Shown piece after piece: positions 1 to 64,000 of a DNA stretch of 64,000 bases. The position numbers were made by a program, and so were the translations under genes. The DNA lies in the NCBI GenBank assembly GCA_020532085.1, contig JAJBAV010000005.1, positions 1-64,000 of the forward strand. Reading direction: 5' to 3'. How positions within the stretch are numbered: the stretch's first letter is position 1; every line of letters begins with the position of its first letter. The notes beneath the pieces are model-generated. The model was not told the DNA's origin. It did not search any database and saw only the letters and a program-made list of their open reading frames with translations. Origin of the DNA: Candidatus Cloacimonadota bacterium. GTDB lineage: Bacteria; Cloacimonadota; Cloacimonadia; Cloacimonadales; Cloacimonadaceae.

Positions 1-54
1 CTGCTCCGCTTTCAGGAATACCTCCTGCAACGATTGGTCTTTTGGTCGTGGCAT
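1..54 (-). CDS. N-terminal fragment of an unidentified protein
   Basis: Eighteen codons (MPRPKDQSLQEVFLKAEQ) run off the left edge of the window. The ATG at 54-52 is preceded by GGAGGCGAG, a good ribosome-binding site, and a TTGACA-type promoter lies further upstream, so this looks like a real gene start. The fragment is too short to assign a family. It is separated from ugd by structured non-coding DNA. Confidence 0.5.
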   Translation of the reverse strand, partial: MPRPKDQSLQEVFLKAEQ

Positions 55-59
55 CTCGC

Positions 60-81
60 CTCCAGAATTTAGATTCTGGAG
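60..81. repeat. perfect 9-bp inverted repeat in the leader of the left-edge gene
   Basis: CTCCAGAAT (60-68) and ATTCTGGAG (73-81) are perfect inverted complements around TTAG. The repeat lies between a candidate promoter and the start codon at 54, and its inner edge overlaps the ribosome-binding GGAG. An operator or an RNA hairpin that hides the ribosome-binding site would both fit; neither is shown. Confidence 0.55.
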
Positions 82-82
82 A

Positions 83-111
83 CAAAATAAGCAACATATA
101 TGATTTGTCAA
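83..111 (-). promoter_or_regulatory. candidate promoter for the left-edge gene
   Basis: On the minus strand TTGACA (111-106) is followed after 17 nt by ATTTTG (88-83). The -35 box is perfect and the -10 box weak. It faces the gene starting at 54. Confidence 0.4.
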
Positions 112-133
112 CATGGAATTTGTATAACAACTT

Positions 134-245
134 AGCCCAGAGTGAAGCGCAGCGGAACCCTGGGTTTGGCGTCCAAATGTGCAAACTAGCCCCCCGGAGG
201 CGGCACAAATCTCTGCCAGGCTTGGAGTGTTGCCCCTGCGGGGCT
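134..245. repeat. structured intergenic DNA with two imperfect hairpins
   Basis: AGCCCAG (134-140) can pair with CTGGGTT (160-166). A longer GC-rich pair, 188-207 with 228-245 (AGCCCC... and ...GGGGCT), follows. Downstream, 262-281 carries CACCCGGTTTGAAAGAGAG, a motif seen again at the ends of the repeat at 37383-37732. No convincing coding frame is present. It is probably the remains of a dispersed intergenic repeat. Confidence 0.4.
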
Positions 246-280
246 GATCCCCCTAACCCCCACCCGGTTTGAAAGAGAGC

Positions 281-310
281 AAAAAAATGGCCCCCGCAGC
301 AGCGGAGGCC
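281..310 (-). terminator. intrinsic terminator after ugd
   Basis: On the minus strand a 9-bp stem (GGCCTCCGC / GCGGGGGCC, one G-T pair, loop TGCT) is followed by ATTTTTTTG. It lies just after the ugd stop and closes the pnp-to-ugd gene series. Confidence 0.8.
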
Positions 311-332
311 TGGAAACGGTCCGGAGTCAAGC

Positions 333-1655
333 TTATTCGCGTCCGATGGAGATGTAGGTGATGCCCTGTTCGCGCAGGTGAGAGGGTTCGAACTGGTTGC
401 GGCCGTCGAAGAGGACGGGGTTTCTGAGGGCTTGTTTCACCTGTTCAAGATCCGGGTAGCGGAACTGGTGCCATTCGGTGACCAGGATGAGGGCGTCGGC
501 GCCTTCCAGAATGGAATACTGGTCCTGGCCAAAGCTGAGGCCATCGCGATCGCCGAAGATGCGCCTGGCCTCTTCCATGGCGGCGGGATCGTAAGCCCGG
601 ACCCTCGCCCCGGCTTCGATGAGGGCGTTGATGATCACCACGGCTGGAGCTTCGCGCATGTCGTCGGTTTTGGGTTTGAAAGCCAGACCCCAGAGGGCGA
701 AGGTCTTTCCGGCCAGGTTTTCGCCGAACATGCGCTTGATCTTGTGCACCAGAACTAGTTTCTGCCCCCGGTTGATCTCTTCCACAGCCTCGGCGATGAG
801 GGGCTGAAGCCCTGCCTGGCGGTGCATCTGGATGAGAGCGCGAACATCCTTGGGAAAGCAGGAACCGCCGTAGCCCACGCCGGGATAGATGAACTTGTAA
901 CCAATGCGGCTGTCGGAACCGATGCCGTTGCGCACCTCGCCGATGTCGGCTCCGAGGGCCTCGCAGAGGCGGGCGAGTTCGTTCATGAAGGATATCTTGG
1001 TGGCCAGCATGGCATTGGCAGCGTATTTGGTCATTTCCGCGGAGCGGACGCTCATGATGATGATGCGTTCGTGCGTGCGGTTGAAGGGCAGATAGAGTTC
1101 ACGCAGCACTTCCCCGGCTTGGGGGTCGTCGGCGCCTATCACCACGCGGTCCGGACCCATGAAATCGGCGATGGCGGCGCCTTCCTTCAGAAATTCTGGA
1201 TTGGAGACCACCGCGAAGGGGATTTCCACCTCGCGCTGGGCCTGAACTTCCCTGATGGTGTTGGCCACGAGGTCGGCGGTGCCCACCGGGACCGTGGATT
1301 TGTTGACCACGATCTTGTATTCCGCCATGCTGCGGGCGATGTCCCGCGCCACAGCCAAAACGTATTGCAGATCGGCTGAACCGTCCTGATCCGGCGGTGT
1401 GCCCACGGCTATGAAGATCACGCTTGAGGCCGCCACAGCCCCGGCGATGTCGGTGGTGAAACTCAGCCGGCCAGCGGCACTGTTTGAGGCCACCAGTTCC
1501 TGCAGCCCCGGTTCATAGATGGGGATCTCGTGGTTTTGCAGCCGGGAGATCTTGGCCGCGTCGTTGTCCACGCAGATAACGTGATTGCCCATATCCGCGA
1601 AACAGGCTCCGGTAACCAGGCCCACGTAGCCCGAACCAATCACTGCCAAATTCAT
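333..1655 (-). CDS. ugd: UDP-glucose 6-dehydrogenase
   Basis: This 440-residue protein oxidises UDP-glucose to UDP-glucuronate with two NAD+, supplying acid sugar for capsule or other surface polysaccharide. It has the N-terminal Rossmann motif [10 protein letters not shown], the catalytic-cysteine motif GGSCFPKDV near residue 262, and a complete C-terminal UDP-binding domain. I chose the ATG at 1655 because it is preceded by AAGGAAGGAA and overlaps the stop of the upstream epimerase as ATGA. An in-frame ATG 27 nt upstream is inside the epimerase and has no such support. It is the last gene of a NusG-paralog, epimerase and Ugd block and is followed by a strong terminator. Confidence 0.95.
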
Positions 1656-2593
1656 GCTTGTTCCTTCCTTTTCCTGAACCAAGCCACGGTTTCCTTGATC
1701 CCGTCCTCCAGCGCGTAGATGGGGCTCCAGCCAAGCTCTTTGAAGGCTTTGGAACTGTCCAGCATGGAACGGCGCAGATCACCTTTGCGGGCGGGGCCGC
1801 TCTGGGGCTGGATCTCCTTGCCCAGTTGCCAGAGGATGGTTTTATACAGCTGCGAGGTGGTGGTCTCCACGCAGGTGCCGATGTTGAAAGCGTCGTTGGC
1901 GCCGCGTTCGAGGGCGGCCAGATTGGCCCGGACCACGTCTTTCACGTAAACGTAGTCGCGGATCATGCCCTCGGGCGCATCCGGATAGGCATAGAGGGTG
2001 GGAGCGGAATCCGCGAGCAGCTTTTCCACAAAAATGGAAACCACGCCCGCTTCGCCCTGGGCGGCCTGACGGGGGCCAAACACGTTGGCATAGCGCAGGA
2101 TGGTGTATTCCAGTCCGTACTGGTGCCGATAGAAGCGCAGATAGTTTTCTCCGGCCAGTTTGTTGATGGCATAAACCGAGAGAGGCTGAGGCAGGTAATT
2201 TTCCGTGGTGGGATACTCTTCCGCTTCTCCGTAAATAGCTCCCCCGGAAGAGATAAAGACCACTTTCCTGATGTGATGCTTCACGCAGTTTTCAAGGACG
2301 TTGATGAGGCCCAGCAGGTTGATCTCGGCATCGAGCTGCGGCTCCGTTATTGAGCGGGGCACGCTCACCTGGGCGGCGTGATGGTTCACCACATCCGGCC
2401 GTTCGGCCGCGAAGACCTCCGCCAGGGCGGGATCGCGGATATCGAGCTGGTAAAACTTCACCAAGGGATCCAGATTGGCGCGGTCGCCGCTGGACAGATC
2501 GTCGACCACAACCACCTGATGCCCCGCTTCCAGACAGGCATCCGCCACGTGGGAGCCGATGAACCCGGCCCCTCCAGTGATCAAAATCTTCAT
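1652..2593 (-). CDS. galE: NAD-dependent UDP-sugar epimerase (UDP-glucose 4-epimerase-like)
   Basis: This is a 313-residue extended short-chain dehydrogenase. It shows the NAD-binding motif GGAGFIGSH at the N terminus, an SSGGAIYG segment supplying the catalytic Ser/Thr region, and the YxxxK pair in SVYAINK near residue 140. Length and motifs match the short GalE type, which interconverts UDP-glucose and UDP-galactose. Related enzymes act on UDP-glucuronate or UDP-GlcNAc, so exact specificity is not certain. It overlaps both neighbours by ATGA (1652-1655 and 2590-2593), implying translational coupling with the NusG paralog and Ugd. Together they suggest nucleotide-sugar supply for surface glycans. 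Confidence 0.85.
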
Positions 2594-3165
2594 CTTTCTT
2601 CCTCCACAATCGAGTATTCGCCCAGGATCTTCACGTCGCGCGGATCGATCTTCACCAGCACGGCCTGCCGCAGGATCTGCACCTGGAGGCGCACCTCGTC
2701 GAGCCTGGCATGGCTTTCCACCACACCGGTGACGCCTTTGAGCGCTCCCGACGTGATCTCCACCTGCAAGCCTTCCGAAAGCCAGAGGGTGTTTTCCAAC
2801 TCGATCTCTGGGGAGCGGCTGAGCTTGAGGTTCTTCAGTTCCTGCAGCAGCTGGTCCTGGCGGGAAACGCGGATGAAGGACACCGTGTAGCCGGAGATGA
2901 GCAGGGTCTGGCGCTGGCGGGGATCTAGCACAACGAAGAGATAGCTGGGAAACATGGGCTTGGTGAAGTTGACAATTCTGCGCTGATAGACGCGTTTGCT
3001 ATCCATCTGGGGCAGATAGTAGGTGATGCCGCTGCGCCGGGCGTATTCGGCCAGTTTCTTTTCACAGCGCGGTTTGGTGTGGATCACTTCCCAGCGCTGG
3101 CCGTCCGGGGCGGGGGCCAGCTCTCCGAAGAGCTCGTCGATCAAAACCGGGGTGTGGGTGGCCAT
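2590..3165 (-). CDS. NusG-family transcription antiterminator paralog (RfaH/UpxY/LoaP-like)
   Basis: The 191-residue protein has an N-terminal NGN domain (WEVIHTKPRCEKKLAEYARR, about residues 24-43, and the FPSYLFV strand) and a C-terminal KOW domain (GLQVEITSGALKGVTGVVE). That is the NusG domain order. A housekeeping NusG normally sits with secE and the rplKAJL genes. Here it directly precedes epimerase and ugd genes, the position of specialised paralogs such as UpxY or RfaH that promote readthrough of long polysaccharide operons. The ATG is 6 nt after the ahcY stop with only a poor ribosome site (CCCGGA), so translation may be coupled. Its target operon is inferred from position only. Confidence 0.85.
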   Translation of the reverse strand: MATHTPVLIDELFGELAPAPDGQRWEVIHTKPRCEKKLAEYARRSGITYYLPQMDSKRVYQRRIVNFTKPMFPSYLFVVLDPRQRQTLLISGYTVSFIRVSRQDQLLQELKNLKLSRSPEIELENTLWLSEGLQVEITSGALKGVTGVVESHARLDEVRLQVQILRQAVLVKIDPRDVKILGEYSIVEEER

Positions 3166-3171
3166 TCCGGG

Positions 3172-4575
3172 TCAGTATCTGTAATGGTCGGGCTTGTAAG
3201 GGCCTTCGATGGGAACGTTGATGTACTGGGCCTGGTGTTTGCTCAGATGGGTGAGCCGCACTCCCAGCTTGTCCAGATGCAATCTGGCCACCTCTTCGTC
3301 GAGGGCCTTGGGCAGGATGTAAACACCGGTCTCGTGGTCATTTTGCCAGAGTTCCAGCTGCGCCAGCACCTGATTGGTGAAGGAACAGCTCATCACGAAG
3401 GAGGGATGGCCGGTGGCGTTGCCGAGATTTACCAGGCGGCCTTCTGAGAGTAGGATGATCGCTTTGCCATTGGGCAGATGGATCTGGTCCACCTGGGGTT
3501 TCACCGTTTCACGCACAACGCCTTCCATTGAGTAAAGCTTGTCCACTTGGATCTCGTTGTCGAAATGGCCGATGTTGCAAACAATGGCGTGGTTTTTCAT
3601 CTTGAGCATGTGGTCCACGCGGATCACGTCGCAATTGCCGGTGGCGGTTACAAAGATGTCCGCCTCTTCCAGCATGTTGTCCACGGTGTTCACTTCAAAG
3701 CCTTCCATGGCCGCCTGCAGCGCGCAGATGGGATCGATCTCGCCTACGATCACCCGGGCGCCGAAACCGCGCATCGATTGGGCGCAGCCCTTGCCCACGT
3801 CGCCATAGCCGCACACCATCACCACCTTGCCGGCCACCATCACGTCGGTGCCGCGCTTGATGCCGTCGGCCAAGGATTCGCGGCAGCCGTAGAGATTGTC
3901 AAATTTGGATTTGGTCACCGAGTCGTTCACGTTGAAAGCCGGGAAGAGCAATTCACCCGCCGCCAGTTTCTGGTAGAGCCGGTTGACCCCGGTGGTGGTC
4001 TCTTCGCTTGCGCCTTTGAGGTTCTGGGCCACCCGGTGCCACTTCTGGGGATCGTTTTGGAGTCCGGCGATCAGCAGTTCCTGCACCAGCCGCAGTTCGG
4101 CGGATTCGGCGTTCGCCTCGGGCAAAGCCCCGGAGGACGCGAACTCGTTTTCCAGCCTGAAGCCTTCGTGCACCATCAGGGTGGCGTCTCCCCCATCGTC
4201 CACGATGAGGTCGGGGCCGCCCTCAGGCCATGAGAGCGCTTTCAGCGTGCATTGCCAGTATTCCCGCAGGGTCTCGCCCTTCCAGGCGAAAACGGGGATC
4301 CCGCAGGCAGCGATGGCCGCCGCCGCGTGGTCCTGGGTGGAAAAGATGTTGCAACTGGCCCAGCGGACCCGGGCCCCCAGTTCCACCAGGGTTTCAATCA
4401 GTACGGCTGTTTGCACCGTCATGTGCAGGCTGCCGGTGATCTGGGCCCCCTGGAGGGGTTTCCTGCCGCTGAATTTCTGGCGCAGGGCCATCAGCCCAGG
4501 CATCTCGATCTCGGCCAGTTCGATTTCTTTGCGGCCAAAAGAGGCCAGAGCGATATCCGCTACGGAATATTCCAT
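3172..4575 (-). CDS. ahcY: adenosylhomocysteinase (S-adenosylhomocysteine hydrolase)
   Basis: The enzyme reversibly splits S-adenosylhomocysteine to adenosine and homocysteine, removing the inhibitory product of methyltransferases. The 467-residue protein shows the NAD-binding motif [10 protein letters not shown] near residue 257 and the family C terminus [10 protein letters not shown]. The ATG at 4575 is chosen because AGAGG lies 9 nt upstream; an ATG 9 nt earlier would place AGAGG directly against the start, and one further upstream falls inside the pnp terminator hairpin. It is preceded by that terminator, so it may have its own promoter. The NusG paralog starts 6 nt downstream. Confidence 0.96.
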
Positions 4576-4592
4576 GTCATCCATCCTCTTGA

Positions 4593-4632
4593 TAAAATTA
4601 GTGCCGGACCCAGCGTTGTGTGGATCCGGCAC
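4593..4632 (-). terminator. terminator between pnp and ahcY
   Basis: GTGCCGGA (4601-4608) pairs perfectly with TCCGGCAC (4625-4632), and two more G-C pairs form inside a mismatch. On the minus strand the stem is followed by TAATTTTATC. It lies 12 nt past the pnp stop and upstream of the ahcY start. The T-tract is short, so partial readthrough is possible. Confidence 0.6.
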
Positions 4633-4643
4633 GTTATGATCAG

Positions 4644-6857
4644 TTATCTTCTGTGGAATCCGCCGCCGCCGCGTCCGGAACTGCGGCGATCGCCGCCCCG
4701 GTCGTCACGCCTTGGAGGACGGTCGTGTTTGGGAGCGTTGGGATCGGGCTCGGGATTGCCGGCCACTCCTTTCATGGTGAGAGACAGCTTGCCTTTATCC
4801 ATGCCCAGGCTCTTCACGTGGACGATGTCGCCCATTTTGACCATGTCTTCCGGATGTCCGATGCGGCTGTGGTGCATCTGGGAAACGTGGACCATGCCTT
4901 CCTTGGCGCCGCCAAGGATCTTCACGAACACGCCGTAGGGCTCGATCCGGGTGACCGGACCTTCAAATTCCTCGCCCACTTCGGGATCGATCGCGATGCC
5001 TTTGATGATCTCTTTGGCTTTCATGATCGAATCCTTGTTCGGGGAAAGGATGCGCACGGTGCCGTCGTCGTTGATGTCGATCTCCACCTGGCAGGCTTCG
5101 ATGATCGATTTGATCATCTTGCCGCTCGGCCCGATGATCTCGCCGATCTTGTCGATGGGAACCTTGAAGGCTTCAATGCGCGGAGCGGTGGGAGCCAGGT
5201 CTTCCCTGGGCTCGGCGATGCATTCGCCCATGATGTCCAGGATCCTGAAACGCGCGGCATGGGCCTTTTCCAGGGCAATCCGCATGATGTCGCGGGTGAT
5301 GCCTTCCACCTTGATGTCCATCTGCATGGCGGTGATGCCTTCACGGGTGCCGGCGCACTTGAAATCCATGTCGCCCAGATGGTCCTCCAGGCCCATGATG
5401 TCGGTGAGGATCACATATTTGTCACCATCCATGATCAAGCCGTTGGCAATGCCGGCCACCGGCGCCTTGATCGGAACGCCCGCGGCCATCATGGCCAGGC
5501 AGCCGCTGCAGATCGAGGCTTGGGACGAGGAACCGTTGGATTCCAGGGTGTCGGCCACGATGCGCATGGTGTAGGGGAAGGCCTCGCGATCCGGCAAAAC
5601 GGCTTTCAGGGCGCGTTCAGCCAGGTTTCCATGTCCCAGTTCGCGGCGTCCCACCGGGCCCATTCTGCCGGCTTCGCCCACGCTGAAAGGCGGGAAGTTG
5701 TAGTGCAGGTAAAAGTATTTCTTGTACTCGATCTCGAGGCCGTCGATCACCTGTTCGTCGCTGCCGCCACCGAGGGTGATGGTGCCCAGGGACTGGGTTT
5801 CGCCCCGGGTGAACAACGCGGAACCGTGCACGACCGGCAGTACGTCGATCTCGCAGGTGATCTCGCGGATGTCATCCAAACCCCGGCCATCCACGCGGTG
5901 GTGTTTGTCCAGGATGGACTGCCGCACATAGCGGCGGATCAGCTCTTCAAAGGCGTCCTTATACCATTTTTCGTTCTCTTCAAAGCCTTCCGGGTCCTCA
6001 GCCTGATACTTTTCCAGCATCTCGGCCTCGGCGGCGTCGAAGGCGTCCTGGCGTTCCTGCTTGCCCAGGATCACGGCGGCTTCAGCGATGCGGCTGCCAT
6101 AGACGGCTTCCACCCTGCCCATGATGTCGGCCGGGACTTCCAGCAACTTCACTTCGACCTTGGCTTTTCCGATCTCAGCGGCCATGTCGGCCTGGAGGGC
6201 GCAGAGTTTCTTGATCTCTTCATGGCCGGTGTAAACGGCGTCCAGGATGGTTTCTTCACTCAGCTCCAAAGCCGAGGATTCCACCATCACCACCGAAGTG
6301 GCTGAGGCGGCAACATCCAGATCCAGCTTGGAACTGCCGTTCATCTGGCTCTGATATGGGTTCACCACGATCTGATCATCGATGAGGCCCACTTTCACGC
6401 CCGCGATGGGACCGTGGAAGGGGATGTCTGAAAGAGTGAGGGCCAGCGAAGCGCCGAAGATGCCCAGGGCGGAGGGATCGGTCTCACCGTCGTAGGCGAG
6501 AACGTTCAGCACCACGTGCACCTGGTTTCGGAATCCGTCTGGAAAGAGGGGCCGGATGCTGCGGTCGATCACGCGGGCGGAGAGGGTGGCATCGGTGGTG
6601 GGGCGGGCTTCACGTTTGAAAAAGCCGCCGGGGATCTTGCCGCTGGCGTACATTTTTTCGATGTAATCCACTGTGAGCGGGAAGAAATCCTGGTTTTCCA
6701 CCGGGTCCTTGCTCATGGTGGCGGTAACGAGGACAGCGCTGCCCCCGTAACGGATGAACACGCTACCGTTGGCCTGTTTGGCCATTCTGCCGGTTTCCAC
6801 GTAAAGCGGGCGGCCGCAGAAATCGAGTTCGCGTTTGATAATGTTGAAGTTGTGCAT
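4644..6857 (-). CDS. pnp: polyribonucleotide nucleotidyltransferase (PNPase)
   Basis: The 737-residue protein is a phosphorolytic 3'-5' exoribonuclease of RNA turnover. It has two RNase PH domains (about residues 1-220 and 325-545) joined by a helical region, a KH domain with GPSG as its GxxG loop ([15 protein letters not shown]), and an S1 domain ([15 protein letters not shown]). The C-terminal tail is rich in Arg and Gly ([12 protein letters not shown]), as often seen in RNA-binding tails. AGGAGAAGTAA precedes the ATG. It follows rpsO, the classic rpsO-pnp order, but a terminator and a small hairpin separate the two. Confidence 0.97.
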
Positions 6858-6957
6858 TTACTTCTCCTGGTTGTTCCGAGGGAGAAGAAGCAATAGGCTG
6901 AAAACCCGGGCCGCTCTCAGCGTATTGCTCGTACTCCCCTGGAGGTTGATGTCTCGT

Positions 6958-6976
6958 GTCCGGACCTGTTCCGGAC
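6958..6976 (-). other. small hairpin in the rpsO-pnp spacer
   Basis: GTCCGG (6958-6963) and CCGGAC (6971-6976) form a 6-bp stem with a 7-nt loop about 100 nt upstream of the pnp start. In enterobacteria a leader hairpin mediates RNase III and PNPase autoregulation; a similar role here is only a possibility. The rest of the spacer 6858-7049 holds the rpsO terminator. Confidence 0.35.
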
Positions 6977-6979
6977 GTT

Positions 6980-7029
6980 CAGAAAAGAGGAAGGTGGATC
7001 CCGCCAATAAAACTTGTGAGAATCCACCT
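6980..7029 (-). terminator. terminator after rpsO
   Basis: On the minus strand AGGTGGAT (7029-7022) pairs with ATCCACCT (6999-6992), followed by TCCTCTTTTCT. It lies about 20 nt past the rpsO stop. The loop contains complementary CCGCCA/TGGCGG sequences that could give an alternative fold. Confidence 0.55.
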
Positions 7030-7049
7030 CATCCTATTTTTGGCGGAAT

Positions 7050-7319
7050 CTATCTGCGGATCTTCAGCGCTTTGATCAACTCTCGGTAGCGGTTGATGTC
7101 TTTCCGCTTGAGGTAATCGAGCAAGCGCCTTCTCTGCCCGATCAGTTTCAACAGCCCGCGTCTGGTGCTGAAGTCCTTCGAGTGCTCTTTCAGGTGGACC
7201 GTGATGTCGTTGATCCGCCGGGTGATGAGAGCAACCTGAACTTCAGGCGAGCCGGTGTCTGATTCATGGAGTTTAAACTCTGCCATGATAGCCGTTTTGG
7301 CCTCAGGTTTAAGTGCCAT
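7050..7319 (-). CDS. rpsO: 30S ribosomal protein S15
   Basis: The 89-residue protein has the full S15 fold, with signature segments [20 protein letters not shown] and [20 protein letters not shown]. It binds the central domain of 16S rRNA and organises the 30S platform. The length equals the bacterial norm. AGGAGAATGAA precedes the ATG. It heads the rpsO-pnp pair. Confidence 0.97.
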
Positions 7320-7465
7320 TTCATTCTCCTATGGAATTTTGAGTCAGTTTTTTGGGAGCCGCCGATTTGTCCAGTTCTTTTTTCCCGGCTGTCATGCAGC
7401 GGTCTTGGAAATCCTTACGTCAGGTTGGCCTGCCGCCTCTTCCCCATGTATCCTGACACTTCCGG

Positions 7466-7501
7466 CAAAAAAGCAGGACGCCCGGGAAGTCCGGGCGTCC
7501 A
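7466..7501 (-). terminator. strong terminator after the TPR lipoprotein gene
   Basis: A perfect 10-bp stem, GGACGCCCGG (7477-7486) with CCGGGCGTCC (7492-7501), has a 5-nt loop. On the minus strand it is followed by TGCTTTTTTG. The remaining spacer to rpsO (7320-7465) shows no gene. Confidence 0.85.
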
Positions 7502-7522
7502 GATATCAGAATGTGACCAAGG

Positions 7523-9127
7523 TCACAGTTTGCTGATGAGGTCGTTCACGCGGCCAAGCCGGGCGTTGATGTCGTTGATCGCGGAGGATTCGCTGGCCCT
7601 GCTTCTCGCGCTGTTAAGGTTGTCACGGGCTTTGCCAAGCAGCGACTGGGCGTTGCCTTTGGCGGCGTCACGCTTCTTTCTGAGGTCGGTGGCTTTTTTG
7701 CCCACAGCGGCTGAAGCTTGGCGGTCAAGGTCCAGATAGCTGTTGTAGGCGTCGGTGCCCCTGGATTGGAAAACCGAAGCCAGGATCACGTAGGGCTGAT
7801 ACAGACCTGCATCCTTGGAGATGGTGAGGTTGGCGTTGGTTTCCGCGTCGTTGTATTTGTTCTGGGACAGGTAGATGGCAGCCAGGTTCAGGTAGACATA
7901 GGGATTGTTGGGGTCGATCTTCTTGAGGGCGTTGATGGTTTCGATCGCCTTGCTATCCTTGTTGTCGGTGCGGTAGAGGTTCACCAGGTTCAGATAGGCG
8001 TTCACGTTGTTGGGATCGTTTTTGATCAGGCCTTCGTATCTGGCGATGGCGTCTTGGATGCGTCCGCTTTTCTGATAGGCTGTGGCCAGGCGGCTGCTGA
8101 TGATATCGTTGTCGGGGGCCAATTCAAAGGCTTTTTCCAGCATGGGGATGGATTCTGCGTAATTACCCTCATCGTAGAGCATGAAAGCCAGGCGGACGTT
8201 GGCCGCGGAGTATTCCGGATCGATGGCGAGGGCTTTCTGGAAGGCGGCTTTGGCCTTAACCGCGTTGCCCTGCTGGTCGTAAAGGTTGCCCACGGCCAGC
8301 CAGGTTTCGGCGTCGTTGTTGGCTTCGGCGAAGCCTTCCATCAGGGTGATGCGCTTGGCGGTCTGGTTGGTCTTTTCATAGATGTCGTTCAGCGCGCGCA
8401 TGATGGTGAGGTTCTTGGGATCCGCTTCAAAGCCCTTCACGAAGGTGGCCTCGGCAAGGTCGTTGCGTTCGGTTTTCAGGTAAGTGTTGCCAAGGTAGAT
8501 GTAGGCATCCACCTTGTCCGGTTTGAGAGCGACCACCTGTTTGAGCGATTTTTCGGCCTCCATGTAGTTGCCGTTGTTGTAATAGCTGGTGGCGATGTTG
8601 AAGATCTTGTCCATCTCGCCGGAGACGAAGCCGTCAAGCTCCTTCATCATGCCTTCATCGAGGGCCTGCCAGCGGGAGGTTTTGTCTTTGCCAACGTTGA
8701 AGCTGACCTGTTTGAGCTCGCCGGAAAGGGTGCTGTACATGCGCATTGTGATGCCGTATAGGCCGGGGCGGTTTTCGCTCACGCTGCCCATCACGATCAC
8801 TTCGGAAGAGAGGTTTTTGGAAATCTCCACCATCTCTTCCTTTTCAAGTTCTTCCACATCGTTATAGCCGGTCTCGCGGAAATGCAGTTCCGTCTCTTCC
8901 ATGTCCAGAAGAGTGTAGTTGGCATATTTGTCAAAAGTGAGGTCAAGATCTCTCACAGTGAGGATCTTGGTGATGTAACGGCTGGGGCTGTCCAGCGCCT
9001 TGAGAGGCAGGATCGCCACTTTGGTGGTGATCTCAGCCTTGGGCACGGCCTCGGTGACGGTCTTGGTGCCGGCACAGGCGTAGAGGCCGAGCATCGCGGC
9101 GAGGACGATTATTATCCACTTGTTCAT
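7523..9127 (-). CDS. TPR-repeat lipoprotein
   Basis: The 534-residue protein begins with a lipoprotein signal (MNKWIIIVLAAMLGLYACAG; Cys18 in the lipobox LYAC) and so is probably anchored in the outer membrane or facing the periplasm. Residues about 40-140 form a region that may sense or bind a partner. From about residue 155 a run of tetratricopeptide repeats follows (for example NYMEAEKSLKQVVALKPDKV, NYAESIPMLEKAFELAPDN). The last 70 residues are rich in Ala, Lys and Arg and look helical. GGGAGGAATAA precedes the ATG. No enzyme domain is visible; a scaffold or assembly role is inferred from the TPR fold. It is monocistronic between a promoter and a terminator. Confidence 0.85.
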   Translation of the reverse strand: MNKWIIIVLAAMLGLYACAGTKTVTEAVPKAEITTKVAILPLKALDSPSRYITKILTVRDLDLTFDKYANYTLLDMEETELHFRETGYNDVEELEKEEMVEISKNLSSEVIVMGSVSENRPGLYGITMRMYSTLSGELKQVSFNVGKDKTSRWQALDEGMMKELDGFVSGEMDKIFNIATSYYNNGNYMEAEKSLKQVVALKPDKVDAYIYLGNTYLKTERNDLAEATFVKGFEADPKNLTIMRALNDIYEKTNQTAKRITLMEGFAEANNDAETWLAVGNLYDQQGNAVKAKAAFQKALAIDPEYSAANVRLAFMLYDEGNYAESIPMLEKAFELAPDNDIISSRLATAYQKSGRIQDAIARYEGLIKNDPNNVNAYLNLVNLYRTDNKDSKAIETINALKKIDPNNPYVYLNLAAIYLSQNKYNDAETNANLTISKDAGLYQPYVILASVFQSRGTDAYNSYLDLDRQASAAVGKKATDLRKKRDAAKGNAQSLLGKARDNLNSARSRASESSAINDINARLGRVNDLISKL

Positions 9128-9162
9128 TTATTCCTCCCGGAAATTATATTTTTCTTTGTCGC

Positions 9163-9191
9163 TAAGCATTTTCAGCGGCCTTATCTGTCAA
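9163..9191 (-). promoter_or_regulatory. candidate promoter of the TPR lipoprotein gene
   Basis: On the minus strand TTGACA (9191-9186), a 17-nt spacer and TGCTTA (9168-9163) lie 36 nt upstream of the start codon. The -35 box is perfect; the -10 box is weak. Confidence 0.45.
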
Positions 9192-9214
9192 GGAAAAGCT
9201 GCCGGGGCAAGCCG

Positions 9215-9922
9215 TCAGAGGATTTTCAGGCTGCCGTGGGTGACTGTCATCCTTACACCATCCATACCGTCCAAAAGCAAAAATCCTGCGTCCGTGAGTC
9301 CAGCAATCCGGCCAAGCAGGGTTTCGTTGCCATTTTCCACCTCAGCTTCCCGGCCCAGGCCATGCAACCTTGCCGCGCAGTAGTTGATGTAAGTTTGGGG
9401 CGAAGCCAGCAGGCCGGAATGGTGGCTAACGCTGCGCACAAGCAAGTCGGCAAGACAATCATTGGACACAGGCATCTTTATGTATGAAGATAAATTAGCA
9501 GCGTTCAATTCAAGTAACACATCATCTGGTTCGAGGTTGGTGTTCAACCCCAGGCTGATCAGGTAGCGGGGGGGATTTTGCCACTGCTGGCAGAGGATGC
9601 CAGCCAGTTTCTTGTCCTCCAGATAGATATCGTTGGGCCACTTCACGCTGAGCTGGCTGAGCCCGAAAGACCTGGTCAGCAGTTTGTGCAGGCAAAACCC
9701 CACATAGAGGGGGAAAGAAGGCACCGCCCGGGAATGGAAAAAGTCGAAACTGAACCAGAGCCCGCCCGGGGGTGAGTGCCAGGTGTTCTTGCCCCGGCCT
9801 ACCCCAGCGGTTTGGCTTGCGGCACGTATGATCCAGAGGTCGCTGTCCGATCCGGTGGCGGCCAGCCTGGCGTGTTCCAGTTTGCTGCTGTCCAGCGTAT
9901 CGTAAAAAACCTTCGTGATCAT
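9215..9922 (-). CDS. birA: biotin--[acetyl-CoA-carboxylase] ligase
   Basis: The 235-residue enzyme activates biotin with ATP and attaches it to the biotin carrier lysine of carboxylases. Recognisable are QTAGVGRGKNTW, a divergent form of the glycine-rich biotinyl-AMP loop, and KWPNDIYLEDKKLAGILCQ with the conserved lysine and KLAGIL motif. There is no N-terminal helix-turn-helix, so it is a monofunctional (class I) ligase that does not repress bio genes. The ATG at 9922 overlaps the queA stop as ATGA, which fixes the start and implies coupling. Confidence 0.92.
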   Translation of the reverse strand: MITKVFYDTLDSSKLEHARLAATGSDSDLWIIRAASQTAGVGRGKNTWHSPPGGLWFSFDFFHSRAVPSFPLYVGFCLHKLLTRSFGLSQLSVKWPNDIYLEDKKLAGILCQQWQNPPRYLISLGLNTNLEPDDVLLELNAANLSSYIKMPVSNDCLADLLVRSVSHHSGLLASPQTYINYCAARLHGLGREAEVENGNETLLGRIAGLTDAGFLLLDGMDGVRMTVTHGSLKIL

Positions 9923-10953
9923 GAGATGTACATCGCGTCGCCGTAGCTGAAAAACCGGTATCTTTCCTCCACCGCGAGCTGGTACGCGCGCCGGACCAGT
10001 TCGTAGCCGGCAAAGGCGGAGATCATCATCAGCAGCGAGGATTTGGGCAGATGGAAATTTGTGATGAGGGCATCCGCGACCTGGATCTCGCGGCCCGGAT
10101 AGATGAAAATGTTGGTCCAGTGCGAGCCACTTTCCAGGCAGGTCCCGTTCCAGAAACTCTCCAGCGTGCGCACCGAAGTGCTGCCCACGGCGATCACGCG
10201 CCGCCCTTCCGCTTTGGCAGCGTTGATTGCGGCTGCGGTTTCCCCGGGTAGGGTGCAGAACTCGCTGTGCATCTTGTGGGCGTCTATGCGCTGGCATTTC
10301 ACCGGCAGAAAGGTTCCCATCCCCACGTGGAGGATCACCTCCACCACCCGCACCCCTTTAAATTTCAGGGCTTCCAGCAGTTCGGAGCTGAAATGCAGGC
10401 CGGCGGTTGGAGCGGCCACTGAGCCTGGGGCTTGGGCATAGACGGTTTGATAGTCGCCGCGGTCGCTGGATGCGTCCGGACGCTTGATGTATGGAGGCAA
10501 AGGAACATGTCCGATCCGCTCGATCTCCTGCCAGTATGTATCCGGTCCCTCAAACTCGATCTCCCGTAAACCGTCTTCATCCGCGAGCGACATCCAGCCT
10601 TTCAGATAGGGTGAAAACTGCAGCCACTGAGCTGTTTTGAGCCGTTTGCCGGGATGGACCATGCACTTCCAGCGCGCTCCGTCCAACCTGTGCAAGAGAA
10701 GGACCTCGATCCGCGCGCCGGTGGCTTTCTCCCCGTGGAGGCGGGCGGGGATCACCTTGCTGGAGTTCACCACCAGAACTTCTCCGGGGGCCAGCAGATC
10801 CAGGATGTCCGCAAATTCGCCGTGGACAATGTTCCCCGTTGCCCGCTCCACCCGCATCAGGCGAGAGCTGTCGCGTTTCTCAAGGGGATGCTGGGCGATC
10901 AATTCCGGCGGCAGTTGGTAGTTGTAGGCATCAATATCAAGTAAATCTGTCAT
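9919..10953 (-). CDS. queA: S-adenosylmethionine:tRNA ribosyltransferase-isomerase
   Basis: QueA transfers and isomerises the ribosyl part of SAM onto preQ1 at tRNA position 34, forming epoxyqueuosine. The 344-residue length is normal. Family segments include YQLPPELIAQHPLEKRDSSR at the N terminus, VAAPTAGLHFS, HVGMGTFLPVK and TNFHLPKSSLLMM. GAGGGACGCGTC precedes the ATG. It is coupled to birA downstream by an ATGA overlap; the upstream SDR gene ends 65 nt away. Confidence 0.97.
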   Translation of the reverse strand: MTDLLDIDAYNYQLPPELIAQHPLEKRDSSRLMRVERATGNIVHGEFADILDLLAPGEVLVVNSSKVIPARLHGEKATGARIEVLLLHRLDGARWKCMVHPGKRLKTAQWLQFSPYLKGWMSLADEDGLREIEFEGPDTYWQEIERIGHVPLPPYIKRPDASSDRGDYQTVYAQAPGSVAAPTAGLHFSSELLEALKFKGVRVVEVILHVGMGTFLPVKCQRIDAHKMHSEFCTLPGETAAAINAAKAEGRRVIAVGSTSVRTLESFWNGTCLESGSHWTNIFIYPGREIQVADALITNFHLPKSSLLMMISAFAGYELVRRAYQLAVEERYRFFSYGDAMYIS

Positions 10954-11018
10954 GACGCGTCCCTCGCAAACCTCTCGTCAGATCCCCGCAAGTTTGGCGG
11001 CCATTGGGCGGGAGGCGC

Positions 11019-11798
11019 TCAACTGCCCATGCCCTGGGGATTTAGCAGGGGAGCAGACATTCCCCCGTCCAATAGGATGTTCTGTCCGTTCAAGTTTGCT
11101 AGTTCGGGGCTCAATAACAATTCTGCGAGGTGGCGAATCTCATCCAGGGAGATCAGCTTTCCGGTGGGGCTGGCCGCGCGGTAAGCAGCGAAATAGCGCT
11201 GGCGGAAGGCCAGGTATTCACCTTCATAGTCACTCTCAAGGTCTGTCTCCACCGGGGCCGGCGAGATGGCGTTGATCAAAACGTTGTCCGGAGCGGTTTC
11301 CAAAGCCACGCTGCGCGCCAGGTTCACGATCGCGGCTTTGGCCGCCGCGTAAGCCGAACCGCGGTTTAGGCCGGTGAGCGCCACATTCGAGCCGAACAGC
11401 ACGATCCGCCCGAATCTTTCTTGAAGCATGCCTGGAAGGCATGCCCTGAGAACATTGCAGGTCATGTTCACATTGGTGTTGAACACTTCCTGCCAAACTT
11501 CAGGTTCGCCCTCGGCCAAAGTTTTGGCGTCGTAACTGCGCACCGCGGCTGTGTGCACAAGAGAGGCCCGAACGGCGTTCAAGGCCACACAAGCCTCTTC
11601 CAGGGAAGAGCTCAGGGCGTCAGGGTCCAGTAGATCGCAGGTTTTGATCAAGATCCCCGGCTTGGAGCGCAGGTCCTCCAAACGTTCGGATCCTGAGTGC
11701 ACCAACAGCAGCAACGGCAGGCGCGATTCCGCCCAGGACCGGGCGAGATGAGAGCCCACCTGTCCGTTGGCGCCGGTGATGATCAACAGCCGGTTCAT
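11019..11798 (-). CDS. short-chain dehydrogenase/reductase
   Basis: The 259-residue protein is a classical SDR. It has the cofactor motif TGANGQVG at residues 8-15, an FGSN segment near residue 140, and the catalytic YAAAK motif. The ending NGQNILLDGGMSAP is typical of 3-oxoacyl-ACP reductase-type SDRs. The N-terminal LLVHSG segment lacks an obvious NADP-selecting Arg, so cofactor choice is unclear. The ATG overlaps the coaBC stop as ATGA. The substrate cannot be told from sequence. Confidence 0.85.
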   Translation of the reverse strand: MNRLLIITGANGQVGSHLARSWAESRLPLLLLVHSGSERLEDLRSKPGILIKTCDLLDPDALSSSLEEACVALNAVRASLVHTAAVRSYDAKTLAEGEPEVWQEVFNTNVNMTCNVLRACLPGMLQERFGRIVLFGSNVALTGLNRGSAYAAAKAAIVNLARSVALETAPDNVLINAISPAPVETDLESDYEGEYLAFRQRYFAAYRAASPTGKLISLDEIRHLAELLLSPELANLNGQNILLDGGMSAPLLNPQGMGS

Positions 11799-12970
11799 GG
11801 CTTGATTATCCGCTCCACCAGGCGCAGCGCGACCTCGAACTTGTCGCCGCTCAGTACCGGGGGCCTGGCGTTTTTGGCATCATTCGCGCTGATGACTGAA
11901 AGGGTGGTCTGATCAGCCCCGGCAGTATCCAGGTGATTCACGCAGATGAGGTCCAGATTCTTGCGCTGCAGTTTCTCCCTGGCGTTGGCCACCAAATTGT
12001 CGGTTTCCGCGGCGAAGCCCACCAGCATCTGTTTCTTGGTTTTCAGCTTTCCCAGCTGGGCCAGGATATCCGGGGTGGGCACCAGTTCCAGATTGAGGTT
12101 GCCGCCTTTCTTGATCTTGCGGGAAGCGGCTTTGAGCGGCTTGAAGTCCGATACGGCGGCGCATTTGACGATGATCTGGCAGCCCTTGGCGGACTTGAGC
12201 ACGGCGTCGTGCATCAGTTGCACCGTGGGCGCGAAGATGGCCTGATGCAGATAGTAGGGTGGTTTTTCGTCCATCAAACCGTGGACCAGAGTCACTTTGG
12301 CCCCCCTCAGCGCGAAAGCCCGGGCGATGGCCAGGCCCATCCTGCCGCTGGACCGGTTGGTGATCATGCGCATGGGATCGATCGGTTCGGCGGTGGCGCC
12401 GGCGGAGACCATAACGCTGGTCCCGGACAGATCCTCAGGATACTCCAGAAAGCAGCGGATGGCGCAGAGGACCTCAGAGTTGGGGGGATATTTGCCCTTG
12501 CCTTCATAACCACAGGCGAGCAAGCCGGTGACGGGTTCCAGGATGTGCTGGCCCCGTTCGCGCAGGGTCTGCAGATTGGCCTGGGTGGCAGGGTTTTCAT
12601 ACATGTTCACATTCATCGCGGGAACGTAGAGGACAGGTTTGGTGTGCGCCAGCAGGGTGGTGGAAAGCAAGTCGTCGGCAAGGCCGCGCGCGGCTTTGGC
12701 CACGATGTTGGCCGTGGCGGGTGCCACCACGATGAGGTCCGCCCAGTCCGCCAGGGTAATGTGCGGGATGGGGTCCGCGTCCTCAAACAGCGAACTGTGG
12801 GCGCTGCCGTGGGTGATGGCGGCAAAGTTTATTCCCGCGACGAAGTTCTGGGCGTTATCAGTTAAAACGGTCTTCACGCTGAATCCCGCCTTGCTTAGCA
12901 GGCTGGCCAGTTCGATCGCCTTGTAAGCGGCGATGCCACCGCTCACGCCAAGTAGTATGTTCTTGTTCAT
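11795..12970 (-). CDS. coaBC: bifunctional phosphopantothenoylcysteine decarboxylase/phosphopantothenate-cysteine ligase
   Basis: This fused enzyme makes 4'-phosphopantetheine for coenzyme A. The N-terminal CoaC flavin domain shows LLGVSGGIAAYKA, the ADLIVVAPATANIVAK stretch and the substrate loop LLACGYEGKGKYP. The C-terminal CoaB domain shows VSAGATAEPIDPMRMITN and SSGRMGLAIA. The start at 12970 (391 residues) fits the usual family N terminus and has AAAGAG 6 nt upstream. An in-frame ATG at 12997 with a more distant GGAG would add nine residues and cannot be excluded. It follows a GH13 gene by a short gap and is coupled to the SDR gene. Confidence 0.95.
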   Translation of the reverse strand: MNKNILLGVSGGIAAYKAIELASLLSKAGFSVKTVLTDNAQNFVAGINFAAITHGSAHSSLFEDADPIPHITLADWADLIVVAPATANIVAKAARGLADDLLSTTLLAHTKPVLYVPAMNVNMYENPATQANLQTLRERGQHILEPVTGLLACGYEGKGKYPPNSEVLCAIRCFLEYPEDLSGTSVMVSAGATAEPIDPMRMITNRSSGRMGLAIARAFALRGAKVTLVHGLMDEKPPYYLHQAIFAPTVQLMHDAVLKSAKGCQIIVKCAAVSDFKPLKAASRKIKKGGNLNLELVPTPDILAQLGKLKTKKQMLVGFAAETDNLVANAREKLQRKNLDLICVNHLDTAGADQTTLSVISANDAKNARPPVLSGDKFEVALRLVERIIKP

Positions 12971-13020
12971 ATCAAGCTCTTTAATCCTTTTCGCCATCTT
13001 TTTGCCCGCTCCGCATTATG

Positions 13021-15237
13021 TCAATCCAAAACATCGGCTGCTCCCCCGCTTTCAGTCTCCAAGCGCCAAACCACGCCAGTTCCGGGCTGCAGATGCCAGC
13101 CTGTCTGGGATGCGTTTGCCCCGCCCAGGCTGAAGATCAACTCCGCGTTTGGAGCCGGCCGGTATTCCCGCGTCACGGTGGAAAGATTCAGCACCACGCA
13201 GACGCTGGCCGTGGCATGGCAACGCTTCCAGGCCAGCAGCCCGTCCGGAACATCCAGAAAAGCGAAATCCCCCTCCGTGAAGAGATTGTCCGACCGCCGG
13301 AGACGGATCAACTTCTGGTAAAATTCCCGCAACTCACGGGCTTTGTCATCCTGTTCCCAATCCCAGTTGAAGGGCCGGCGGTTGTCCGGGTCGCGGCCTC
13401 CCGCCATGGCGATCTCGTCGCCGTAATAGATGTGCGGCGCGCCCACAAAGGTCATCTGGAACAGCAGCGCCTGTTTCAACCGGCCGAGGTCGCCTCCGGC
13501 CAGTTCCATGATCCGCACGGTGTCGTGGCTACCCAGCAGGTTCATCATCGCGCCCGCGGACTGCGTTGGATATTCCGCCAGTCCGGCGGAAACGCGGTCA
13601 CAAAAGCTTTTGCGGTTTGTGATGCCCAGAAGGAAAAACTCGATCACGGGGTCCTTGAAATGGGCGTAGTTCATCACCGAATCGAAATAGCGATGGTTCA
13701 CCCAGCCCCGCGCGCTTTGCCAGATCTCGCCAACGATCCAAGCCTCCGGTTTCAGCTCTTTAACCCGGCCGCGAAACAGCTCCCAAAACCAGTAGGGAAC
13801 TTCATCGGGAACGTCGAGGCGAAAACCGTCGATCCCCATCTCCAGCAGCCACCAGCGCGCGCAATCCAGCAAATGGTCCACCAAGGGCTGATTGGGAACG
13901 GCCTGGCCGATGTCTTTGACGTAGTTTTCGGCCGGATGGGCGCGGCTGAGGTCGAAATTGAGGTCCGGCATGTCTTTGATGCCCCACCAGCACTGGTAAT
14001 GCTCTTTGGGCTTGAAATCCGGCGGCAGCGGCTCCGGCAACGGCCATTTATGCCAGTCGTACCAATTCCAATATCGCGAATCCGGGCCTTTGTCCACGCC
14101 ATCGCGAAAGGCCCAAAAATCCTCGCCGGTGTGATTGAAAGCCACGTCCAGGATCACCCTGATCCCCGCCGCGTGGGCCGCTTTAACAAGGTCCCGCAGT
14201 TCATCATCCGTGCCGAAATGCGGATCGACCCGCTTGAAATCAGCGGCATCGTACTTGTGGTTCGATCTCGCCTGCCAGAGCGGGTTGAAATAGATCACGT
14301 TGATGCCCAGATCGCCAAGGTAGGGCAGTTTCTGCCGCACTCCGGCGATGTCACCACCGTAGAAGGACCACCAGTCCGGCTTTCCCTCTTCCAGCCAGGG
14401 ACTCTGTTTCAGGCCGCTGATGTCATGCCAGTCCCGCACCAGATGGAAGTATTCGCGTTGCGGAGGCAGCAGTTCACCCTCCGGTGGCGGCGTTCGGCAG
14501 TCGGCATAGTAATCCTCCCTGAAGTCGGGATCGTTGCTGGGATCGCCATTGCAGAAGCGGTCTGGGAATATCTGGTAGATCACCGCGTCGCGCACCCAAT
14601 CCGGAACGGCGAAGACCGGCAGGCTGGACAGTTCGATCAGACGGGGTGTAAGCTTGTCCGGATCAAAAGAAAAGCCTTCCGCGCCATAGCCGAGGCTGAA
14701 ATCTTCCGTTTCGCCCCGGATCAGCACTTCCACGCTGGGCCGGGACGTCTGGAACAGGCAATGCCAAACGGCTTGATTGCCGCTGACGCCCACAGGCTTA
14801 AGTTCATGCTCCCTGCCTGCGATGACAGCCCTGAATTGCGCTTCCAGCCCGGGATGCCAGCTGAAACGCAGCTCAAATTCCCCGTCCGACAGGCGGTTTA
14901 GCTCCAGATACTGGTCCCGACGTACATCCAGACAGGCCGGATCATCCCGCACCTGGTGCCAGCTTAGGCGGGGCGGGCCCTCAGTGGCCACGTTCAGCAC
15001 GGAATTCTCACCCCCAAAGGGATCCGGCTCGCGCATGGGATTGGCCGGGTCCGGCATCCAGTTGCCGTCCACGATCAGTTTATAGCGATGGCTTCCCGGT
15101 TCCACGGGCAGTTTGAGGATGTAGATACCACCGAGGTCGATCAGGTCGAGGATCGCCCAGCCGGTGAAATCCCCGGCCAATCCAACCAGATGTTTGCCCG
15201 CCGTGGGGGCTTGGTATTGAAAACTGATCTCAGGCAT
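13021..15237 (-). CDS. GH13 alpha-amylase-family glycoside hydrolase (neopullulanase/cyclomaltodextrinase-like)
   Basis: The 738-residue protein starts with a glycogen-binding-like beta domain (about residues 1-80, GSHRYKLIVDGNWMPDP), then a second N-terminal domain, then the catalytic barrel. Conserved GH13 regions are visible: DVAFNH (near 362), the nucleophile Asp in GFRLDVPDE (near 474), the acid/base Glu in IVGEIW (near 502), and GSHDTVR with the third Asp (near 569). MPDLNFD in region V resembles the neopullulanase/cyclomaltodextrinase group. There is no signal peptide, so it probably acts on malto-oligosaccharides or glycogen inside the cell. Exact specificity is open. Confidence 0.9.
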   Translation of the reverse strand: MPEISFQYQAPTAGKHLVGLAGDFTGWAILDLIDLGGIYILKLPVEPGSHRYKLIVDGNWMPDPANPMREPDPFGGENSVLNVATEGPPRLSWHQVRDDPACLDVRRDQYLELNRLSDGEFELRFSWHPGLEAQFRAVIAGREHELKPVGVSGNQAVWHCLFQTSRPSVEVLIRGETEDFSLGYGAEGFSFDPDKLTPRLIELSSLPVFAVPDWVRDAVIYQIFPDRFCNGDPSNDPDFREDYYADCRTPPPEGELLPPQREYFHLVRDWHDISGLKQSPWLEEGKPDWWSFYGGDIAGVRQKLPYLGDLGINVIYFNPLWQARSNHKYDAADFKRVDPHFGTDDELRDLVKAAHAAGIRVILDVAFNHTGEDFWAFRDGVDKGPDSRYWNWYDWHKWPLPEPLPPDFKPKEHYQCWWGIKDMPDLNFDLSRAHPAENYVKDIGQAVPNQPLVDHLLDCARWWLLEMGIDGFRLDVPDEVPYWFWELFRGRVKELKPEAWIVGEIWQSARGWVNHRYFDSVMNYAHFKDPVIEFFLLGITNRKSFCDRVSAGLAEYPTQSAGAMMNLLGSHDTVRIMELAGGDLGRLKQALLFQMTFVGAPHIYYGDEIAMAGGRDPDNRRPFNWDWEQDDKARELREFYQKLIRLRRSDNLFTEGDFAFLDVPDGLLAWKRCHATASVCVVLNLSTVTREYRPAPNAELIFSLGGANASQTGWHLQPGTGVVWRLETESGGAADVLD

Positions 15238-15258
15238 GTTTCAAGGTTCGGCCTGGAC

Positions 15259-18159
<2,901 letters not shown>

Positions 18160-18315
18160 TACCTCGTTGCCGCGCAGGGAATTTTAAAGGCAGGGATTTG
18201 TCAAATGAAATGTATGGACTGCAAAGAAGCCGCGGGATGCGGAACGGTAATTGCTTAGTCCTGAGGCAAAGCGTTTTCTTCCGCGCTTGGATTTCAAAAC
18301 AAGGCCTGATTTAAC

Positions 18316-18344
18316 TTGACAATTTTTCAAGCGGATACAAATTG
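18316..18344 (+). promoter_or_regulatory. candidate promoter of the secreted OB-fold gene
   Basis: TTGACA (18316-18321) is followed after 17 nt by AAATTG (18339-18344), 17 nt upstream of the ATG at 18361. The rest of the spacer 18160-18315 shows no gene. Confidence 0.4.
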
Positions 18345-18360
18345 GCTAACAGAGGTCAAA

Positions 18361-19074
18361 ATGAACAGAATGATCTGGCTGACGTGCTTGTTGCTCAGCC
18401 TCTGCCTGGGGGCTGCGGCCCTCACCATATACGACGTCCAGTACACCGCCTCCCGGGGCGTGGATGATTCCTATCCCTCTCCCTGGCTGGGAAAACAGGT
18501 CACCCTGGAAGGGATCGTAACCGCCACGGGCTACCGCGGCGAGGGGTTTTTCCTCTCCGAGAAGCTCAGCGGCGCCTGGCGGGGCATCTATGTTCTGGAC
18601 AGCCGTCACCGTCCCGCCGTTGGCAGCTACCTGCGCCTCAGCGCTGAAGTCGCCGAAAACTTTGGCATGACCTGCCTGCGTGATCTCAGTTCCCTGAAGG
18701 TCCTGGACAGCAACCGCACCCTGCCCAGCCCGGTGGTGATCAGCTCCGGCCAGCTGGCCAGCGCCATGGAAGCCGAAGCCTATGAAGGCGTATTCGTCCG
18801 TCTGGTCAACACCTCCGTCACCGGCGGCAAAGCCAGGAACGGCCGCTTCACCGTCAGCGACGGCAGCGGACATTGCGGCATCGTGCTGCAGAGCTTTGGC
18901 GGCAAGGCCTCCGCCCCCGCCGTCGGCACCCAATATGCCCAGATCACAGGCCTGGTCACTTTCAGCTACGGGGAGTATCTGCTCAATCCCCTGTCTGCCG
19001 GCGGCCTGCAGGTCCAGCAACCCGTTTCAGTGCAGAACCGGAGCTGGGGAAAGATCAAATCCATCTATAAATAA
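18361..19074 (+). CDS. secreted protein with probable OB-fold
   Basis: The 237-residue product begins with a signal peptide (MNRMIWLTCLLLSLCLGAAA). The mature part has the strand pattern of an OB-fold: VTLEGIVTAT, FFLSEKLSGAWRGIYVLDS, and VGSYLRLSAEVAENFGMTCL. A second similar half follows (GRFTVSDGSGHCGIVLQ, AQITGLVTFSYGEYLLNP). Such domains sit in front of nucleases or stand alone in surface proteins of FCB bacteria; here no catalytic domain follows. The start was chosen from AGAGGTCAAA just upstream and from the signal peptide. A role in binding extracellular nucleic acid or oligosaccharide is a guess. Confidence 0.7.
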   Translation: MNRMIWLTCLLLSLCLGAAALTIYDVQYTASRGVDDSYPSPWLGKQVTLEGIVTATGYRGEGFFLSEKLSGAWRGIYVLDSRHRPAVGSYLRLSAEVAENFGMTCLRDLSSLKVLDSNRTLPSPVVISSGQLASAMEAEAYEGVFVRLVNTSVTGGKARNGRFTVSDGSGHCGIVLQSFGGKASAPAVGTQYAQITGLVTFSYGEYLLNPLSAGGLQVQQPVSVQNRSWGKIKSIYK

Positions 19075-19094
19075 AGCAGCAAGGAGAGACGATC

Positions 19095-19460
19095 ATGAAC
19101 AAATTCTTTAAAAAGGCGTTGGTTTTGGGTGGTGTAGCCCTTGCCGCCCACTTTGGTTTAAAAGCTTACAAACGGGTCAACGGCCTCAGCAAACTGGCCA
19201 AATCCCTGCCCGAATTCCTCAACAATGTGTACGGCGAAAAGCCCAAAATGAGCATCAACCAAGCCCTGAACATGCTGAGCATCAAGCTTGGCTTCAGCCA
19301 GGATATCCTGGACAAGCACACGGACATCGAAACCACCGTGCGCGAATACATCGACGATTTCTACCCTGAAATGGGCAAAGGCGCCATCAACATCGACATC
19401 TACGCCAAAACCGAAGAGGAAGGCGAGGAAGCCGTCGAAGAGGTGGAACCCGAAGCCTGA
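19095..19460 (+). CDS. unidentified small membrane-anchored protein
   Basis: The 121-residue protein has a Lys-rich N terminus followed by one hydrophobic segment (ALVLGGVALAAHFGLKAY), a middle part of helical character (MSINQALNMLSIKLGFSQDI), and a very acidic C terminus (EEEGEEAVEEVEPEA). AAGGAGAGACGATC precedes the ATG. It follows the OB-fold gene by 20 nt and probably shares its transcript. I do not recognise the family. Confidence 0.65.
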   Translation: MNKFFKKALVLGGVALAAHFGLKAYKRVNGLSKLAKSLPEFLNNVYGEKPKMSINQALNMLSIKLGFSQDILDKHTDIETTVREYIDDFYPEMGKGAINIDIYAKTEEEGEEAVEEVEPEA

Positions 19461-19511
19461 ACCCGGTTTCGGATCCCCTGCTGACTCACGGCCAGCAACA
19501 ACCTTTTACCA

Positions 19512-19544
19512 CTCGCGTTCCCTGAGGGCGCGGGTTTTCATTTA
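19512..19544 (+). terminator. terminator after the small membrane protein gene
   Basis: CTCGCG (19512-19517) pairs with CGCGGG (19529-19534, one G-T), with an inner CCC/GGG pair around TGA and a TT bulge. TTTTCATTT follows. It lies between convergent genes. Confidence 0.55.
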
Positions 19545-19589
19545 TCGCATTGACGAGCAAGTCAAAGCTTGGTCTAAGGTCGCTTCCTT

Positions 19590-22500
19590 CTAATATTCAG
19601 CTCTTACCCTGTAGAAAACGCGGTCTCCATACTGCGCTTCGGCGAAGGATGTGGTTTCTGAAGTTCCTGCCAGCGTGTCAAAAGGTCCTTCGGGACAACT
19701 GCTGCGATAGACCTTAAAATGATCCACCCCAAAGATATGGGTCCAGGTCAATTCGGTTTGGCCTGTATCGTGGTTCTGATTGATGGAAAGACCCTGCACC
19801 GATATTGTCAGGAGGTCGGCAGTGGAAACAGTCCAATCTGAAAAGTGCTCCGTGGTCACGCTGAGTTGGCGGGGATCCAGCAGAGATACATCCGCCGTGG
19901 GGCAAACCGGGGTCCAGAGCGCTTCCGGCTGCACGAGGACCAAGGCTTCGGCAGTGGAGAAATCAAGTGCATTGTCAGCAGAGGAAGCCCAGATCAAAGT
20001 AAGGTCCTGGCTTCCGGAAAAAGTGCCTTCCAGCTGCCAGCTCCGGTTGATGCTGCTTCCGCAGGGCAGGGTCTGTGAAGCCGCGGCATGGGTAACCGCG
20101 AATCCGCTGACCTCTGGGCCGGGCTCGATCACCAATCCCAAAGCGGGCACGTGGAAGCCGGTGGCCCCGATGTTTTGTTCCGCCCTGCCGAAGATCCAGG
20201 CATCGGCGCCGCAGATTACGGCGGCAGAATCGGAAAGATAAAGAGTATGATCCTCCAGTTCCAGCGTGCTGCCTTGTCCCAGGTTCAGACTGCCGTTCAG
20301 GTGAATGTCCCGGTCAGCAGTGATGACTTGGTCTGCGGGGATGGACAGGTCATTCAGGACTGCTGTGTCGGCAGGAATTTCGTCTCCGGTGGTTAGCCCG
20401 GTTTCATAGATGATGTCGATAGTTCCGTCGCAAACCACAAAACCCGAGTTGTCCAGATAACCATTGGAGCGGTAAATCGCCGCGTTTGCGAAGAAATTCA
20501 GGAAAGTGTCTGCGGGAATGTTCAGCGTGCCCTGAATGAGGTGCAGCGAGTTCCGAATCTGCCACAAACCGTAGATGTTGGTTGTTCCGTCGCGGTTGAA
20601 GAACACGTTTCCTGCCAGAATCCGGGGCACAGTTGTCGGCTGGGCGTTGCTTCCATTGTAGTACAAGTTCGAGCCATTCGCGCCGTTAAGCTGGCCGCCG
20701 TATCCGCCGGACAGGGTTTGTTCGACCGTCAGGCTGGCCCCTTCACCCAGATCCAATGTCCCGTAGAGGTAGAGATCTTGAACAGAAGTAGGATCAGAAA
20801 CCTGGCAGCCGTAGCCGGACACATCCAGACGATATATATCCAAGGGGGGCAGTACAACCATTCCGGAAGCGTCCACAGACAGTTCGGAATTGCTGTTGCC
20901 AATAAACTGGTCACTGCTGGACAGGGCAAGAGTATTGATGCCAAGGTTCTGTTCCGAGAAATCAAACACCCCCGCAACCACGTTCAGATTGTTGATATGC
21001 AGGTAAGTGGTTAGATTGAGCCTTTTCCCCGGCCGGTTCAGGTTCATGCTGTTGATGTTAGAGGAATACCAGTTTAAATCGGTGTCTCCAGGACCAATTG
21101 CCACAGTGCCGTTATGAGCATAGATCGATCCGTTGACGCGGCTGAAACTGCCATACAGGGTCAGGGTGTGGGTGGAAATGTTCAATGAGCCGGATTGCAG
21201 CACCAGCGCGGTGTAAACGGTCAGATTGCCGTTCAGATTGGTTTGATAGGAGGCCCGGTTAAGCAGAAAAGTCCCCACGCTCAGGGCAGGAAGGTAGATT
21301 CCGCTGTTGTTATCGTTGATCACCAGGGTCGAAGCCGGGTCCGTGACAAGTGTCCCGCTGTAGCAGTTTAAATTCTGATTCAGGGTCAGAGTGTTTGCCC
21401 CCACACACAGGTTGCCAAGCGTGATTGTCAGATTGGACACTGTCAGATTGCCTGCCAGGTTACAGCCGGCGCTGCGGTTTACGGTCAGGTTGTTGATGTC
21501 AGTCGTCAAAAGATACAAGGCCTCGCCGTTGCCTCCGATCACGAGGGTCCCGGAGCCGGAGATGCCGCAGATCCCGTTCAGGCTTCCGTTCACGTTCAGG
21601 GTCCCATGTATGGCCAGGCTGCTGTCCACCAGCAACGATGTGGATATGGTCGCCTCCCCGGTGAGGGTAACCACCCCTCCTCCCAACAGGGCCACATTTT
21701 TGTACTGCCCGTGCGGGGAAAACGTTTGGCTGCCGTTGGTCCAGTATTCGATCGTGCTTTCCGGGCCCATCGCCAAAGAACTCGCGTGCAGGATGCAGAA
21801 TGTGCCGTATCCGTAGCCGAACAAGCCTCCGGGATGGGCTGTTTTCACATGTCCGGATATCGATATGGAGGCATCGTTCGTGCTTGAGGAACGCACCGAG
21901 CAGGTTCCGGCGTCCAGATAGCCCTGTACTGAAAAGGTTCGGTAATCATACATGTACAGGTCGCCGGCCAGAGTGTAGTGGGCATTGCTCTCCAGCCTGA
22001 TATAGTGGTTGCATTGGCTTTCGGTGCCGCTATTGGCGAATTTGAGGGCTTCGTAACAACCGGAGAAATAATAACTGGGATACCCGCCCGCGGCTCGGTT
22101 GCGCGCGTAATAGGTCCCGTTGTTTTCGAAACTGCCGCCGATGTAGTACAGATTTGCAGGCAGGTCTTCCGTGCCGGTGAGGTAGGTGGAGTAAAAGGTT
22201 CCGCTGTTGATTACCACGTCCCCCGCGATGTTGTAGGTGATGCCGGCAGAGCCGGAACTGCCGTAAAAGGTTCCGCCGTCGATCTCGATCGAACCGATGC
22301 TGTTGGTAAGGCTCGAGTTTGTGCCGCCACTGAAAATTGCCCCTGTTTCGACCTTGAGATTGCCGTTCAGGGTCAGGCCATTGGTTCCCGCAACACCCAC
22401 AGAACCAGCTCTGACGGTCACGTTTCCGAAAGTGATGTCATCATAAATGGATAGTCCGGCGTTTTTATTGAAGATGAAAGTACTTGCCGGGTCCAGGGTG

Positions 22501-22853
22501 CCGATCTCTAGAGAGCCATAGGTGAAATGAGTGACTTCATACGTCGCTCCGGCCTGCAGGGAAAGGAAAATGTCGTGATTGTAGGATCCGGACGTGATCT
22601 TGCCTCCGGTCTCGATCAGCACGGTGGAATTGTAATGCAGGGTCCAGGTGCCCTCGGCATCCATGCTGTCGCCGTCCTGGACAATGAAATCATGGGCAGT
22701 CAGCAAAAAACCGCTCGGTGAAGATCCGCTTCCGTCCCGGTTGCTGCGCCAGGAACTGGTTTCGTCGATCGGCAAATTGCCACGGCTGTAGTAAGTGCCC
22801 GCGCCCAGCGCGAGAACAGATGCCAACAGCAAAACAACGAACAAGCAGCGCAT
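19590..22853 (-). CDS. large secreted surface protein, beta-solenoid-like with C-terminal fibronectin-III-like domain
   Basis: The 1087-residue protein has a signal peptide (MRCLFVVLLLASVLALGAGT). A very long Gly/Asn/Thr/Ser-rich region follows, with repeated short strands such as GSLNISTHTLTLYGSF, LTLNGNLKVETGAIF and NLTVSNLTITLGNLCVGAN, typical of a parallel beta-helix. The last 75 residues look like a fibronectin type III domain (ELTWTHIFGVDHFKVYRS ... GDRVFYRVRAEY). No NYPNPFNP sorting tail is present. GGGGGATTT precedes the ATG. It is divergent from the gene at 23383 and shares its overall plan. Adhesion or a cell-surface role is inferred. Confidence 0.75.
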   Translation of the reverse strand: MRCLFVVLLLASVLALGAGTYYSRGNLPIDETSSWRSNRDGSGSSPSGFLLTAHDFIVQDGDSMDAEGTWTLHYNSTVLIETGGKITSGSYNHDIFLSLQAGATYEVTHFTYGSLEIGTLDPASTFIFNKNAGLSIYDDITFGNVTVRAGSVGVAGTNGLTLNGNLKVETGAIFSGGTNSSLTNSIGSIEIDGGTFYGSSGSAGITYNIAGDVVINSGTFYSTYLTGTEDLPANLYYIGGSFENNGTYYARNRAAGGYPSYYFSGCYEALKFANSGTESQCNHYIRLESNAHYTLAGDLYMYDYRTFSVQGYLDAGTCSVRSSSTNDASISISGHVKTAHPGGLFGYGYGTFCILHASSLAMGPESTIEYWTNGSQTFSPHGQYKNVALLGGGVVTLTGEATISTSLLVDSSLAIHGTLNVNGSLNGICGISGSGTLVIGGNGEALYLLTTDINNLTVNRSAGCNLAGNLTVSNLTITLGNLCVGANTLTLNQNLNCYSGTLVTDPASTLVINDNNSGIYLPALSVGTFLLNRASYQTNLNGNLTVYTALVLQSGSLNISTHTLTLYGSFSRVNGSIYAHNGTVAIGPGDTDLNWYSSNINSMNLNRPGKRLNLTTYLHINNLNVVAGVFDFSEQNLGINTLALSSSDQFIGNSNSELSVDASGMVVLPPLDIYRLDVSGYGCQVSDPTSVQDLYLYGTLDLGEGASLTVEQTLSGGYGGQLNGANGSNLYYNGSNAQPTTVPRILAGNVFFNRDGTTNIYGLWQIRNSLHLIQGTLNIPADTFLNFFANAAIYRSNGYLDNSGFVVCDGTIDIIYETGLTTGDEIPADTAVLNDLSIPADQVITADRDIHLNGSLNLGQGSTLELEDHTLYLSDSAAVICGADAWIFGRAEQNIGATGFHVPALGLVIEPGPEVSGFAVTHAAASQTLPCGSSINRSWQLEGTFSGSQDLTLIWASSADNALDFSTAEALVLVQPEALWTPVCPTADVSLLDPRQLSVTTEHFSDWTVSTADLLTISVQGLSINQNHDTGQTELTWTHIFGVDHFKVYRSSCPEGPFDTLAGTSETTSFAEAQYGDRVFYRVRAEY

Positions 22854-22959
22854 AAATCCCCCTTACACGCCAAAACTTGAACCAGGCAAGCTCGTGCCGC
22901 GAAACAAGCCAGCTCACCAGCGCTTGAAACCCAGGTTGATCTACAAATGTTTGACGAAT

Positions 22960-23009
22960 AACCAAGACATTCTAAGTCTCAGCCTGGTTGGGAACGTCTT
23001 TTCGTTCCC
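22960..23009. repeat. two adjacent hairpins in the leader of the 1087-residue surface-protein gene
   Basis: AACCA-AGAC (22960-22968) pairs with GTCT-(CAGCC)-TGGTT (22976-22989). Directly next to it GGGAACG (22990-22996) pairs with CGTTCCC (23003-23009) around TCTTTT. If the minus promoter at 23077 is used, both would lie in a roughly 190-nt leader. Confidence 0.45.
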
Positions 23010-23048
23010 GTGATTCACAATCTATGCCAAGCCACACGGCCAATTTCA

Positions 23049-23077
23049 TTTATTTTACACTTCACGATCCATGTCAA
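23049..23077 (-). promoter_or_regulatory. candidate promoter of the 1087-residue surface-protein gene
   Basis: TTGACA on the minus strand (23077-23072) is followed after 17 nt by AATAAA (23054-23049). A better-looking TAAAAT sits 14 nt away. It lies about 200 nt upstream of the start. Confidence 0.3.
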
Positions 23078-23319
23078 GGATTTTTTCGATTGTCCGGAAG
23101 CGCTCCCTGATCACGCTCATCGGCGCATATCTATGTATCGGTCCGGTTGACATCCCGGGATAGGTTTGGCATGAACGATTTTCGCAACCGGAATTAACTG
23201 CCCTTCGCTTGGGAAGTTTCGTGGAGCTTTCTGAGGCAAAAACGAAATGCGGCGGCACATCAACCCCTCTGATGACCGTGCTCTTCCGAAATTTGTGACG
23301 GATATTCAAATTTTAAAGC

Positions 23320-23348
23320 TTGACAATATCAACTTGATCCTGTGAGAA
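23320..23348 (+). promoter_or_regulatory. candidate promoter of the frameshifted surface-protein gene
   Basis: TTGACA (23320-23325), a 17-nt spacer and TGAGAA (23343-23348) lie 34 nt upstream of the ATG at 23383. The -35 is perfect; the -10 is weak. Confidence 0.4.
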
Positions 23349-23382
23349 TGAATCGACAGCAATTTCACTGGAGGTGAGAGTC

Positions 23383-25310
23383 ATGCAGACAGTCAGATTT
23401 TTCGTCTTGTTGGCGCTGCTCGGATCGATCGGGATCTTGGGCGCGGACGTTTATCATTCCACCGCCGCGGGCGGAAGCTGGAGCGCTTGGTCCACTTGGG
23501 GTGATGAAATCACCATACCCATTCCGGATGCCGATGATGATGTTTTCATTATTGGCCCAGTAACGGTCGCAGGAGCTGTAGCCTGCCACAACCTGACCGT
23601 GGACGGTTCCGGGGCTGAGCTCAGGAACGGCTACGATGAATATGGGACCGTCAACATCGGTGGCAACCTGGCTCTTCTGAATGATGGCAAGATCCTTTGC
23701 GACACCTACCAAAACCGCCATATAACCGTTAACCTCGCCGGAAACTTCAGCCAGGCTGGGCTATGCCAGCCACAGACCTTCAATTTCACCGGCAGCCCAG
23801 GCCATCATCTGGCCCAAAGCCCGGGCTACAGCCTGGCGCCATATCTGAACATCACCGTGCCTGCGGGCGCCACACTCTACATCGACACGGATTTCGCCGT
23901 TTCTTCTTCGCACGCGTCCGACAATGCCAACTTTAACTGGAGTTCCACCACTTCCAACTACAACCTCGTGCTGGCGGAAAGCGCGGACCTTGCTTTCACC
24001 AACGTTATCCTCCAACGGGCAAATATCAGCGGCGACGGAACCAACGATTTGTTGTGGAACAACTCTCGCAACGGCTATATGTACTATTGCGCGCTGTCAG
24101 ATCTCGCCATCCAGGGAGAAATCAGCTTCCGGGCTGGCTGCTCGCTCACCGATGCGGTAAATCACGGGATCCTCCAAAACGCGGATAATACAAGCACAGC
24201 CCTTTCAATATCTGGCGACTTCGCCAACTACGGAACCCTGCGTAACCATCCCGATGTTTTTTTACTGACCGTGAATGTGGATGGCACCATCCAAAATGAT
24301 GGCATTTGGGCTGCACAGACCACAAACATCAGCTCCGCTTCAGCGCAAAGCATACATTTCCCCCAGGACCATCCCTGCCAAAGGTGAATTTCATCGATAC
24401 CAACAGCGCTTCAACAATACTGGCGGTGGGTGATCTCTGGTTCCAGAACTGCTCGTTGGATCTCAACCTTGCCACCCTGGTCCTGGATTCCGCGCCCAGT
24501 GGGCTTCATATCATCACCGGGAACCTCCGGGATGCTACCATCCAAAGCGTGGCGGGAAACGTGATCGATATGAGCGAAGGCACCATCACCAACGTCGCTT
24601 TCCAGTCCATCACCAACGCCGGCACCCTCACCCTGGCCTCAGATATCACGGTGGCAGGAGACCTGGTTAACAACGGCTACATCCAAAACTACCCAGAGTC
24701 CAGCAGAAACCTTACGGTGCAGGGAAACATAACCAATACAGGATCTATCGGCGATAATCCCTCAAATTTTAGACTGACTTTGAACTGCTGGGGAGACATC
24801 GTACAATCCGGTCTCTTCAACTGCTACCGGGTCTATATCAACGGCCCTGGGAACCAAACCATCAATCGCGGCGGGTCCCTGGCACCAGACCTGTTTTACC
24901 TGGATGCAGGTTTTTATGTCAACCAATGGTTTCTAAACGGTTCGCTTAGCAGCTTCACCGGTACCCAGATCAGCATTCCGATCACCAGCGATGACGTTTT
25001 GGGCGCCTGGCAGCCTTATTACTCCGTCACCGATACCTGGGGCAGAACCATCACCATCCAGGCCGCTGGCCTTCCCGCGATCCCTCAGAATGTGTGGCTG
25101 GAACCCATCCAATCAGGCGAGGCGCTGCTCCACTGGAACGAAGCCCTCAATGCCAGCAGCTACGGGATCTACGTTTCCGACGACCCTTATGGCGGGTTCA
25201 CCCTTCAGTGGGATCACATCATCGATCCCAACCCTGGAGACGGCACTGTGGAGTTCACCATCTCAACTGCAGACGCGAGGAAGTTCTACCGGATCGTCGC
25301 GCGCAACTGA
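23383..25310 (+). pseudogene. secreted beta-solenoid-like surface protein gene, frameshifted
   Basis: The gene starts at ATG 23383 (GGAGG 8 nt upstream) with a signal peptide (MQTVRFFVLLALLGSIGILG). Repeated Gly/Asn-rich strands (NLTVDGSGAELRNGYDEYG, LSISGDFANYGTLRNHPD) run until a frame stop at 24385-24387. The same protein character resumes in another frame from about 24365 (LPKVNFIDTNSASTILAVGD) and continues to 25310. It ends in a fibronectin-III-like domain (EALLHWNEALNASSYGIYVS ... RKFYRIVARN). One extra C in the five-C run 24360-24364 would restore a single frame of about 645 residues. It may be a true mutation, phase variation, programmed frameshifting or a sequencing error. It resembles its divergent neighbour in plan. 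Confidence 0.8.
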
Positions 25311-25324
25311 GCCGTTTTATCCAC

Positions 25325-25419
25325 TCGGCTCCCAATATCAATACGGTATCAATACGGAATCAATACGGATTTCATCCGTAATGATTCCGTATTGATACCG
25401 TATTGATATTGGGAGCCGA
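25325..25419. repeat. 46-bp-stem hairpin with 11-nt internal repeats, between convergent genes
   Basis: Positions 25325-25370 pair with 25374-25419 at 45 of 46 positions; the only mismatch is A25363/A25381, and the loop is TTC. Each arm contains ATCAATACGG three times at an exact 11-nt period (25337, 25348, 25359; the last is altered by one base in the right arm). The element sits between the 3' ends of the surface-protein gene and hydG. No long T-tract flanks it, so it is not an ordinary intrinsic terminator, though it could block transcription from both sides. Confidence 0.9.
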
Positions 25420-25443
25420 CCAATCTATTATTGCAGGCCGATC

Positions 25444-26853
25444 CTAAAAATACAGATCCCGCCTGCCTTGTTTCATCTCCTCCAGTTTGGCGGTCACAGA
25501 GGCGCGCATGTTTTCATCCTCGATCTTGCCAAGTTCCCTGGCGATCAGTTCCAGACCGGCCTGGAGGGTGCGTTCGGAGGAGAAATCGTAGAGGTATTCG
25601 GCGAATGTGAGCAGGGCGTTGGGGGTGCAGAAGCGCTTCACGAAGCCGGGGATGGCGAATTCCATGAAGTGTTCGCCGGTACGCCCGGCGCGGTAGCAGC
25701 TGGTGCAGAATGAGGGGATGTAGCCGCCTTGGGCGAGTTCAAAGATCACGTCGTCCAGGCTGCGGGTGTCGCCCAGCACGAACTGGCTTTTCTTTTTGGA
25801 TTCTTCGTCATGGGCGGAGTAGTCGCCCACGCCGATGCTGGAACCGGCGTCGATCTGGGAAACGCCGTAGCGCAGGATCTCATTACGTACGGCGATGGGT
25901 TCGCGCGCGGTGAGGATCATGCCGGTGTAGGGCACGCTAAGCCGGATCACGGCCACCAGGTGCTTGAAATCCTCGTCCGAAACCTGATGGGGCGGCCTTT
26001 CCGTGAATTCGGTGCCGTTGGCGGGTTCGATGCGCGGAAAGGAGATGGTGTGCGGTCCCACCCCGAAGGTTTCTTCCAGGTGGATGGTGTGGTAGAGCAG
26101 GCCCAGCACCTCGAATTTCCAGTTATAGAGGCCCATCAGGGCGCCGATGCCGAGGTCGTCGATGCCGGCTTTCATGGCGCGGTCGAGGCCGTCCAGGCGC
26201 CAGAGGAAACTGCTCTTGGGTCCGCTGGGATGCAGCTTCCGGTAGGTTTCCTCGTGGTAGGTTTCCTGAAAGATCTGGTAGGTGCCGATGCCCACGGATT
26301 TCACGGTGCGGAAGCCCTCGATGTCCAGCGGCGCGGCGTTGATGTTCACGCGGCGGATCTCGCCTTTCTTGTATTTGGTGGCGTAAACGGTCTGCACAGT
26401 GTCAGCGATGTATTCGGGCGAATATTTGGGGTGCTCGCCGTAAACCATGATCAGGCGTTTGTGGCCGGTTTCCACCAAGGATTGGGTTTCACGAACCAGC
26501 TGCTCGTGGCTGAGGGTGGCGCGCAGGCATTCCTTGTTCGAGATGCGGAAGCCGCAATAGACACAGTCGTTCACGCACTCGTTGCCCACGTAGAGCGGCG
26601 CGAAGAGCACGATGCGGTTGCCGTAGATGCGTTCTTTCAGTTCGTGGGCCCCTTCCAGGATCAACTGTTTCAGTTCGGGGTCGGTAACGCTGAGCAGCGC
26701 TGCCGTCTCTTCGGGTTCCAGCCTGTTTTTGTCCAGGGATTTGGCAATGATCTCGCGGATGCGGGATTCGGGCGCGTGCTTCTGGGTTTCGATCAGTTGA
26801 TCGATCCTGGCGGTGGGGATGAAGGATTTCACCCCTTCGGTGCTGATGTTCAT
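25444..26853 (-). CDS. hydG: [FeFe]-hydrogenase H-cluster radical SAM maturase HydG
   Basis: HydG splits tyrosine by radical SAM chemistry to supply CO and cyanide as an Fe(CO)2(CN) synthon for the hydrogenase H-cluster. The protein of about 469 residues carries the radical SAM cluster motif CVNDCVYC near residues 93-100. Near residue 385 it has CTSCYRAGRTGEHFME, which holds ligands of the second, C-terminal cluster and separates it from ThiH. The start at 26853 is chosen because TGGAG lies 6 nt upstream; an ATG 12 nt earlier is possible. It follows a TM1266-type gene by a few bases. HydE, HydF and the hydrogenase are not in this window. Confidence 0.95.
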   Translation of the reverse strand: MNISTEGVKSFIPTARIDQLIETQKHAPESRIREIIAKSLDKNRLEPEETAALLSVTDPELKQLILEGAHELKERIYGNRIVLFAPLYVGNECVNDCVYCGFRISNKECLRATLSHEQLVRETQSLVETGHKRLIMVYGEHPKYSPEYIADTVQTVYATKYKKGEIRRVNINAAPLDIEGFRTVKSVGIGTYQIFQETYHEETYRKLHPSGPKSSFLWRLDGLDRAMKAGIDDLGIGALMGLYNWKFEVLGLLYHTIHLEETFGVGPHTISFPRIEPANGTEFTERPPHQVSDEDFKHLVAVIRLSVPYTGMILTAREPIAVRNEILRYGVSQIDAGSSIGVGDYSAHDEESKKKSQFVLGDTRSLDDVIFELAQGGYIPSFCTSCYRAGRTGEHFMEFAIPGFVKRFCTPNALLTFAEYLYDFSSERTLQAGLELIARELGKIEDENMRASVTAKLEEMKQGRRDLYF

Positions 26854-26866
26854 CTTATACTCCATA

Positions 26867-27115
26867 TCATATCTTCAAAGTCATGGTTTTCACCCGCACG
26901 GACCTGATCTGGCCAAGTTTGCCGGAAAAGGAGCCCAGGGTGTCGAGGTCGGCTTCCATCACCAGGAAGATCACGGAAACATTGCGGTCGCGCATGGGAT
27001 AGCCAAGCCGCATCAGCACGTGGGGGGCGAACTTGTGGATGAGCTCTGAAACGGGATTGAAGGCCGCTTCGATATCCTCCACCACGATGGTGACGATGTG
27101 GCGCTGAAGTTCCAT
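26867..27115 (-). CDS. TM1266-type putative iron-only hydrogenase system regulator
   Basis: The 82-residue protein matches the small ACT/NikR-like family found beside [FeFe]-hydrogenase maturases: HIVTIVVEDIEAAFNPVSEL, then HVLMRLGYPMRDRNVSVIFL, then LGSFSGKLGQIRSVRVKTM. No DNA-binding domain is visible, so it may bind a metal or ligand and act through a partner. AGGAGAAACGC precedes the ATG. The stop is 13 nt from the hydG start, so the two are co-transcribed. The family assignment is firm; the regulatory role is by annotation tradition only. Confidence 0.85.
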   Translation of the reverse strand: MELQRHIVTIVVEDIEAAFNPVSELIHKFAPHVLMRLGYPMRDRNVSVIFLVMEADLDTLGSFSGKLGQIRSVRVKTMTLKI

Positions 27116-27306
27116 GCGTTTCTCCTGGCGAAATATTTGACGGGGATGAAGATACTATGCTGGCTTCAGGGGAGACAACTTGTCCGCCCTTGATGCCGGA
27201 ACGTATCCCTCATCTCAGGTCTGTTGCTGAATACCTTGTTTTTCCCCGCCGGCAAATTGGCAAGGAATATTTTCAAACCCCCGTTCGAATGCCCGGTCCG
27301 GAAGGC

Positions 27307-27624
27307 TTATTTGGGTTCGTCGCCGGTCTTGAAGCCCACGGGTTTGTTTTCCGGCAGGCCCTGCACCTTGATCTCTCCGAACTGCTTTTCGTAACCCTCG
27401 ATGTTCTTCTCCAGCAGATTGAGCAGCTGCTTGCAGTGCTGGGGTGTGCAGACCACGCGGGTGTAGATCCTGGCGTCCGGAATGCCTGGCAGGATGCGGC
27501 CGAAGTCGATGATGAACTCGGAGGGGGAATTGGTGATCACGAAGAAGTTGGCGTAGGTGCCCTCGCCTACCTTTTCGTCGATCTTGATGTTGATCTGGCC
27601 TTGCTGTTGAGGTGGTTTATTCAT
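27307..27624 (-). CDS. DUF3467 family protein
   Basis: The 105-residue soluble protein matches the DUF3467 family: a Gln-rich start (PPQQQGQINIKIDEK), then GTYANFFVITNSPSEFIIDF, GRILPGIPDARIYTRVVCTP and a helical end (QLLNLLEKNIEGYEKQFG). Function is unknown in the family. AAGGAGATACC precedes the ATG. It is the last gene of the ftsY, membrane protein, Dna2-like operon and follows the helicase gene by 9 nt. Nothing but non-coding sequence without a clear terminator lies between its stop and the TM1266-type gene (27116-27306). Confidence 0.85.
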   Translation of the reverse strand: MNKPPQQQGQINIKIDEKVGEGTYANFFVITNSPSEFIIDFGRILPGIPDARIYTRVVCTPQHCKQLLNLLEKNIEGYEKQFGEIKVQGLPENKPVGFKTGDEPK

Positions 27625-27633
27625 GGTATCTCC

Positions 27634-30600
27634 TTAAAAATAGGTATATTGGAACACCCTGCCGGAAGCGTGGATCCTGTCCATCAAAAACTTGTAGTGG
27701 GCCGAGTTGGCGCAGATGGCGGGACAGCCCAGCACGAAAAGGCGTTCCTGGGCGCGGCTCATGGCCACGTTTAATTTGCGGTCCACCCTGCCGTCTGCGG
27801 ACAGAGCCTCCACGTTGCGCAGCACCTCGGCGCTGTGCAGGGGCAGAGTGATGATGATGTTCCTGCGTTCAGAGCCCTGGAAACGCTCCACGGTGTCGAT
27901 GGTGAGGTTTTTCAAAGCTTCCGGCAGTTCCTTGCGCAGGGCGTGGATCATGGCCCGAAAGGGTGCCACAATGCCCAATTCCGAGGCGGGATCGCTCAGC
28001 GAGCCATTGTCAGTGAGCAGCCGGATGAGCTTCAAAACGCAATCCACCTGCAGGGGATCGTACCAGGCGAAGCGCGAAGGCGGAAACTCGATCCAGACCA
28101 GCCGGCTATCCAGCAGAGGGTTGCCGCTGACGGGCAAGGGCTCTTTCTGCCTGGCCTGCGTGGAGATCAGCCGGCCATTGTAATAGGGCTGGATGAGGTC
28201 CGCGATCTCGTCGTGCATGCGGTAGTGTTGATGCAGCATGGTGGTGGAATCCAGCCAGCCTTTGGCTTTGCAAACCCGGTCCAGCCGCTCCATCAGCGAT
28301 TGGCCGTAGGAATCGTAACAGAGCCCGGAGAGCTGTTCGTGCGTGAAAGAAAAACCTTCGCCGGACTGCCGGGTGATGGGAGGAAGCTGGTTCTGGTCGC
28401 CAATCAGGATGGTCTTGCCGATCCTGGCGATGATGCCCAGGATGGAGTTTTCCATTATCTGCGAGGCTTCGTCGATCACCAGTTCATCGATGTTTACCAC
28501 CCTGAGCAGATCGCTGATCCAGGCGTTGCAGCTTTGCACCGTGGCCACCCAGACGCGGCAGGATTTCAGCACCTCGGAAACTTCATGGAACCTCTTGCCC
28601 TCGATGAGGTTGTCCAGCAGTTCCGCTTCCACCTCTTCCGACTGGCCGGTGCGGATGAATTTGATATCGTGTTTGCGCAGGTTCTGGCAGATCTCATCCA
28701 CGGCCCGGTTCGTGAAGCTGAGGATCAGAACGGTCAGCTCTGTCTCGTTGTAAAGCTTGTGGATATAGCGGGTGAGCAGACCGGAGGTCTTGCCGGTGCC
28801 GGGAGGGCCTTGCACGATGTGGTAATCGCGGGCGGCGAACATCCTTTGGATCACCTGCTCCAGGGGATCGTCTGCGAGCTCCGGGATATCGTCGTGGCGG
28901 GGCTGGGAGAGGCCCAGCAAGAGGGAGCGCCTTTCCGGACTCGCCTGAAGGAAGCTGACGATCGAATGCAGCGGGCTGTAGAGCGATGTTTCCAGGATGT
29001 CGTGTTCCAGGGCCCAGAGATGGTCCGCGTAGCGGGCATCGATCTGCCGCAATCCTCCACGCACGGAAGCTTCCAGGTAGTCTTCGCCGATGCTGACTAT
29101 CTTGCCGCGCAGGATCTCCTGACGGTCCACGCTGAGGTCCTGGCGGTAAAGCACAACGATGTCCCCGGAGCGGAAGTCTGTGATCGCTCCGTTGCCGGAA
29201 AGTTTGAAGCGCAGACGGTTTACGCTCAGGTCCTCGATCCTGAGGTCACCGAGCACCCGATAGTGCTCCTGCTTCACCCCGCGGCTTTCCTGCCAAAGGG
29301 CGTTGTGGCCGTAGATGCTGTCCGGGCCCAGGCCTCCGGTCTTTTCATGCCAGATCTCGCTCACCAACAGGCGCAGCTGCTCCAGGAACCACTGGTATTC
29401 GTATTCCTGGAGTGAGTTGAGCATTTTCACGATGTTGCCGATCTTTTCCTGCAGGAAGGCCGGCTCCGCGCTGAACTGGCTCTTGCGCAGCCATTTGAAA
29501 AAGAAATTGGGGTCCAGGGCCAGGTTGTGCATGATGCCCACCATGCGGTTGCGGCACATGATGAGGTCCTGTTCCAACTGCGCGGTGCTCACCACGTGGC
29601 GCAGGGGCTTTTCCTTCGCCGCGGAATAGAGGATGCTGCTGTAGCCCTGGGGGATCTGGCCGCCGCAGTCGCGGATGATCAGATTGTAGGCCACCACCTG
29701 CATCTGCTGCTGCAGCCAGACGTTTTCGCGCGGAGGGGAGCCGCTTTTCAGCTCCACGATGTGGCGTTTTCCGTCTCGTTCGTGCAAAATGTCCAGCCGG
29801 CCCTGCAGCCCGTGGTTGGGGCAGATATAGGTGGGTTCCAGCTGCACGGATTCCTTTTGCAGGGAGCGGGCGAAGGCGCGGATGACGGGAAAGTGGTTGT
29901 CACGGATGTTTTTGTAGATGTTTTGCGCGTCATCGATGCCCAGGGACACCAGGCTGATCGGCTGGCGCGCCATGCTGAGGCGGAAAAGGTCCTGATATTC
30001 AGCATCCGGGGCGAAGACGAGGTCGTCGAGGATGCTGTTCACCATGATCCCCAAAGCCATTTTAGCGGTGGCCGGTTCCTTGACCATGCGGGTGAGGATG
30101 CTGAATTCCGGGCGCGAACCTTTCTGGGTGAAGCAATCCGCCACGGAACTGGCGTCGATCAGAAAATCCGGCTCCACCACGATCTGGGTGGTAGGATTGC
30201 TCTGGAACCACTGCGGGCGGCCGTTGATCGGCGAAAGGTTCAGACAGTTGAGGGTGCAGAAGCGCCAAAGCACCTTGTTCAGCACGCTCCACTGCCTGCC
30301 GTCGCCTCCGAGGTCATTCAGCCAGATGGTGCAATCTGCGCCGTCATCCCCGGTGGCGATGATCTTGAGCCCGCCCACCCGATCCGCCTTGCGGATCAGT
30401 TCCCAGCTCTGCGCCACACATTGGAAGCTGTGTTTGGGCACATGGACCCCGATCCGGAAGGGTTCCGCGCCATGCTGTTCCAGCCAGGCGTCCGTCTCGC
30501 CATCCCGCAGGTCCGGAGCCAGCCACAGCAGCAGTTCGCGGATGGCGTGCAGCGCGCTGGACCAGGTGCTCTGGCTCACCCGGTAGTCCTCTTCGTGCGC

Positions 30601-30858
30601 GGCTTTGTTGCAGGCGATGCGAAGTTGGTTGAGTTGGGCGGAAAGCTCGGATGTGGCCTCCAGCCTTTCGTGCACAAACTGCATCCGGGCAAACAAACCG
30701 CTGAAACTGAGCTGGCTTTCGGCGCTGAGCTTTTTGTAAACCCCCTCCATAAGTTGGCGCACCAGCACCAGCTTGTGCTTCAGCTCCGCCGGGTCCGCGA
30801 TCAGTTCGCGCAGGCGTTCATAGGCCAAGCTTACCTGTTCCGGGGCCAGAAGGCTCAT
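27634..30858 (-). CDS. Dna2-like fusion of PD-(D/E)xK nuclease and superfamily 1B helicase
   Basis: The 1074-residue protein has an N-terminal region of about 330 residues without a clear match. A nuclease core follows, with GRLDIL near 347 and IVELKSG near 369 followed by QMQVVAYNL, the Cas4/RecB-type PD-(D/E)xK pattern. An SF1 helicase of the UPF1/Dna2 type comes next: Walker A GPPGTGKTSG near 684, VIDEAS near 795, GDQNQLPP near 819, DTVERFQGSERRNIIIT near 992 and AMSRAQERLFVLG near 1037. I see no Cys set of a Dna2 iron-sulfur cluster around the nuclease. A role in DNA end processing or repair is likely. The ATG overlaps the stop of the small membrane gene as ATGA. Confidence 0.88.
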   Translation of the reverse strand: MSLLAPEQVSLAYERLRELIADPAELKHKLVLVRQLMEGVYKKLSAESQLSFSGLFARMQFVHERLEATSELSAQLNQLRIACNKAAHEEDYRVSQSTWSSALHAIRELLLWLAPDLRDGETDAWLEQHGAEPFRIGVHVPKHSFQCVAQSWELIRKADRVGGLKIIATGDDGADCTIWLNDLGGDGRQWSVLNKVLWRFCTLNCLNLSPINGRPQWFQSNPTTQIVVEPDFLIDASSVADCFTQKGSRPEFSILTRMVKEPATAKMALGIMVNSILDDLVFAPDAEYQDLFRLSMARQPISLVSLGIDDAQNIYKNIRDNHFPVIRAFARSLQKESVQLEPTYICPNHGLQGRLDILHERDGKRHIVELKSGSPPRENVWLQQQMQVVAYNLIIRDCGGQIPQGYSSILYSAAKEKPLRHVVSTAQLEQDLIMCRNRMVGIMHNLALDPNFFFKWLRKSQFSAEPAFLQEKIGNIVKMLNSLQEYEYQWFLEQLRLLVSEIWHEKTGGLGPDSIYGHNALWQESRGVKQEHYRVLGDLRIEDLSVNRLRFKLSGNGAITDFRSGDIVVLYRQDLSVDRQEILRGKIVSIGEDYLEASVRGGLRQIDARYADHLWALEHDILETSLYSPLHSIVSFLQASPERRSLLLGLSQPRHDDIPELADDPLEQVIQRMFAARDYHIVQGPPGTGKTSGLLTRYIHKLYNETELTVLILSFTNRAVDEICQNLRKHDIKFIRTGQSEEVEAELLDNLIEGKRFHEVSEVLKSCRVWVATVQSCNAWISDLLRVVNIDELVIDEASQIMENSILGIIARIGKTILIGDQNQLPPITRQSGEGFSFTHEQLSGLCYDSYGQSLMERLDRVCKAKGWLDSTTMLHQHYRMHDEIADLIQPYYNGRLISTQARQKEPLPVSGNPLLDSRLVWIEFPPSRFAWYDPLQVDCVLKLIRLLTDNGSLSDPASELGIVAPFRAMIHALRKELPEALKNLTIDTVERFQGSERRNIIITLPLHSAEVLRNVEALSADGRVDRKLNVAMSRAQERLFVLGCPAICANSAHYKFLMDRIHASGRVFQYTYF

Positions 30859-31073
30859 TTCTTCGCGCTTTTCCTCAAATAGGTGGCGCGCACCCAGCCC
30901 CAGTTCAGGATCAGGTGGAGAAGGCCGCCGGCCAGGAAGAGGATGCCGCTGATCAAGTGCAGTTTATACCAGGGATCGAGTTCTGTGATGAGATAACCCG
31001 AGAGGCCGATCAGAACCAGCAGCAAGAGCAGCAGCAGAATTGGATTGAGGATCTTGAGGGCTTTGGTCTTCAT
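30855..31073 (-). CDS. small two-helix membrane protein
   Basis: The 72-residue protein has two hydrophobic segments (ILLLLLLLVLIGLSGYLI and LISGILFLAGGLLHLILNW) with a His in the second, and a Lys-rich tail. It resembles DUF4405-type cytochrome-like membrane fragments, but this is weak. AGGAGAAAACGC within the ftsY end precedes the ATG. It overlaps ftsY and the nuclease-helicase gene by ATGA on both sides, so it is clearly part of that operon. Function unknown. Confidence 0.75.
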   Translation of the reverse strand: MKTKALKILNPILLLLLLLVLIGLSGYLITELDPWYKLHLISGILFLAGGLLHLILNWGWVRATYLRKSAKK

Positions 31074-32020
31074 GCGTTTTCTCCTGTTTCTTCGGAATTG
31101 CTGAAAAAGGCCTGGACAAAGGCGTTCACATCGAAAACCTCCAGGTCGCCGATGCCTTCACCCACGCCGATGAAGCGCACCGGCAGGTCCAGATTGTGTT
31201 TCAGGTTAAAGATGATGCCGCCTTTGGAAGTGCCGTCGTATTTGCTGAGCACCAGGCCGGTGAGCGCCATCGCCTGGTGGAATTTGGTGGCCTGCGAGAT
31301 CGCGTTCTGGCCGGTGGTGGCGTCCACCACCAGCAAGGCCTGATGTGGGGCTTCCGGGATCAGCTTCTTGATGGTGCGGTCGATCTTGGTAAGTTCCTTC
31401 ATCAGGTTTTCCCGCGTGTGCTGGCGTCCGGCGGTGTCGATGAGCACCACGTCATAGCTTTTGGCGAGGGCGGAGGAGATGCCGTCGTAGATCACGGAGG
31501 CCGGATCGGCATCCTGCTGAGACCTGATCAGAGTGGCCCCGGCGCGCTCGGTCCAGATGGCCAGCTGTTCAATGGCCGCCGCGCGAAAAGTGTCACCAGC
31601 TATCACCATCACATGTTTCCCGGCTTTGCCCAGGGCGTCGGCGATCTTGCCGATGCTGGTGGTCTTCCCCACTCCGTTCACGCCCACGAACACGATTATA
31701 TACGGCTTGCGGTCGATCTCGTCGAAGAGGCTCACCGCTTCGGCGTAATCCTGAACCAGAATGCTTTCCATGATCTCCTGCAGGGCTGTCTGAACTTCGG
31801 CTGCTTCAGTGATGCGGTCGATCCTGACGCGTTCGGTGAGGCGTTCCATGATCACACCGGTCATTTCCACCCCGGTGTCGCATTTGAGCAGGATCTCCTC
31901 GATCTGCTCCATCAATTCGTCGTCCACCTTGCCGCGCAGGCTTACCGCTTCCGCGATCTTGCCCAGAAAACCGCTTTTGGTGCGGGCAAGTTTTTTCCTC
32001 AAATTGCTGATGAGGCCCAT
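31070..32020 (-). CDS. ftsY: signal recognition particle receptor FtsY
   Basis: FtsY is the membrane receptor GTPase that docks SRP-ribosome complexes for co-translational insertion. The 316-residue protein has the NG domain: GVNGVGKTTSIGK (G1, near residue 110), DTFRAAAIEQL, DTAGRQHTRENLMKEL (G3) and LSKYDGTSKGG (G4/G5 region). It lacks the long acidic A domain of E. coli FtsY and starts directly with GLISNLRKKLARTKSG, which can act as a membrane-binding amphipathic helix. The ATG at 32020 has GGAGAAATACA upstream. It heads a four-gene operon ending with the DUF3467 gene. Confidence 0.96.
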   Translation of the reverse strand: MGLISNLRKKLARTKSGFLGKIAEAVSLRGKVDDELMEQIEEILLKCDTGVEMTGVIMERLTERVRIDRITEAAEVQTALQEIMESILVQDYAEAVSLFDEIDRKPYIIVFVGVNGVGKTTSIGKIADALGKAGKHVMVIAGDTFRAAAIEQLAIWTERAGATLIRSQQDADPASVIYDGISSALAKSYDVVLIDTAGRQHTRENLMKELTKIDRTIKKLIPEAPHQALLVVDATTGQNAISQATKFHQAMALTGLVLSKYDGTSKGGIIFNLKHNLDLPVRFIGVGEGIGDLEVFDVNAFVQAFFSNSEETGENA

Positions 32021-32113
32021 TGTATTTCTCCAATAAGTTTCAAAATCCTGAACCTTTCCAACCCGCAAGCAAGCTCCGGAAAGGCGCTCAGACGCCGTTT
32101 GCCACATTTGTGA

Positions 32114-32142
32114 TTGACACCAGCGCCGCTTGCCACAAAATA
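32114..32142 (+). promoter_or_regulatory. candidate promoter of the membrane protein-trmB-dus genes
   Basis: TTGACA (32114-32119), a 17-nt spacer and AAAATA (32137-32142) lie 43 nt upstream of the ATG at 32185, in the divergent spacer with ftsY. Confidence 0.45.
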
Positions 32143-32184
32143 GTCCCTTTGCTACAAGTCAATAAAAATCTACGCGAGGCCCCG

Positions 32185-32868
32185 ATGAACAACGCAAAAT
32201 TCAAGCCTGTGATGCTGCTTGCCCTGCTGTTTCCGCTGCTGGGCGCGGTTTTGGGCTACATGCTTTCCGGCACCACCACCCAGCCGGACTCCGCCACCGT
32301 GAGTTCCCTTCCCACCGACAAACCGGAGGATGCGGTCGTGATCCTTAGCCCGGAAGATCAGCTGCCGGAAAAGGAAACGAGAACGCCGGGAAGTTTGGAA
32401 CTGGGCATCTACCTGGCCCTGATCTGCGGAGCGGCGGCCTTGCTGTATCAATATCTGAACAGCCATCTGGCCTGGGTGGCGGTCATCCTGCTGGCCCTGG
32501 CCTTCGCGCTGCTGTTTCAGGATACCATCGGCCTGCCCCTCACCAGCTTTTTCCTGATCAACCTGGCCCTGGGCGTGATGCTTACCCTGATGGTGAAACT
32601 CATCTTTTTCCACCGGGCGCTGATCCGATGGCGCATGATCCTCACTTCCCTGCTGGGAGCGGGATTGATCGCGCTCTATTTCCGCGGGCTCTTCTGGCTT
32701 ACCAAAACTGAGTTCGGCAAAGGATACTGGAGCGGTTTCTACGTGAGCGGCTTGCTTCTCTTCGTGTTCATCGCCTTTGGGCTTTCCCTGGCGGACCTGA
32801 CCATCCAGCGTGCCGAGCTCGCGCAATTGCAGGCCAGCCGCCCCGTTGACGAGGATGAGGATGCTTGA
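32185..32868 (+). CDS. unidentified multi-pass membrane protein
   Basis: The 227-residue protein has a first hydrophobic segment (VMLLALLFPLLGAVLGYML), an extramembrane stretch rich in Thr/Pro/Glu (residues about 30-70), and then about five more membrane segments. It ends in an acidic tail (DEDEDA). The start at 32185 has GAGG upstream and avoids a non-coding N-terminal extension into the spacer. It overlaps trmB by a few bases. I do not recognise the family. Confidence 0.7.
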   Translation: MNNAKFKPVMLLALLFPLLGAVLGYMLSGTTTQPDSATVSSLPTDKPEDAVVILSPEDQLPEKETRTPGSLELGIYLALICGAAALLYQYLNSHLAWVAVILLALAFALLFQDTIGLPLTSFFLINLALGVMLTLMVKLIFFHRALIRWRMILTSLLGAGLIALYFRGLFWLTKTEFGKGYWSGFYVSGLLLFVFIAFGLSLADLTIQRAELAQLQASRPVDEDEDA

Positions 32869-33469
32869 AGACCGGGAATTCTTCGTTCTGGAAACGCCGG
32901 AAGGCATCTTGGACGCGGAAACTGTATTTGGCAACCGCCATCCGCTGCACATCGAGATCGGCTCCGGCAAGGGAGAATTCCTCTCCCAATACGCGCCGCT
33001 GCATCCGGACTGGAATTTCCTCGGCTTCGAACTGGCCGAGAAACGCATCCGCAACATCCTCAAGAAGCTTTCCCCGGAAAGGCATGCCAACGTGCGGCTG
33101 CTCCGCCTGAGAGTGGATGCCGGCATCGCGGAGCTGTTGCCTCCGGTTTCCGTGCAGAGCGTGTACATCCAGCATCCGGACCCCTGGCCCAAACGCCGGC
33201 ATTTCAAGCGCCGCCTCTTCCAGCCGGAGTTTCTGGCCGCCCTGGCCACGGTGATGGAGCCGGAGGCCCAGCTGCACGTGGCCACCGACCATGAGGAATA
33301 CGCCCACTGGATCGCGGACCTGCTGGTAAGGCAGCCGGAATTCGTTTCCCTGCAGCCCAAACCGATCCTCAGCACACCCAGCCTCCAGGACCACGTGAGC
33401 ACCTGGTACGAGATCGAACAGCGCCGCCAGGGTTTCGAACCCCATTATCTGCTTTTCCAACGCGTCTGA
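32861..33469 (+). CDS. trmB: tRNA (guanine-N7-)-methyltransferase
   Basis: TrmB makes m7G46 in the tRNA variable loop using SAM. The 202-residue protein shows the SAM-binding motif IEIGSGKGEFL near residue 30 and the family signature IQHPDPWPKRRHFKRRL near residue 108. The ATG at 32861 overlaps the end of the preceding gene and has GAGG 6 nt upstream; ATG 32855 is an alternative two codons earlier. Confidence 0.95.
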   Translation: MLEDREFFVLETPEGILDAETVFGNRHPLHIEIGSGKGEFLSQYAPLHPDWNFLGFELAEKRIRNILKKLSPERHANVRLLRLRVDAGIAELLPPVSVQSVYIQHPDPWPKRRHFKRRLFQPEFLAALATVMEPEAQLHVATDHEEYAHWIADLLVRQPEFVSLQPKPILSTPSLQDHVSTWYEIEQRRQGFEPHYLLFQRV

Positions 33470-33482
33470 GCCACTTCCCACC

Positions 33483-34454
33483 ATGATCAGCCTCGCCGAA
33501 CTCACCCAGCGCAAACTCTGGCTGGCCCCCCTGGCCGGCTACACGGACAGCGCTTTCCGCCAACTCTGCAAGCAAGGCGGCGCCGAGGTGCTGGTGAGCG
33601 AAATGGTGAGCGCCGACGGTCTCATCCGTGATTCCCAAAAAACCGTGCAATTCATCCGCTTTGAAGAAGCTGAACGGCCTTTCGGGATCCAGATCTTCGG
33701 CTCGGAGCCAGCGGTGCTGGCCAGGGGCGCGGAATTCTGCCTGCGCTTCCAGCCGGATTTTATCGACATCAATATGGGCTGCCCGGTGAAAAAAGTGGTC
33801 AAACGTGGGGCCGGATCCGCCCTGATGAATGATCCCGCAAGGGCTTCAGCGATCGTGAAAGAGGTAAGCGCGGCAGTGCGTGGCAGCTGCCTGCTGGGAG
33901 TGAAATTCCGCAGCGGCTGGAACTCCGACAGTCTCAGTTTCCTAGGATTCGGCCAGCTGCTCGAAGCGGCCGGCGCGGATTTTCTCTGCCTCCATGCCCG
34001 CACCCAGGCCCAGATGTTCTCCGGCCAGGCGGATTGGGCCCACATCGCAGAACTGAAGAAATATCTGAGTGTCCCCCTGATCGGCAACGGGGATATCCAC
34101 AGCCCCGAGGACGCGGCCAAAATGCTGGCTGAAACAAACTGCGATTCTGTGATGATCGGCCGCGGGGCTTTGGGCCGGCCCTGGATCTTCGCCCAGATCC
34201 GCCAGCTCTGGGATGGAGGCGATTACCGCCCTGCAACCCGCGATCTGCTTTTGCAAACCATCTTCAGCCACATCGACCTCGCGCTCCGCTACAAACCGGA
34301 ACGGGTGGTGAACAAGGAAATGCGCTCGCAGCTTTGCTTTTACACGAAGGGATTGGTCGGCAGCGCGGAATTGCGCCAGAAGATAAACCGGGCGGAAAGC
34401 ACGGCTGAAATCAAAGAGCTGGTGTTGGCCAGCGAAGCTTTCAGACTGCTTTAA
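33483..34454 (+). CDS. dus: tRNA-dihydrouridine synthase
   Basis: This FMN enzyme reduces specific uridines in tRNA to dihydrouridine. The 323-residue protein begins with the FMN-barrel motif LWLAPLAGYTDSAFRQLC, has the catalytic-Cys motif DINMGCPVKKV near residue 100, and contains IGNGDIHSPEDA and MIGRGALGRPWIF for phosphate binding. It resembles the DusB group. It follows trmB by 13 nt with a poor ribosome site, and together they form a tRNA-modification pair. It ends only 8 nt from the convergent ndk stop. Confidence 0.95.
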   Translation: MISLAELTQRKLWLAPLAGYTDSAFRQLCKQGGAEVLVSEMVSADGLIRDSQKTVQFIRFEEAERPFGIQIFGSEPAVLARGAEFCLRFQPDFIDINMGCPVKKVVKRGAGSALMNDPARASAIVKEVSAAVRGSCLLGVKFRSGWNSDSLSFLGFGQLLEAAGADFLCLHARTQAQMFSGQADWAHIAELKKYLSVPLIGNGDIHSPEDAAKMLAETNCDSVMIGRGALGRPWIFAQIRQLWDGGDYRPATRDLLLQTIFSHIDLALRYKPERVVNKEMRSQLCFYTKGLVGSAELRQKINRAESTAEIKELVLASEAFRLL

Positions 34455-34462
34455 ACCGGCTT

Positions 34463-34864
34463 TCAGCCGAAGATCAGACCCGTCTCCCGCTCCGCGTTGG
34501 CCAGGCTGTCCGAGGCGTGGACAGCGTTTTCGGTGACCCCTTCGGCGTAGAGGTCACGAATGGTTCCCGGCTTGCGGAGGCCGGGGTCAACCTCGCCGAT
34601 CAGTTCCCTCAGCTCCTCCACAGCATTTTCCTTTTCCAGAAGCAGGGCGACGGTGGGAGCGGAACACATGAAGGCCACCAGGCGTTCGAAAAACTCCTTG
34701 CCTTTGTGAATGTCGTAGAAAACGGCCGCGGATGCAGGCGTGAATTGAAACTCCTTCATCCGCAGCAATTTGAATCCCGCTTCCTCCAGGATGGAAATGA
34801 TGTGCCCCACATGGTGGTTCCTGAATGCGTTGGGCTTGATCAGCAATAGGGTCTGTTGGATCAT
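34463..34864 (-). CDS. ndk: nucleoside diphosphate kinase
   Basis: Ndk balances nucleoside triphosphates through a phosphohistidine. The 133-residue protein has the usual start TLLLIKPNAF and active-site segment NAVHASDSLANAERE, with the catalytic His near residue 115; the common form is NxxHGSDS, here with Ala for Gly. GTIRDLYAEG matches the nucleotide-binding loop. The ATG overlaps the upstream gene as ATGA. Confidence 0.95.
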   Translation of the reverse strand: MIQQTLLLIKPNAFRNHHVGHIISILEEAGFKLLRMKEFQFTPASAAVFYDIHKGKEFFERLVAFMCSAPTVALLLEKENAVEELRELIGEVDPGLRKPGTIRDLYAEGVTENAVHASDSLANAERETGLIFG

Positions 34865-35184
34865 CTGGAGCTATAGACTGTCTCGATGTAATCCAGAGCG
34901 GCCACTTTGATGGCGATGTCGCGGTTGAGCACTCTGCTCATTTTCACTTTGTGCATCAGGATATCGGTCCAGATCTCGTAGATCTCCCCAGGCTTGAATT
35001 CCACAGTGGTGTACTGTTTCAGCATGTCCTGGTAAAACTCGTCGCGGTCGGCATCGACCCTGGCGATGACAAGCTTCTGGCTGTCGTTGCAGATGTCGTA
35101 TTCCTTGTAGCGGATGTCCACGACGGCATAACCGAGCTTGAGCAGATTCTCGTAATTGACCTGAAAGTCTTCGAAGTTGGCCAT
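34861..35184 (-). CDS. unidentified 107-residue protein
   Basis: The protein (MANFEDFQVNYENLLKLGYA... ending DYIETVYSSR) is soluble, acidic at the start and mixed alpha/beta in look. The ATG at 35184 is supported by GGAGAGATAAA; a longer frame upstream is rich in Cys and Pro and unlikely to be translated. It is coupled to ndk by an ATGA overlap. I do not recognise the family; a nucleotide-related role is only suggested by the neighbour. Confidence 0.7.
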   Translation of the reverse strand: MANFEDFQVNYENLLKLGYAVVDIRYKEYDICNDSQKLVIARVDADRDEFYQDMLKQYTTVEFKPGEIYEIWTDILMHKVKMSRVLNRDIAIKVAALDYIETVYSSR

Positions 35185-35378
35185 TTTATCTCTCCAGTGT
35201 TTATTTTCTCGACAAAAACAGGGGTCCCTGTATTCTGGTGTCCACGCTTTCGGGGAAAAGCTAAAAGTCAAGCAAAAACTGCCGGCTGCAGCCACCCGGA
35301 GGCCGCGGAAAAGGTTGAACGCCTTGATCCGCCAAGATTTGAGGAATTTTCACCAAGCCCAAAATGAGGACCCAAGAG

Positions 35379-37382
35379 ATGGGAATCTTTAAACTGCAGA
35401 CCGATTACCAGCCCAGCGGCGACCAGCCGGAAGCGATCGCCGAACTTGAGGCTGGGATCCGCTCCGGAAAACGCTTTCAGGTGCTTCTCGGCGTTACCGG
35501 AAGCGGCAAGACCTTCACCATTGCCAATGTGATCGCCCGGCTCGACCGGCCCGTGCTGGTGCTTTCCCACAACAAAACCCTCGCCGCCCAGCTCTACGGC
35601 GAGCTGAAACAGCTGTTTCCGGACAACGCGGTGGAGTATTTCATCAGCTATTACGACTACTATCAGCCCGAGGCCTACATTCCCGGCAAGGACATCTACA
35701 TCGAAAAAGACTCCGACATCAACGCCCAGATCGAAAAGCTGCGCCTCCGCGCCACCATGAGCCTGATGGAGCGGCGCGACGTGATCATCGTGGCCTCTGT
35801 TTCCTGCATCTACGGGCTGGGCGTGCCGGAGGAATACCGCGAGGCCCTCATCCGCCTGGAAACAGGGATGAAGATGGACCGCGAGGAACTGCTGGCCAAG
35901 CTGGTGACGGCCCACTACAGCCGCAACGACATCGCCTTCGAGCGTGGCGCCTTCAGGGTGCGGGGCGACATTGTGGATATCTATCCCGCCTATCTGGAAC
36001 ACTGCCTGCGGGTGGAATTCTTCGGTGACGAGATCAACCGCCTGGAAAAGCTGCATCCCATTTCCTACCAGAGCCTGGGCGAGGTTTCCCAATATCCCGT
36101 CTATCCCGCCATCCACTTCATCATGAGCCAGGAAAAGCTGAACCAGGCCCTGGGCTCCATCGAAAACGAGATGAACGAACGCGTGGCCTGGTATCTGGCC
36201 AATCAGCGCTACGTGGAGGCCGACCGGCTGCAATCCCGCACCAAGTTCGACCTCGAGATGCTGGCTGAACTGGGCTTCTGCTCCGGCATCGAAAACTACA
36301 CCCGCCATCTCACCGGGGCCAAACCCGGAGAGCCCCCCAATTGCCTGCTGGACTACTTTCCCGAGGATTTCCTCTTCATCATCGACGAATCCCACGTCTC
36401 CATCCCCCAGGTGCACGGCATGTACGGCGGCGACTACACCCGCAAGAAAAACCTTGTTGACTACGGCTTCCGGCTGCCCTCCGCCTTCGACAACCGTCCC
36501 CTGCGCTTCGAAGAGTTTGAAAGCTATATGCGCAGCGTGATCTTCGTTTCGGCCACTCCCGCAGATTACGAACTGGAACTCACCAGCGGCGAGATCGTGG
36601 AACAAGTGATCCGCCCCACCGGCCTGCTGGATCCCGAAATTGAGATCAAACCCATCCGCAACCAGGTGGACGACCTCATCACCCAGATCCGCCAGCGCAT
36701 CGCCAAAAACCACAAAGTGCTGGTGATGACCCTCACCAAACGCATGAGCGAGGACCTCAGCGTTTACCTTCAGAACGCCGGCATCAAGGCCAAATACCTG
36801 CACAGCGACATCGATTCCATCGAACGCGCCCAGATCATCCGCGCCCTCCGCCTCGGGGAATACGACGTGATCGTGGGCGTGAACCTCCTCCGCGAGGGCC
36901 TCGACCTTCCCGAAGTTTCGCTGGTGGCAATCCTCGATGCCGATAAAACCGGCTTCCTCCGCTCCGCCCGCTCCCTCATCCAGATCTCCGGACGCGCCGC
37001 CCGCAACGTTGACGGCAAGGTGGTGCTCTACGCCGACGAGATCACCGACGCTATCCAGACCACCCTGAACGAGACCAACCGCCGCCGCGCCAAACAGCTC
37101 AGCTACAACCAGGAACACGGCATCACGCCTCAAAGCATCAGCAAAACCATCGACCAGATCATGCAGTCCACCGCCATCGCCGAAGGCTATGCCTCCATCG
37201 ATAAAGATGAGCCCAAAGAGGAAAAACCCGACAAAGAGGATTTCTACCAGTATCTGGAACTGGACAACCGCGACAAGCTGCTGGACCTGCTGAAGAAAGA
37301 GATGAAGCGCGCCGCTTCCCGCCTCGATTTCGAACGCGCCGCCGAACTGCGCGACAAGATCTCGGAACTGGAGAAAAAGTGA
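35379..37382 (+). CDS. uvrB: excinuclease ABC subunit B
   Basis: UvrB verifies damage and positions UvrC in nucleotide excision repair. The 667-residue protein has Walker A GVTGSGKTFTIANV near residue 41, the beta-hairpin segment SYYDYYQPEAYIP near 92 that grips DNA, the DESH box in IIDESHVSIPQ, and helicase motifs GVNLLREGLDLPEV and QISGRAARNVDG. The C-terminal UVR coiled-coil (RAASRLDFERAAELRDKISE) binds UvrC. The ATG at 35379 fits the family N terminus (MGIFKLQTDYQPSGDQ) with GAGG 9 nt upstream; an ATG 15 nt earlier is less likely. Confidence 0.98.
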   Translation: MGIFKLQTDYQPSGDQPEAIAELEAGIRSGKRFQVLLGVTGSGKTFTIANVIARLDRPVLVLSHNKTLAAQLYGELKQLFPDNAVEYFISYYDYYQPEAYIPGKDIYIEKDSDINAQIEKLRLRATMSLMERRDVIIVASVSCIYGLGVPEEYREALIRLETGMKMDREELLAKLVTAHYSRNDIAFERGAFRVRGDIVDIYPAYLEHCLRVEFFGDEINRLEKLHPISYQSLGEVSQYPVYPAIHFIMSQEKLNQALGSIENEMNERVAWYLANQRYVEADRLQSRTKFDLEMLAELGFCSGIENYTRHLTGAKPGEPPNCLLDYFPEDFLFIIDESHVSIPQVHGMYGGDYTRKKNLVDYGFRLPSAFDNRPLRFEEFESYMRSVIFVSATPADYELELTSGEIVEQVIRPTGLLDPEIEIKPIRNQVDDLITQIRQRIAKNHKVLVMTLTKRMSEDLSVYLQNAGIKAKYLHSDIDSIERAQIIRALRLGEYDVIVGVNLLREGLDLPEVSLVAILDADKTGFLRSARSLIQISGRAARNVDGKVVLYADEITDAIQTTLNETNRRRAKQLSYNQEHGITPQSISKTIDQIMQSTAIAEGYASIDKDEPKEEKPDKEDFYQYLELDNRDKLLDLLKKEMKRAASRLDFERAAELRDKISELEKK

Positions 37383-37732
37383 GGCTCTCTTTCAAACCGA
37401 GTAGGTGATGACCGGAGAAACCCCCTCGACAGAGGGGTGCAGGACCATAGGCGGGATTGTTCCTTCGGGATAAGTTCATAACGGGTTGCCCTTTTCACCC
37501 ACCGCAATGCCCTGTCAGTAACGCCCTGAGCGTTCGCGTCCATCCCCCTCCCCCGCCTCCCGCCTGATCTTCGCATCAAACGCGGCTATCAGGCGGGAGG
37601 CGCGCCCGGGACCAGGGATGGTGCCTTCTGAGCCAGACGGAAGCGCTCCGCTGCTCCACAAGGTCGCCGGCAACTTCACAACTCCGCCATTACTTGACGC
37701 CACGGGCTGGCCCACCCGGTTTGCAAAGAGCC
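37383..37732. repeat. dispersed intergenic repeat, copy A, with terminal inverted repeats
   Basis: The left end GGCTCTCTTTCAAACCG (37383) and the right end CGGTTTGCAAAGAGCC (about 37717-37732) are inverted copies. The inner part 37498-37610 aligns without gaps to 48180-48292 (about 88% identity by eye). Its core is a perfect 14-bp inverted repeat, GCCTCCCGCCTGAT with ATCAGGCGGGAGGC (37555-37568 and 37588-37601). No transposase or credible coding frame is present. The build resembles a miniature inverted-repeat element; no clear target-site duplication was seen. Confidence 0.7.
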
Positions 37733-37824
37733 TTGCTTGATCAGCCTGGATCAGGGGAGTAGAAAATTGCCACTACCAAGCCGGGAGCGGTCAAACTACG
37801 TAACTGACTCCCCCTTTCCCCTCT

Positions 37825-37907
37825 CCCATTCACATCCCATTCACTTCCCGCTTAGTTCCCATCCAGCCATTGGGAACTAAGCGGGATGCTACTCGGATGT
37901 GAGTAGG
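37825..37907. repeat. hairpin with 11-nt periodic arms, between convergent genes
   Basis: CCCGCTTAGTTCCCA (37847-37861) and TGGGAACTAAGCGGG (37871-37885) form a perfect 15-bp stem with a 9-nt loop. The arms extend imperfectly to 37825 and 37907. CCC recurs every 11 nt on the left (37825, 37836, 37847, 37858), and GGG, GGG, CGG, AGG recur every 11 nt on the right (37872, 37883, 37894, 37905). It lies between the 3' ends of uvrB and the patatin gene. Apart from this and the repeat at 37383-37732, the 567-nt spacer shows no gene. Confidence 0.8.
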
Positions 37908-37949
37908 TTGGGGTAAAGGGCGGGTCCGGGCGAAAAAAAGTATTTATGA

Positions 37950-40121
37950 CTATTTGCGCGAGAACCAGAACAGGTCTGTGGTGTAGCCGATATGGAAGAA
38001 GAAGTTGGCTTTGCCGTCTTCGCGCAGGGCGAGTTTAACTCCCAGAGGGCCCACCGGAGAGCGGTAGCCCAGTCCGGCATAATAGCTGAAGAAGAGGCTG
38101 TTGTCGAGGCTCCAGTCAGCGTTTCCGGCTGTGTTGAGAGCTTGGGCGCCGGTTTCCAGGAAGAGGTTGGTTAGCGGCTCAAAGACCGCGCTGAGGGTCC
38201 CGTACTTGTATTCAGCCGAGGGGGCCTGGCCCTTTCGGTATCCGGAGAAACCCTCGGAACCGCCGAAATTGATCAGGTCCGTGGAATTGTCCGCAAAGCT
38301 GCCGTAATGGGAGCCGTAGGCAAAACCGACGCGGAGTGAAACGTACTTTGCCAAAGGCGCGTACACATCCAGGTTCGCGGTGAGGCGGGTGTAGTTTTTG
38401 GCACTGAGGGCAGGCCAGGGGGACAGCTCGGCCTTGGCGAAGAAGCGGGCTCCGGAGCGGGGAAAGACATCCGTGTCCAGGCTTTCATGGTACAGCTTCA
38501 AACCCAGCCCGGAATCGTTTTGCCAGGTGCTGTCGTGCAGACCGTCAGGTACAACCCCGGTTGTTTTGGCGCGGGAAAAGTAGCCAAAGGCCTCCAGGCT
38601 AAAGAGTTTATCCGCGAAGAAGCCAACCCCGGGCACAACCCCGTATTCGAGGGAATCGAGGCTGGCGGTCCTTTGGCCGCTTGCATCATAGCGGTAAACG
38701 CGGCTCTGGCGAAGCCAGGGATGGAGGCGCAGGTAGGGGGCATGGAAGTCGCCGAAATCCTTCACAAAGTCAAGATTGAGTTCGTTCCTGCCTCCGAGGG
38801 TGAAACCGCCCAGCAATCTGGAATTGGGCAGGATCAGGTCGTTGAATTCCGCTGCCGCGCCCAGGCAGAATTTCTCGTCGGATGAATAGCTGGTGTTGAT
38901 GTGCAGGTAGCGCGGTTCGCGTTCGCTAACATAGAGGACCAGGCGGTAACCGCTGTCCAGAGGCTCCAGCACGGGATAGACGGTGTGGAATTTCTGCGAA
39001 TTCCAAACCCGGCTGCAGGCGTCCAAGATCTCTTTGGGCAGGTACTCCGTGTCTTCGCGCAGCCCGGACCAGGTGATGATCTTGTCTGTAAGCACGCGGC
39101 TGTTCCCGCGGGTAACGATCTCTGTCACCGGCACCGAGGTGAGTTCGGTGATCCGCTCCGGCTTGGTGAACACATAGCCCTCAGCCAGCAGGGAATCGCG
39201 AAAAGCCCGGATCACATCGATGTTGGCGCGGGCGTAATCCTCTCCGATCTGCGTGATGGCATGGGCTTTGGGGTAGGCCAGGTTCCCGATCCCGGTGAGG
39301 TCAGGCTCCAGTATGAGGTCGCAGAGCTCAACATTGGCGTCGATGCTGGTGTGCATGGCTATGTTGATGATGTGGTTCAGGATGCTGTACAAGTCCTTGG
39401 GATCGGCCCCCCGCATGGAGGTGTTGATCTTCAGGGCGAGGATCTTGTCCGCGCCGAGGTCGATCACCTGAGGCACGGGCAGGTTTTGCAGCAGGCCGCC
39501 GTCGATGTGGGTGCGCCCATCGTATGTGAAAGGCGAGATCACGGCAGGGATCGACGCGGCTCCGCGCACGGCCTGGGCCAGTGAACCTTCGCGGTGGATC
39601 ACCAGCTCGCCGGTGTGCATGTCGATGGTGAGTCCAGCAAAGTTAACCGGCAACCGGGAAAAATCGCGGTAGGCGGCGGCTGGCATGAAGAGTCCGGCCA
39701 AGCCGAGATCGATCTTGGCCCCGGTGATGGCTCCCGCCGGAGCCCTCGGCATTCCTTTGGGGCTTAGCGCGAGGCGCAGATTGCCGTAACTGGGCCAGCG
39801 CCTGGCTCCGGGATGCAGATCCGGACGAGCCTGATTCTCATTGATGATGTCGGCCATGTCCAGAGTGACCATCAGGGATTCCACCTCCGCGGCCGTGTAA
39901 CCCAAAGCGTAGAGCCCTCCCAGGACGGAACCCACGCTGGAGCCCATCACGTGATCCGGATAGATCCCCTCTTCCTCGAGGACCTTGATCATGCCCAACT
40001 GGGCAAAACCTCTCGCTCCGCCGCCGCTGAACACATAGCCCAGCCCCTTCCCGGGCAGCGTCGCGATGCTGAGTAACAGGATGGCCGGAAGGGCGGCCAG
40101 CACTTTCTTAGAGGCTGTCAG
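37950..40121 (-). CDS. patatin-like phospholipase with POTRA and Omp85-type outer-membrane barrel
   Basis: The protein of about 720 residues starts with a signal peptide (VLAALPAILLLSIATLPGKG). A patatin domain follows, with oxyanion loop SGGGARG, nucleophile elbow GSSVGS and catalytic Asp in HIDGGLLQNLP near residue 205. A POTRA-like domain (VPVTEIVTRGNSRVLTDKII) and a C-terminal beta-barrel (ending HIGYTTDLFWFSRK) complete it. This is the plan of PlpD-type autotransported lipases and related Omp85 fusions, so it probably sits in the outer membrane and cleaves acyl esters. The start is unresolved: CTG at 40121 has GGGAG 6 nt upstream and gives the best signal peptide, GTG 40103 lies just past the upstream stop, and ATG 40193 is inside the upstream gene. 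Confidence 0.88.
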   Translation of the reverse strand: MTASKKVLAALPAILLLSIATLPGKGLGYVFSGGGARGFAQLGMIKVLEEEGIYPDHVMGSSVGSVLGGLYALGYTAAEVESLMVTLDMADIINENQARPDLHPGARRWPSYGNLRLALSPKGMPRAPAGAITGAKIDLGLAGLFMPAAAYRDFSRLPVNFAGLTIDMHTGELVIHREGSLAQAVRGAASIPAVISPFTYDGRTHIDGGLLQNLPVPQVIDLGADKILALKINTSMRGADPKDLYSILNHIINIAMHTSIDANVELCDLILEPDLTGIGNLAYPKAHAITQIGEDYARANIDVIRAFRDSLLAEGYVFTKPERITELTSVPVTEIVTRGNSRVLTDKIITWSGLREDTEYLPKEILDACSRVWNSQKFHTVYPVLEPLDSGYRLVLYVSEREPRYLHINTSYSSDEKFCLGAAAEFNDLILPNSRLLGGFTLGGRNELNLDFVKDFGDFHAPYLRLHPWLRQSRVYRYDASGQRTASLDSLEYGVVPGVGFFADKLFSLEAFGYFSRAKTTGVVPDGLHDSTWQNDSGLGLKLYHESLDTDVFPRSGARFFAKAELSPWPALSAKNYTRLTANLDVYAPLAKYVSLRVGFAYGSHYGSFADNSTDLINFGGSEGFSGYRKGQAPSAEYKYGTLSAVFEPLTNLFLETGAQALNTAGNADWSLDNSLFFSYYAGLGYRSPVGPLGVKLALREDGKANFFFHIGYTTDLFWFSRK

Positions 40122-40659
40122 TTGGCGCTCCCTGAGTTGAATCCGCGGAGGCTTTGGCGCGCAGGTGATCGCGTTTGGGTTCCTTATAGACAAATTCGAT
40201 CTTGCCGAAAACCGCGTTGGCTTCGATCTTGACGGTGCCGAGCGGAGGTTGGGCCGGCGAGGCCAGAGTGGGAACGATGGCGGAGCCGAACACGGCGGTG
40301 GGATGGATCTTGAAATCGATGTCGTTGGGCAGCTTCACATAGGAAGAGCCGAACACGGCGGTGATCTCCAGGGGCGGAGAATCGGGATCCAGGCCGGTGA
40401 GATCGACTGTTTGGGAGCCGAACACACTGGTGTATTCGTCGCTTCCCGCGGTAACGAAACTCACGCGCGAGCCGTCCTTGTGGTGCGAACTCCAGTCCCC
40501 GAAAAGCAAACGGAGCCCGAAGAGGATGATGATGACGGCGATGAAGATCTTCACCAAAGGCAGGTCAACGATGTTGAAGCCTTTGAGGATCAGGGAAATT
40601 CCCCACAACAGCAGCAAAATGCCCCAGAAAATGTGACCAAAGAGGAAACTCATTTTCAT
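40108..40659 (-). CDS. LiaF/LiaI-like envelope-stress membrane protein
   Basis: The 183-residue protein has two N-terminal membrane segments (HIFWGILLLLWGISLILKG and LVKIFIAVIIILFGLRLLF) and a C-terminal beta-rich domain with repeated AVFGSS/SVFGSQ/AVFGSA/AVFGKI motifs, typical of the cell-wall-active-antibiotics-response (LiaF C-terminal) family. In Firmicutes LiaF restrains a stress-sensing kinase; no kinase is nearby here. AAGGAGAAGGAG precedes the ATG. It starts 10 nt after purL and its end overlaps the likely start region of the patatin gene, so the two are probably translated together. Confidence 0.8.
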   Translation of the reverse strand: MKMSFLFGHIFWGILLLLWGISLILKGFNIVDLPLVKIFIAVIIILFGLRLLFGDWSSHHKDGSRVSFVTAGSDEYTSVFGSQTVDLTGLDPDSPPLEITAVFGSSYVKLPNDIDFKIHPTAVFGSAIVPTLASPAQPPLGTVKIEANAVFGKIEFVYKEPKRDHLRAKASADSTQGAPTDSL

Positions 40660-40669
40660 CTCCTTCTCC

Positions 40670-42871
40670 TTAGTTTAGTTTTAGCCCGTTCGTCCAGGCC
40701 CGGTACAGGTCCTCCGTATCCAGGCTGAGATGTTGGTTGACCGTGAATTCGCGGCCGGAAGCCACTTCCCCCAGCGGCAGCAGGGGCGTGGCGTGTTTAC
40801 GACAGAGTGCTTCGACCGCCTGCAGTTTGGCAGGGGCGAAGCTGATGACGGCCCGGCCGTGGCTTTCGCCGAAATATTCGGCCTCGGCGGGATGGGATAG
40901 TTTGAATTGGATCCGCGCTCCCAAGAGTTTTTCGGGCTGGAAGCAGCTTTCCGCCAGGCAAACCAGCAGGCCGCCTTCGGAAACATCGTGGGCGGAAGCG
41001 AGGTTTTTGCCGGCAATGAGTTCCAGCAGCAGCTCGATGATCCTCTTTTCGGCCACCAGATCCACCCGGGGAGCGGGTCCGGCCACCTGGCCAAACAGGG
41101 TTTTCAGATATTGGGAGCCACCGCACGAAGAACAGGGCTGGCCCAGCAGGGCGATCAGGTCGCCGGGGCGCTTGAACCACTGGGTGGTGGCGTGGCCGAT
41201 GTCATCCAGCAGGCCCAGCATGCCGATCACGGGAGTGGGATAGACGGCGCCGGCGGGATTTTGGTTGTAGAAAGAGACGTTGCCTCCGGTTACGGGGGTT
41301 TCCAGGGCCCGGCAGGCCTCCCCCATGCCCCGGATGGCTTCAGAGAAGGACCAGTAGACTTCGGGGTTGTAGGGATTGCCAAAATTGAGGCAATTGGTCA
41401 CGGCAATCGGGCGGCCACCGCTGCAGGCAACGTTCCTGGCGGCTTCAGCCACAGCGCCTTTGGCCCCTTCGAAAGGATCCAGCCAGCAATGGCGGGCGTT
41501 GCAGTCCGTGGCCAGCGCGATGGCTTTGCGCGTGCCTTTGATGGCGATCACCGCGGCGTCGCTGCCCGGCTCCACCCGGGTGCCGATCTGCACCATGTGG
41601 TCGTATTGGGAATAAATCTCGCGTTTGGAGGCTATGCTTGGCTCTTTGAGAAGGTTCAGCAAGACATTGCCCGGGTCCGCAGGTTGAGGATAGCTGCCTG
41701 GATCTGGGTCCGGTGGACGTATGGGGGCTTTTTGCTCGCGTTCGTAAACTGGCGCGCTGCATCCCAAAACAAGGGTTTCGGCGGGTATTTCGGCCAGGAC
41801 CTCGCCCCTGAGGCGCACCCGCAAAAGTTTATCCGCGGTAACCAGGCCGATCACGCTGGCGTCGAGATCCCATTTGTGAAAGATGTCCAGCACCGCTTCG
41901 AGATCAGCGGGCTCCACGATCAGCAGCATCCGTTCCTGGGATTCCGAGAGCATGATCTCGTAGGGAGTGATGCCGCTTTCGCGGATCGGTACGTGCTCGA
42001 GGTCAAGCTCGATGCCCACTCCGCCTTTGCCGGCCATTTCGGAGCTGGAGCAGGTGAGCCCGGCGGCGCCCATATCCTGGATCCCAACCACCAAACCGGC
42101 CTGGATCACCTCCAGGGTGGCTTCCAGCAGGAGTTTTTCGTAAAAGGGATCGCCCACCTGAACAGCGGTGCGCATTTCGGCGGATTCCTCGCTGAGGTCC
42201 ACGGAGGCGAAAGTGGCGCCGTGAATGCCGTCGCGTCCGGTTTTGGCGCCCACATAGACCACCAGGTTGCCGATCCCGGAGGCGGCGGAACGGGCCAGAT
42301 CCTCGTGACGCAGCAGGCCCACAGCCATGGCGTTCACCAGCGGGTTGCCTTCGTAGGCTTCATCAAAAAACACTTCCCCGCCCACAGTGGGAACGCCGAA
42401 ACAGTTGCCGTAATCGGCGATGCCGCGCACCACTTCGCGGATCAGATGTCGGGTGCGGGGAGATCGGGGGTCGCCAAAGCGCAGGGAATTCAGCGCCGCG
42501 ATCGGCCTGGCGCCCATGGTGAAAATGTCGCGCAGAATGCCGCCCACGCCAGTGGCCGCGCCGTGATAGGGTTCCAGGGCGGAGGGATGGTTGTGGCTTT
42601 CGATCTTGAAGCAAACTGCCAGACCATCGCCGATGTCCACCACCCCAGCGTTTTCCTCCCCGGCTTTGGCCAGCAGGAACTTTCCTTCCCGGGGCAGGGT
42701 TTTGATGAGTTTGATGGAATTCTTGTAGCTGGCGTGTTCGCTCCACATCACACTGAAAATGCCCAGTTCCACGTAGCTGGGAGCGCGGCCCAGGATGGTT
42801 CGGATCCTGGCGTATTCATCTGCTGAAAGGCCGTGTTGGGCGATCAGTTCGCTGGTTATCTGAACTTCCAT
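40670..42871 (-). CDS. purL: phosphoribosylformylglycinamidine synthase subunit PurL
   Basis: PurL converts FGAR to FGAM with ATP in de novo purine synthesis, using ammonia delivered by PurQ with PurS. The 733-residue size is that of the small form, without a fused glutaminase. Seen are [16 protein letters not shown] at the start, [36 protein letters not shown], and in the second half [12 protein letters not shown] and [10 protein letters not shown]. purS and purQ are not in this window. The ATG is 1 nt after the stop of the upstream fusion gene. Confidence 0.97.
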
Positions 42872-42872
42872 G

Positions 42873-43991
42873 TCATCCCGCCGGGTTGGCTTGGGTGCGC
42901 AGTTTGGGGATCAGGCGTCTGATCCGGTCGTCGATGATCTCAAAGGTTTTGCGGTAAGTGTCGATCCCGGAACCGTAGGGATCGCCGATGTCACCCGGTT
43001 CGCCCAGATATTCGTTCAGGGTGAGGATCTTGGCGCTGCTGTTGGGGGCGTTGCCGCGCAGGAAATCCCGCTGGCGTTCCTCCATGGTGAGCACCAGGCG
43101 GCTGCCGCTGATCATGTCTGGCGTGAACTGCTTGGAGTAATGCTCCTGGGCTTCCAGGATGCCCTTTTCCAACAGCAGTTGCAGCGATCCCGCCGAAATG
43201 GGCTCGCCGCCGGGAAAGAGGCCGCAGGAATCGCCGATGTAGTTGAGGCCGGCTTCCCGGACGTAGTGGTTGAAAAGCTTTTCCGCGATGGGGCTGCGGC
43301 AGATGTTGGCCGTGCAAACGAAGAGGATGGTGGGCACGGCGAAGGACTTCTTGATCCCGTAAAAAGGTATGGAACCCTCCCGCAGGCACCTGAGCTCATC
43401 CAAGCCGCTCTGGTTCAGGCTTTCCCGGCTGGTGACGTATTCCACTATGGTGGAGGGCTGGGCGTCGTATTCAACACTCACCCCAGAGGGCACAAAGCCG
43501 TAGTCGAACCAATTCGCGTACATCCCGGTTAGGCGCTTGAGATCGTTCTCCGGAGGCAGGCTGGCGATGTTCACGCTGGTGCTGATGATAGGCTCATCCA
43601 GGAGCTCGATCACCAAACGCAGCAAGGCGTCATCCGGCACCCGGAAGGCCACTTTGCCGTCCACGGCCAGATGTTTGAACCTGTCGTCATCACATTTGAA
43701 CACCACGGTGAGGTTTCCGGGCCAATACTGTTCCAGCAGGGGCAGGATCCTCTCGGGGACAGCCACCCCCTCATCCGCGAACCATTCCAGGTGCGGGATC
43801 AGGACGATTAGCCCCTTCAGGTCCGAGCGTCCCTTCAGCTTCAGGATCCTGTCGATCGCCTCGAGAGACGATACCGTGCAGCCTATGCCATACATCCCAC
43901 CCGTGAAATGAAGGATGGTCTTGTTCTTAAGATCACCGCCGCGGATCAGCTTTTCCAGTTTCCGCAGGGAAGGTTGTTTCAACAGGACCAA
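42873..43991 (-). CDS. fusion of a YrdC/Sua5-type domain and a low-molecular-weight protein-tyrosine phosphatase
   Basis: The 372-residue protein has an N-terminal YrdC/Sua5 domain (about 1-215) with [26 protein letters not shown] and [11 protein letters not shown]. The usual PTE/PTD start motif before the YG(L/V)G loop is changed to [10 protein letters not shown] linker leads to a phosphatase domain with CTANICRSP (CX5R P-loop) and a late [10 protein letters not shown] loop carrying the general-acid Asp. YrdC domains make threonylcarbamoyl-AMP for t6A tRNA modification; the phosphatase may remove phosphate from Tyr or Arg. In Bacillus the two functions are neighbouring genes (ywlC, ywlE). 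The start is TTG at 43991 with GGAGG 6 nt upstream. Confidence 0.88.
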
Positions 43992-44008
43992 GTACCGCCT
44001 CCTCTTTC

Positions 44009-45118
44009 CTATTCCAGATATGACAGCGGATTAACCGCCTTGCCGTCTTTGCGCACTTCAAAGTGCAGCGAGGGTTCGCTGGCCGAGCCGGTCATGCCGG
44101 ATTTGGCGACGGCCTGGCCTTTCTTCACGTTGGTGCCGGTGGATACCAGCAAATCGTTGTTGTAGGCATAAACAGTGTAAAATCCGTTCTTGTGGTCGAT
44201 GATCAACAGCTTGCCCTGTCCGCCGTAGGCACCGGAATATATGACCACACCAGCATCTGCCGCCGCGACGGTGGTGTATTCGGGCGTGGCGATGTCGATC
44301 CCGTTGCTCACCACCGAGGTGCCGTAAGCCCGGGTTTCCTGGCCATAGCTGCGGATGATGCGCCCTTTCAGCGGCCAGGCGATGGTGCGGGCGCTGAATT
44401 TGTACGATGCGGGTTCCTGGTCCTTGGGCTTGGGTTTGGAGGCCAGGCTGGCGATCAGCCCTTCAAGCCTGGAGGCGTCCTTTTTCAATTTGGCGATCTG
44501 ATTTTGCAGATTCTTTTGTTCCTTGCTGAGCCTGGATTGCTGGGCTTCCAGATTCTTGACGTTGGCGGCCAGGGTCTGGCTGGAGGAGGATTTGTTCTGA
44601 AACTCGCTGTTGGCTAGGCTGTATTCCTGACCTTTCCGATTCTGCTCGTAAGTAAGTTCACTTTGCATATCACCCAGGGTGAGCAACGTGTTTCGGGTTT
44701 GGGATGCCAAGATGGCCAGGCAGTGCTCGTCCTTGTGGACCATTTTCAGGCTTTTGTTGCGGCGGGCAACCCGTACCATTTTGTCCAGCTGGGATATCTG
44801 GGCCGCCCGAAGGTCGCGGATCTGTTCTTCAACCGTGCGAAGTTCGGTTCTCACAGAGTTCAGGGCCTGCAGTTTCTCGCGGGCCACCTCTCTGGTCCTG
44901 CTCAACTCCGCGTCTGTCTTTTGCTTGGCCCGGCGGCTGTTACTGATCTCTGTCTCGTTCTTCTTCTTGGTGCGCTCGTTCTGTTCGATCTTTTTCTGGG
45001 CAGCCTGCAGGTCCCTCTGGATCTTGTCCAGTTTCTTCTGGTTGTCCTTGATGTCGTCTCCGCAAAGGGTGGAGAACGCCATCAGCAGGCATATGATACC
45101 AATTATTCCATGTTTCAT
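44009..45118 (-). CDS. EnvC-like murein hydrolase activator with degenerate LytM domain
   Basis: The 369-residue protein has a signal peptide (MKHGIIGIICLLMAFSTLCG), a long coiled coil (about residues 22-235) and a C-terminal M23/LytM domain. In active LytM enzymes zinc is held by HxxxD and HxH motifs. Here the first His is replaced in SNGIDIATP, the TxYxH His is Tyr in TVYAYNND, and GPHLHFE reads EPSLHFE. The domain is therefore probably inactive and regulates an amidase, as EnvC does in cell division. It lies between the fusion gene and secF, past a terminator. Confidence 0.88.
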   Translation of the reverse strand: MKHGIIGIICLLMAFSTLCGDDIKDNQKKLDKIQRDLQAAQKKIEQNERTKKKNETEISNSRRAKQKTDAELSRTREVAREKLQALNSVRTELRTVEEQIRDLRAAQISQLDKMVRVARRNKSLKMVHKDEHCLAILASQTRNTLLTLGDMQSELTYEQNRKGQEYSLANSEFQNKSSSSQTLAANVKNLEAQQSRLSKEQKNLQNQIAKLKKDASRLEGLIASLASKPKPKDQEPASYKFSARTIAWPLKGRIIRSYGQETRAYGTSVVSNGIDIATPEYTTVAAADAGVVIYSGAYGGQGKLLIIDHKNGFYTVYAYNNDLLVSTGTNVKKGQAVAKSGMTGSASEPSLHFEVRKDGKAVNPLSYLE

Positions 45119-45233
45119 AAATTACACCTGAATTCGCTTTAACGACCATGCTGAAAACCCCCGCCCAGCTGTCAATGCAAATTTTCTTCCATAGGCAGGC
45201 ATTCTTTTAGAAGATCAGGTTTTCCACCCCGAA

Positions 45234-45259
45234 CAAAAAGCCGCCGGGGAGGCGGCTTT
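45234..45259 (-). terminator. terminator after secF
   Basis: AAAGCCGCC (45237-45245) pairs with GGCGGCTTT (45251-45259) around GGGGA. On the minus strand the stem runs into TTTTTG. It separates secF from the EnvC-like gene. Confidence 0.8.
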
Positions 45260-45283
45260 CTGTTTCCTATTGCGTTAAGGCTT

Positions 45284-46246
45284 CTATCTTTTGGTGAGTT
45301 TCTTGATGGATTGCTTTTCCTGATGCGTGCTCTTGATGGCATCCAGAACAAGGTTGCTGGCCACGAAGATCGAGGAATAGGTGCCGAAGATGATGCCCAG
45401 GCTCATGGCGAAGGCAAAGTCGTGGATCACCGGGCCGCCGAAGATGTAGAGGGCGAGAGCGGTGAGCAAGGTGGTACCGGAGGTGATCACGGTGCGGCTG
45501 AGGGTTTCGTTTATCGAGCGGTTGAAGATCACGGGCACGGGGTCCTTGCGGTAGATCTTGAGGTCTTCACGGATGCGGTCGAAGATCACGATCGTATCGT
45601 TGATCGAGTAACCCACGATGGTCAGCAGCGCTGCCACGATCGACATCGTGAACTCCTTGCCGGTCCAGGAGAAGATGCCCACGATGATGATCACGTCGTG
45701 GAACAGGGCCAGGATAGCCATCAGGCCGAAAGTGAACTCGAAGCGTATCCAGATGTAGATGATCATGAGCAGCAGGGCAACCACGACGGCCAGAATGGCC
45801 TTGCTGCCCATTTCAGCGCCGGCCTTGGCGCCCACGGTGTTGAATTCCTGGAACACGTCTTTTTGCATGTCCCGGCCTTCCGTGTAAGCGCTTAGCTGGG
45901 TGGATAGCAGGTCGGTGAGTTCGTCCTTGATCTTGTTGGCGTCTTTGCCGCCCACTTTGATCTGGAAAGTGGCGTCGTCGCGTTCACCGATGTATTGGAT
46001 CTCAGCTTGCTTGAAGCCGCCATCGCTGATCACTTTGCGCAGCTGGTCGATGTCCAGGGCATTCACGCCGGCTTTCTTGGGCTGCATGTTCACGATCACG
46101 GAAACGCCGCCCTTGAAATCCGTGCTGAGGTTGAAGCCCTTCACAATGATGCCCGCGATGGCGGCAAGCACCAAGAGGGCGGAGATCACGTAGAAAACCT
46201 TGCGGTTCTGCACGAAAGGTATGTTGGTATTTTTAAACAGTCTCAT
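45284..46246 (-). CDS. secF: protein translocase subunit SecF
   Basis: SecF with SecD uses the proton gradient to help pull secreted proteins across the inner membrane. The 320-residue protein has the N-terminal segment KVFYVISALLVLAAIAGI, the periplasmic DFKGGVSVIV motif near residue 38, and a C-terminal set of membrane helices with SINDTIVIFDRIREDLK. It starts 10 nt after the secD stop. Confidence 0.97.
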   Translation of the reverse strand: MRLFKNTNIPFVQNRKVFYVISALLVLAAIAGIIVKGFNLSTDFKGGVSVIVNMQPKKAGVNALDIDQLRKVISDGGFKQAEIQYIGERDDATFQIKVGGKDANKIKDELTDLLSTQLSAYTEGRDMQKDVFQEFNTVGAKAGAEMGSKAILAVVVALLLMIIYIWIRFEFTFGLMAILALFHDVIIIVGIFSWTGKEFTMSIVAALLTIVGYSINDTIVIFDRIREDLKIYRKDPVPVIFNRSINETLSRTVITSGTTLLTALALYIFGGPVIHDFAFAMSLGIIFGTYSSIFVASNLVLDAIKSTHQEKQSIKKLTKR

Positions 46247-46256
46247 CTTTCTCTCC

Positions 46257-47867
46257 TCAGATACTCAGGGTTTTCCGGTTTCCGGCCAGCATCGTCTTAT
46301 CCATGATGAAGCGCGTGAACACGATGGCGCTGAAGATGGAACCCACGATACCAATGGTGAGGGTGAGGGCGAAACCACGGATGGGGCCGGTGCCGAATTG
46401 ATAGAGCACAAAGGCCGCGATGAGGGTGGTGAGATTGGCGTCCCAGATGGTCACGGTGGCGCGTTTGAACCCGGCATCAGCCGCGGAACGCGGGGTTTTG
46501 CCGGCATCCAGTTCCTCACGGATGCGTTCAAAGATCAGAACGTTGGCGTCCACCGCCATGCCTATGGTGAGGATGATACCAGCTATACCCGGCAGGGTGA
46601 GGGTTCCACCGAAAGCGGTGAGCATGGCCAGAATGAAGCCCACGTTGAAGATCAGCACAAAATCCGCGACCAAGCCACACAGCTTGTAATAGATCAGCAT
46701 GAAGATGGCCACGGCAATGATGCCGATCAACCCAGCCAGAAGGCCGCTCCTAACGCTGTCGGAACCCAAGGTGGCGGATACTTTTTTGGAATACTGCGGT
46801 TCGATGGGCGCGCTGAGGCTCTTGTTGTTCAGAAGGATCGCCAGGGATCGAGCTTCCTCAGTGCTGAATATGCCGGTGATGGTTGCCTTCCCGTCCGGGA
46901 TCCGGTCCTGGATCACGGGTGCCGAATAAACGGCGTTGTCAACCACGATGGCCAGCCTTTCCTGAATGTTGTCGCCTGTGACGTTGGCAAATTGCCGGGC
47001 GCCCTTGCGGGTGAAAGTAAGTGAGATATAGGGTTTGCCGGCCATTTGGGGATTGGGGCTGTCGGTGGAGCCGATCTCCATGCTGGCGCCGTCCACGTCC
47101 GTACCCTTCACCTCGGCGTTGGATTTCAGAACATAGACCACAGTGGGTTCCTTGGCCAGGCGTTTCTGCTCGTCCACGCTTTCCAAAACCAGGTCATAGC
47201 CTTTGGGCTTCAAGCCGGCATAAACGCTGTCGGCCAGGATGGCGCGCACGATTTCCAGATCGTCATGGCGTACCACGTACTCATTTTCGGCAGTGGTGAT
47301 TAGGGATTTGAAAATCCCCGCCTGGGCAGGTTCCCCTGTTTCAGTGGTGTCGGTGGCGGCGGAAGCCTCAGTGTCCAGTTTCCTGTCTTCGGCGTCAAGT
47401 TTGGCCAAAACGGGGAAACGGGACAGGTTGGCCTGCATGATGCCGTCCAACTGATTGAGGAATCTTTCCGCGTCCTCAGGCTTGGCCACCAGCTTGAATT
47501 CCAGCACGGCGGATTTGGTGACCAGTTTCTCGGCTTCCACCTGGTCATCTTCACCGGGAAGCTGAACCAGGATCTGGTTTTCGCCGGTTTTCTGGATGGT
47601 GGGCTCGGCCACGCCAAACTGGTCTATGCGGTTGCGGATGATCTCGATGTTGTTTTTCACAGCATCAGCCTTTTCATCTTCAGGCAGTTCGTCGGTGTTG
47701 ACCCCCAGAACGATCTGGGTGCCGCCCTTGAGGTCCAAGCCGAGGTTCAGTCTCTGTTTTATCGGCCAACTGATGCCCTCGGGGACCACCAGCGGAGACA
47801 GGAAGACCAGTGTCACCAATACGAAGATCAGTATGGACACGGGTGTCAACCAGGAGTACTTTTTCAT
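46257..47867 (-). CDS. secD: protein translocase subunit SecD
   Basis: SecD is the partner of SecF. The 536-residue protein has an N-terminal helix (VSILIFVLVTLVFLSPLVV), the family motif LGLDLKGGTQIVLGVN, a large periplasmic region with P1 domain (about residues 60-330, including an unusually Thr/Ala-rich stretch near 160-180), and C-terminal helices with GMAVDANVLIFERIREEL. GGGAG lies 9 nt before the ATG. YajC is not adjacent. Confidence 0.97.
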   Translation of the reverse strand: MKKYSWLTPVSILIFVLVTLVFLSPLVVPEGISWPIKQRLNLGLDLKGGTQIVLGVNTDELPEDEKADAVKNNIEIIRNRIDQFGVAEPTIQKTGENQILVQLPGEDDQVEAEKLVTKSAVLEFKLVAKPEDAERFLNQLDGIMQANLSRFPVLAKLDAEDRKLDTEASAATDTTETGEPAQAGIFKSLITTAENEYVVRHDDLEIVRAILADSVYAGLKPKGYDLVLESVDEQKRLAKEPTVVYVLKSNAEVKGTDVDGASMEIGSTDSPNPQMAGKPYISLTFTRKGARQFANVTGDNIQERLAIVVDNAVYSAPVIQDRIPDGKATITGIFSTEEARSLAILLNNKSLSAPIEPQYSKKVSATLGSDSVRSGLLAGLIGIIAVAIFMLIYYKLCGLVADFVLIFNVGFILAMLTAFGGTLTLPGIAGIILTIGMAVDANVLIFERIREELDAGKTPRSAADAGFKRATVTIWDANLTTLIAAFVLYQFGTGPIRGFALTLTIGIVGSIFSAIVFTRFIMDKTMLAGNRKTLSI

Positions 47868-47905
47868 TGATCTATGCTCCCTAATACAATAATAGGCTGG
47901 TTTCT

Positions 47906-47969
47906 GCGCGGCTGCACCACGGGTTTGAGGGCTCAGCCTCCCTGTCGTGGCCGCGCTGATACCTTTTTT
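47906..47969 (+). other. three-part stem-loop with plus-strand T6 tract upstream of secD
   Basis: Three stacked helices form: GCGCGG/CCGCGC (47906-47911, 47951-47956), CCACG/CGTGG (47917-47921, 47946-47950) and GAGG/CCTC (47927-47930, 47937-47940). T6 (47964-47969) follows on the plus strand. Read on the plus strand it is terminator-like although no plus-strand gene precedes it. Read on the minus strand it lies 39 nt upstream of the secD start and could be a leader structure. Confidence 0.6.
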
Positions 47970-47970
47970 A

Positions 47971-48128
47971 GACGTTTCAAACCAAACATCTGAGTCCGGT
48001 TAAAACGTCAAGACTTTTGTTCAAAACTGACTTTTGCGGCTCCGCCCTGGGCGGCTTGATCAATCGCCATCCGGGCAGGGCAGCTTGACCAGATCCAGGT
48101 ACCTTGCCCTGCCCGTTGATTTTTTTTG
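47971..48128 (+). ncRNA. possible small RNA on the plus strand
   Basis: The segment contains an inverted repeat (GACGTTT 47971-47977, AAACGTC 48003-48009), a GC hairpin (CCGCC/GGCGG around 48045-48057), and a strong terminator at its end (48072-48127). There is no open reading frame of note. I match it to no known RNA family and no good promoter was found, so this is a weak proposal that rests mainly on the orphan terminator. Confidence 0.25.
48072..48127 (+). terminator. strong plus-strand terminator without an upstream plus-strand gene
   Basis: CGGGCAGGGCA (48072-48082) pairs perfectly with TGCCCTGCCCG (48105-48115) across a 22-nt loop, followed by TTGATTTTTTTT. The opposite strand has no T-tract. 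It lies between secD (minus, upstream) and the minus-strand epimerase gene. Confidence 0.75.
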
Positions 48129-48358
48129 GGCTCACTTCCAAACCGGGAGGGTAAAGCCTGGAGGCGACAGCAATGCTTACCCACCGCCATGTCCTGTCAG
48201 CCACGCCTTGAGCGCTCGCTTCCATTCCCCTCCCACGCTCCCCGCCTGATCATCGCATCAAACGCGGCTATTAGGCGGGAGGCGCGTCCGGGCCCCGGGA
48301 AATGGCCTTAATGGCCAAAGGGGCACCACTTCGCTCCTCCGCAGGGGACAGGTGGCAA
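48129..48358. repeat. dispersed intergenic repeat, copy B
   Basis: 48180-48292 aligns without gaps to 37498-37610 at about 88% identity by eye, including the palindromic core (48237-48250 with 48270-48283; two changes keep pairing as G-T and one pair is lost). Similarity continues more weakly to about 48358. The left end (GGGCTCACTTCCAAACCGGG at 48129) resembles the left end of copy A; the part between end and core is shorter, about 51 nt against 115 nt. The rest of the spacer 48359-48440 shows no gene. Confidence 0.7.
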
Positions 48359-48440
48359 AAAGGCGATGCCTGTGGTGGTCCAGATTGAAATCAGCACGGA
48401 CACAAGGTCACTGCCGGAAATGCTGCGCCGGAAGCGAAGG

Positions 48441-49457
48441 TTATCTCTTCCTGGTCAGGCTCCCCGCCATGGTTTTCACGATATCTCTGGCAGTTTCGTT
48501 GAGCGACCTCGTTTTGAAAGAGAGTTCCGCCACGGCCTTGGCGTTTGAATAAAGGCTGTTGTTGGAGATCGTATGCAGCGAATAGAGAGTGAAAAACGGT
48601 GCTTTGCGGGCCAGTTTGTAGTATAGCTCCGCGCAGGGGGCCACTGCCTTGGCGACCCAGAGCGGCAGATGGATCCGGGGTTTGGGGCGTCCGCTGCACT
48701 CGGCCAGCTCGTCCAGCAGTTCACCCATGCCGATCCATCGGTTGGAAAGAATGTAGCACTCGCCGGCCTTGCCCTTGTCCGCTGCCGCAATGATCCCAGA
48801 CGCCACGTCCCGCACGTCCACAAAATCGTATCCGCCCTTGATCACGGCGCGGAAGCTGCCTTTCAGAAAAGCGCTGATCATCTGGGCGATGTTCCCTGAT
48901 TGCTGGGCGTTTGGCCCAATGATCCCGGAAGGATGCACCACCAGGGCGTCCAAGCCGGATCTGGCTGCCTCGAGGACCTGCTGGGTGGCCAGGGCTTTGG
49001 TTTTGGCATAGTAACCTATAACCCGGTCGGGACTGAAAAAGGAAACCTCCCGCATAACCTGCCCCCGCGGCAGCAGCGGAATGGCATGCACGGAACTCAC
49101 ATAGACAAGCCTGCGAACATCGTGTTTGCGGCAGGTGGCAATCACGTTGGCCGTGCCTTCCACATTCACGGCGTAAACCCGGGGATCCTTTCCCAGACTG
49201 ATCGTGATGAGCCCCGCGCAGTGGATCAAAGTGAACTCCGCCGGTTCGTCGGATTCGAACAGCTGGTCCAGGGTTTGGGGATAACGCACGTCGCCTGCGA
49301 AACGGGTAAGCAGATGGCGGTTGTGGTCAACGTAGGATGGCACCTTCTCCCAGGGCAGCACAAAAGCGCGAACTTCCTCGCTGCGGTCCAGCAACTCCTT
49401 CACCACGTGGCTGCCCAAATGACCTGCCGCACCCGTAACGACATAAATGTGTTTCAT
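48441..49457 (-). CDS. NAD(P)-dependent epimerase/dehydratase-family protein
   Basis: This 338-residue extended SDR shows VVTGAAGHLGSH at the N terminus, VYVSSVHAIP for the Ser, and the YxxxK pair in YYAKTKALATQQ near residue 149. It resembles dihydroflavonol-4-reductase, 3-beta-hydroxysteroid dehydrogenase and HpnA-like proteins. The C-terminal LWVAKAVAPCAELYYKLARK segment is hydrophobic and basic and may touch the membrane. GGGAG lies upstream of the ATG. Substrate unknown; it stands alone between the repeat region and a terminator. Confidence 0.85.
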   Translation of the reverse strand: MKHIYVVTGAAGHLGSHVVKELLDRSEEVRAFVLPWEKVPSYVDHNRHLLTRFAGDVRYPQTLDQLFESDEPAEFTLIHCAGLITISLGKDPRVYAVNVEGTANVIATCRKHDVRRLVYVSSVHAIPLLPRGQVMREVSFFSPDRVIGYYAKTKALATQQVLEAARSGLDALVVHPSGIIGPNAQQSGNIAQMISAFLKGSFRAVIKGGYDFVDVRDVASGIIAAADKGKAGECYILSNRWIGMGELLDELAECSGRPKPRIHLPLWVAKAVAPCAELYYKLARKAPFFTLYSLHTISNNSLYSNAKAVAELSFKTRSLNETARDIVKTMAGSLTRKR

Positions 49458-49640
49458 TGTTCAATTCTCCCGTCTCCCGTCAAACGCCGGGCAACAACCC
49501 AAGCCTTGCGCCAAGGTTCAGAAAGTGCCTTAAAACAGCGATCAGGACACCTGGCTCCAAATAACCCCGGCCGGAATTCCCTGTCAATGAAAATGTGCTG
49601 CCAATGTCCGTTTCATTATGGAAGCCGGGATAAGGTTTCA

Positions 49641-49669
49641 GAAAAAAACGGGGTTGATCACTCAACCCC
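49641..49669 (-). terminator. terminator after the zinc-motif membrane protein gene
   Basis: A perfect 8-bp stem GGGGTTGA (49650-49657) with TCAACCCC (49662-49669) is followed on the minus strand by GTTTTTTTC. The spacer 49458-49640 upstream of the epimerase gene shows no other feature. Confidence 0.85.
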
Positions 49670-49694
49670 ATATTCTGAGCAGTTAACTGATTGT

Positions 49695-50147
49695 TCAATC
49701 CGGGTCGTCAACTATCGGTTCGGAATTTTTGCGGGTGGAGCTTGAGGGTTTTTGATCTTGCGGCGGAGTGGTGTTTCCTTGTGGCACAGTGGATTGGGGG
49801 TAGCTGGGAAGGGGGTTGTAGTTTATCTCCTGGTCTGGTTTGCAGGTTTTGCAGGGTTCATAACCTTCCTCGATGGCATTGGCTATCGAAATCGGGATCT
49901 TGGAGCGCAGGCGGAGATGGCGGCATCCTTCCAGATGGTACTTATCGCCGGACTTGGTCACATAGACCGTTTGGTTTTGCCCGGTGACGTTGCTGAGCAG
50001 GTTTTCAGTGGTGAGAAGCTGGCCCGTGGGCGATGTGAACTGGTTGGGGGTGCCCAACCCGTTTATTCCCAGATAGCCCAATCCGGCCAATAACACAGCC
50101 CCTATCACGCCACCGATGGCGGTCTTTTGTTTCTTGTTGATGGCCAT
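49695..50147 (-). CDS. membrane-anchored protein with Ada-like zinc-binding motif
   Basis: The 150-residue protein has an N-terminal membrane segment after a Lys-rich start (AIGGVIGAVLLAGLGYLGI). A domain with VYVTKSGDKYHLEGCRHLR and GYEPCKTCKPD follows. This His/Cys plus CxxC pattern is the small metal-binding module often seen at the end of secreted thermonucleases and competence-type proteins. The tail is Pro/Ser/Gln-rich and probably disordered. GGGAGGAAAA precedes the ATG at 50147. Function is unknown; binding DNA or metal outside the cytoplasm is a guess. Confidence 0.8.
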   Translation of the reverse strand: MAINKKQKTAIGGVIGAVLLAGLGYLGINGLGTPNQFTSPTGQLLTTENLLSNVTGQNQTVYVTKSGDKYHLEGCRHLRLRSKIPISIANAIEEGYEPCKTCKPDQEINYNPLPSYPQSTVPQGNTTPPQDQKPSSSTRKNSEPIVDDPD

Positions 50148-50176
50148 TTTTCCTCCCGGGAAAATGTATTTGTTTC

Positions 50177-50205
50177 CTTTTACCAATATGGCGGATAATA
50201 GTCAA
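50177..50205 (-). promoter_or_regulatory. candidate promoter of the zinc-motif membrane protein gene
   Basis: TTGACT (50205-50200), a 17-nt spacer and TAAAAG (50182-50177) lie about 30 nt upstream of the ATG at 50147. Confidence 0.5.
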
Positions 50206-50305
50206 GCAGAATCTTCAGCTCAGCTTCTGATGGACAAAAATATCAAGCTTTGGAATGACGCTTGCATGCCTTTAACCGTAAATAAATCTAAACAAGTTGG
50301 CGGAT

Positions 50306-53300
50306 ATGAAGCATCTACTTTTAACCCTGATCCTGGTGGCAGGCCTTGCGGCCCTCGCCGCAGATGTGGTTTATTCTTACACTTTGAACGAGCCTGAACT
50401 CACGACCTCCACAGAATACAGTCATCTGAAACTGGATGGAGCGCAGAGTTGGGGAACTCCCGGCAGCCCGGACCTGCCGTGGTTTGGCACCAAGATCCTG
50501 CTCCCCGCGGGTGAAGAAGCCGTGGACATCCAGGTGGAGCTTAGCTCCCCCCAGACTCTGGCCCTCACTTTTCCGGTGGCCCCGCTGCAGCCGCAATACC
50601 CGCTGTCCAGCCCGGTGATCCATCCCAGACAGGCCCCGGACCAAACCATTTACGGAAGCGCCAACCCCTATCCGGCCACCCCGCACAATGGCCTCAACAC
50701 CCAGTTCCTGGCTGGTCATCCAGTCAATTTCAGCGCGATTTGCCCTTTCAGCTACGATCCCCTGAACAACGAACTGATCTTTTACCGCCAGCTGAGCCTG
50801 CGGGTGAAAACCACAACCACAGCACGCGCCGCGGCTTCTTTGCAGCTTTTGAAGCAGGACTTTGCCACCTTCGGGTATCTGCTGAAAGCAGTGGACAACG
50901 CTGACGCGCTGCCCCGTTATGACCACCGCACCACCGGCTGGGATTACCTCGTGATATACGATGAAGCCAAACTGGCCCAGTGGCAGCCCTTCCAAACCCT
51001 GTATGAAGAACGCGGCCAGAACGTGCTGTTGAAATCCGTGCAGGAGATCACCTCGCAAACTGCCGGGGCCGACACCCAGGAAAAGATCCGCAACTATATA
51101 ATTGACATCTACAACACCAATCCCCTGAAGCACGTTCTGCTGGCCGGGGATACCGACGTGATACCCCATCGCGGCTTCTATGTGAACATGGGCAGCGGCA
51201 GCCAGGTGGATAACGACATCCCCGCGGACATGTATTACAGCTGCCTAGACGGAAACTGGAACAACGACGGCGACAGCTACTGGGGCGAACACATGGAAAC
51301 CGACCTGGTGCCGGAACTTTCCCTCGGCCGCGTTTGCTACAATTCCGATGCCGAGATCGCCAATTTCATCACCAAAACCCAGCACTACCTCAATGAGCCT
51401 GTGATCTCCGAAGCCACCACAGCCCTCTTTGTGGGCGAATGGCTCTGGGACGGTCCCACCTGGGGCGGCGACTACATGGACGAAATGATAGGCGGCAGTT
51501 CCGCCAACGGCTACACCACCGTGGGAGTGCCCACTTCCTGGAACATCAGCACCATGTATGACCGCACCTACGGCGCAGCTGAATCCTGGACCGGGAGCCA
51601 GCTCCGGCCTTTGCTAAGCAACGGTCCCAACCTCGTGAACCACCTCGGCCATTCCGCCACCACCTATACCATGAGGATGTCCAATAACAACGTTACCGCC
51701 ACCAGCATCACCAACGACGGCCTCAACCACAACCTCTCCATCATCTTCACCCAGGGCTGCTACGCCGGGTCCTTCGACAACCGCGACACCAATTACGGCG
51801 ACTACACCGCCGACTGCATCACCGAAAAATTCACCTCCTTACCCACTGCGGCCGTGGCCATGATCGCCCACTCCCGTTACGGATGGGGAATGCAGGGATC
51901 CACCGATGGCGCTTCCCAGAAGATCAACCGCCAGTACATCGACGCCATCTTCGGAGAAAACATCCGCGAACTCGGCTTCACCCTGGTGGATGCCAAAATT
52001 GACAACATCCCCTACATCCAGAACTCCCCCGTGATGTATTGGGTTACCTACGAAACAAACCTGCTGGGCGATCCCGGCCTGATGGTCTGGGGCGACACCC
52101 CGCAGCAAATGAGCGTCCAGCTTCCCACCTACTGGACCGTTGGCCTCAACAACTATCAGGTGCAAACCAACGCTCCGGGCGCCACCCTGCGCCTGAAAAG
52201 CGGCAACGACATCCTCTGTGAAGCCACTGCCGACGCCACTGGCCTCATCGGCATCAATCTCGATGCCAGCCTCACCCCCGGCGATTTCGCTGTCAGCATT
52301 GTCGCGGCCGATTTCATCGCCTACCATGGTGTGATCACTGTCCAGGCCAGCAACCAGCCTTACATTGTGGCCACCCAGGTGCAGTATGGTGACGCCGACG
52401 GACTCTACCACACCGGCGAAGTCATCGACCTTAATGTGACCCTGAAAAACGTGGGCATGGTGGACCAAACCGAGCCCGGCACCCTTAACCTGATCAGCAA
52501 CTCCCCCAATCTCCATGTGCTCAGCAGCTCCTATGGCTTCAACCCCCTCGCGGCCTCGGATTCCACTGCCATCAACGGTTTTTTCCAGGTCAGGATCCAG
52601 GGAAATTATCCCGACCACCAGATCGCCTATCTGAGCTTTGAAGCGAACTTCGACTCCTATGTCTCCTCCACCCCCGCCGCCCTCGTCCTGAACGCTCCCG
52701 ACCTGCATTTGGACACCTACCAGTTCGTGAACGCCAATCCCCAGATAATGCCTGGCGACAATCCCGCTTTGAACATGATCGTGAGCAACAGCGGTTCCGG
52801 CCACGCCTTCAACCCCATGATCATCATCTTCTGCGACGACCCCAATGTAACTCTTTCCGCCTTTGAGGCCATTCTCACTCCGGTGGGTCCGGACAGCTTC
52901 ACCCTCTATGAAAACGCTTTCAGCGCGCTGATCTCCCCGAACGCCCCCATCGGCAGTTCCGTGAACATTGGCTATATGCTCGGTGCGGAAAACGGCAACA
53001 CTCTGGAAGGAAATTTCGTGCTCTATATTGGCAACCAGCAGTACTCTTTCGAGAACGACTCCAACGGCTGGACCAGCCTGGCCCCTCTTACCAGCTTCGT
53101 GAACCAGTGGCACCGTGAAAACCAGCGCAACCACACCGCTGACGGTAGCTGGTCGATGAAGTTCGGTGGTCCCGGATCCGCGGATTATTCCGGCTCCGCC
53201 TATGGTGCCCTGGAAAGCCCGGAGATCCCGCTGGGCCAGAACGGACGTCTTTTCTTCCACCACTGGATGGATGCCGAGGCCCACAGCGACCCCATCTACG

Positions 53301-53884
53301 CCTGGGATGGCGGCATGGTTGAGATCTCGGTGGATGGAGGGCCCTGGACCCAGATCTCTCCCGTCGGCGGCTACTCGCACCGCATCTACAACAACAACGC
53401 TTCGCCTTTCCCGGCCAACACCAACGTCTACTCCGGCAGTTTCGACTGGACCCAGGCTGAGTTTGACATCGCCAACTTCACCGGCTTGGCCAAATTCCGT
53501 TTCGTGTTCGGTTCCGATGGCTATGTGAGCGGTGAAGGCTGGTACATAGATGACGTCTATGTGGAAAGCGATTTCGACACCGCTTCCGAAGACTTGGTTC
53601 AAAGCCTCGTGTTCAGGCTCCACGGGAACTATCCCAATCCTTTCAACCCCACCACGACCATCCGTTTCGATTTGCCTGAGGCCGCATCTGTGAATCTGGA
53701 CATCTTCAACCTGCGCGGTCAGAAAGTGCGTTCCCTGGTCAATTCCGATCTTCCCGCCGGAGCACACAGCGCCGTTTGGAACGGCCGCGACACCACCGGC
53801 AACCCCGTTTCCAGCGGTGTTTATCTTTACCGGCTGAGTGACGGTAACCGCGAACTCACCCGCAAGATGATGTTGATGAAATGA
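50306..53884 (+). CDS. secreted C25 (gingipain-family) cysteine peptidase with type IX-like sorting tail
   Basis: The 1192-residue protein starts with a signal peptide (MKHLLLTLILVAGLAALAAD). A propeptide-like region and the C25 catalytic domain (about 200-570) follow. The probable catalytic His is in NHLGHSATTY (near 447) and the Cys in FTQGCYAGSFD (near 485). Beta-sandwich domains and a carbohydrate-binding/MAM-like region come next (ESPEIPLGQNGRLFFHHW). The C-terminal tail begins at NYPNPFNPTTTIRFDL (near 1108) and ends TRKMMLMK, the type A sorting domain of type IX secretion. I chose ATG 50306; a TTG nine bases upstream is possible. The stop overlaps the sirtuin start as ATGA. Confidence 0.92.
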   Translation: MKHLLLTLILVAGLAALAADVVYSYTLNEPELTTSTEYSHLKLDGAQSWGTPGSPDLPWFGTKILLPAGEEAVDIQVELSSPQTLALTFPVAPLQPQYPLSSPVIHPRQAPDQTIYGSANPYPATPHNGLNTQFLAGHPVNFSAICPFSYDPLNNELIFYRQLSLRVKTTTTARAAASLQLLKQDFATFGYLLKAVDNADALPRYDHRTTGWDYLVIYDEAKLAQWQPFQTLYEERGQNVLLKSVQEITSQTAGADTQEKIRNYIIDIYNTNPLKHVLLAGDTDVIPHRGFYVNMGSGSQVDNDIPADMYYSCLDGNWNNDGDSYWGEHMETDLVPELSLGRVCYNSDAEIANFITKTQHYLNEPVISEATTALFVGEWLWDGPTWGGDYMDEMIGGSSANGYTTVGVPTSWNISTMYDRTYGAAESWTGSQLRPLLSNGPNLVNHLGHSATTYTMRMSNNNVTATSITNDGLNHNLSIIFTQGCYAGSFDNRDTNYGDYTADCITEKFTSLPTAAVAMIAHSRYGWGMQGSTDGASQKINRQYIDAIFGENIRELGFTLVDAKIDNIPYIQNSPVMYWVTYETNLLGDPGLMVWGDTPQQMSVQLPTYWTVGLNNYQVQTNAPGATLRLKSGNDILCEATADATGLIGINLDASLTPGDFAVSIVAADFIAYHGVITVQASNQPYIVATQVQYGDADGLYHTGEVIDLNVTLKNVGMVDQTEPGTLNLISNSPNLHVLSSSYGFNPLAASDSTAINGFFQVRIQGNYPDHQIAYLSFEANFDSYVSSTPAALVLNAPDLHLDTYQFVNANPQIMPGDNPALNMIVSNSGSGHAFNPMIIIFCDDPNVTLSAFEAILTPVGPDSFTLYENAFSALISPNAPIGSSVNIGYMLGAENGNTLEGNFVLYIGNQQYSFENDSNGWTSLAPLTSFVNQWHRENQRNHTADGSWSMKFGGPGSADYSGSAYGALESPEIPLGQNGRLFFHHWMDAEAHSDPIYAWDGGMVEISVDGGPWTQISPVGGYSHRIYNNNASPFPANTNVYSGSFDWTQAEFDIANFTGLAKFRFVFGSDGYVSGEGWYIDDVYVESDFDTASEDLVQSLVFRLHGNYPNPFNPTTTIRFDLPEAASVNLDIFNLRGQKVRSLVNSDLPAGAHSAVWNGRDTTGNPVSSGVYLYRLSDGNRELTRKMMLMK

Positions 53885-54597
53885 TCAAGGTAACGCCGGA
53901 CACCAGACTGCTGGTACTAACCGGAGCAGGGATCAGCGCCGAATCGGGGCTCAGAACCTTTCGCGACAGCGATGGGCTTTGGGAAAACCACCGCATGGAG
54001 TATGTGGCCACTCCCGAGGCCTGGCGGCGCGATCCGCAAATGGTCTGGCGTTTCTACAAAGCACGTTGGGAACAAGCCCAACAGGCCGCTCCCAATCCAG
54101 GGCATCTGGCCCTGGCAAGGCTGGAGGAATGGCTGGGGGGCAATTTTCACCTCATCACCCAGAACGTGGACGGACTTCACTCCGCGGCCGGCAACAACCG
54201 CGTGATCGAAATGCACGGCGCTCTCCGCAGCTGCCTTTGCACCAAGTGCGGCATCCGCTTTTACCAGGAGGAAGTTGACCTCAGCCCCGAACTCCCCGCC
54301 TGCCCCAAATGTTCAGGGAAGTTGCGGCCGGATATTGTGTGGTTCGGTGAAGTGCCTTACCGGTTGCAGGAGATAGACACCTTGCTGCAAAACTGCGATG
54401 TCTTCCTTATGGTGGGAACCAGCGGCGTGGTCTATCCCGCTGCCGGTTTTGTGCAGACAGCCCGCTATTTGGGGGCGAAAACCATCGCGGTGAACCTCAA
54501 TCCCACCGAGAGACTGGATTTCTTCGATGAATTTCACCAAGGTCGGGCAGGCGAGATCCTGCCCCGCCTGGTGGATCAGTGGATGGCAGGCTGGTAA
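53881..54597 (+). CDS. cobB: NAD-dependent protein deacylase (sirtuin)
   Basis: The 238-residue sirtuin removes acyl groups from lysine using NAD+. It has GAGISAESGLRTFRD for NAD binding, TQNVDGLH, the catalytic His in VIEMHGAL, a zinc site (CTKCGI and CPKCSG) and VGTSGVVYPAAGF. The segment WRFYKARW holds the Tyr-x-x-Arg pair that in SIRT5 and E. coli CobB recognises succinyl and other acidic acyl groups, so desuccinylase activity is likely. The ATG overlaps the protease stop (53881-53884), so translation is coupled to that gene. Confidence 0.95.
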   Translation: MIKVTPDTRLLVLTGAGISAESGLRTFRDSDGLWENHRMEYVATPEAWRRDPQMVWRFYKARWEQAQQAAPNPGHLALARLEEWLGGNFHLITQNVDGLHSAAGNNRVIEMHGALRSCLCTKCGIRFYQEEVDLSPELPACPKCSGKLRPDIVWFGEVPYRLQEIDTLLQNCDVFLMVGTSGVVYPAAGFVQTARYLGAKTIAVNLNPTERLDFFDEFHQGRAGEILPRLVDQWMAGW

Positions 54598-54696
54598 CCT
54601 CTTCCGGGGTCGGATCCGCTTCCCGCTGACACATACAGACATTTATCAGTTAAATATTGGTTTGGGCGGATTTGAACTCCGCTGCCTCAAATGGAC

Positions 54697-55320
54697 CTAA
54701 CTGGAAAAAGGGATCTTGTCTTTGTGACGGATGGAATCGAGGCGGCTCATGAATTCCTTAACGCTGGCCTTGAGGGCGTTGAGAGAGCCTTTGTTGTCGA
54801 TTACCAAGTTGCAGAGGGGGATCTTGGCGAGGTCTTCGATTTGGGCGTCCATGCGGGCTTCTATCTGGGCGCGGGTTTCATTTCCTTTCTTGAGCAGGCG
54901 CTGCAGGCGTTTCTCACGGCTGGCCTGCACCAGAACAATATAGTCAAAACAATGCTGCATCCCTGCCTCGAAGAGCAGCGGCACTTCGAAAAAGAGGTAT
55001 TTTTGCTCGGCGTTGTCCACGATGTTTTGCAGGGCGGTGAGGGCCCTTGGATGCACCAGGCTGTTCAAAAATTCCAGCTCCGGTTTATTGCCGAAGACAA
55101 TGGAGGCAATTTTTTTCCGATCGGCTTTGCCGTCTGAAACCACCTCGCTTCCCCAACGGCTGATTATTTGCGCCAAACATTCCGGATCGTCCAGTTGCCG
55201 TTGGGCGATCTCGTCGGAAAAGATCACTTCGAAGCCCTGTTCCGCCAGCAGCCTGCAAAAAGCGCTCTTGCCGCTGCCGATGTTGCCCGTGATGCCGATG
55301 AGGATTGGTCCTGTAGCCAT
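54697..55320 (-). CDS. coaE: dephospho-CoA kinase
   Basis: CoaE phosphorylates dephospho-CoA in the last step of coenzyme A synthesis. The 207-residue protein has P-loop GITGNIGSGKSAFC near the N terminus, VIFSDEIAQRQLDD, and YLFFEVPLLFEAGM followed by the LID region (ASREKRLQRLLKKGNETRAQ). It follows cdaA by 11 nt. It is the second CoA-pathway gene in the window (coaBC at 11795). The 99-nt spacer to the convergent sirtuin gene holds only a small 5-bp hairpin. Confidence 0.95.
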   Translation of the reverse strand: MATGPILIGITGNIGSGKSAFCRLLAEQGFEVIFSDEIAQRQLDDPECLAQIISRWGSEVVSDGKADRKKIASIVFGNKPELEFLNSLVHPRALTALQNIVDNAEQKYLFFEVPLLFEAGMQHCFDYIVLVQASREKRLQRLLKKGNETRAQIEARMDAQIEDLAKIPLCNLVIDNKGSLNALKASVKEFMSRLDSIRHKDKIPFSS

Positions 55321-55331
55321 GATGCTCCTTG

Positions 55332-56078
55332 CTAGGATGTAGCGTCGGTGATGATCTGGAGTAATTCTTCGTAAGCCACGTTCACCTGGATCTCACCGTT
55401 GCGGGCCACGGAGATCTGGGATGTTTGCTCCGAAACGATGATGGCGAGGGCATCGGTGACTTCCGTGATGCCAATGCCGGCCAGGTGGCGGGTGCCAAAT
55501 CTTTTGGCGTGGTCGGATCTTTTGGACAGAGGCAGCACCACCTTGGCGGCCATGATCCTGTCTCCGCGTATGATGATGGCCCCATCGTGGAGCGCGGAAC
55601 GGGGATTGAATATGGTGAGGATGAGGCGCAGAGACATGGTGGCATCGATGAGTTCACCGCTGTTGATATACTCGCTTAGTTTGCGCCGGTTTTCGATCAC
55701 TATGAGAGCGCCGGTTTTCCTGAAGGACATCGATGAGATGGCGTCGATGAGCGGCATGTAAAAGGAGTTGCTTTCCTTTTTCCGCAGGCTGAGGTTGAGT
55801 TCGCGGGAAAGGTTGATCTTGGCCAGCAGCGCGCGGATTTCCGGCTGGAAGATGATAACGAGGCCCAGCACCCAGAAGTTGCGCACGGCGTTCAGCAGTG
55901 AGGTTACCATCCTCAGGTTCAGGGCTTCAGCCACCGTTGACAGCAGCACCAGGGCGATTATGGCCGCCAGGACGTGCCAGCCTCCACCGCGGCGCAGAAC
56001 GCTGAGCCCTTGGTAAAACAGGAACGCGATGATGAAGATGTCCACCAGATCAGAGAAAGTGGGGATTAGAACTTCCAT
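55332..56078 (-). CDS. cdaA: diadenylate cyclase, CdaA/DacA type
   Basis: The enzyme makes cyclic di-AMP from two ATP. The 248-residue protein has three N-terminal membrane helices (LVDIFIIAFLFYQGLSVL, WHVLAAIIALVLLSTV, FWVLGLVIIFQPEI) and a DAC domain with LHDGAIIIRGDRI and RHLAGIGITEVTDALAII, the catalytic DGA and RHx motifs (RHLAG here). In many Firmicutes cdaA is followed by the regulator cdaR; here the next gene is coaE. The start overlaps the folP end by 13 nt, an order also known from Bacteroidetes. Confidence 0.95.
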   Translation of the reverse strand: MEVLIPTFSDLVDIFIIAFLFYQGLSVLRRGGGWHVLAAIIALVLLSTVAEALNLRMVTSLLNAVRNFWVLGLVIIFQPEIRALLAKINLSRELNLSLRKKESNSFYMPLIDAISSMSFRKTGALIVIENRRKLSEYINSGELIDATMSLRLILTIFNPRSALHDGAIIIRGDRIMAAKVVLPLSKRSDHAKRFGTRHLAGIGITEVTDALAIIVSEQTSQISVARNGEIQVNVAYEELLQIITDATS

Positions 56079-56917
56079 GGGCCGGCCTCCCTGCCGATCG
56101 CTTGCAAAACAGCAAAAAACTGGCGGTGTTCACGCACGTCATGCACCCGCAGGATGTCCACGCCCTGCCAGGCCGCCAGCACAGCGGCGGCGAGGGTCCC
56201 GCCGATCCTTTCCTGGGGTCCGGATGCATCCACGGAGGCGATGAAACGCTTGCGGGACACTCCCAGCAACAGGGGCAAGCCGTGTTTGCGGAATTCGCCC
56301 AGATGGGCCAGCAGGCGGAAATTGTGTTCCGCGGTTTTGCCAAACCCGATCCCAGGATCGAGTATGATGTTGGCGCGGTCTATTCCGCGTGTGACGGCGA
56401 ATTCTATCCGCTGCGCGAAAAAGGAGCTGATCTCAGCCAGCAGGTTGGCGTAAACGGGATCGGCCTGCATCGTTTCCGGCTGGCCACGCATGTGCATGAG
56501 CACCAGTTTCACCTTTGGCCGGGCCGCTACAATCTCCGCCATGCGCGGATCGTGGCTGAGGGCTGAAATGTCGTTGATGTAAGTGGCCCCCAGATCTATT
56601 GCCGCCTCTGCCACCGCGCTGTTGCGGGTGTCCACGGAGACGGGCAGGTGCGGCCACTTTTCCCTTACTTTCAAGAGCACCGGCAGCACGCGCCGCAGTT
56701 CCTCAGATACCGGAACTGGCAGCGCTCCGGGACGGGTGGATTCACCCCCGACATCCAGAATGCCCGCGCCTGCATCCACCAGTATTTGGGCTTGGGTCAA
56801 AGCCTGTTCGGGATCGGCAAACTTTCCTCCATCAGAAAAGGAATCGGTGGTAACATTCAGGATGCCCATCAATTGGGGTGCCTTGAAATTCGTGGAAAAC
56901 AGAGGGAAACCGTCCAT
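56066..56917 (-). CDS. folP: dihydropteroate synthase
   Basis: FolP joins p-aminobenzoate and dihydropterin pyrophosphate in folate synthesis. The protein of about 283 residues shows MGILNVTTDSFSDGGKF, VGGESTRPGA, LDPGIGFGKTAEHN and LLGVSRKRF. ATG 56917 follows the tonB stop by one base, without a clear ribosome site, which suggests coupling; an ATG further upstream lies inside tonB in another frame. Confidence 0.95.
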   Translation of the reverse strand: MDGFPLFSTNFKAPQLMGILNVTTDSFSDGGKFADPEQALTQAQILVDAGAGILDVGGESTRPGALPVPVSEELRRVLPVLLKVREKWPHLPVSVDTRNSAVAEAAIDLGATYINDISALSHDPRMAEIVAARPKVKLVLMHMRGQPETMQADPVYANLLAEISSFFAQRIEFAVTRGIDRANIILDPGIGFGKTAEHNFRLLAHLGEFRKHGLPLLLGVSRKRFIASVDASGPQERIGGTLAAAVLAAWQGVDILRVHDVREHRQFFAVLQAIGREAGPWKF

Positions 56918-56918
56918 G

Positions 56919-57626
56919 TTAGAGAAAATTGACGGTGAGGGTGTATTCCACACCAGGACTGGGCGCACCGGTATAGCTGAATTTGCCGTCACGCAGCATC
57001 TTTTTGGCGGCGTCGAAATAGCGGGGCCCGGTTTGCTCAGTGCTTTCCACACTACTTAGCACGGGGCGTGCGTTTTGGTCCAGTTTGAAAGTGATGATCA
57101 CCCTGCCCGCGGCGCCCAGATCGTGTTTGTAGCCCTCCGGCAGTTGAAACCGCACACCTCCTCCGCTGAGCGAGTAGTTCACACTACCTCCGGAAACTGC
57201 CCCTCCAGGGCGGTTTGTGGGTATCCCGCGCAGAGGATTGAGAGGATTGTTGGGCAGGGCGGCCGGTTTGGCGGGGGTGGTGGAAGCCACAGCTGGAGTT
57301 TCCAGCAGTTCGCTCCGTGCTGGCGGTTGGGTTTGGGGTGTGCTGACGGTCGGCTTTTCCGGCTGGCTGGGCTGAGCTTTGGGCTGCTCTGGCTTGGAGA
57401 TGGTTGGCTTCAGGGTTGTGCCCTGGGGTTGGGGCTGCGCTGCGCCGGGACCGGGCGTGGTGTCCAAAGCATTTGGCAGCAGCTCCGGCGGCGCCAGCTC
57501 GAACTCATACCAGCGGGGTGCCAGCATGGGCTTGATCACATACATGGCCAGAAAAACCAGCAACAGCGCGTGGAGCAGCAGCGAGAGCGCCAGCGAGCGG
57601 TGGTAGCCGTCACGAAAGGAGATCAT
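56919..57626 (-). CDS. TonB-family energy-transducing protein
   Basis: The 235-residue protein has one N-terminal membrane helix (SLALSLLLHALLLVFLAMYV), a Pro/Gln/Thr-rich spacer across the periplasm (about residues 45-150) and a TonB/TolA-like C-terminal domain (GRVIITFKLDQNARPVLSSV ... GVEYTLTVNFL). With ExbB and ExbD it passes proton-motive energy to outer-membrane transporters. The ATG overlaps the exbD stop as ATGA. The receptor it serves is not in this window. Confidence 0.9.
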   Translation of the reverse strand: MISFRDGYHRSLALSLLLHALLLVFLAMYVIKPMLAPRWYEFELAPPELLPNALDTTPGPGAAQPQPQGTTLKPTISKPEQPKAQPSQPEKPTVSTPQTQPPARSELLETPAVASTTPAKPAALPNNPLNPLRGIPTNRPGGAVSGGSVNYSLSGGGVRFQLPEGYKHDLGAAGRVIITFKLDQNARPVLSSVESTEQTGPRYFDAAKKMLRDGKFSYTGAPSPGVEYTLTVNFL

Positions 57627-58027
57627 GGCCGCACAGCAGGTTCCGTGGCCACGAACACCCGCTCGAAACCGGCTCCGCGCACCACGTCCATCAGGTTGAT
57701 GACGCTTTGCAGGGGCGTAGATTTCTCGGCGGAGAGCCGCACCACCTGGTCCGGGTTGTTGAATTCGTTCTTCAGGGCTTGCTCCAGCGTGTCCAGAGTG
57801 TATGTCTTATCCATGAAGACGATCTGGTTCTCGGTCTGATACTGGATGTGCAGCACCTGGCGGGTCTGGCGTTCCTGGGAAACCGATCCTGGCAGCTTGA
57901 AGGGCAGGCCGGTCTGGGCGGCGAAATTGGAGGCGATGAGCAGAAAGATGAGCAGCAGAAAGATCACGTCGGTCATCGATATCAGTACCGTGCTGCTGAT
58001 CTTTTGCCGGGATATTCCCAATTTCAT
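57623..58027 (-). CDS. exbD: ExbD/TolR-family biopolymer transport protein
   Basis: The 134-residue protein has one membrane helix with the essential Asp (LISMTDVIFLLLIFLLIAS) and a periplasmic domain (KSTPLQSVINLMDVVRGAGF). It forms the proton channel rotor-stator with ExbB. It is joined to exbB and tonB by ATGA overlaps on both sides. Confidence 0.93.
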   Translation of the reverse strand: MKLGISRQKISSTVLISMTDVIFLLLIFLLIASNFAAQTGLPFKLPGSVSQERQTRQVLHIQYQTENQIVFMDKTYTLDTLEQALKNEFNNPDQVVRLSAEKSTPLQSVINLMDVVRGAGFERVFVATEPAVRP

Positions 58028-58659
58028 GGACGCTGCAACTCCCTGCCCAGGGCTTTTTGATACTTGATCTCGTGCTCGATGGCCTGGTTTTGCATTTCCT
58101 TGGCGATGTTGGCCATGTGCTCCACCAGATCATTGTGGAAAATGATGGCCGGGATGCCCACTGCCAGACCCCCCACCGTGGTGAGCAGCGCCTGCCAGAT
58201 GCCTCCGGCGAGGGTGTTGATGTCCACGCTGTTCTGGCCCTGACCCTGGATGTTCATGAACACGCTCACCATACCCACCACCGTGCCCAAAAATCCGATC
58301 AGGGGCGCGATCGCGGAGAGCGTGGCCAGCCAGCCCATCCCTTTTTCCAGCTTGTGCAGCTCGAGGTTGGCGGTGGATTCCATGCTGTTCTCGATCAGTC
58401 GGATGTCTTCTGTTTGCGAGTTGTAGAGTTTGTCCAGCATCATGCCCAGGGGGCTGCTGAGACCGTGAATGCGCAAAACGGCGCGGATGTTGTCCAGCTT
58501 GTCCTGCTGGGCCAGGTAATAGCGAAGCTTTTCATTGGCTTTGCGCAAGCGGGAAACCTGACGATACTTTTCCAGCACGATGGCCAGCACGGCGATGGAA
58601 ACCACCACCAGCACATACATCAGAATGCCGCCCCGCAGTAAAAGGTTCATAATGGTCAT
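58024..58659 (-). CDS. exbB: ExbB/TolQ/MotA-family proton channel protein
   Basis: The 211-residue protein has three membrane helices: near the start (ILMYVLVVVSIAVLAIVLEK), then WLATLSAIAPLIGFLGTVVG with the conserved LIGFLGTV motif, and GIWQALLTTVGGLAVGIPAI. It is the first gene of the exbB-exbD-tonB-folP-cdaA-coaE series. TolQ is an alternative, but the following TonB-like gene favours ExbB. Confidence 0.93.
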   Translation of the reverse strand: MTIMNLLLRGGILMYVLVVVSIAVLAIVLEKYRQVSRLRKANEKLRYYLAQQDKLDNIRAVLRIHGLSSPLGMMLDKLYNSQTEDIRLIENSMESTANLELHKLEKGMGWLATLSAIAPLIGFLGTVVGMVSVFMNIQGQGQNSVDINTLAGGIWQALLTTVGGLAVGIPAIIFHNDLVEHMANIAKEMQNQAIEHEIKYQKALGRELQRP

Positions 58660-58675
58660 TTGACTCCTGAATCGG

Positions 58676-58711
58676 TTTTAAACAAGGCGGGAGGCTGTTA
58701 TCTCCCGCCTT
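58676..58711 (-). terminator. terminator after serC
   Basis: A perfect 10-bp stem AAGGCGGGAG (58684-58693) with CTCCCGCCTT (58702-58711) has an 8-nt loop. GTTTAAAA follows on the minus strand, a rather weak T-tract. It separates serC from exbB. Confidence 0.6.
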
Positions 58712-58739
58712 GAATGGGTTTAGGGTGCTGGTTGCAAGA

Positions 58740-59825
58740 TCAACCGTGCTGCTTGGCGAATTCAGCCATGAATTCGGCCAAAGCGTGGGCGGCGGGCAAA
58801 GGCAGGGAATTGTAGGTGCTGGCGCGGCAGCCACCCACGTCGCGGTGTCCTTTGAGCCCGATCATGCCATTCTTTTTGGCTTCAGAAATGAACAGGGCTT
58901 CCAGCTCCTCGCTGCCGAGGCGGAAAGTGATGTTCATCAGGGAGCGGTCTTCCTTGTCCACGGTGCCTTTGTAATAGCCTTCGGAGGCGTCGATGGCACC
59001 GTAGATGTATTTGGCCTTGGCGATGTTGTTCTGTTCGATCATCTTGAGTCCGCCGTATTCCTCGATCCATTTCAGCACCAGGCCGATCATATAGATGGTG
59101 AAGGTGGCCGGGGTGTTGTACATGGAGCCGTTTTTGGCCATCAGCGGATAATCCAGCATGGAAGGCGCGCCGGGGATGGCTTGTTCCAGCATGCTCTTTT
59201 TAATGATGACCACGGCGGTTCCGGAGGGCCCCACGTTCTTTTGGGCGCCAGCGTAGATGAGGTCATATTTCTGCACGTCGATGGGCTTGCTCATGAAATT
59301 TGAGGACATGTCTGCGATGAGGGGCAAGCCGGCGGGAACGTCCGGATCGGTCTTCCATTCGCTGCCGAAGATGGTGTTGTTGGTGGTGATGTGCAAATAG
59401 GCGGGATTGGCTGAAAGCTGCCAGGTTTTGGGGATGTAGCAGAAATTGCGGTCCGCGCTGGAAGCTGCTTCATGCACGCTTTTGCCAAGCTTCTTGGCTT
59501 CGGCAATGGCTTTTTTGGACCACACGCCCGTGTTTATGTAGTTAGCTTCCTTGCCCTCAAAGGCAAAATTCATCGGCACCATCAGGAACTGGAGGCTGGC
59601 CCCGCCTTGCAGGAAGAGCACCTCGTGGTCGTCACCGAGGCCGTAGATGCGCTTCACGGCAGCGTTGGTCTCGTCGATGATGGCCTGGTATTCCTTGCTG
59701 CGGTGGCTCATTTCCATCACGGAAAGTCCCATGCCTTTGTAGTTGAACAGATCGGCCTGAGCTTCGCGGAGCACTTCCTCCGGAAGCACCGCCGGACCTG
59801 CGTTGAAGTTGTGTACGCGTTCCAT
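58740..59825 (-). CDS. serC: phosphoserine aminotransferase
   Basis: SerC converts 3-phosphohydroxypyruvate and glutamate to phosphoserine, using PLP. The 361-residue protein starts with VHNFNAGPAVLPEEVL, has MEMSHRSKEYQAII, and carries the PLP lysine in YAGAQKNVGPSGT near residue 196. The ending GGCRASTYNSLPLPAAHALA is typical. The ATG at 59825 has AGGAGGAAAAA upstream; a longer frame lacks the family look. Confidence 0.97.
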   Translation of the reverse strand: MERVHNFNAGPAVLPEEVLREAQADLFNYKGMGLSVMEMSHRSKEYQAIIDETNAAVKRIYGLGDDHEVLFLQGGASLQFLMVPMNFAFEGKEANYINTGVWSKKAIAEAKKLGKSVHEAASSADRNFCYIPKTWQLSANPAYLHITTNNTIFGSEWKTDPDVPAGLPLIADMSSNFMSKPIDVQKYDLIYAGAQKNVGPSGTAVVIIKKSMLEQAIPGAPSMLDYPLMAKNGSMYNTPATFTIYMIGLVLKWIEEYGGLKMIEQNNIAKAKYIYGAIDASEGYYKGTVDKEDRSLMNITFRLGSEELEALFISEAKKNGMIGLKGHRDVGGCRASTYNSLPLPAAHALAEFMAEFAKQHG

Positions 59826-59965
59826 TTTTTCCTCCTGGAACAGATATTTTTTGCTGAATACAAGCTTTTCAGAGGCCGTGTTTTCAGGCAAGCCTTTTTT
59901 TCGGTCCCAAGAAAATTGTTGACGTATTCCGGCCGCCCAGCATCTGGAGACCAAGGAACAAGCAC

Positions 59966-60559
59966 ATGATCCACAAGCTGTTATCCGATAAAAAAATAGT
60001 GCTGGCCTCAGCCAGTCCCAGACGTGAGGCCCTGCTGAAAATGCTTCAGCTCACCCCCCTGATCATTCCGGCCAGGGTGGATGAGCCCATAACCGGTGAA
60101 AAGCCTTATCTGCAGGCCATGCGCCACGCCCGCAACAAAGCCCAGACCATTGCCGCGAGAATGGACGCCGAGACCCTGGTGATCGGGGCGGACACCATCG
60201 TGGTTTTGGACGGCGTGATCCTGGGCAAACCCGCCGATCAGCGCCAGGCGGGAGAATATCTGAACCTCCTCTCCGGCCGCACCCACAAGGTTTACACCGG
60301 CCTCTGCCTTTGCTGGCGCAAAGCCTGCTTTGCCCGCCACGAACGCAGCTTGGTGGAGTTCGCGCCGCTCTCTGAAACTGAGATCCAGGCCTATGTGGAA
60401 ACCGGGGAACCACTCGACAAAGCCGGTGCCTACGGCATCCAGGGCTACGGCTCGCAATTCATCCGCCGTATCCAAGGCTGCTACTTCAACGTGATGGGAT
60501 TTCCCATCCATCTCTTTTACAAGATGTTGGGTGAGCTGTTTAAAGAAAATGCTTTGTAA
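59966..60559 (+). CDS. maf: Maf-family nucleotide pyrophosphatase
   Basis: Maf proteins hydrolyse non-canonical or modified nucleoside triphosphates (dTTP/UTP or m7GTP types). The 197-residue protein has the signature LASASPRREALLKML near the start, GADTIVVLDGVILGKP, and AGAYGIQGYGSQFI. AAGGAACAAGCAC precedes the ATG. It is divergent from serC. Confidence 0.93.
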   Translation: MIHKLLSDKKIVLASASPRREALLKMLQLTPLIIPARVDEPITGEKPYLQAMRHARNKAQTIAARMDAETLVIGADTIVVLDGVILGKPADQRQAGEYLNLLSGRTHKVYTGLCLCWRKACFARHERSLVEFAPLSETEIQAYVETGEPLDKAGAYGIQGYGSQFIRRIQGCYFNVMGFPIHLFYKMLGELFKENAL

Positions 60560-60581
60560 AGGATGAGCTATCTTATTGCCT

Positions 60582-62057
60582 ATGAAATATCTGCATAATG
60601 CCAAGTTTTACCTCGAGGGCAATTTCGCCAACCCGGTTACCGCTCTCCTGGTGGATGCCGGCAGGATCGTGAAGCTGCTAAGCTCCGAAGATCCCGTTCA
60701 GCCCAGCTGGGAAAAGGTCGATCTGCGGGGCGGTTGGGTCTATCCCGCTTTCATCGACGCCCATACGCACAGCTTTTCCGGCGGCCTCTATGAAGACGGT
60801 GTTGATCTATCCGCCTGTGCCAGCATCGACGAAGTGCTGTCCCTGCTCTTTGTTGCCGCCAGCCAGAAACCGGAGCTGATGATCGGCTGGCGCTTCGACG
60901 AAGGCCGGATCAGGGAAAAACGCTTCCCCACCATCCAGGAGTTGGATTCCGTCTGCCCCGGTCCGAGGCTGATGCTGCGCCGGGTGGACGGGCATTCCTG
61001 CGTGCTCAATTCCACCGCCCGCAAAGCAGTGCCGGGCCTGGTCAGCCAGGCTGAGGTGCTGATCGCGCAGGACAACGATCTGGCGGTGAATTGGCTGCAG
61101 GACAACTGCTCTGACGAAACCATCCTCCGGGCCTATCACAACGCTGCCCAAACAGCGCTGAGGGGTGGTTTTTCCACCCTGCACACCATGATCGGCGACG
61201 CCCAACAGAGCGTTCAGCACTACCGCCTGATCCGGGACCGGCTGAATGAATTCGCGGTGAGTTTCCAGCTCTATCCCCAAAGCTTCAACCTCCCCGCCGC
61301 CTTGGAACTTGGCGCCAGCCGGATCGGTGGCTGCATCCTGGCGGACGGCTCCATCGGCTCCCGCACAGCCGCTCTGGGCGAAGCTTACGCCGACAGCGAC
61401 AGCCGGGGGATCCTCTATCAGAGTGACCAATTCTGGAATGATTTCGTGGCCCGGGCCCATCAACGGGGACTTCAGGTTTGCGTGCACTGCATCGGTGATG
61501 CCGCCATCCGCCAGATCAACCGGGCTTTCGCGCTGTTGCCGGCGGATGAGGTGAGGGAATTGCGCCACCAGTTGATCCACTGTGAAATCACGCCCGACGC
61601 GCTGGTGGACGAAATAGCCGCTTCCGGCGCCGTGCCGGTGATGCAGCCGGCCTTCGATCTGCTTTGGGGCGGGCCCGACGGCCTCTACGCCAAGCGTCTG
61701 GGATCCAGGCGCGGGAGCATGAACCGCTTTGGGACTTTTACCGGCCAGGGTGTGCGGGTCTGCGGCTCCAGCGACTGGTATGTTACCGACCTGAACATCG
61801 CCATGTCGCTCCACGCCCTGATCCATCATCACAACCCGGCGGAACGCCTCTCCCCGGCTGACGCGATCGCCATCTACACCGCCAACAATGCCTGGCTGAA
61901 TCACGAGGAAAGTTCGCGGGGAAGCATCGCGGAAGGGTTTTGGGCGGATCTGAGCGTGATGGACACCGATTTCACCCGGCCATTCAACTGGCCGGACTCC
62001 CGCGCCAGTTTTATTTTCCGCTCCGGAGAAATGGTTTATGCCGCCAACCCCGCCTGA
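60582..62057 (+). CDS. amidohydrolase family protein, YtcJ-like
   Basis: The 491-residue metal-dependent hydrolase has an N-terminal beta domain, then the metal motif DAHTHSFSGG, then RRVDGHSCVLNS near residue 140, HCIGDAAIRQINRAF and LIHCEITPDALVD with further metal or active-site His, and LTHE-like NAWLNHEESSRGSIAEG near the end. It belongs to amidohydrolase type 3. Substrates in this group are poorly known. Start choice between ATG 60582 and TTG 60576 is not settled. Its end overlaps the next gene by 20 nt. Confidence 0.88.
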   Translation: MKYLHNAKFYLEGNFANPVTALLVDAGRIVKLLSSEDPVQPSWEKVDLRGGWVYPAFIDAHTHSFSGGLYEDGVDLSACASIDEVLSLLFVAASQKPELMIGWRFDEGRIREKRFPTIQELDSVCPGPRLMLRRVDGHSCVLNSTARKAVPGLVSQAEVLIAQDNDLAVNWLQDNCSDETILRAYHNAAQTALRGGFSTLHTMIGDAQQSVQHYRLIRDRLNEFAVSFQLYPQSFNLPAALELGASRIGGCILADGSIGSRTAALGEAYADSDSRGILYQSDQFWNDFVARAHQRGLQVCVHCIGDAAIRQINRAFALLPADEVRELRHQLIHCEITPDALVDEIAASGAVPVMQPAFDLLWGGPDGLYAKRLGSRRGSMNRFGTFTGQGVRVCGSSDWYVTDLNIAMSLHALIHHHNPAERLSPADAIAIYTANNAWLNHEESSRGSIAEGFWADLSVMDTDFTRPFNWPDSRASFIFRSGEMVYAANPA

Positions 62058-62658
62058 ATTCAGCGCCGCCCAACTGCGCAAGATTATCAAAGCCGAACTG
62101 GCCGAGCATCCCAAGGCCCGTTACGCCGACCTCTACAAACTGCTGCACCAGGCACATTACGGACCCACCCACATTGTTCCGGATCCTGTGGCCATCGCCA
62201 CCGACATCCGGGAAGAGCTGGCCGGGATCCAAACCCAAAACTGCGGTCCCAGCCAGGACATCGGCTGCGGCAAAGGCTTTGTGCGGCTCAACCTGATCGC
62301 CCTCACCGGAGGCAGGGATCTGTCGGGACCAAAGAGCCACCTGTTGCGCGATCAGCTGCTGCGGGAGGCCTGTCTAAAGGTGCAGCCTGAACAGGTAGAA
62401 CTGCTCACGCGAAGCGTGCTGGCTTCCAGGCTGGAGGATGCTTTCACGCAGCAGGACTGGCAAGCCGCCTGGAAAAAGGCCCAGCCGGTGGTGAACGAAT
62501 TCCTCTTCCCCACTTTCGCCGAACGGGCCCTGATCGATGCCTGCCTCAAAAACGGCGCCATGCCCTCCCACACAGATGACTACCGCTATCTCTACAAACC
62601 GCATTACCGCGTGATCCATCACAGCCTCCTGGGCAAATTCAAAGCTCTCAAAGGATAA
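62038..62658 (+). CDS. unidentified 206-residue protein
   Basis: The soluble protein has an alpha-helical look, with segments YADLYKLLHQAHYGPTHIV, GPSQDIGCGKGFVRLNLIAL and DDYRYLYKPHYRVIHHSLLG. The mix of His, Tyr and Cys-Gly is suggestive of an enzyme, but I do not recognise the family. GGAG lies 9 nt before the ATG. It overlaps the amidohydrolase end and precedes gltX by 3 nt, so it belongs to that transcript. Confidence 0.75.
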   Translation: MPPTPPEFSAAQLRKIIKAELAEHPKARYADLYKLLHQAHYGPTHIVPDPVAIATDIREELAGIQTQNCGPSQDIGCGKGFVRLNLIALTGGRDLSGPKSHLLRDQLLREACLKVQPEQVELLTRSVLASRLEDAFTQQDWQAAWKKAQPVVNEFLFPTFAERALIDACLKNGAMPSHTDDYRYLYKPHYRVIHHSLLGKFKALKG

Positions 62659-62661
62659 GCC

Positions 62662-64000
62662 ATGAACCCCGTCCGCGTTCGTTTCGCGCCCAGTCCCACC
62701 GGATTTTTGCACATCGGCGGACTCCGCACCGCCCTCTATGACTTTCTTTTCGCCCGCCACAGCGGCGGCACTTTCATCCTGCGCATCGAGGACACCGACC
62801 GCAACCGGTTGGTGGAAGGCGCAGTGGAAAACCTGATCGCTTCGCTGCAGCGCCTGGGGCTGGATATCGACGAAGGTCCCGGCCTCGGCGGGGACTTAGG
62901 GCCCTATGTGCAGAGCGAACGTTTGGAGCTCTATCACCGCGAGGCCCAACGGCTGCTGGACTCCGGCCATGCCTACCATTGTTTCTGCACTCCCCAAACC
63001 TTGTCCCAAATGCGCGAAGAACAGCAGCGGAAAGGCGAATTCGTGAAATACGACCGCCGCTGCCGGAACCTTCCCCCAGCTGAGGTGCAAGCCCGCCTGG
63101 CCCAAAACGAGCCTCACGTTGTGCGCCTGAAAATGCCTGACAACCGGATTTTCGGCTTCGACGACCTCATCCGGGGCCACGTGGAAATGGATGCCGCCCA
63201 ATCCGACGACCAAGTGCTGATCAAATCCGACGGCTTCCCCACCTACCATCTGGCCGCGGTGGTGGACGACCATTACATGCAAATTTCCCACGTCATCCGC
63301 GGCGAGGAATGGCTCTCCAGCACGCCCAAACACATCTGGCTGCACGAATGCCTGGGCTGGCAAACCCCGCTCTGGGTGCATCTGCCCCTCATCCTCAATC
63401 CCGACCGCAGCAAACTTTCCAAGCGCATGAACGACGTTTCGGTGGAAAGCTATCTGCAAAAAGGCTACCTCAAGGAAGCGCTGCTTAACTTTGTGGCCCT
63501 GCTGGGCTGGCACGGGGCGGATGACCGCGAAACCTTCAGCCTGGAAGAGCTCTGCGCGGAGTTTTCCCTGGAGCGGGTAAGCAAATCTGGGGCTGTATTC
63601 GACCTCACCAAACTGGACTGGATGAACGGCTGGTATCTGCGCAATCTGCCGCTGGAAGAAGTTGTGGAGCGCTCCCTGCCTTGGTTCGAAGAGGAAAAAC
63701 TGCCTCTGCCGGACAGCGCCACCCTCGCCCGGATCGTGGCTGCAGCGCGCGAACGCTGCACCCTGCTGCCGGAGATCGCGCAGTACGCGAAGATGTTCCT
63801 CCGCCCGGCTGAACTGAGCGCCGCAGACCTGGCTTTGCTTGATGCCGGGGATTCCCGAAAGGTGCTCCGCTGGTTTCAAAACCAGCTTCCGGCCGAAGGT
63901 GAGATCGATGCCGCCAGCCTCGATGCCTTGGTTAAAAACGGCATGAACGAACTTGGCCTCAAAGGCAAAGCCTACTACACACCGCTCCGCCTGGCCCTGA
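62662..64000 (+). CDS. gltX: glutamyl-tRNA synthetase, cut off by the window edge
   Basis: GltX charges tRNA-Glu (or also tRNA-Gln in bacteria using the transamidation path). The 446 visible residues start RVRFAPSPTGFLHIGGLRTA, with HIGG in place of HIGH, and include LRIEDTDRNR and the KMSKS-equivalent PDRSKLSKRMN near residue 252. The Cys pattern CFC in YHCFCTPQ suggests part of a zinc site. AAAGGATAAGCC precedes the ATG. No stop occurs before the edge; roughly 20-40 residues are probably missing. Confidence 0.96.
   Translation, partial: MNPVRVRFAPSPTGFLHIGGLRTALYDFLFARHSGGTFILRIEDTDRNRLVEGAVENLIASLQRLGLDIDEGPGLGGDLGPYVQSERLELYHREAQRLLDSGHAYHCFCTPQTLSQMREEQQRKGEFVKYDRRCRNLPPAEVQARLAQNEPHVVRLKMPDNRIFGFDDLIRGHVEMDAAQSDDQVLIKSDGFPTYHLAAVVDDHYMQISHVIRGEEWLSSTPKHIWLHECLGWQTPLWVHLPLILNPDRSKLSKRMNDVSVESYLQKGYLKEALLNFVALLGWHGADDRETFSLEELCAEFSLERVSKSGAVFDLTKLDWMNGWYLRNLPLEEVVERSLPWFEEEKLPLPDSATLARIVAAARERCTLLPEIAQYAKMFLRPAELSAADLALLDAGDSRKVLRWFQNQLPAEGEIDAASLDALVKNGMNELGLKGKAYYTPLRLAL

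Follow-up and report, generated by a model that had tools for sequence, protein, structure and literature searches.

The hairpin at 37806-37926, between uvrB and a patatin-like gene, is one copy of a dispersed repeat. We give about an even chance to the reading that it is a non-autonomous, REP-like intergenic element built from inverted arrays of 11-bp putative protein-recognition modules. The repeats are dispersed and lie between genes, and the 11-nt period recurs across families unrelated in sequence. One family (A) undergoes concerted evolution; in the other (B), to which the present copy belongs, module positions are conserved without arm-to-arm covariation. A preliminary description had paired this hairpin with one at 25325 as two sequences of one design. 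Beyond that, both hairpins proved to be copies of dispersed repeats, and the uvrB-patatin gap holds two more such repeats. Hence, the question shifts from a single locus to a repeat population.

The DNA examined belongs to a Candidatus Cloacimonadota MAG (its own genome, G000, 2.81 Mb). The window, meaning the whole stretch that was analysed, is 64,000 nt long. All data are genome sequences, mostly MAGs. The features discussed below are as follows.

35364..37382, plus strand: uvrB, left neighbor, a 672-aa ORF (gene call; name from the preliminary description and sequence inspection)
37383..37455, plus strand: element E, a short dispersed repeat in the uvrB-patatin gap, GTAG followed by a small hairpin (CCCCCTCGACAGAGGGG)
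37497..37679, no strand: element D, a longer dispersed repeat in the same gap with a related module hairpin centered at about 37576 (copies in G000 and G002, hairpin scan)
37806..37926, no strand: family B element, inverted 11-nt module arrays with a 9-nt loop (inverted repeat 37806-37861 / 37871-37926)
37806..37861, plus strand: left arm, CCC-type modules TCCCATTCACA / TCCCATTCACT / TCCCGCTTAGT at 37824-37856, outer part CCCTTTCCCCTC (sequence, module table)
37846..37886, no strand: core stem and loop, perfect 16 bp, 37846-37861 / 37871-37886 (RNA fold, sequence)
37871..37926, plus strand: right arm, minus-strand reading CCCTTTACCCC AACCTACTCAC ATCCGAGTAGC ATCCCGCTTAG TTCCC (sequence, module table)
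37950..40103, minus strand: patatin-like phospholipase / outer-membrane protein gene, right neighbor (ORF, gene call; GxSxG patatin motif in the translation)
25325..25419, no strand: family A element, three units of TCAATACGG plus 2 nt per arm, an almost perfect hairpin (inverted repeat)

The 37806-37926 hairpin has arms of 56 nt with 77% complementarity by inverted-repeat search. The perfect core of the preliminary description stands, at 16 bp rather than 15, and the whole inverted repeat is larger than had been drawn. The reported 11-nt recurrence was found at exactly the coordinates given for it. CCC falls at 37825, 37836, 37847 and 37858 in the left arm, and GGG, GGG, CGG and AGG at 37872, 37883, 37894 and 37905 in the right, each step being exactly 11 nt; a tandem repeat finder returned a period of 11 over 37824-37849. 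Self-match at lag 11 is 26/45 on the left and 23/45 on the right, which is beyond chance at p of about 0.0008 per arm (permutation p = 0.00075 and 0.00085, respectively, rising to 0.004-0.006 if any lag from 8 to 14 is allowed). The junction is convergent, as had been stated: the uvrB stop (37382, plus strand) faces that of the patatin-like gene (37950, minus strand), and the hairpin lies 424 nt from the former and 24 nt from the latter. By inspection of the sequence, no U-tract adjoins the hairpin. An Rfam search of the window found no known RNA family at either hairpin; the sole match in the window was a ribosomal S15 leader at 7263-7407 on the minus strand.

The other two repeats of the gap are also widespread. 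Copies of element D, 77-82% identical, are numerous in G000 and G002. Element E, with its GTAG tag and small hairpin, resembles a true REP; it has copies in G000, G010, G012, G004 and G006, and short matches lie near tyrosine-transposase genes.

How general is the 11-nt period? Counts for G000 come from genome searches plus 464 kb of contiguous stretches and the window, a long hairpin being defined as one with at least 26 of 40 positions paired. There were 31 long hairpins, against 0-1 in a shuffled control at the same threshold; shuffled sequence does not yield them in equal number. At lag 11 they match themselves at a mean of 0.496, compared with 0.20-0.35 (about 0.25) at every other lag. 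Eight further genomes of the family, scanned without bias (779 kb, 39 hairpins), gave 0.498 at lag 11. Ten genomes from other families of the order (335 kb) gave 0.33 with no clear peak, in what is a small control of nine hairpins, and 200 kb of E. coli held two hairpins, neither peaking at 11. The arms of the 25325 hairpin also have a period of 11, so the two hairpins do share a design despite unrelated sequences, and the lag-11 peak recurs across sequence-unrelated hairpins throughout the sampled same-family genomes. The module units are not the same from genome to genome: G001 has CTTAATCAAGC, G006 has GTCTATCACTT as a second family, G009 has TTAGCTCTCTC, G019 has ATCAAGAGCAA, and G021 has both CCGTAACACTT and ATATCATTCCC. 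When hairpins were grouped by shared words, 9 of 28 sequence clusters peaked at lag 11 (one of the nine being a weak single hairpin), and these held 45 of the 70 hairpins. From these comparisons, it seems that a shared layout with an 11-nt period is kept while sequence changes in the sampled same-family genomes. The families may be distant homologues whose common period is inherited rather than independently selected; hence, we do not count them as independent origins. The open-licence literature yielded no description of an 11-nt-period hairpin repeat. The genome of the window also holds another design, namely long hairpins of period 9 (L140, about 7266; L138, about 4988; L143, about 19425 and 19774) with units such as CTTCTAAAC and AACAGGAT-like words.

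Genomic position was scored for 44 period-11 hairpins in 1.24 Mb from nine genomes, with genes called by a codon-usage script; 42 could be classified. None of the 44 lies in a gene, though coding sequence makes up 85% of the sampled DNA. Of the 42, 20 lie in convergent gaps, where intergenic length predicts 9.3 (p = 0.0003), so the convergent placement noted at the two original loci extends to the sample. Co-directional gaps hold 14/42 (22.2 expected) and divergent gaps 8/42 (10.5 expected); 34/42 are thus convergent or co-directional. Family A in G000 shows little preference (10 convergent, 8 co-directional and 7 divergent; n = 25). Known REPs also favor convergent and co-directional gaps (PMC3733652), and the convergent bias alone is therefore no argument for a transcription block.

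In family A, the arms of the 25325 hairpin are 46 nt long and 98% complementary, and the genome carries at least 40 near-identical copies of it. Counted as half-arm arrays, the triple unit TCAWTACGG-NN is present there 128 times, which at two per element corresponds to about 64 elements. One copy (G000:C6:47486-47565) has four units in one arm, so the number of units can change. Copies are 99.0% identical within G000 and 92-93% within each of four congeners; between G000 and these congeners identity is 83-89%, and with G010 it is 86.7%. At five flank-matched site pairs with G010 or G012, A copies are 85-94% alike between species, while the G000 copies at the same sites are 98.7-99.4% identical to their own paralogs (L009/L097 and L032/L039 share the same junction; the flank is less certain in the other pairs). 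Being alike within a genome and diverged at shared sites between species, the copies argue that family A undergoes concerted evolution, and the pattern at shared sites calls for in-place conversion or repeated replacement. The preliminary description had offered an active process or a selected structure, and these identities support the active process. The two A arms pair almost without mismatch, and their TCAATACGG units are joined by 2-nt linkers that vary with the species yet agree in both arms; this matching and the near-perfect pairing also fit a selected hairpin.

No target-site duplication was seen at A copies, direct identity being at most 1 base, and that base reflecting the unlike ends. 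There was also no clean empty site: the gap syntenic to that of L014 in G002 holds a different, D-like repeat, and the alignment is poor. A mobile vector carrying A or B was rejected as a candidate, since A and B words had no exact match in IMG/VR, a test that detects close relatives only. Six A copies (L020, L021, L025, L027, L028 and L034), several of which sit at contig ends, are bordered at their base, to within a few bases, by an IS with ends TGTCTCGTCCTAAAAAAGTTGACA, and in G020 an A-like hairpin (L135) is bordered by a similar IS end. The hairpin foot appears to be the target of this IS.

Family B behaves differently in its arms. BLAST found 42 matches to it in its own genome (2.81 Mb), and there are at least 29 good copies with both arms anchored. 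Across these 29, complementarity is 71.1% between arms of the same copy and 71.3% between arms of different copies (permutation p about 0.5), and folding energy is -66.5 for real copies and -66.4 for arm-swapped ones. By both comparisons, there is no arm-to-arm covariation in the 29 copies. We conclude that RNA pairing is not the conserved property in B, and the folded RNA 3' end suggested in the preliminary description is not supported for this family. Certain module positions are conserved. The arms draw on a small vocabulary of 11-mers (CCCATTCACTT, CTTGTCCGCCT, CCCGCTTAGTT and others) in which the first C, the ninth C and the last T are nearly invariant and other positions show either of two bases at roughly equal frequency. 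Within a copy, the CAC/CGC types of the two arms tend to be opposite, and neither strand is preferred relative to the nearest gene end. An orthologous B copy beside the patatin gene in G002 carries three changes matched in both arms; judged from these, the inner module of B may be partly constrained.

Are these elements simply REPs, that is, single-stranded DNA hairpins mobilized by a Y1 tyrosine transposase (a RAYT or an IS200-like TnpA)? We consider this possible, if doubtful. REPs, BIMEs and REPINs are high-copy, intergenic and palindromic, with paired inverted units and species-specific sequences (PMC3733652, PMC3116915), and A and B share all of these traits along with enrichment near 3' ends and in convergent gaps. 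Y1 transposases are encoded in the genome of the window (seven Y1_Tnp genes) and in 28/41 relatives. In both G000 (L189, C2:76800-80300, with the gene at C2:78044-78678) and G010 (L202, C54), an A element lies about 300 nt downstream of a 211-aa RAYT-like gene; TnpA-like genes likewise have an A element, immediately 3' in G006 and nearby in G010. Most G000 copies of A also keep a near-tip mismatch, as some REPs do. However, A and B are 90-120 bp long with arms of 11-nt tandem modules, whereas REPs are palindromes of 20-40 bp (PMC3733652), and neither the base frequencies flanking A nor the B copies revealed a GTAG or CGTC tag. Moreover, period-11 elements occur in two genomes with no Y1_Tnp match: G002, which has many B copies and is 98% complete, and G009, which has its own period-11 family and is 93% complete. 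A copies are numerous in G008 and G012, where the 211-aa RAYT has no relative; this is weak evidence because both genomes are incomplete. A Y1 transposase is still the best-known candidate for the putative copying activity.

Other known systems resemble the elements in part. Bacterial MITEs (Correia/NEMIS, ERIC, RUP and BOX) are likewise dispersed hairpins of about 100 bp, BOX being modular (PMC2229807, PMC3049150). A and B differ from them in that neither a target-site duplication nor a parent IS was found: no parent autonomous element was seen in the loci read, and the IS at the six A copies has its own ends. An 11-nt period is not described for MITEs in the open-licence literature searched. 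A second resemblance concerns spacing. Directly repeated DnaA boxes and iterons are 9-mers spaced 2 bp apart, with one on each helical turn. Family A, with nine conserved bases and a 2-base linker, has the same spacing, in resemblance only: its sequence is not a DnaA box, and it forms inverted-pair arrays in dozens of species-specific copies per genome. DNA uptake sequences paired as terminators likewise consist of a short word, present as inverted pairs where genes converge, but TCAATACGG is not a scattered single word. It occurs once as a singleton in 464 kb, where 3.5 matches are expected at random, and we rejected the uptake-sequence reading on this lack of overrepresentation.

It is unlikely, in our judgment, that the elements are selected RNA structures at mRNA 3' ends, acting as bidirectional terminators or 3' stabilizers for convergent genes. 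The excess in convergent gaps agrees with such a role, as do the extreme folding energies (z = -8.0 for the 37806-37926 hairpin, and -16.6), the many copies that begin 15-130 nt past a stop codon and the pairing that family A keeps across species. Against it, TTTT occurs on 19% of 3' sides in A and 9% in B, with a background of 13.6%; we rejected an intrinsic terminator on this lack of a U-tract excess. The co-directional and divergent copies likewise count against the suggestion of the preliminary description that the design blocks transcription in both directions or folds an mRNA 3' end, and in family A divergent gaps are as frequent as length predicts (7/25). The B arms neither covary nor favor a strand, and a terminator needs no 11-nt internal period. 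Hence, neither U-tracts nor divergent-gap copies nor covariation lend support to a terminator or RNA function, though family A is still compatible with one. More improbable still is a mutational by-product with no selected function, in which palindromes recombine and template each other through hairpin cleavage, ectopic repair or slippage: this would homogenize copies and lengthen arms in helical-turn steps, in keeping with the concerted evolution of A, its changing unit number and a loop orientation apparently unlinked to end orientation in the copies inspected, but neutral homogenization does not predict the nearly invariant positions beside freely varying ones in B, and extra assumptions are needed for the one-family phylogenetic limit and the restriction to gaps.

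We return to inverted arrays of one-turn modules. Each 11-bp module, about one duplex turn, would be a recognition unit, and a trans-acting multimeric protein would read one module after the next on a single face. Elements would be copied or converted genome-wide, in trans, by this activity or by one linked to it. We propose that such copying or conversion would homogenize copies within a genome and replace their sequence rapidly between species with the spacing kept, and that convergent gaps would be preferred because insertions there spare promoters and genes. The hairpin fold would be a consequence of two oppositely oriented arrays, perhaps used as a single-stranded intermediate in family A. 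Only tentatively do we extend this to a class of elements, within one bacterial family, conserved in geometry (inverted 11-nt module arrays) and not in sequence, whose modules each lineage would rewrite genome-wide by putative dedicated copying or conversion machinery.

If this reading is right, the family would possess a repeat system whose spacing is under selection while its sequence turns over between species, and hence a protein that reads the modules would be expected to exist and to co-evolve with that system. The elements would then offer a natural set of matched sites for finding that protein. They would also be a case of concerted evolution among dispersed bacterial repeats of about 90 bp, and would partly explain breaks in metagenome assemblies, several contigs ending near A copies with an adjoining IS.
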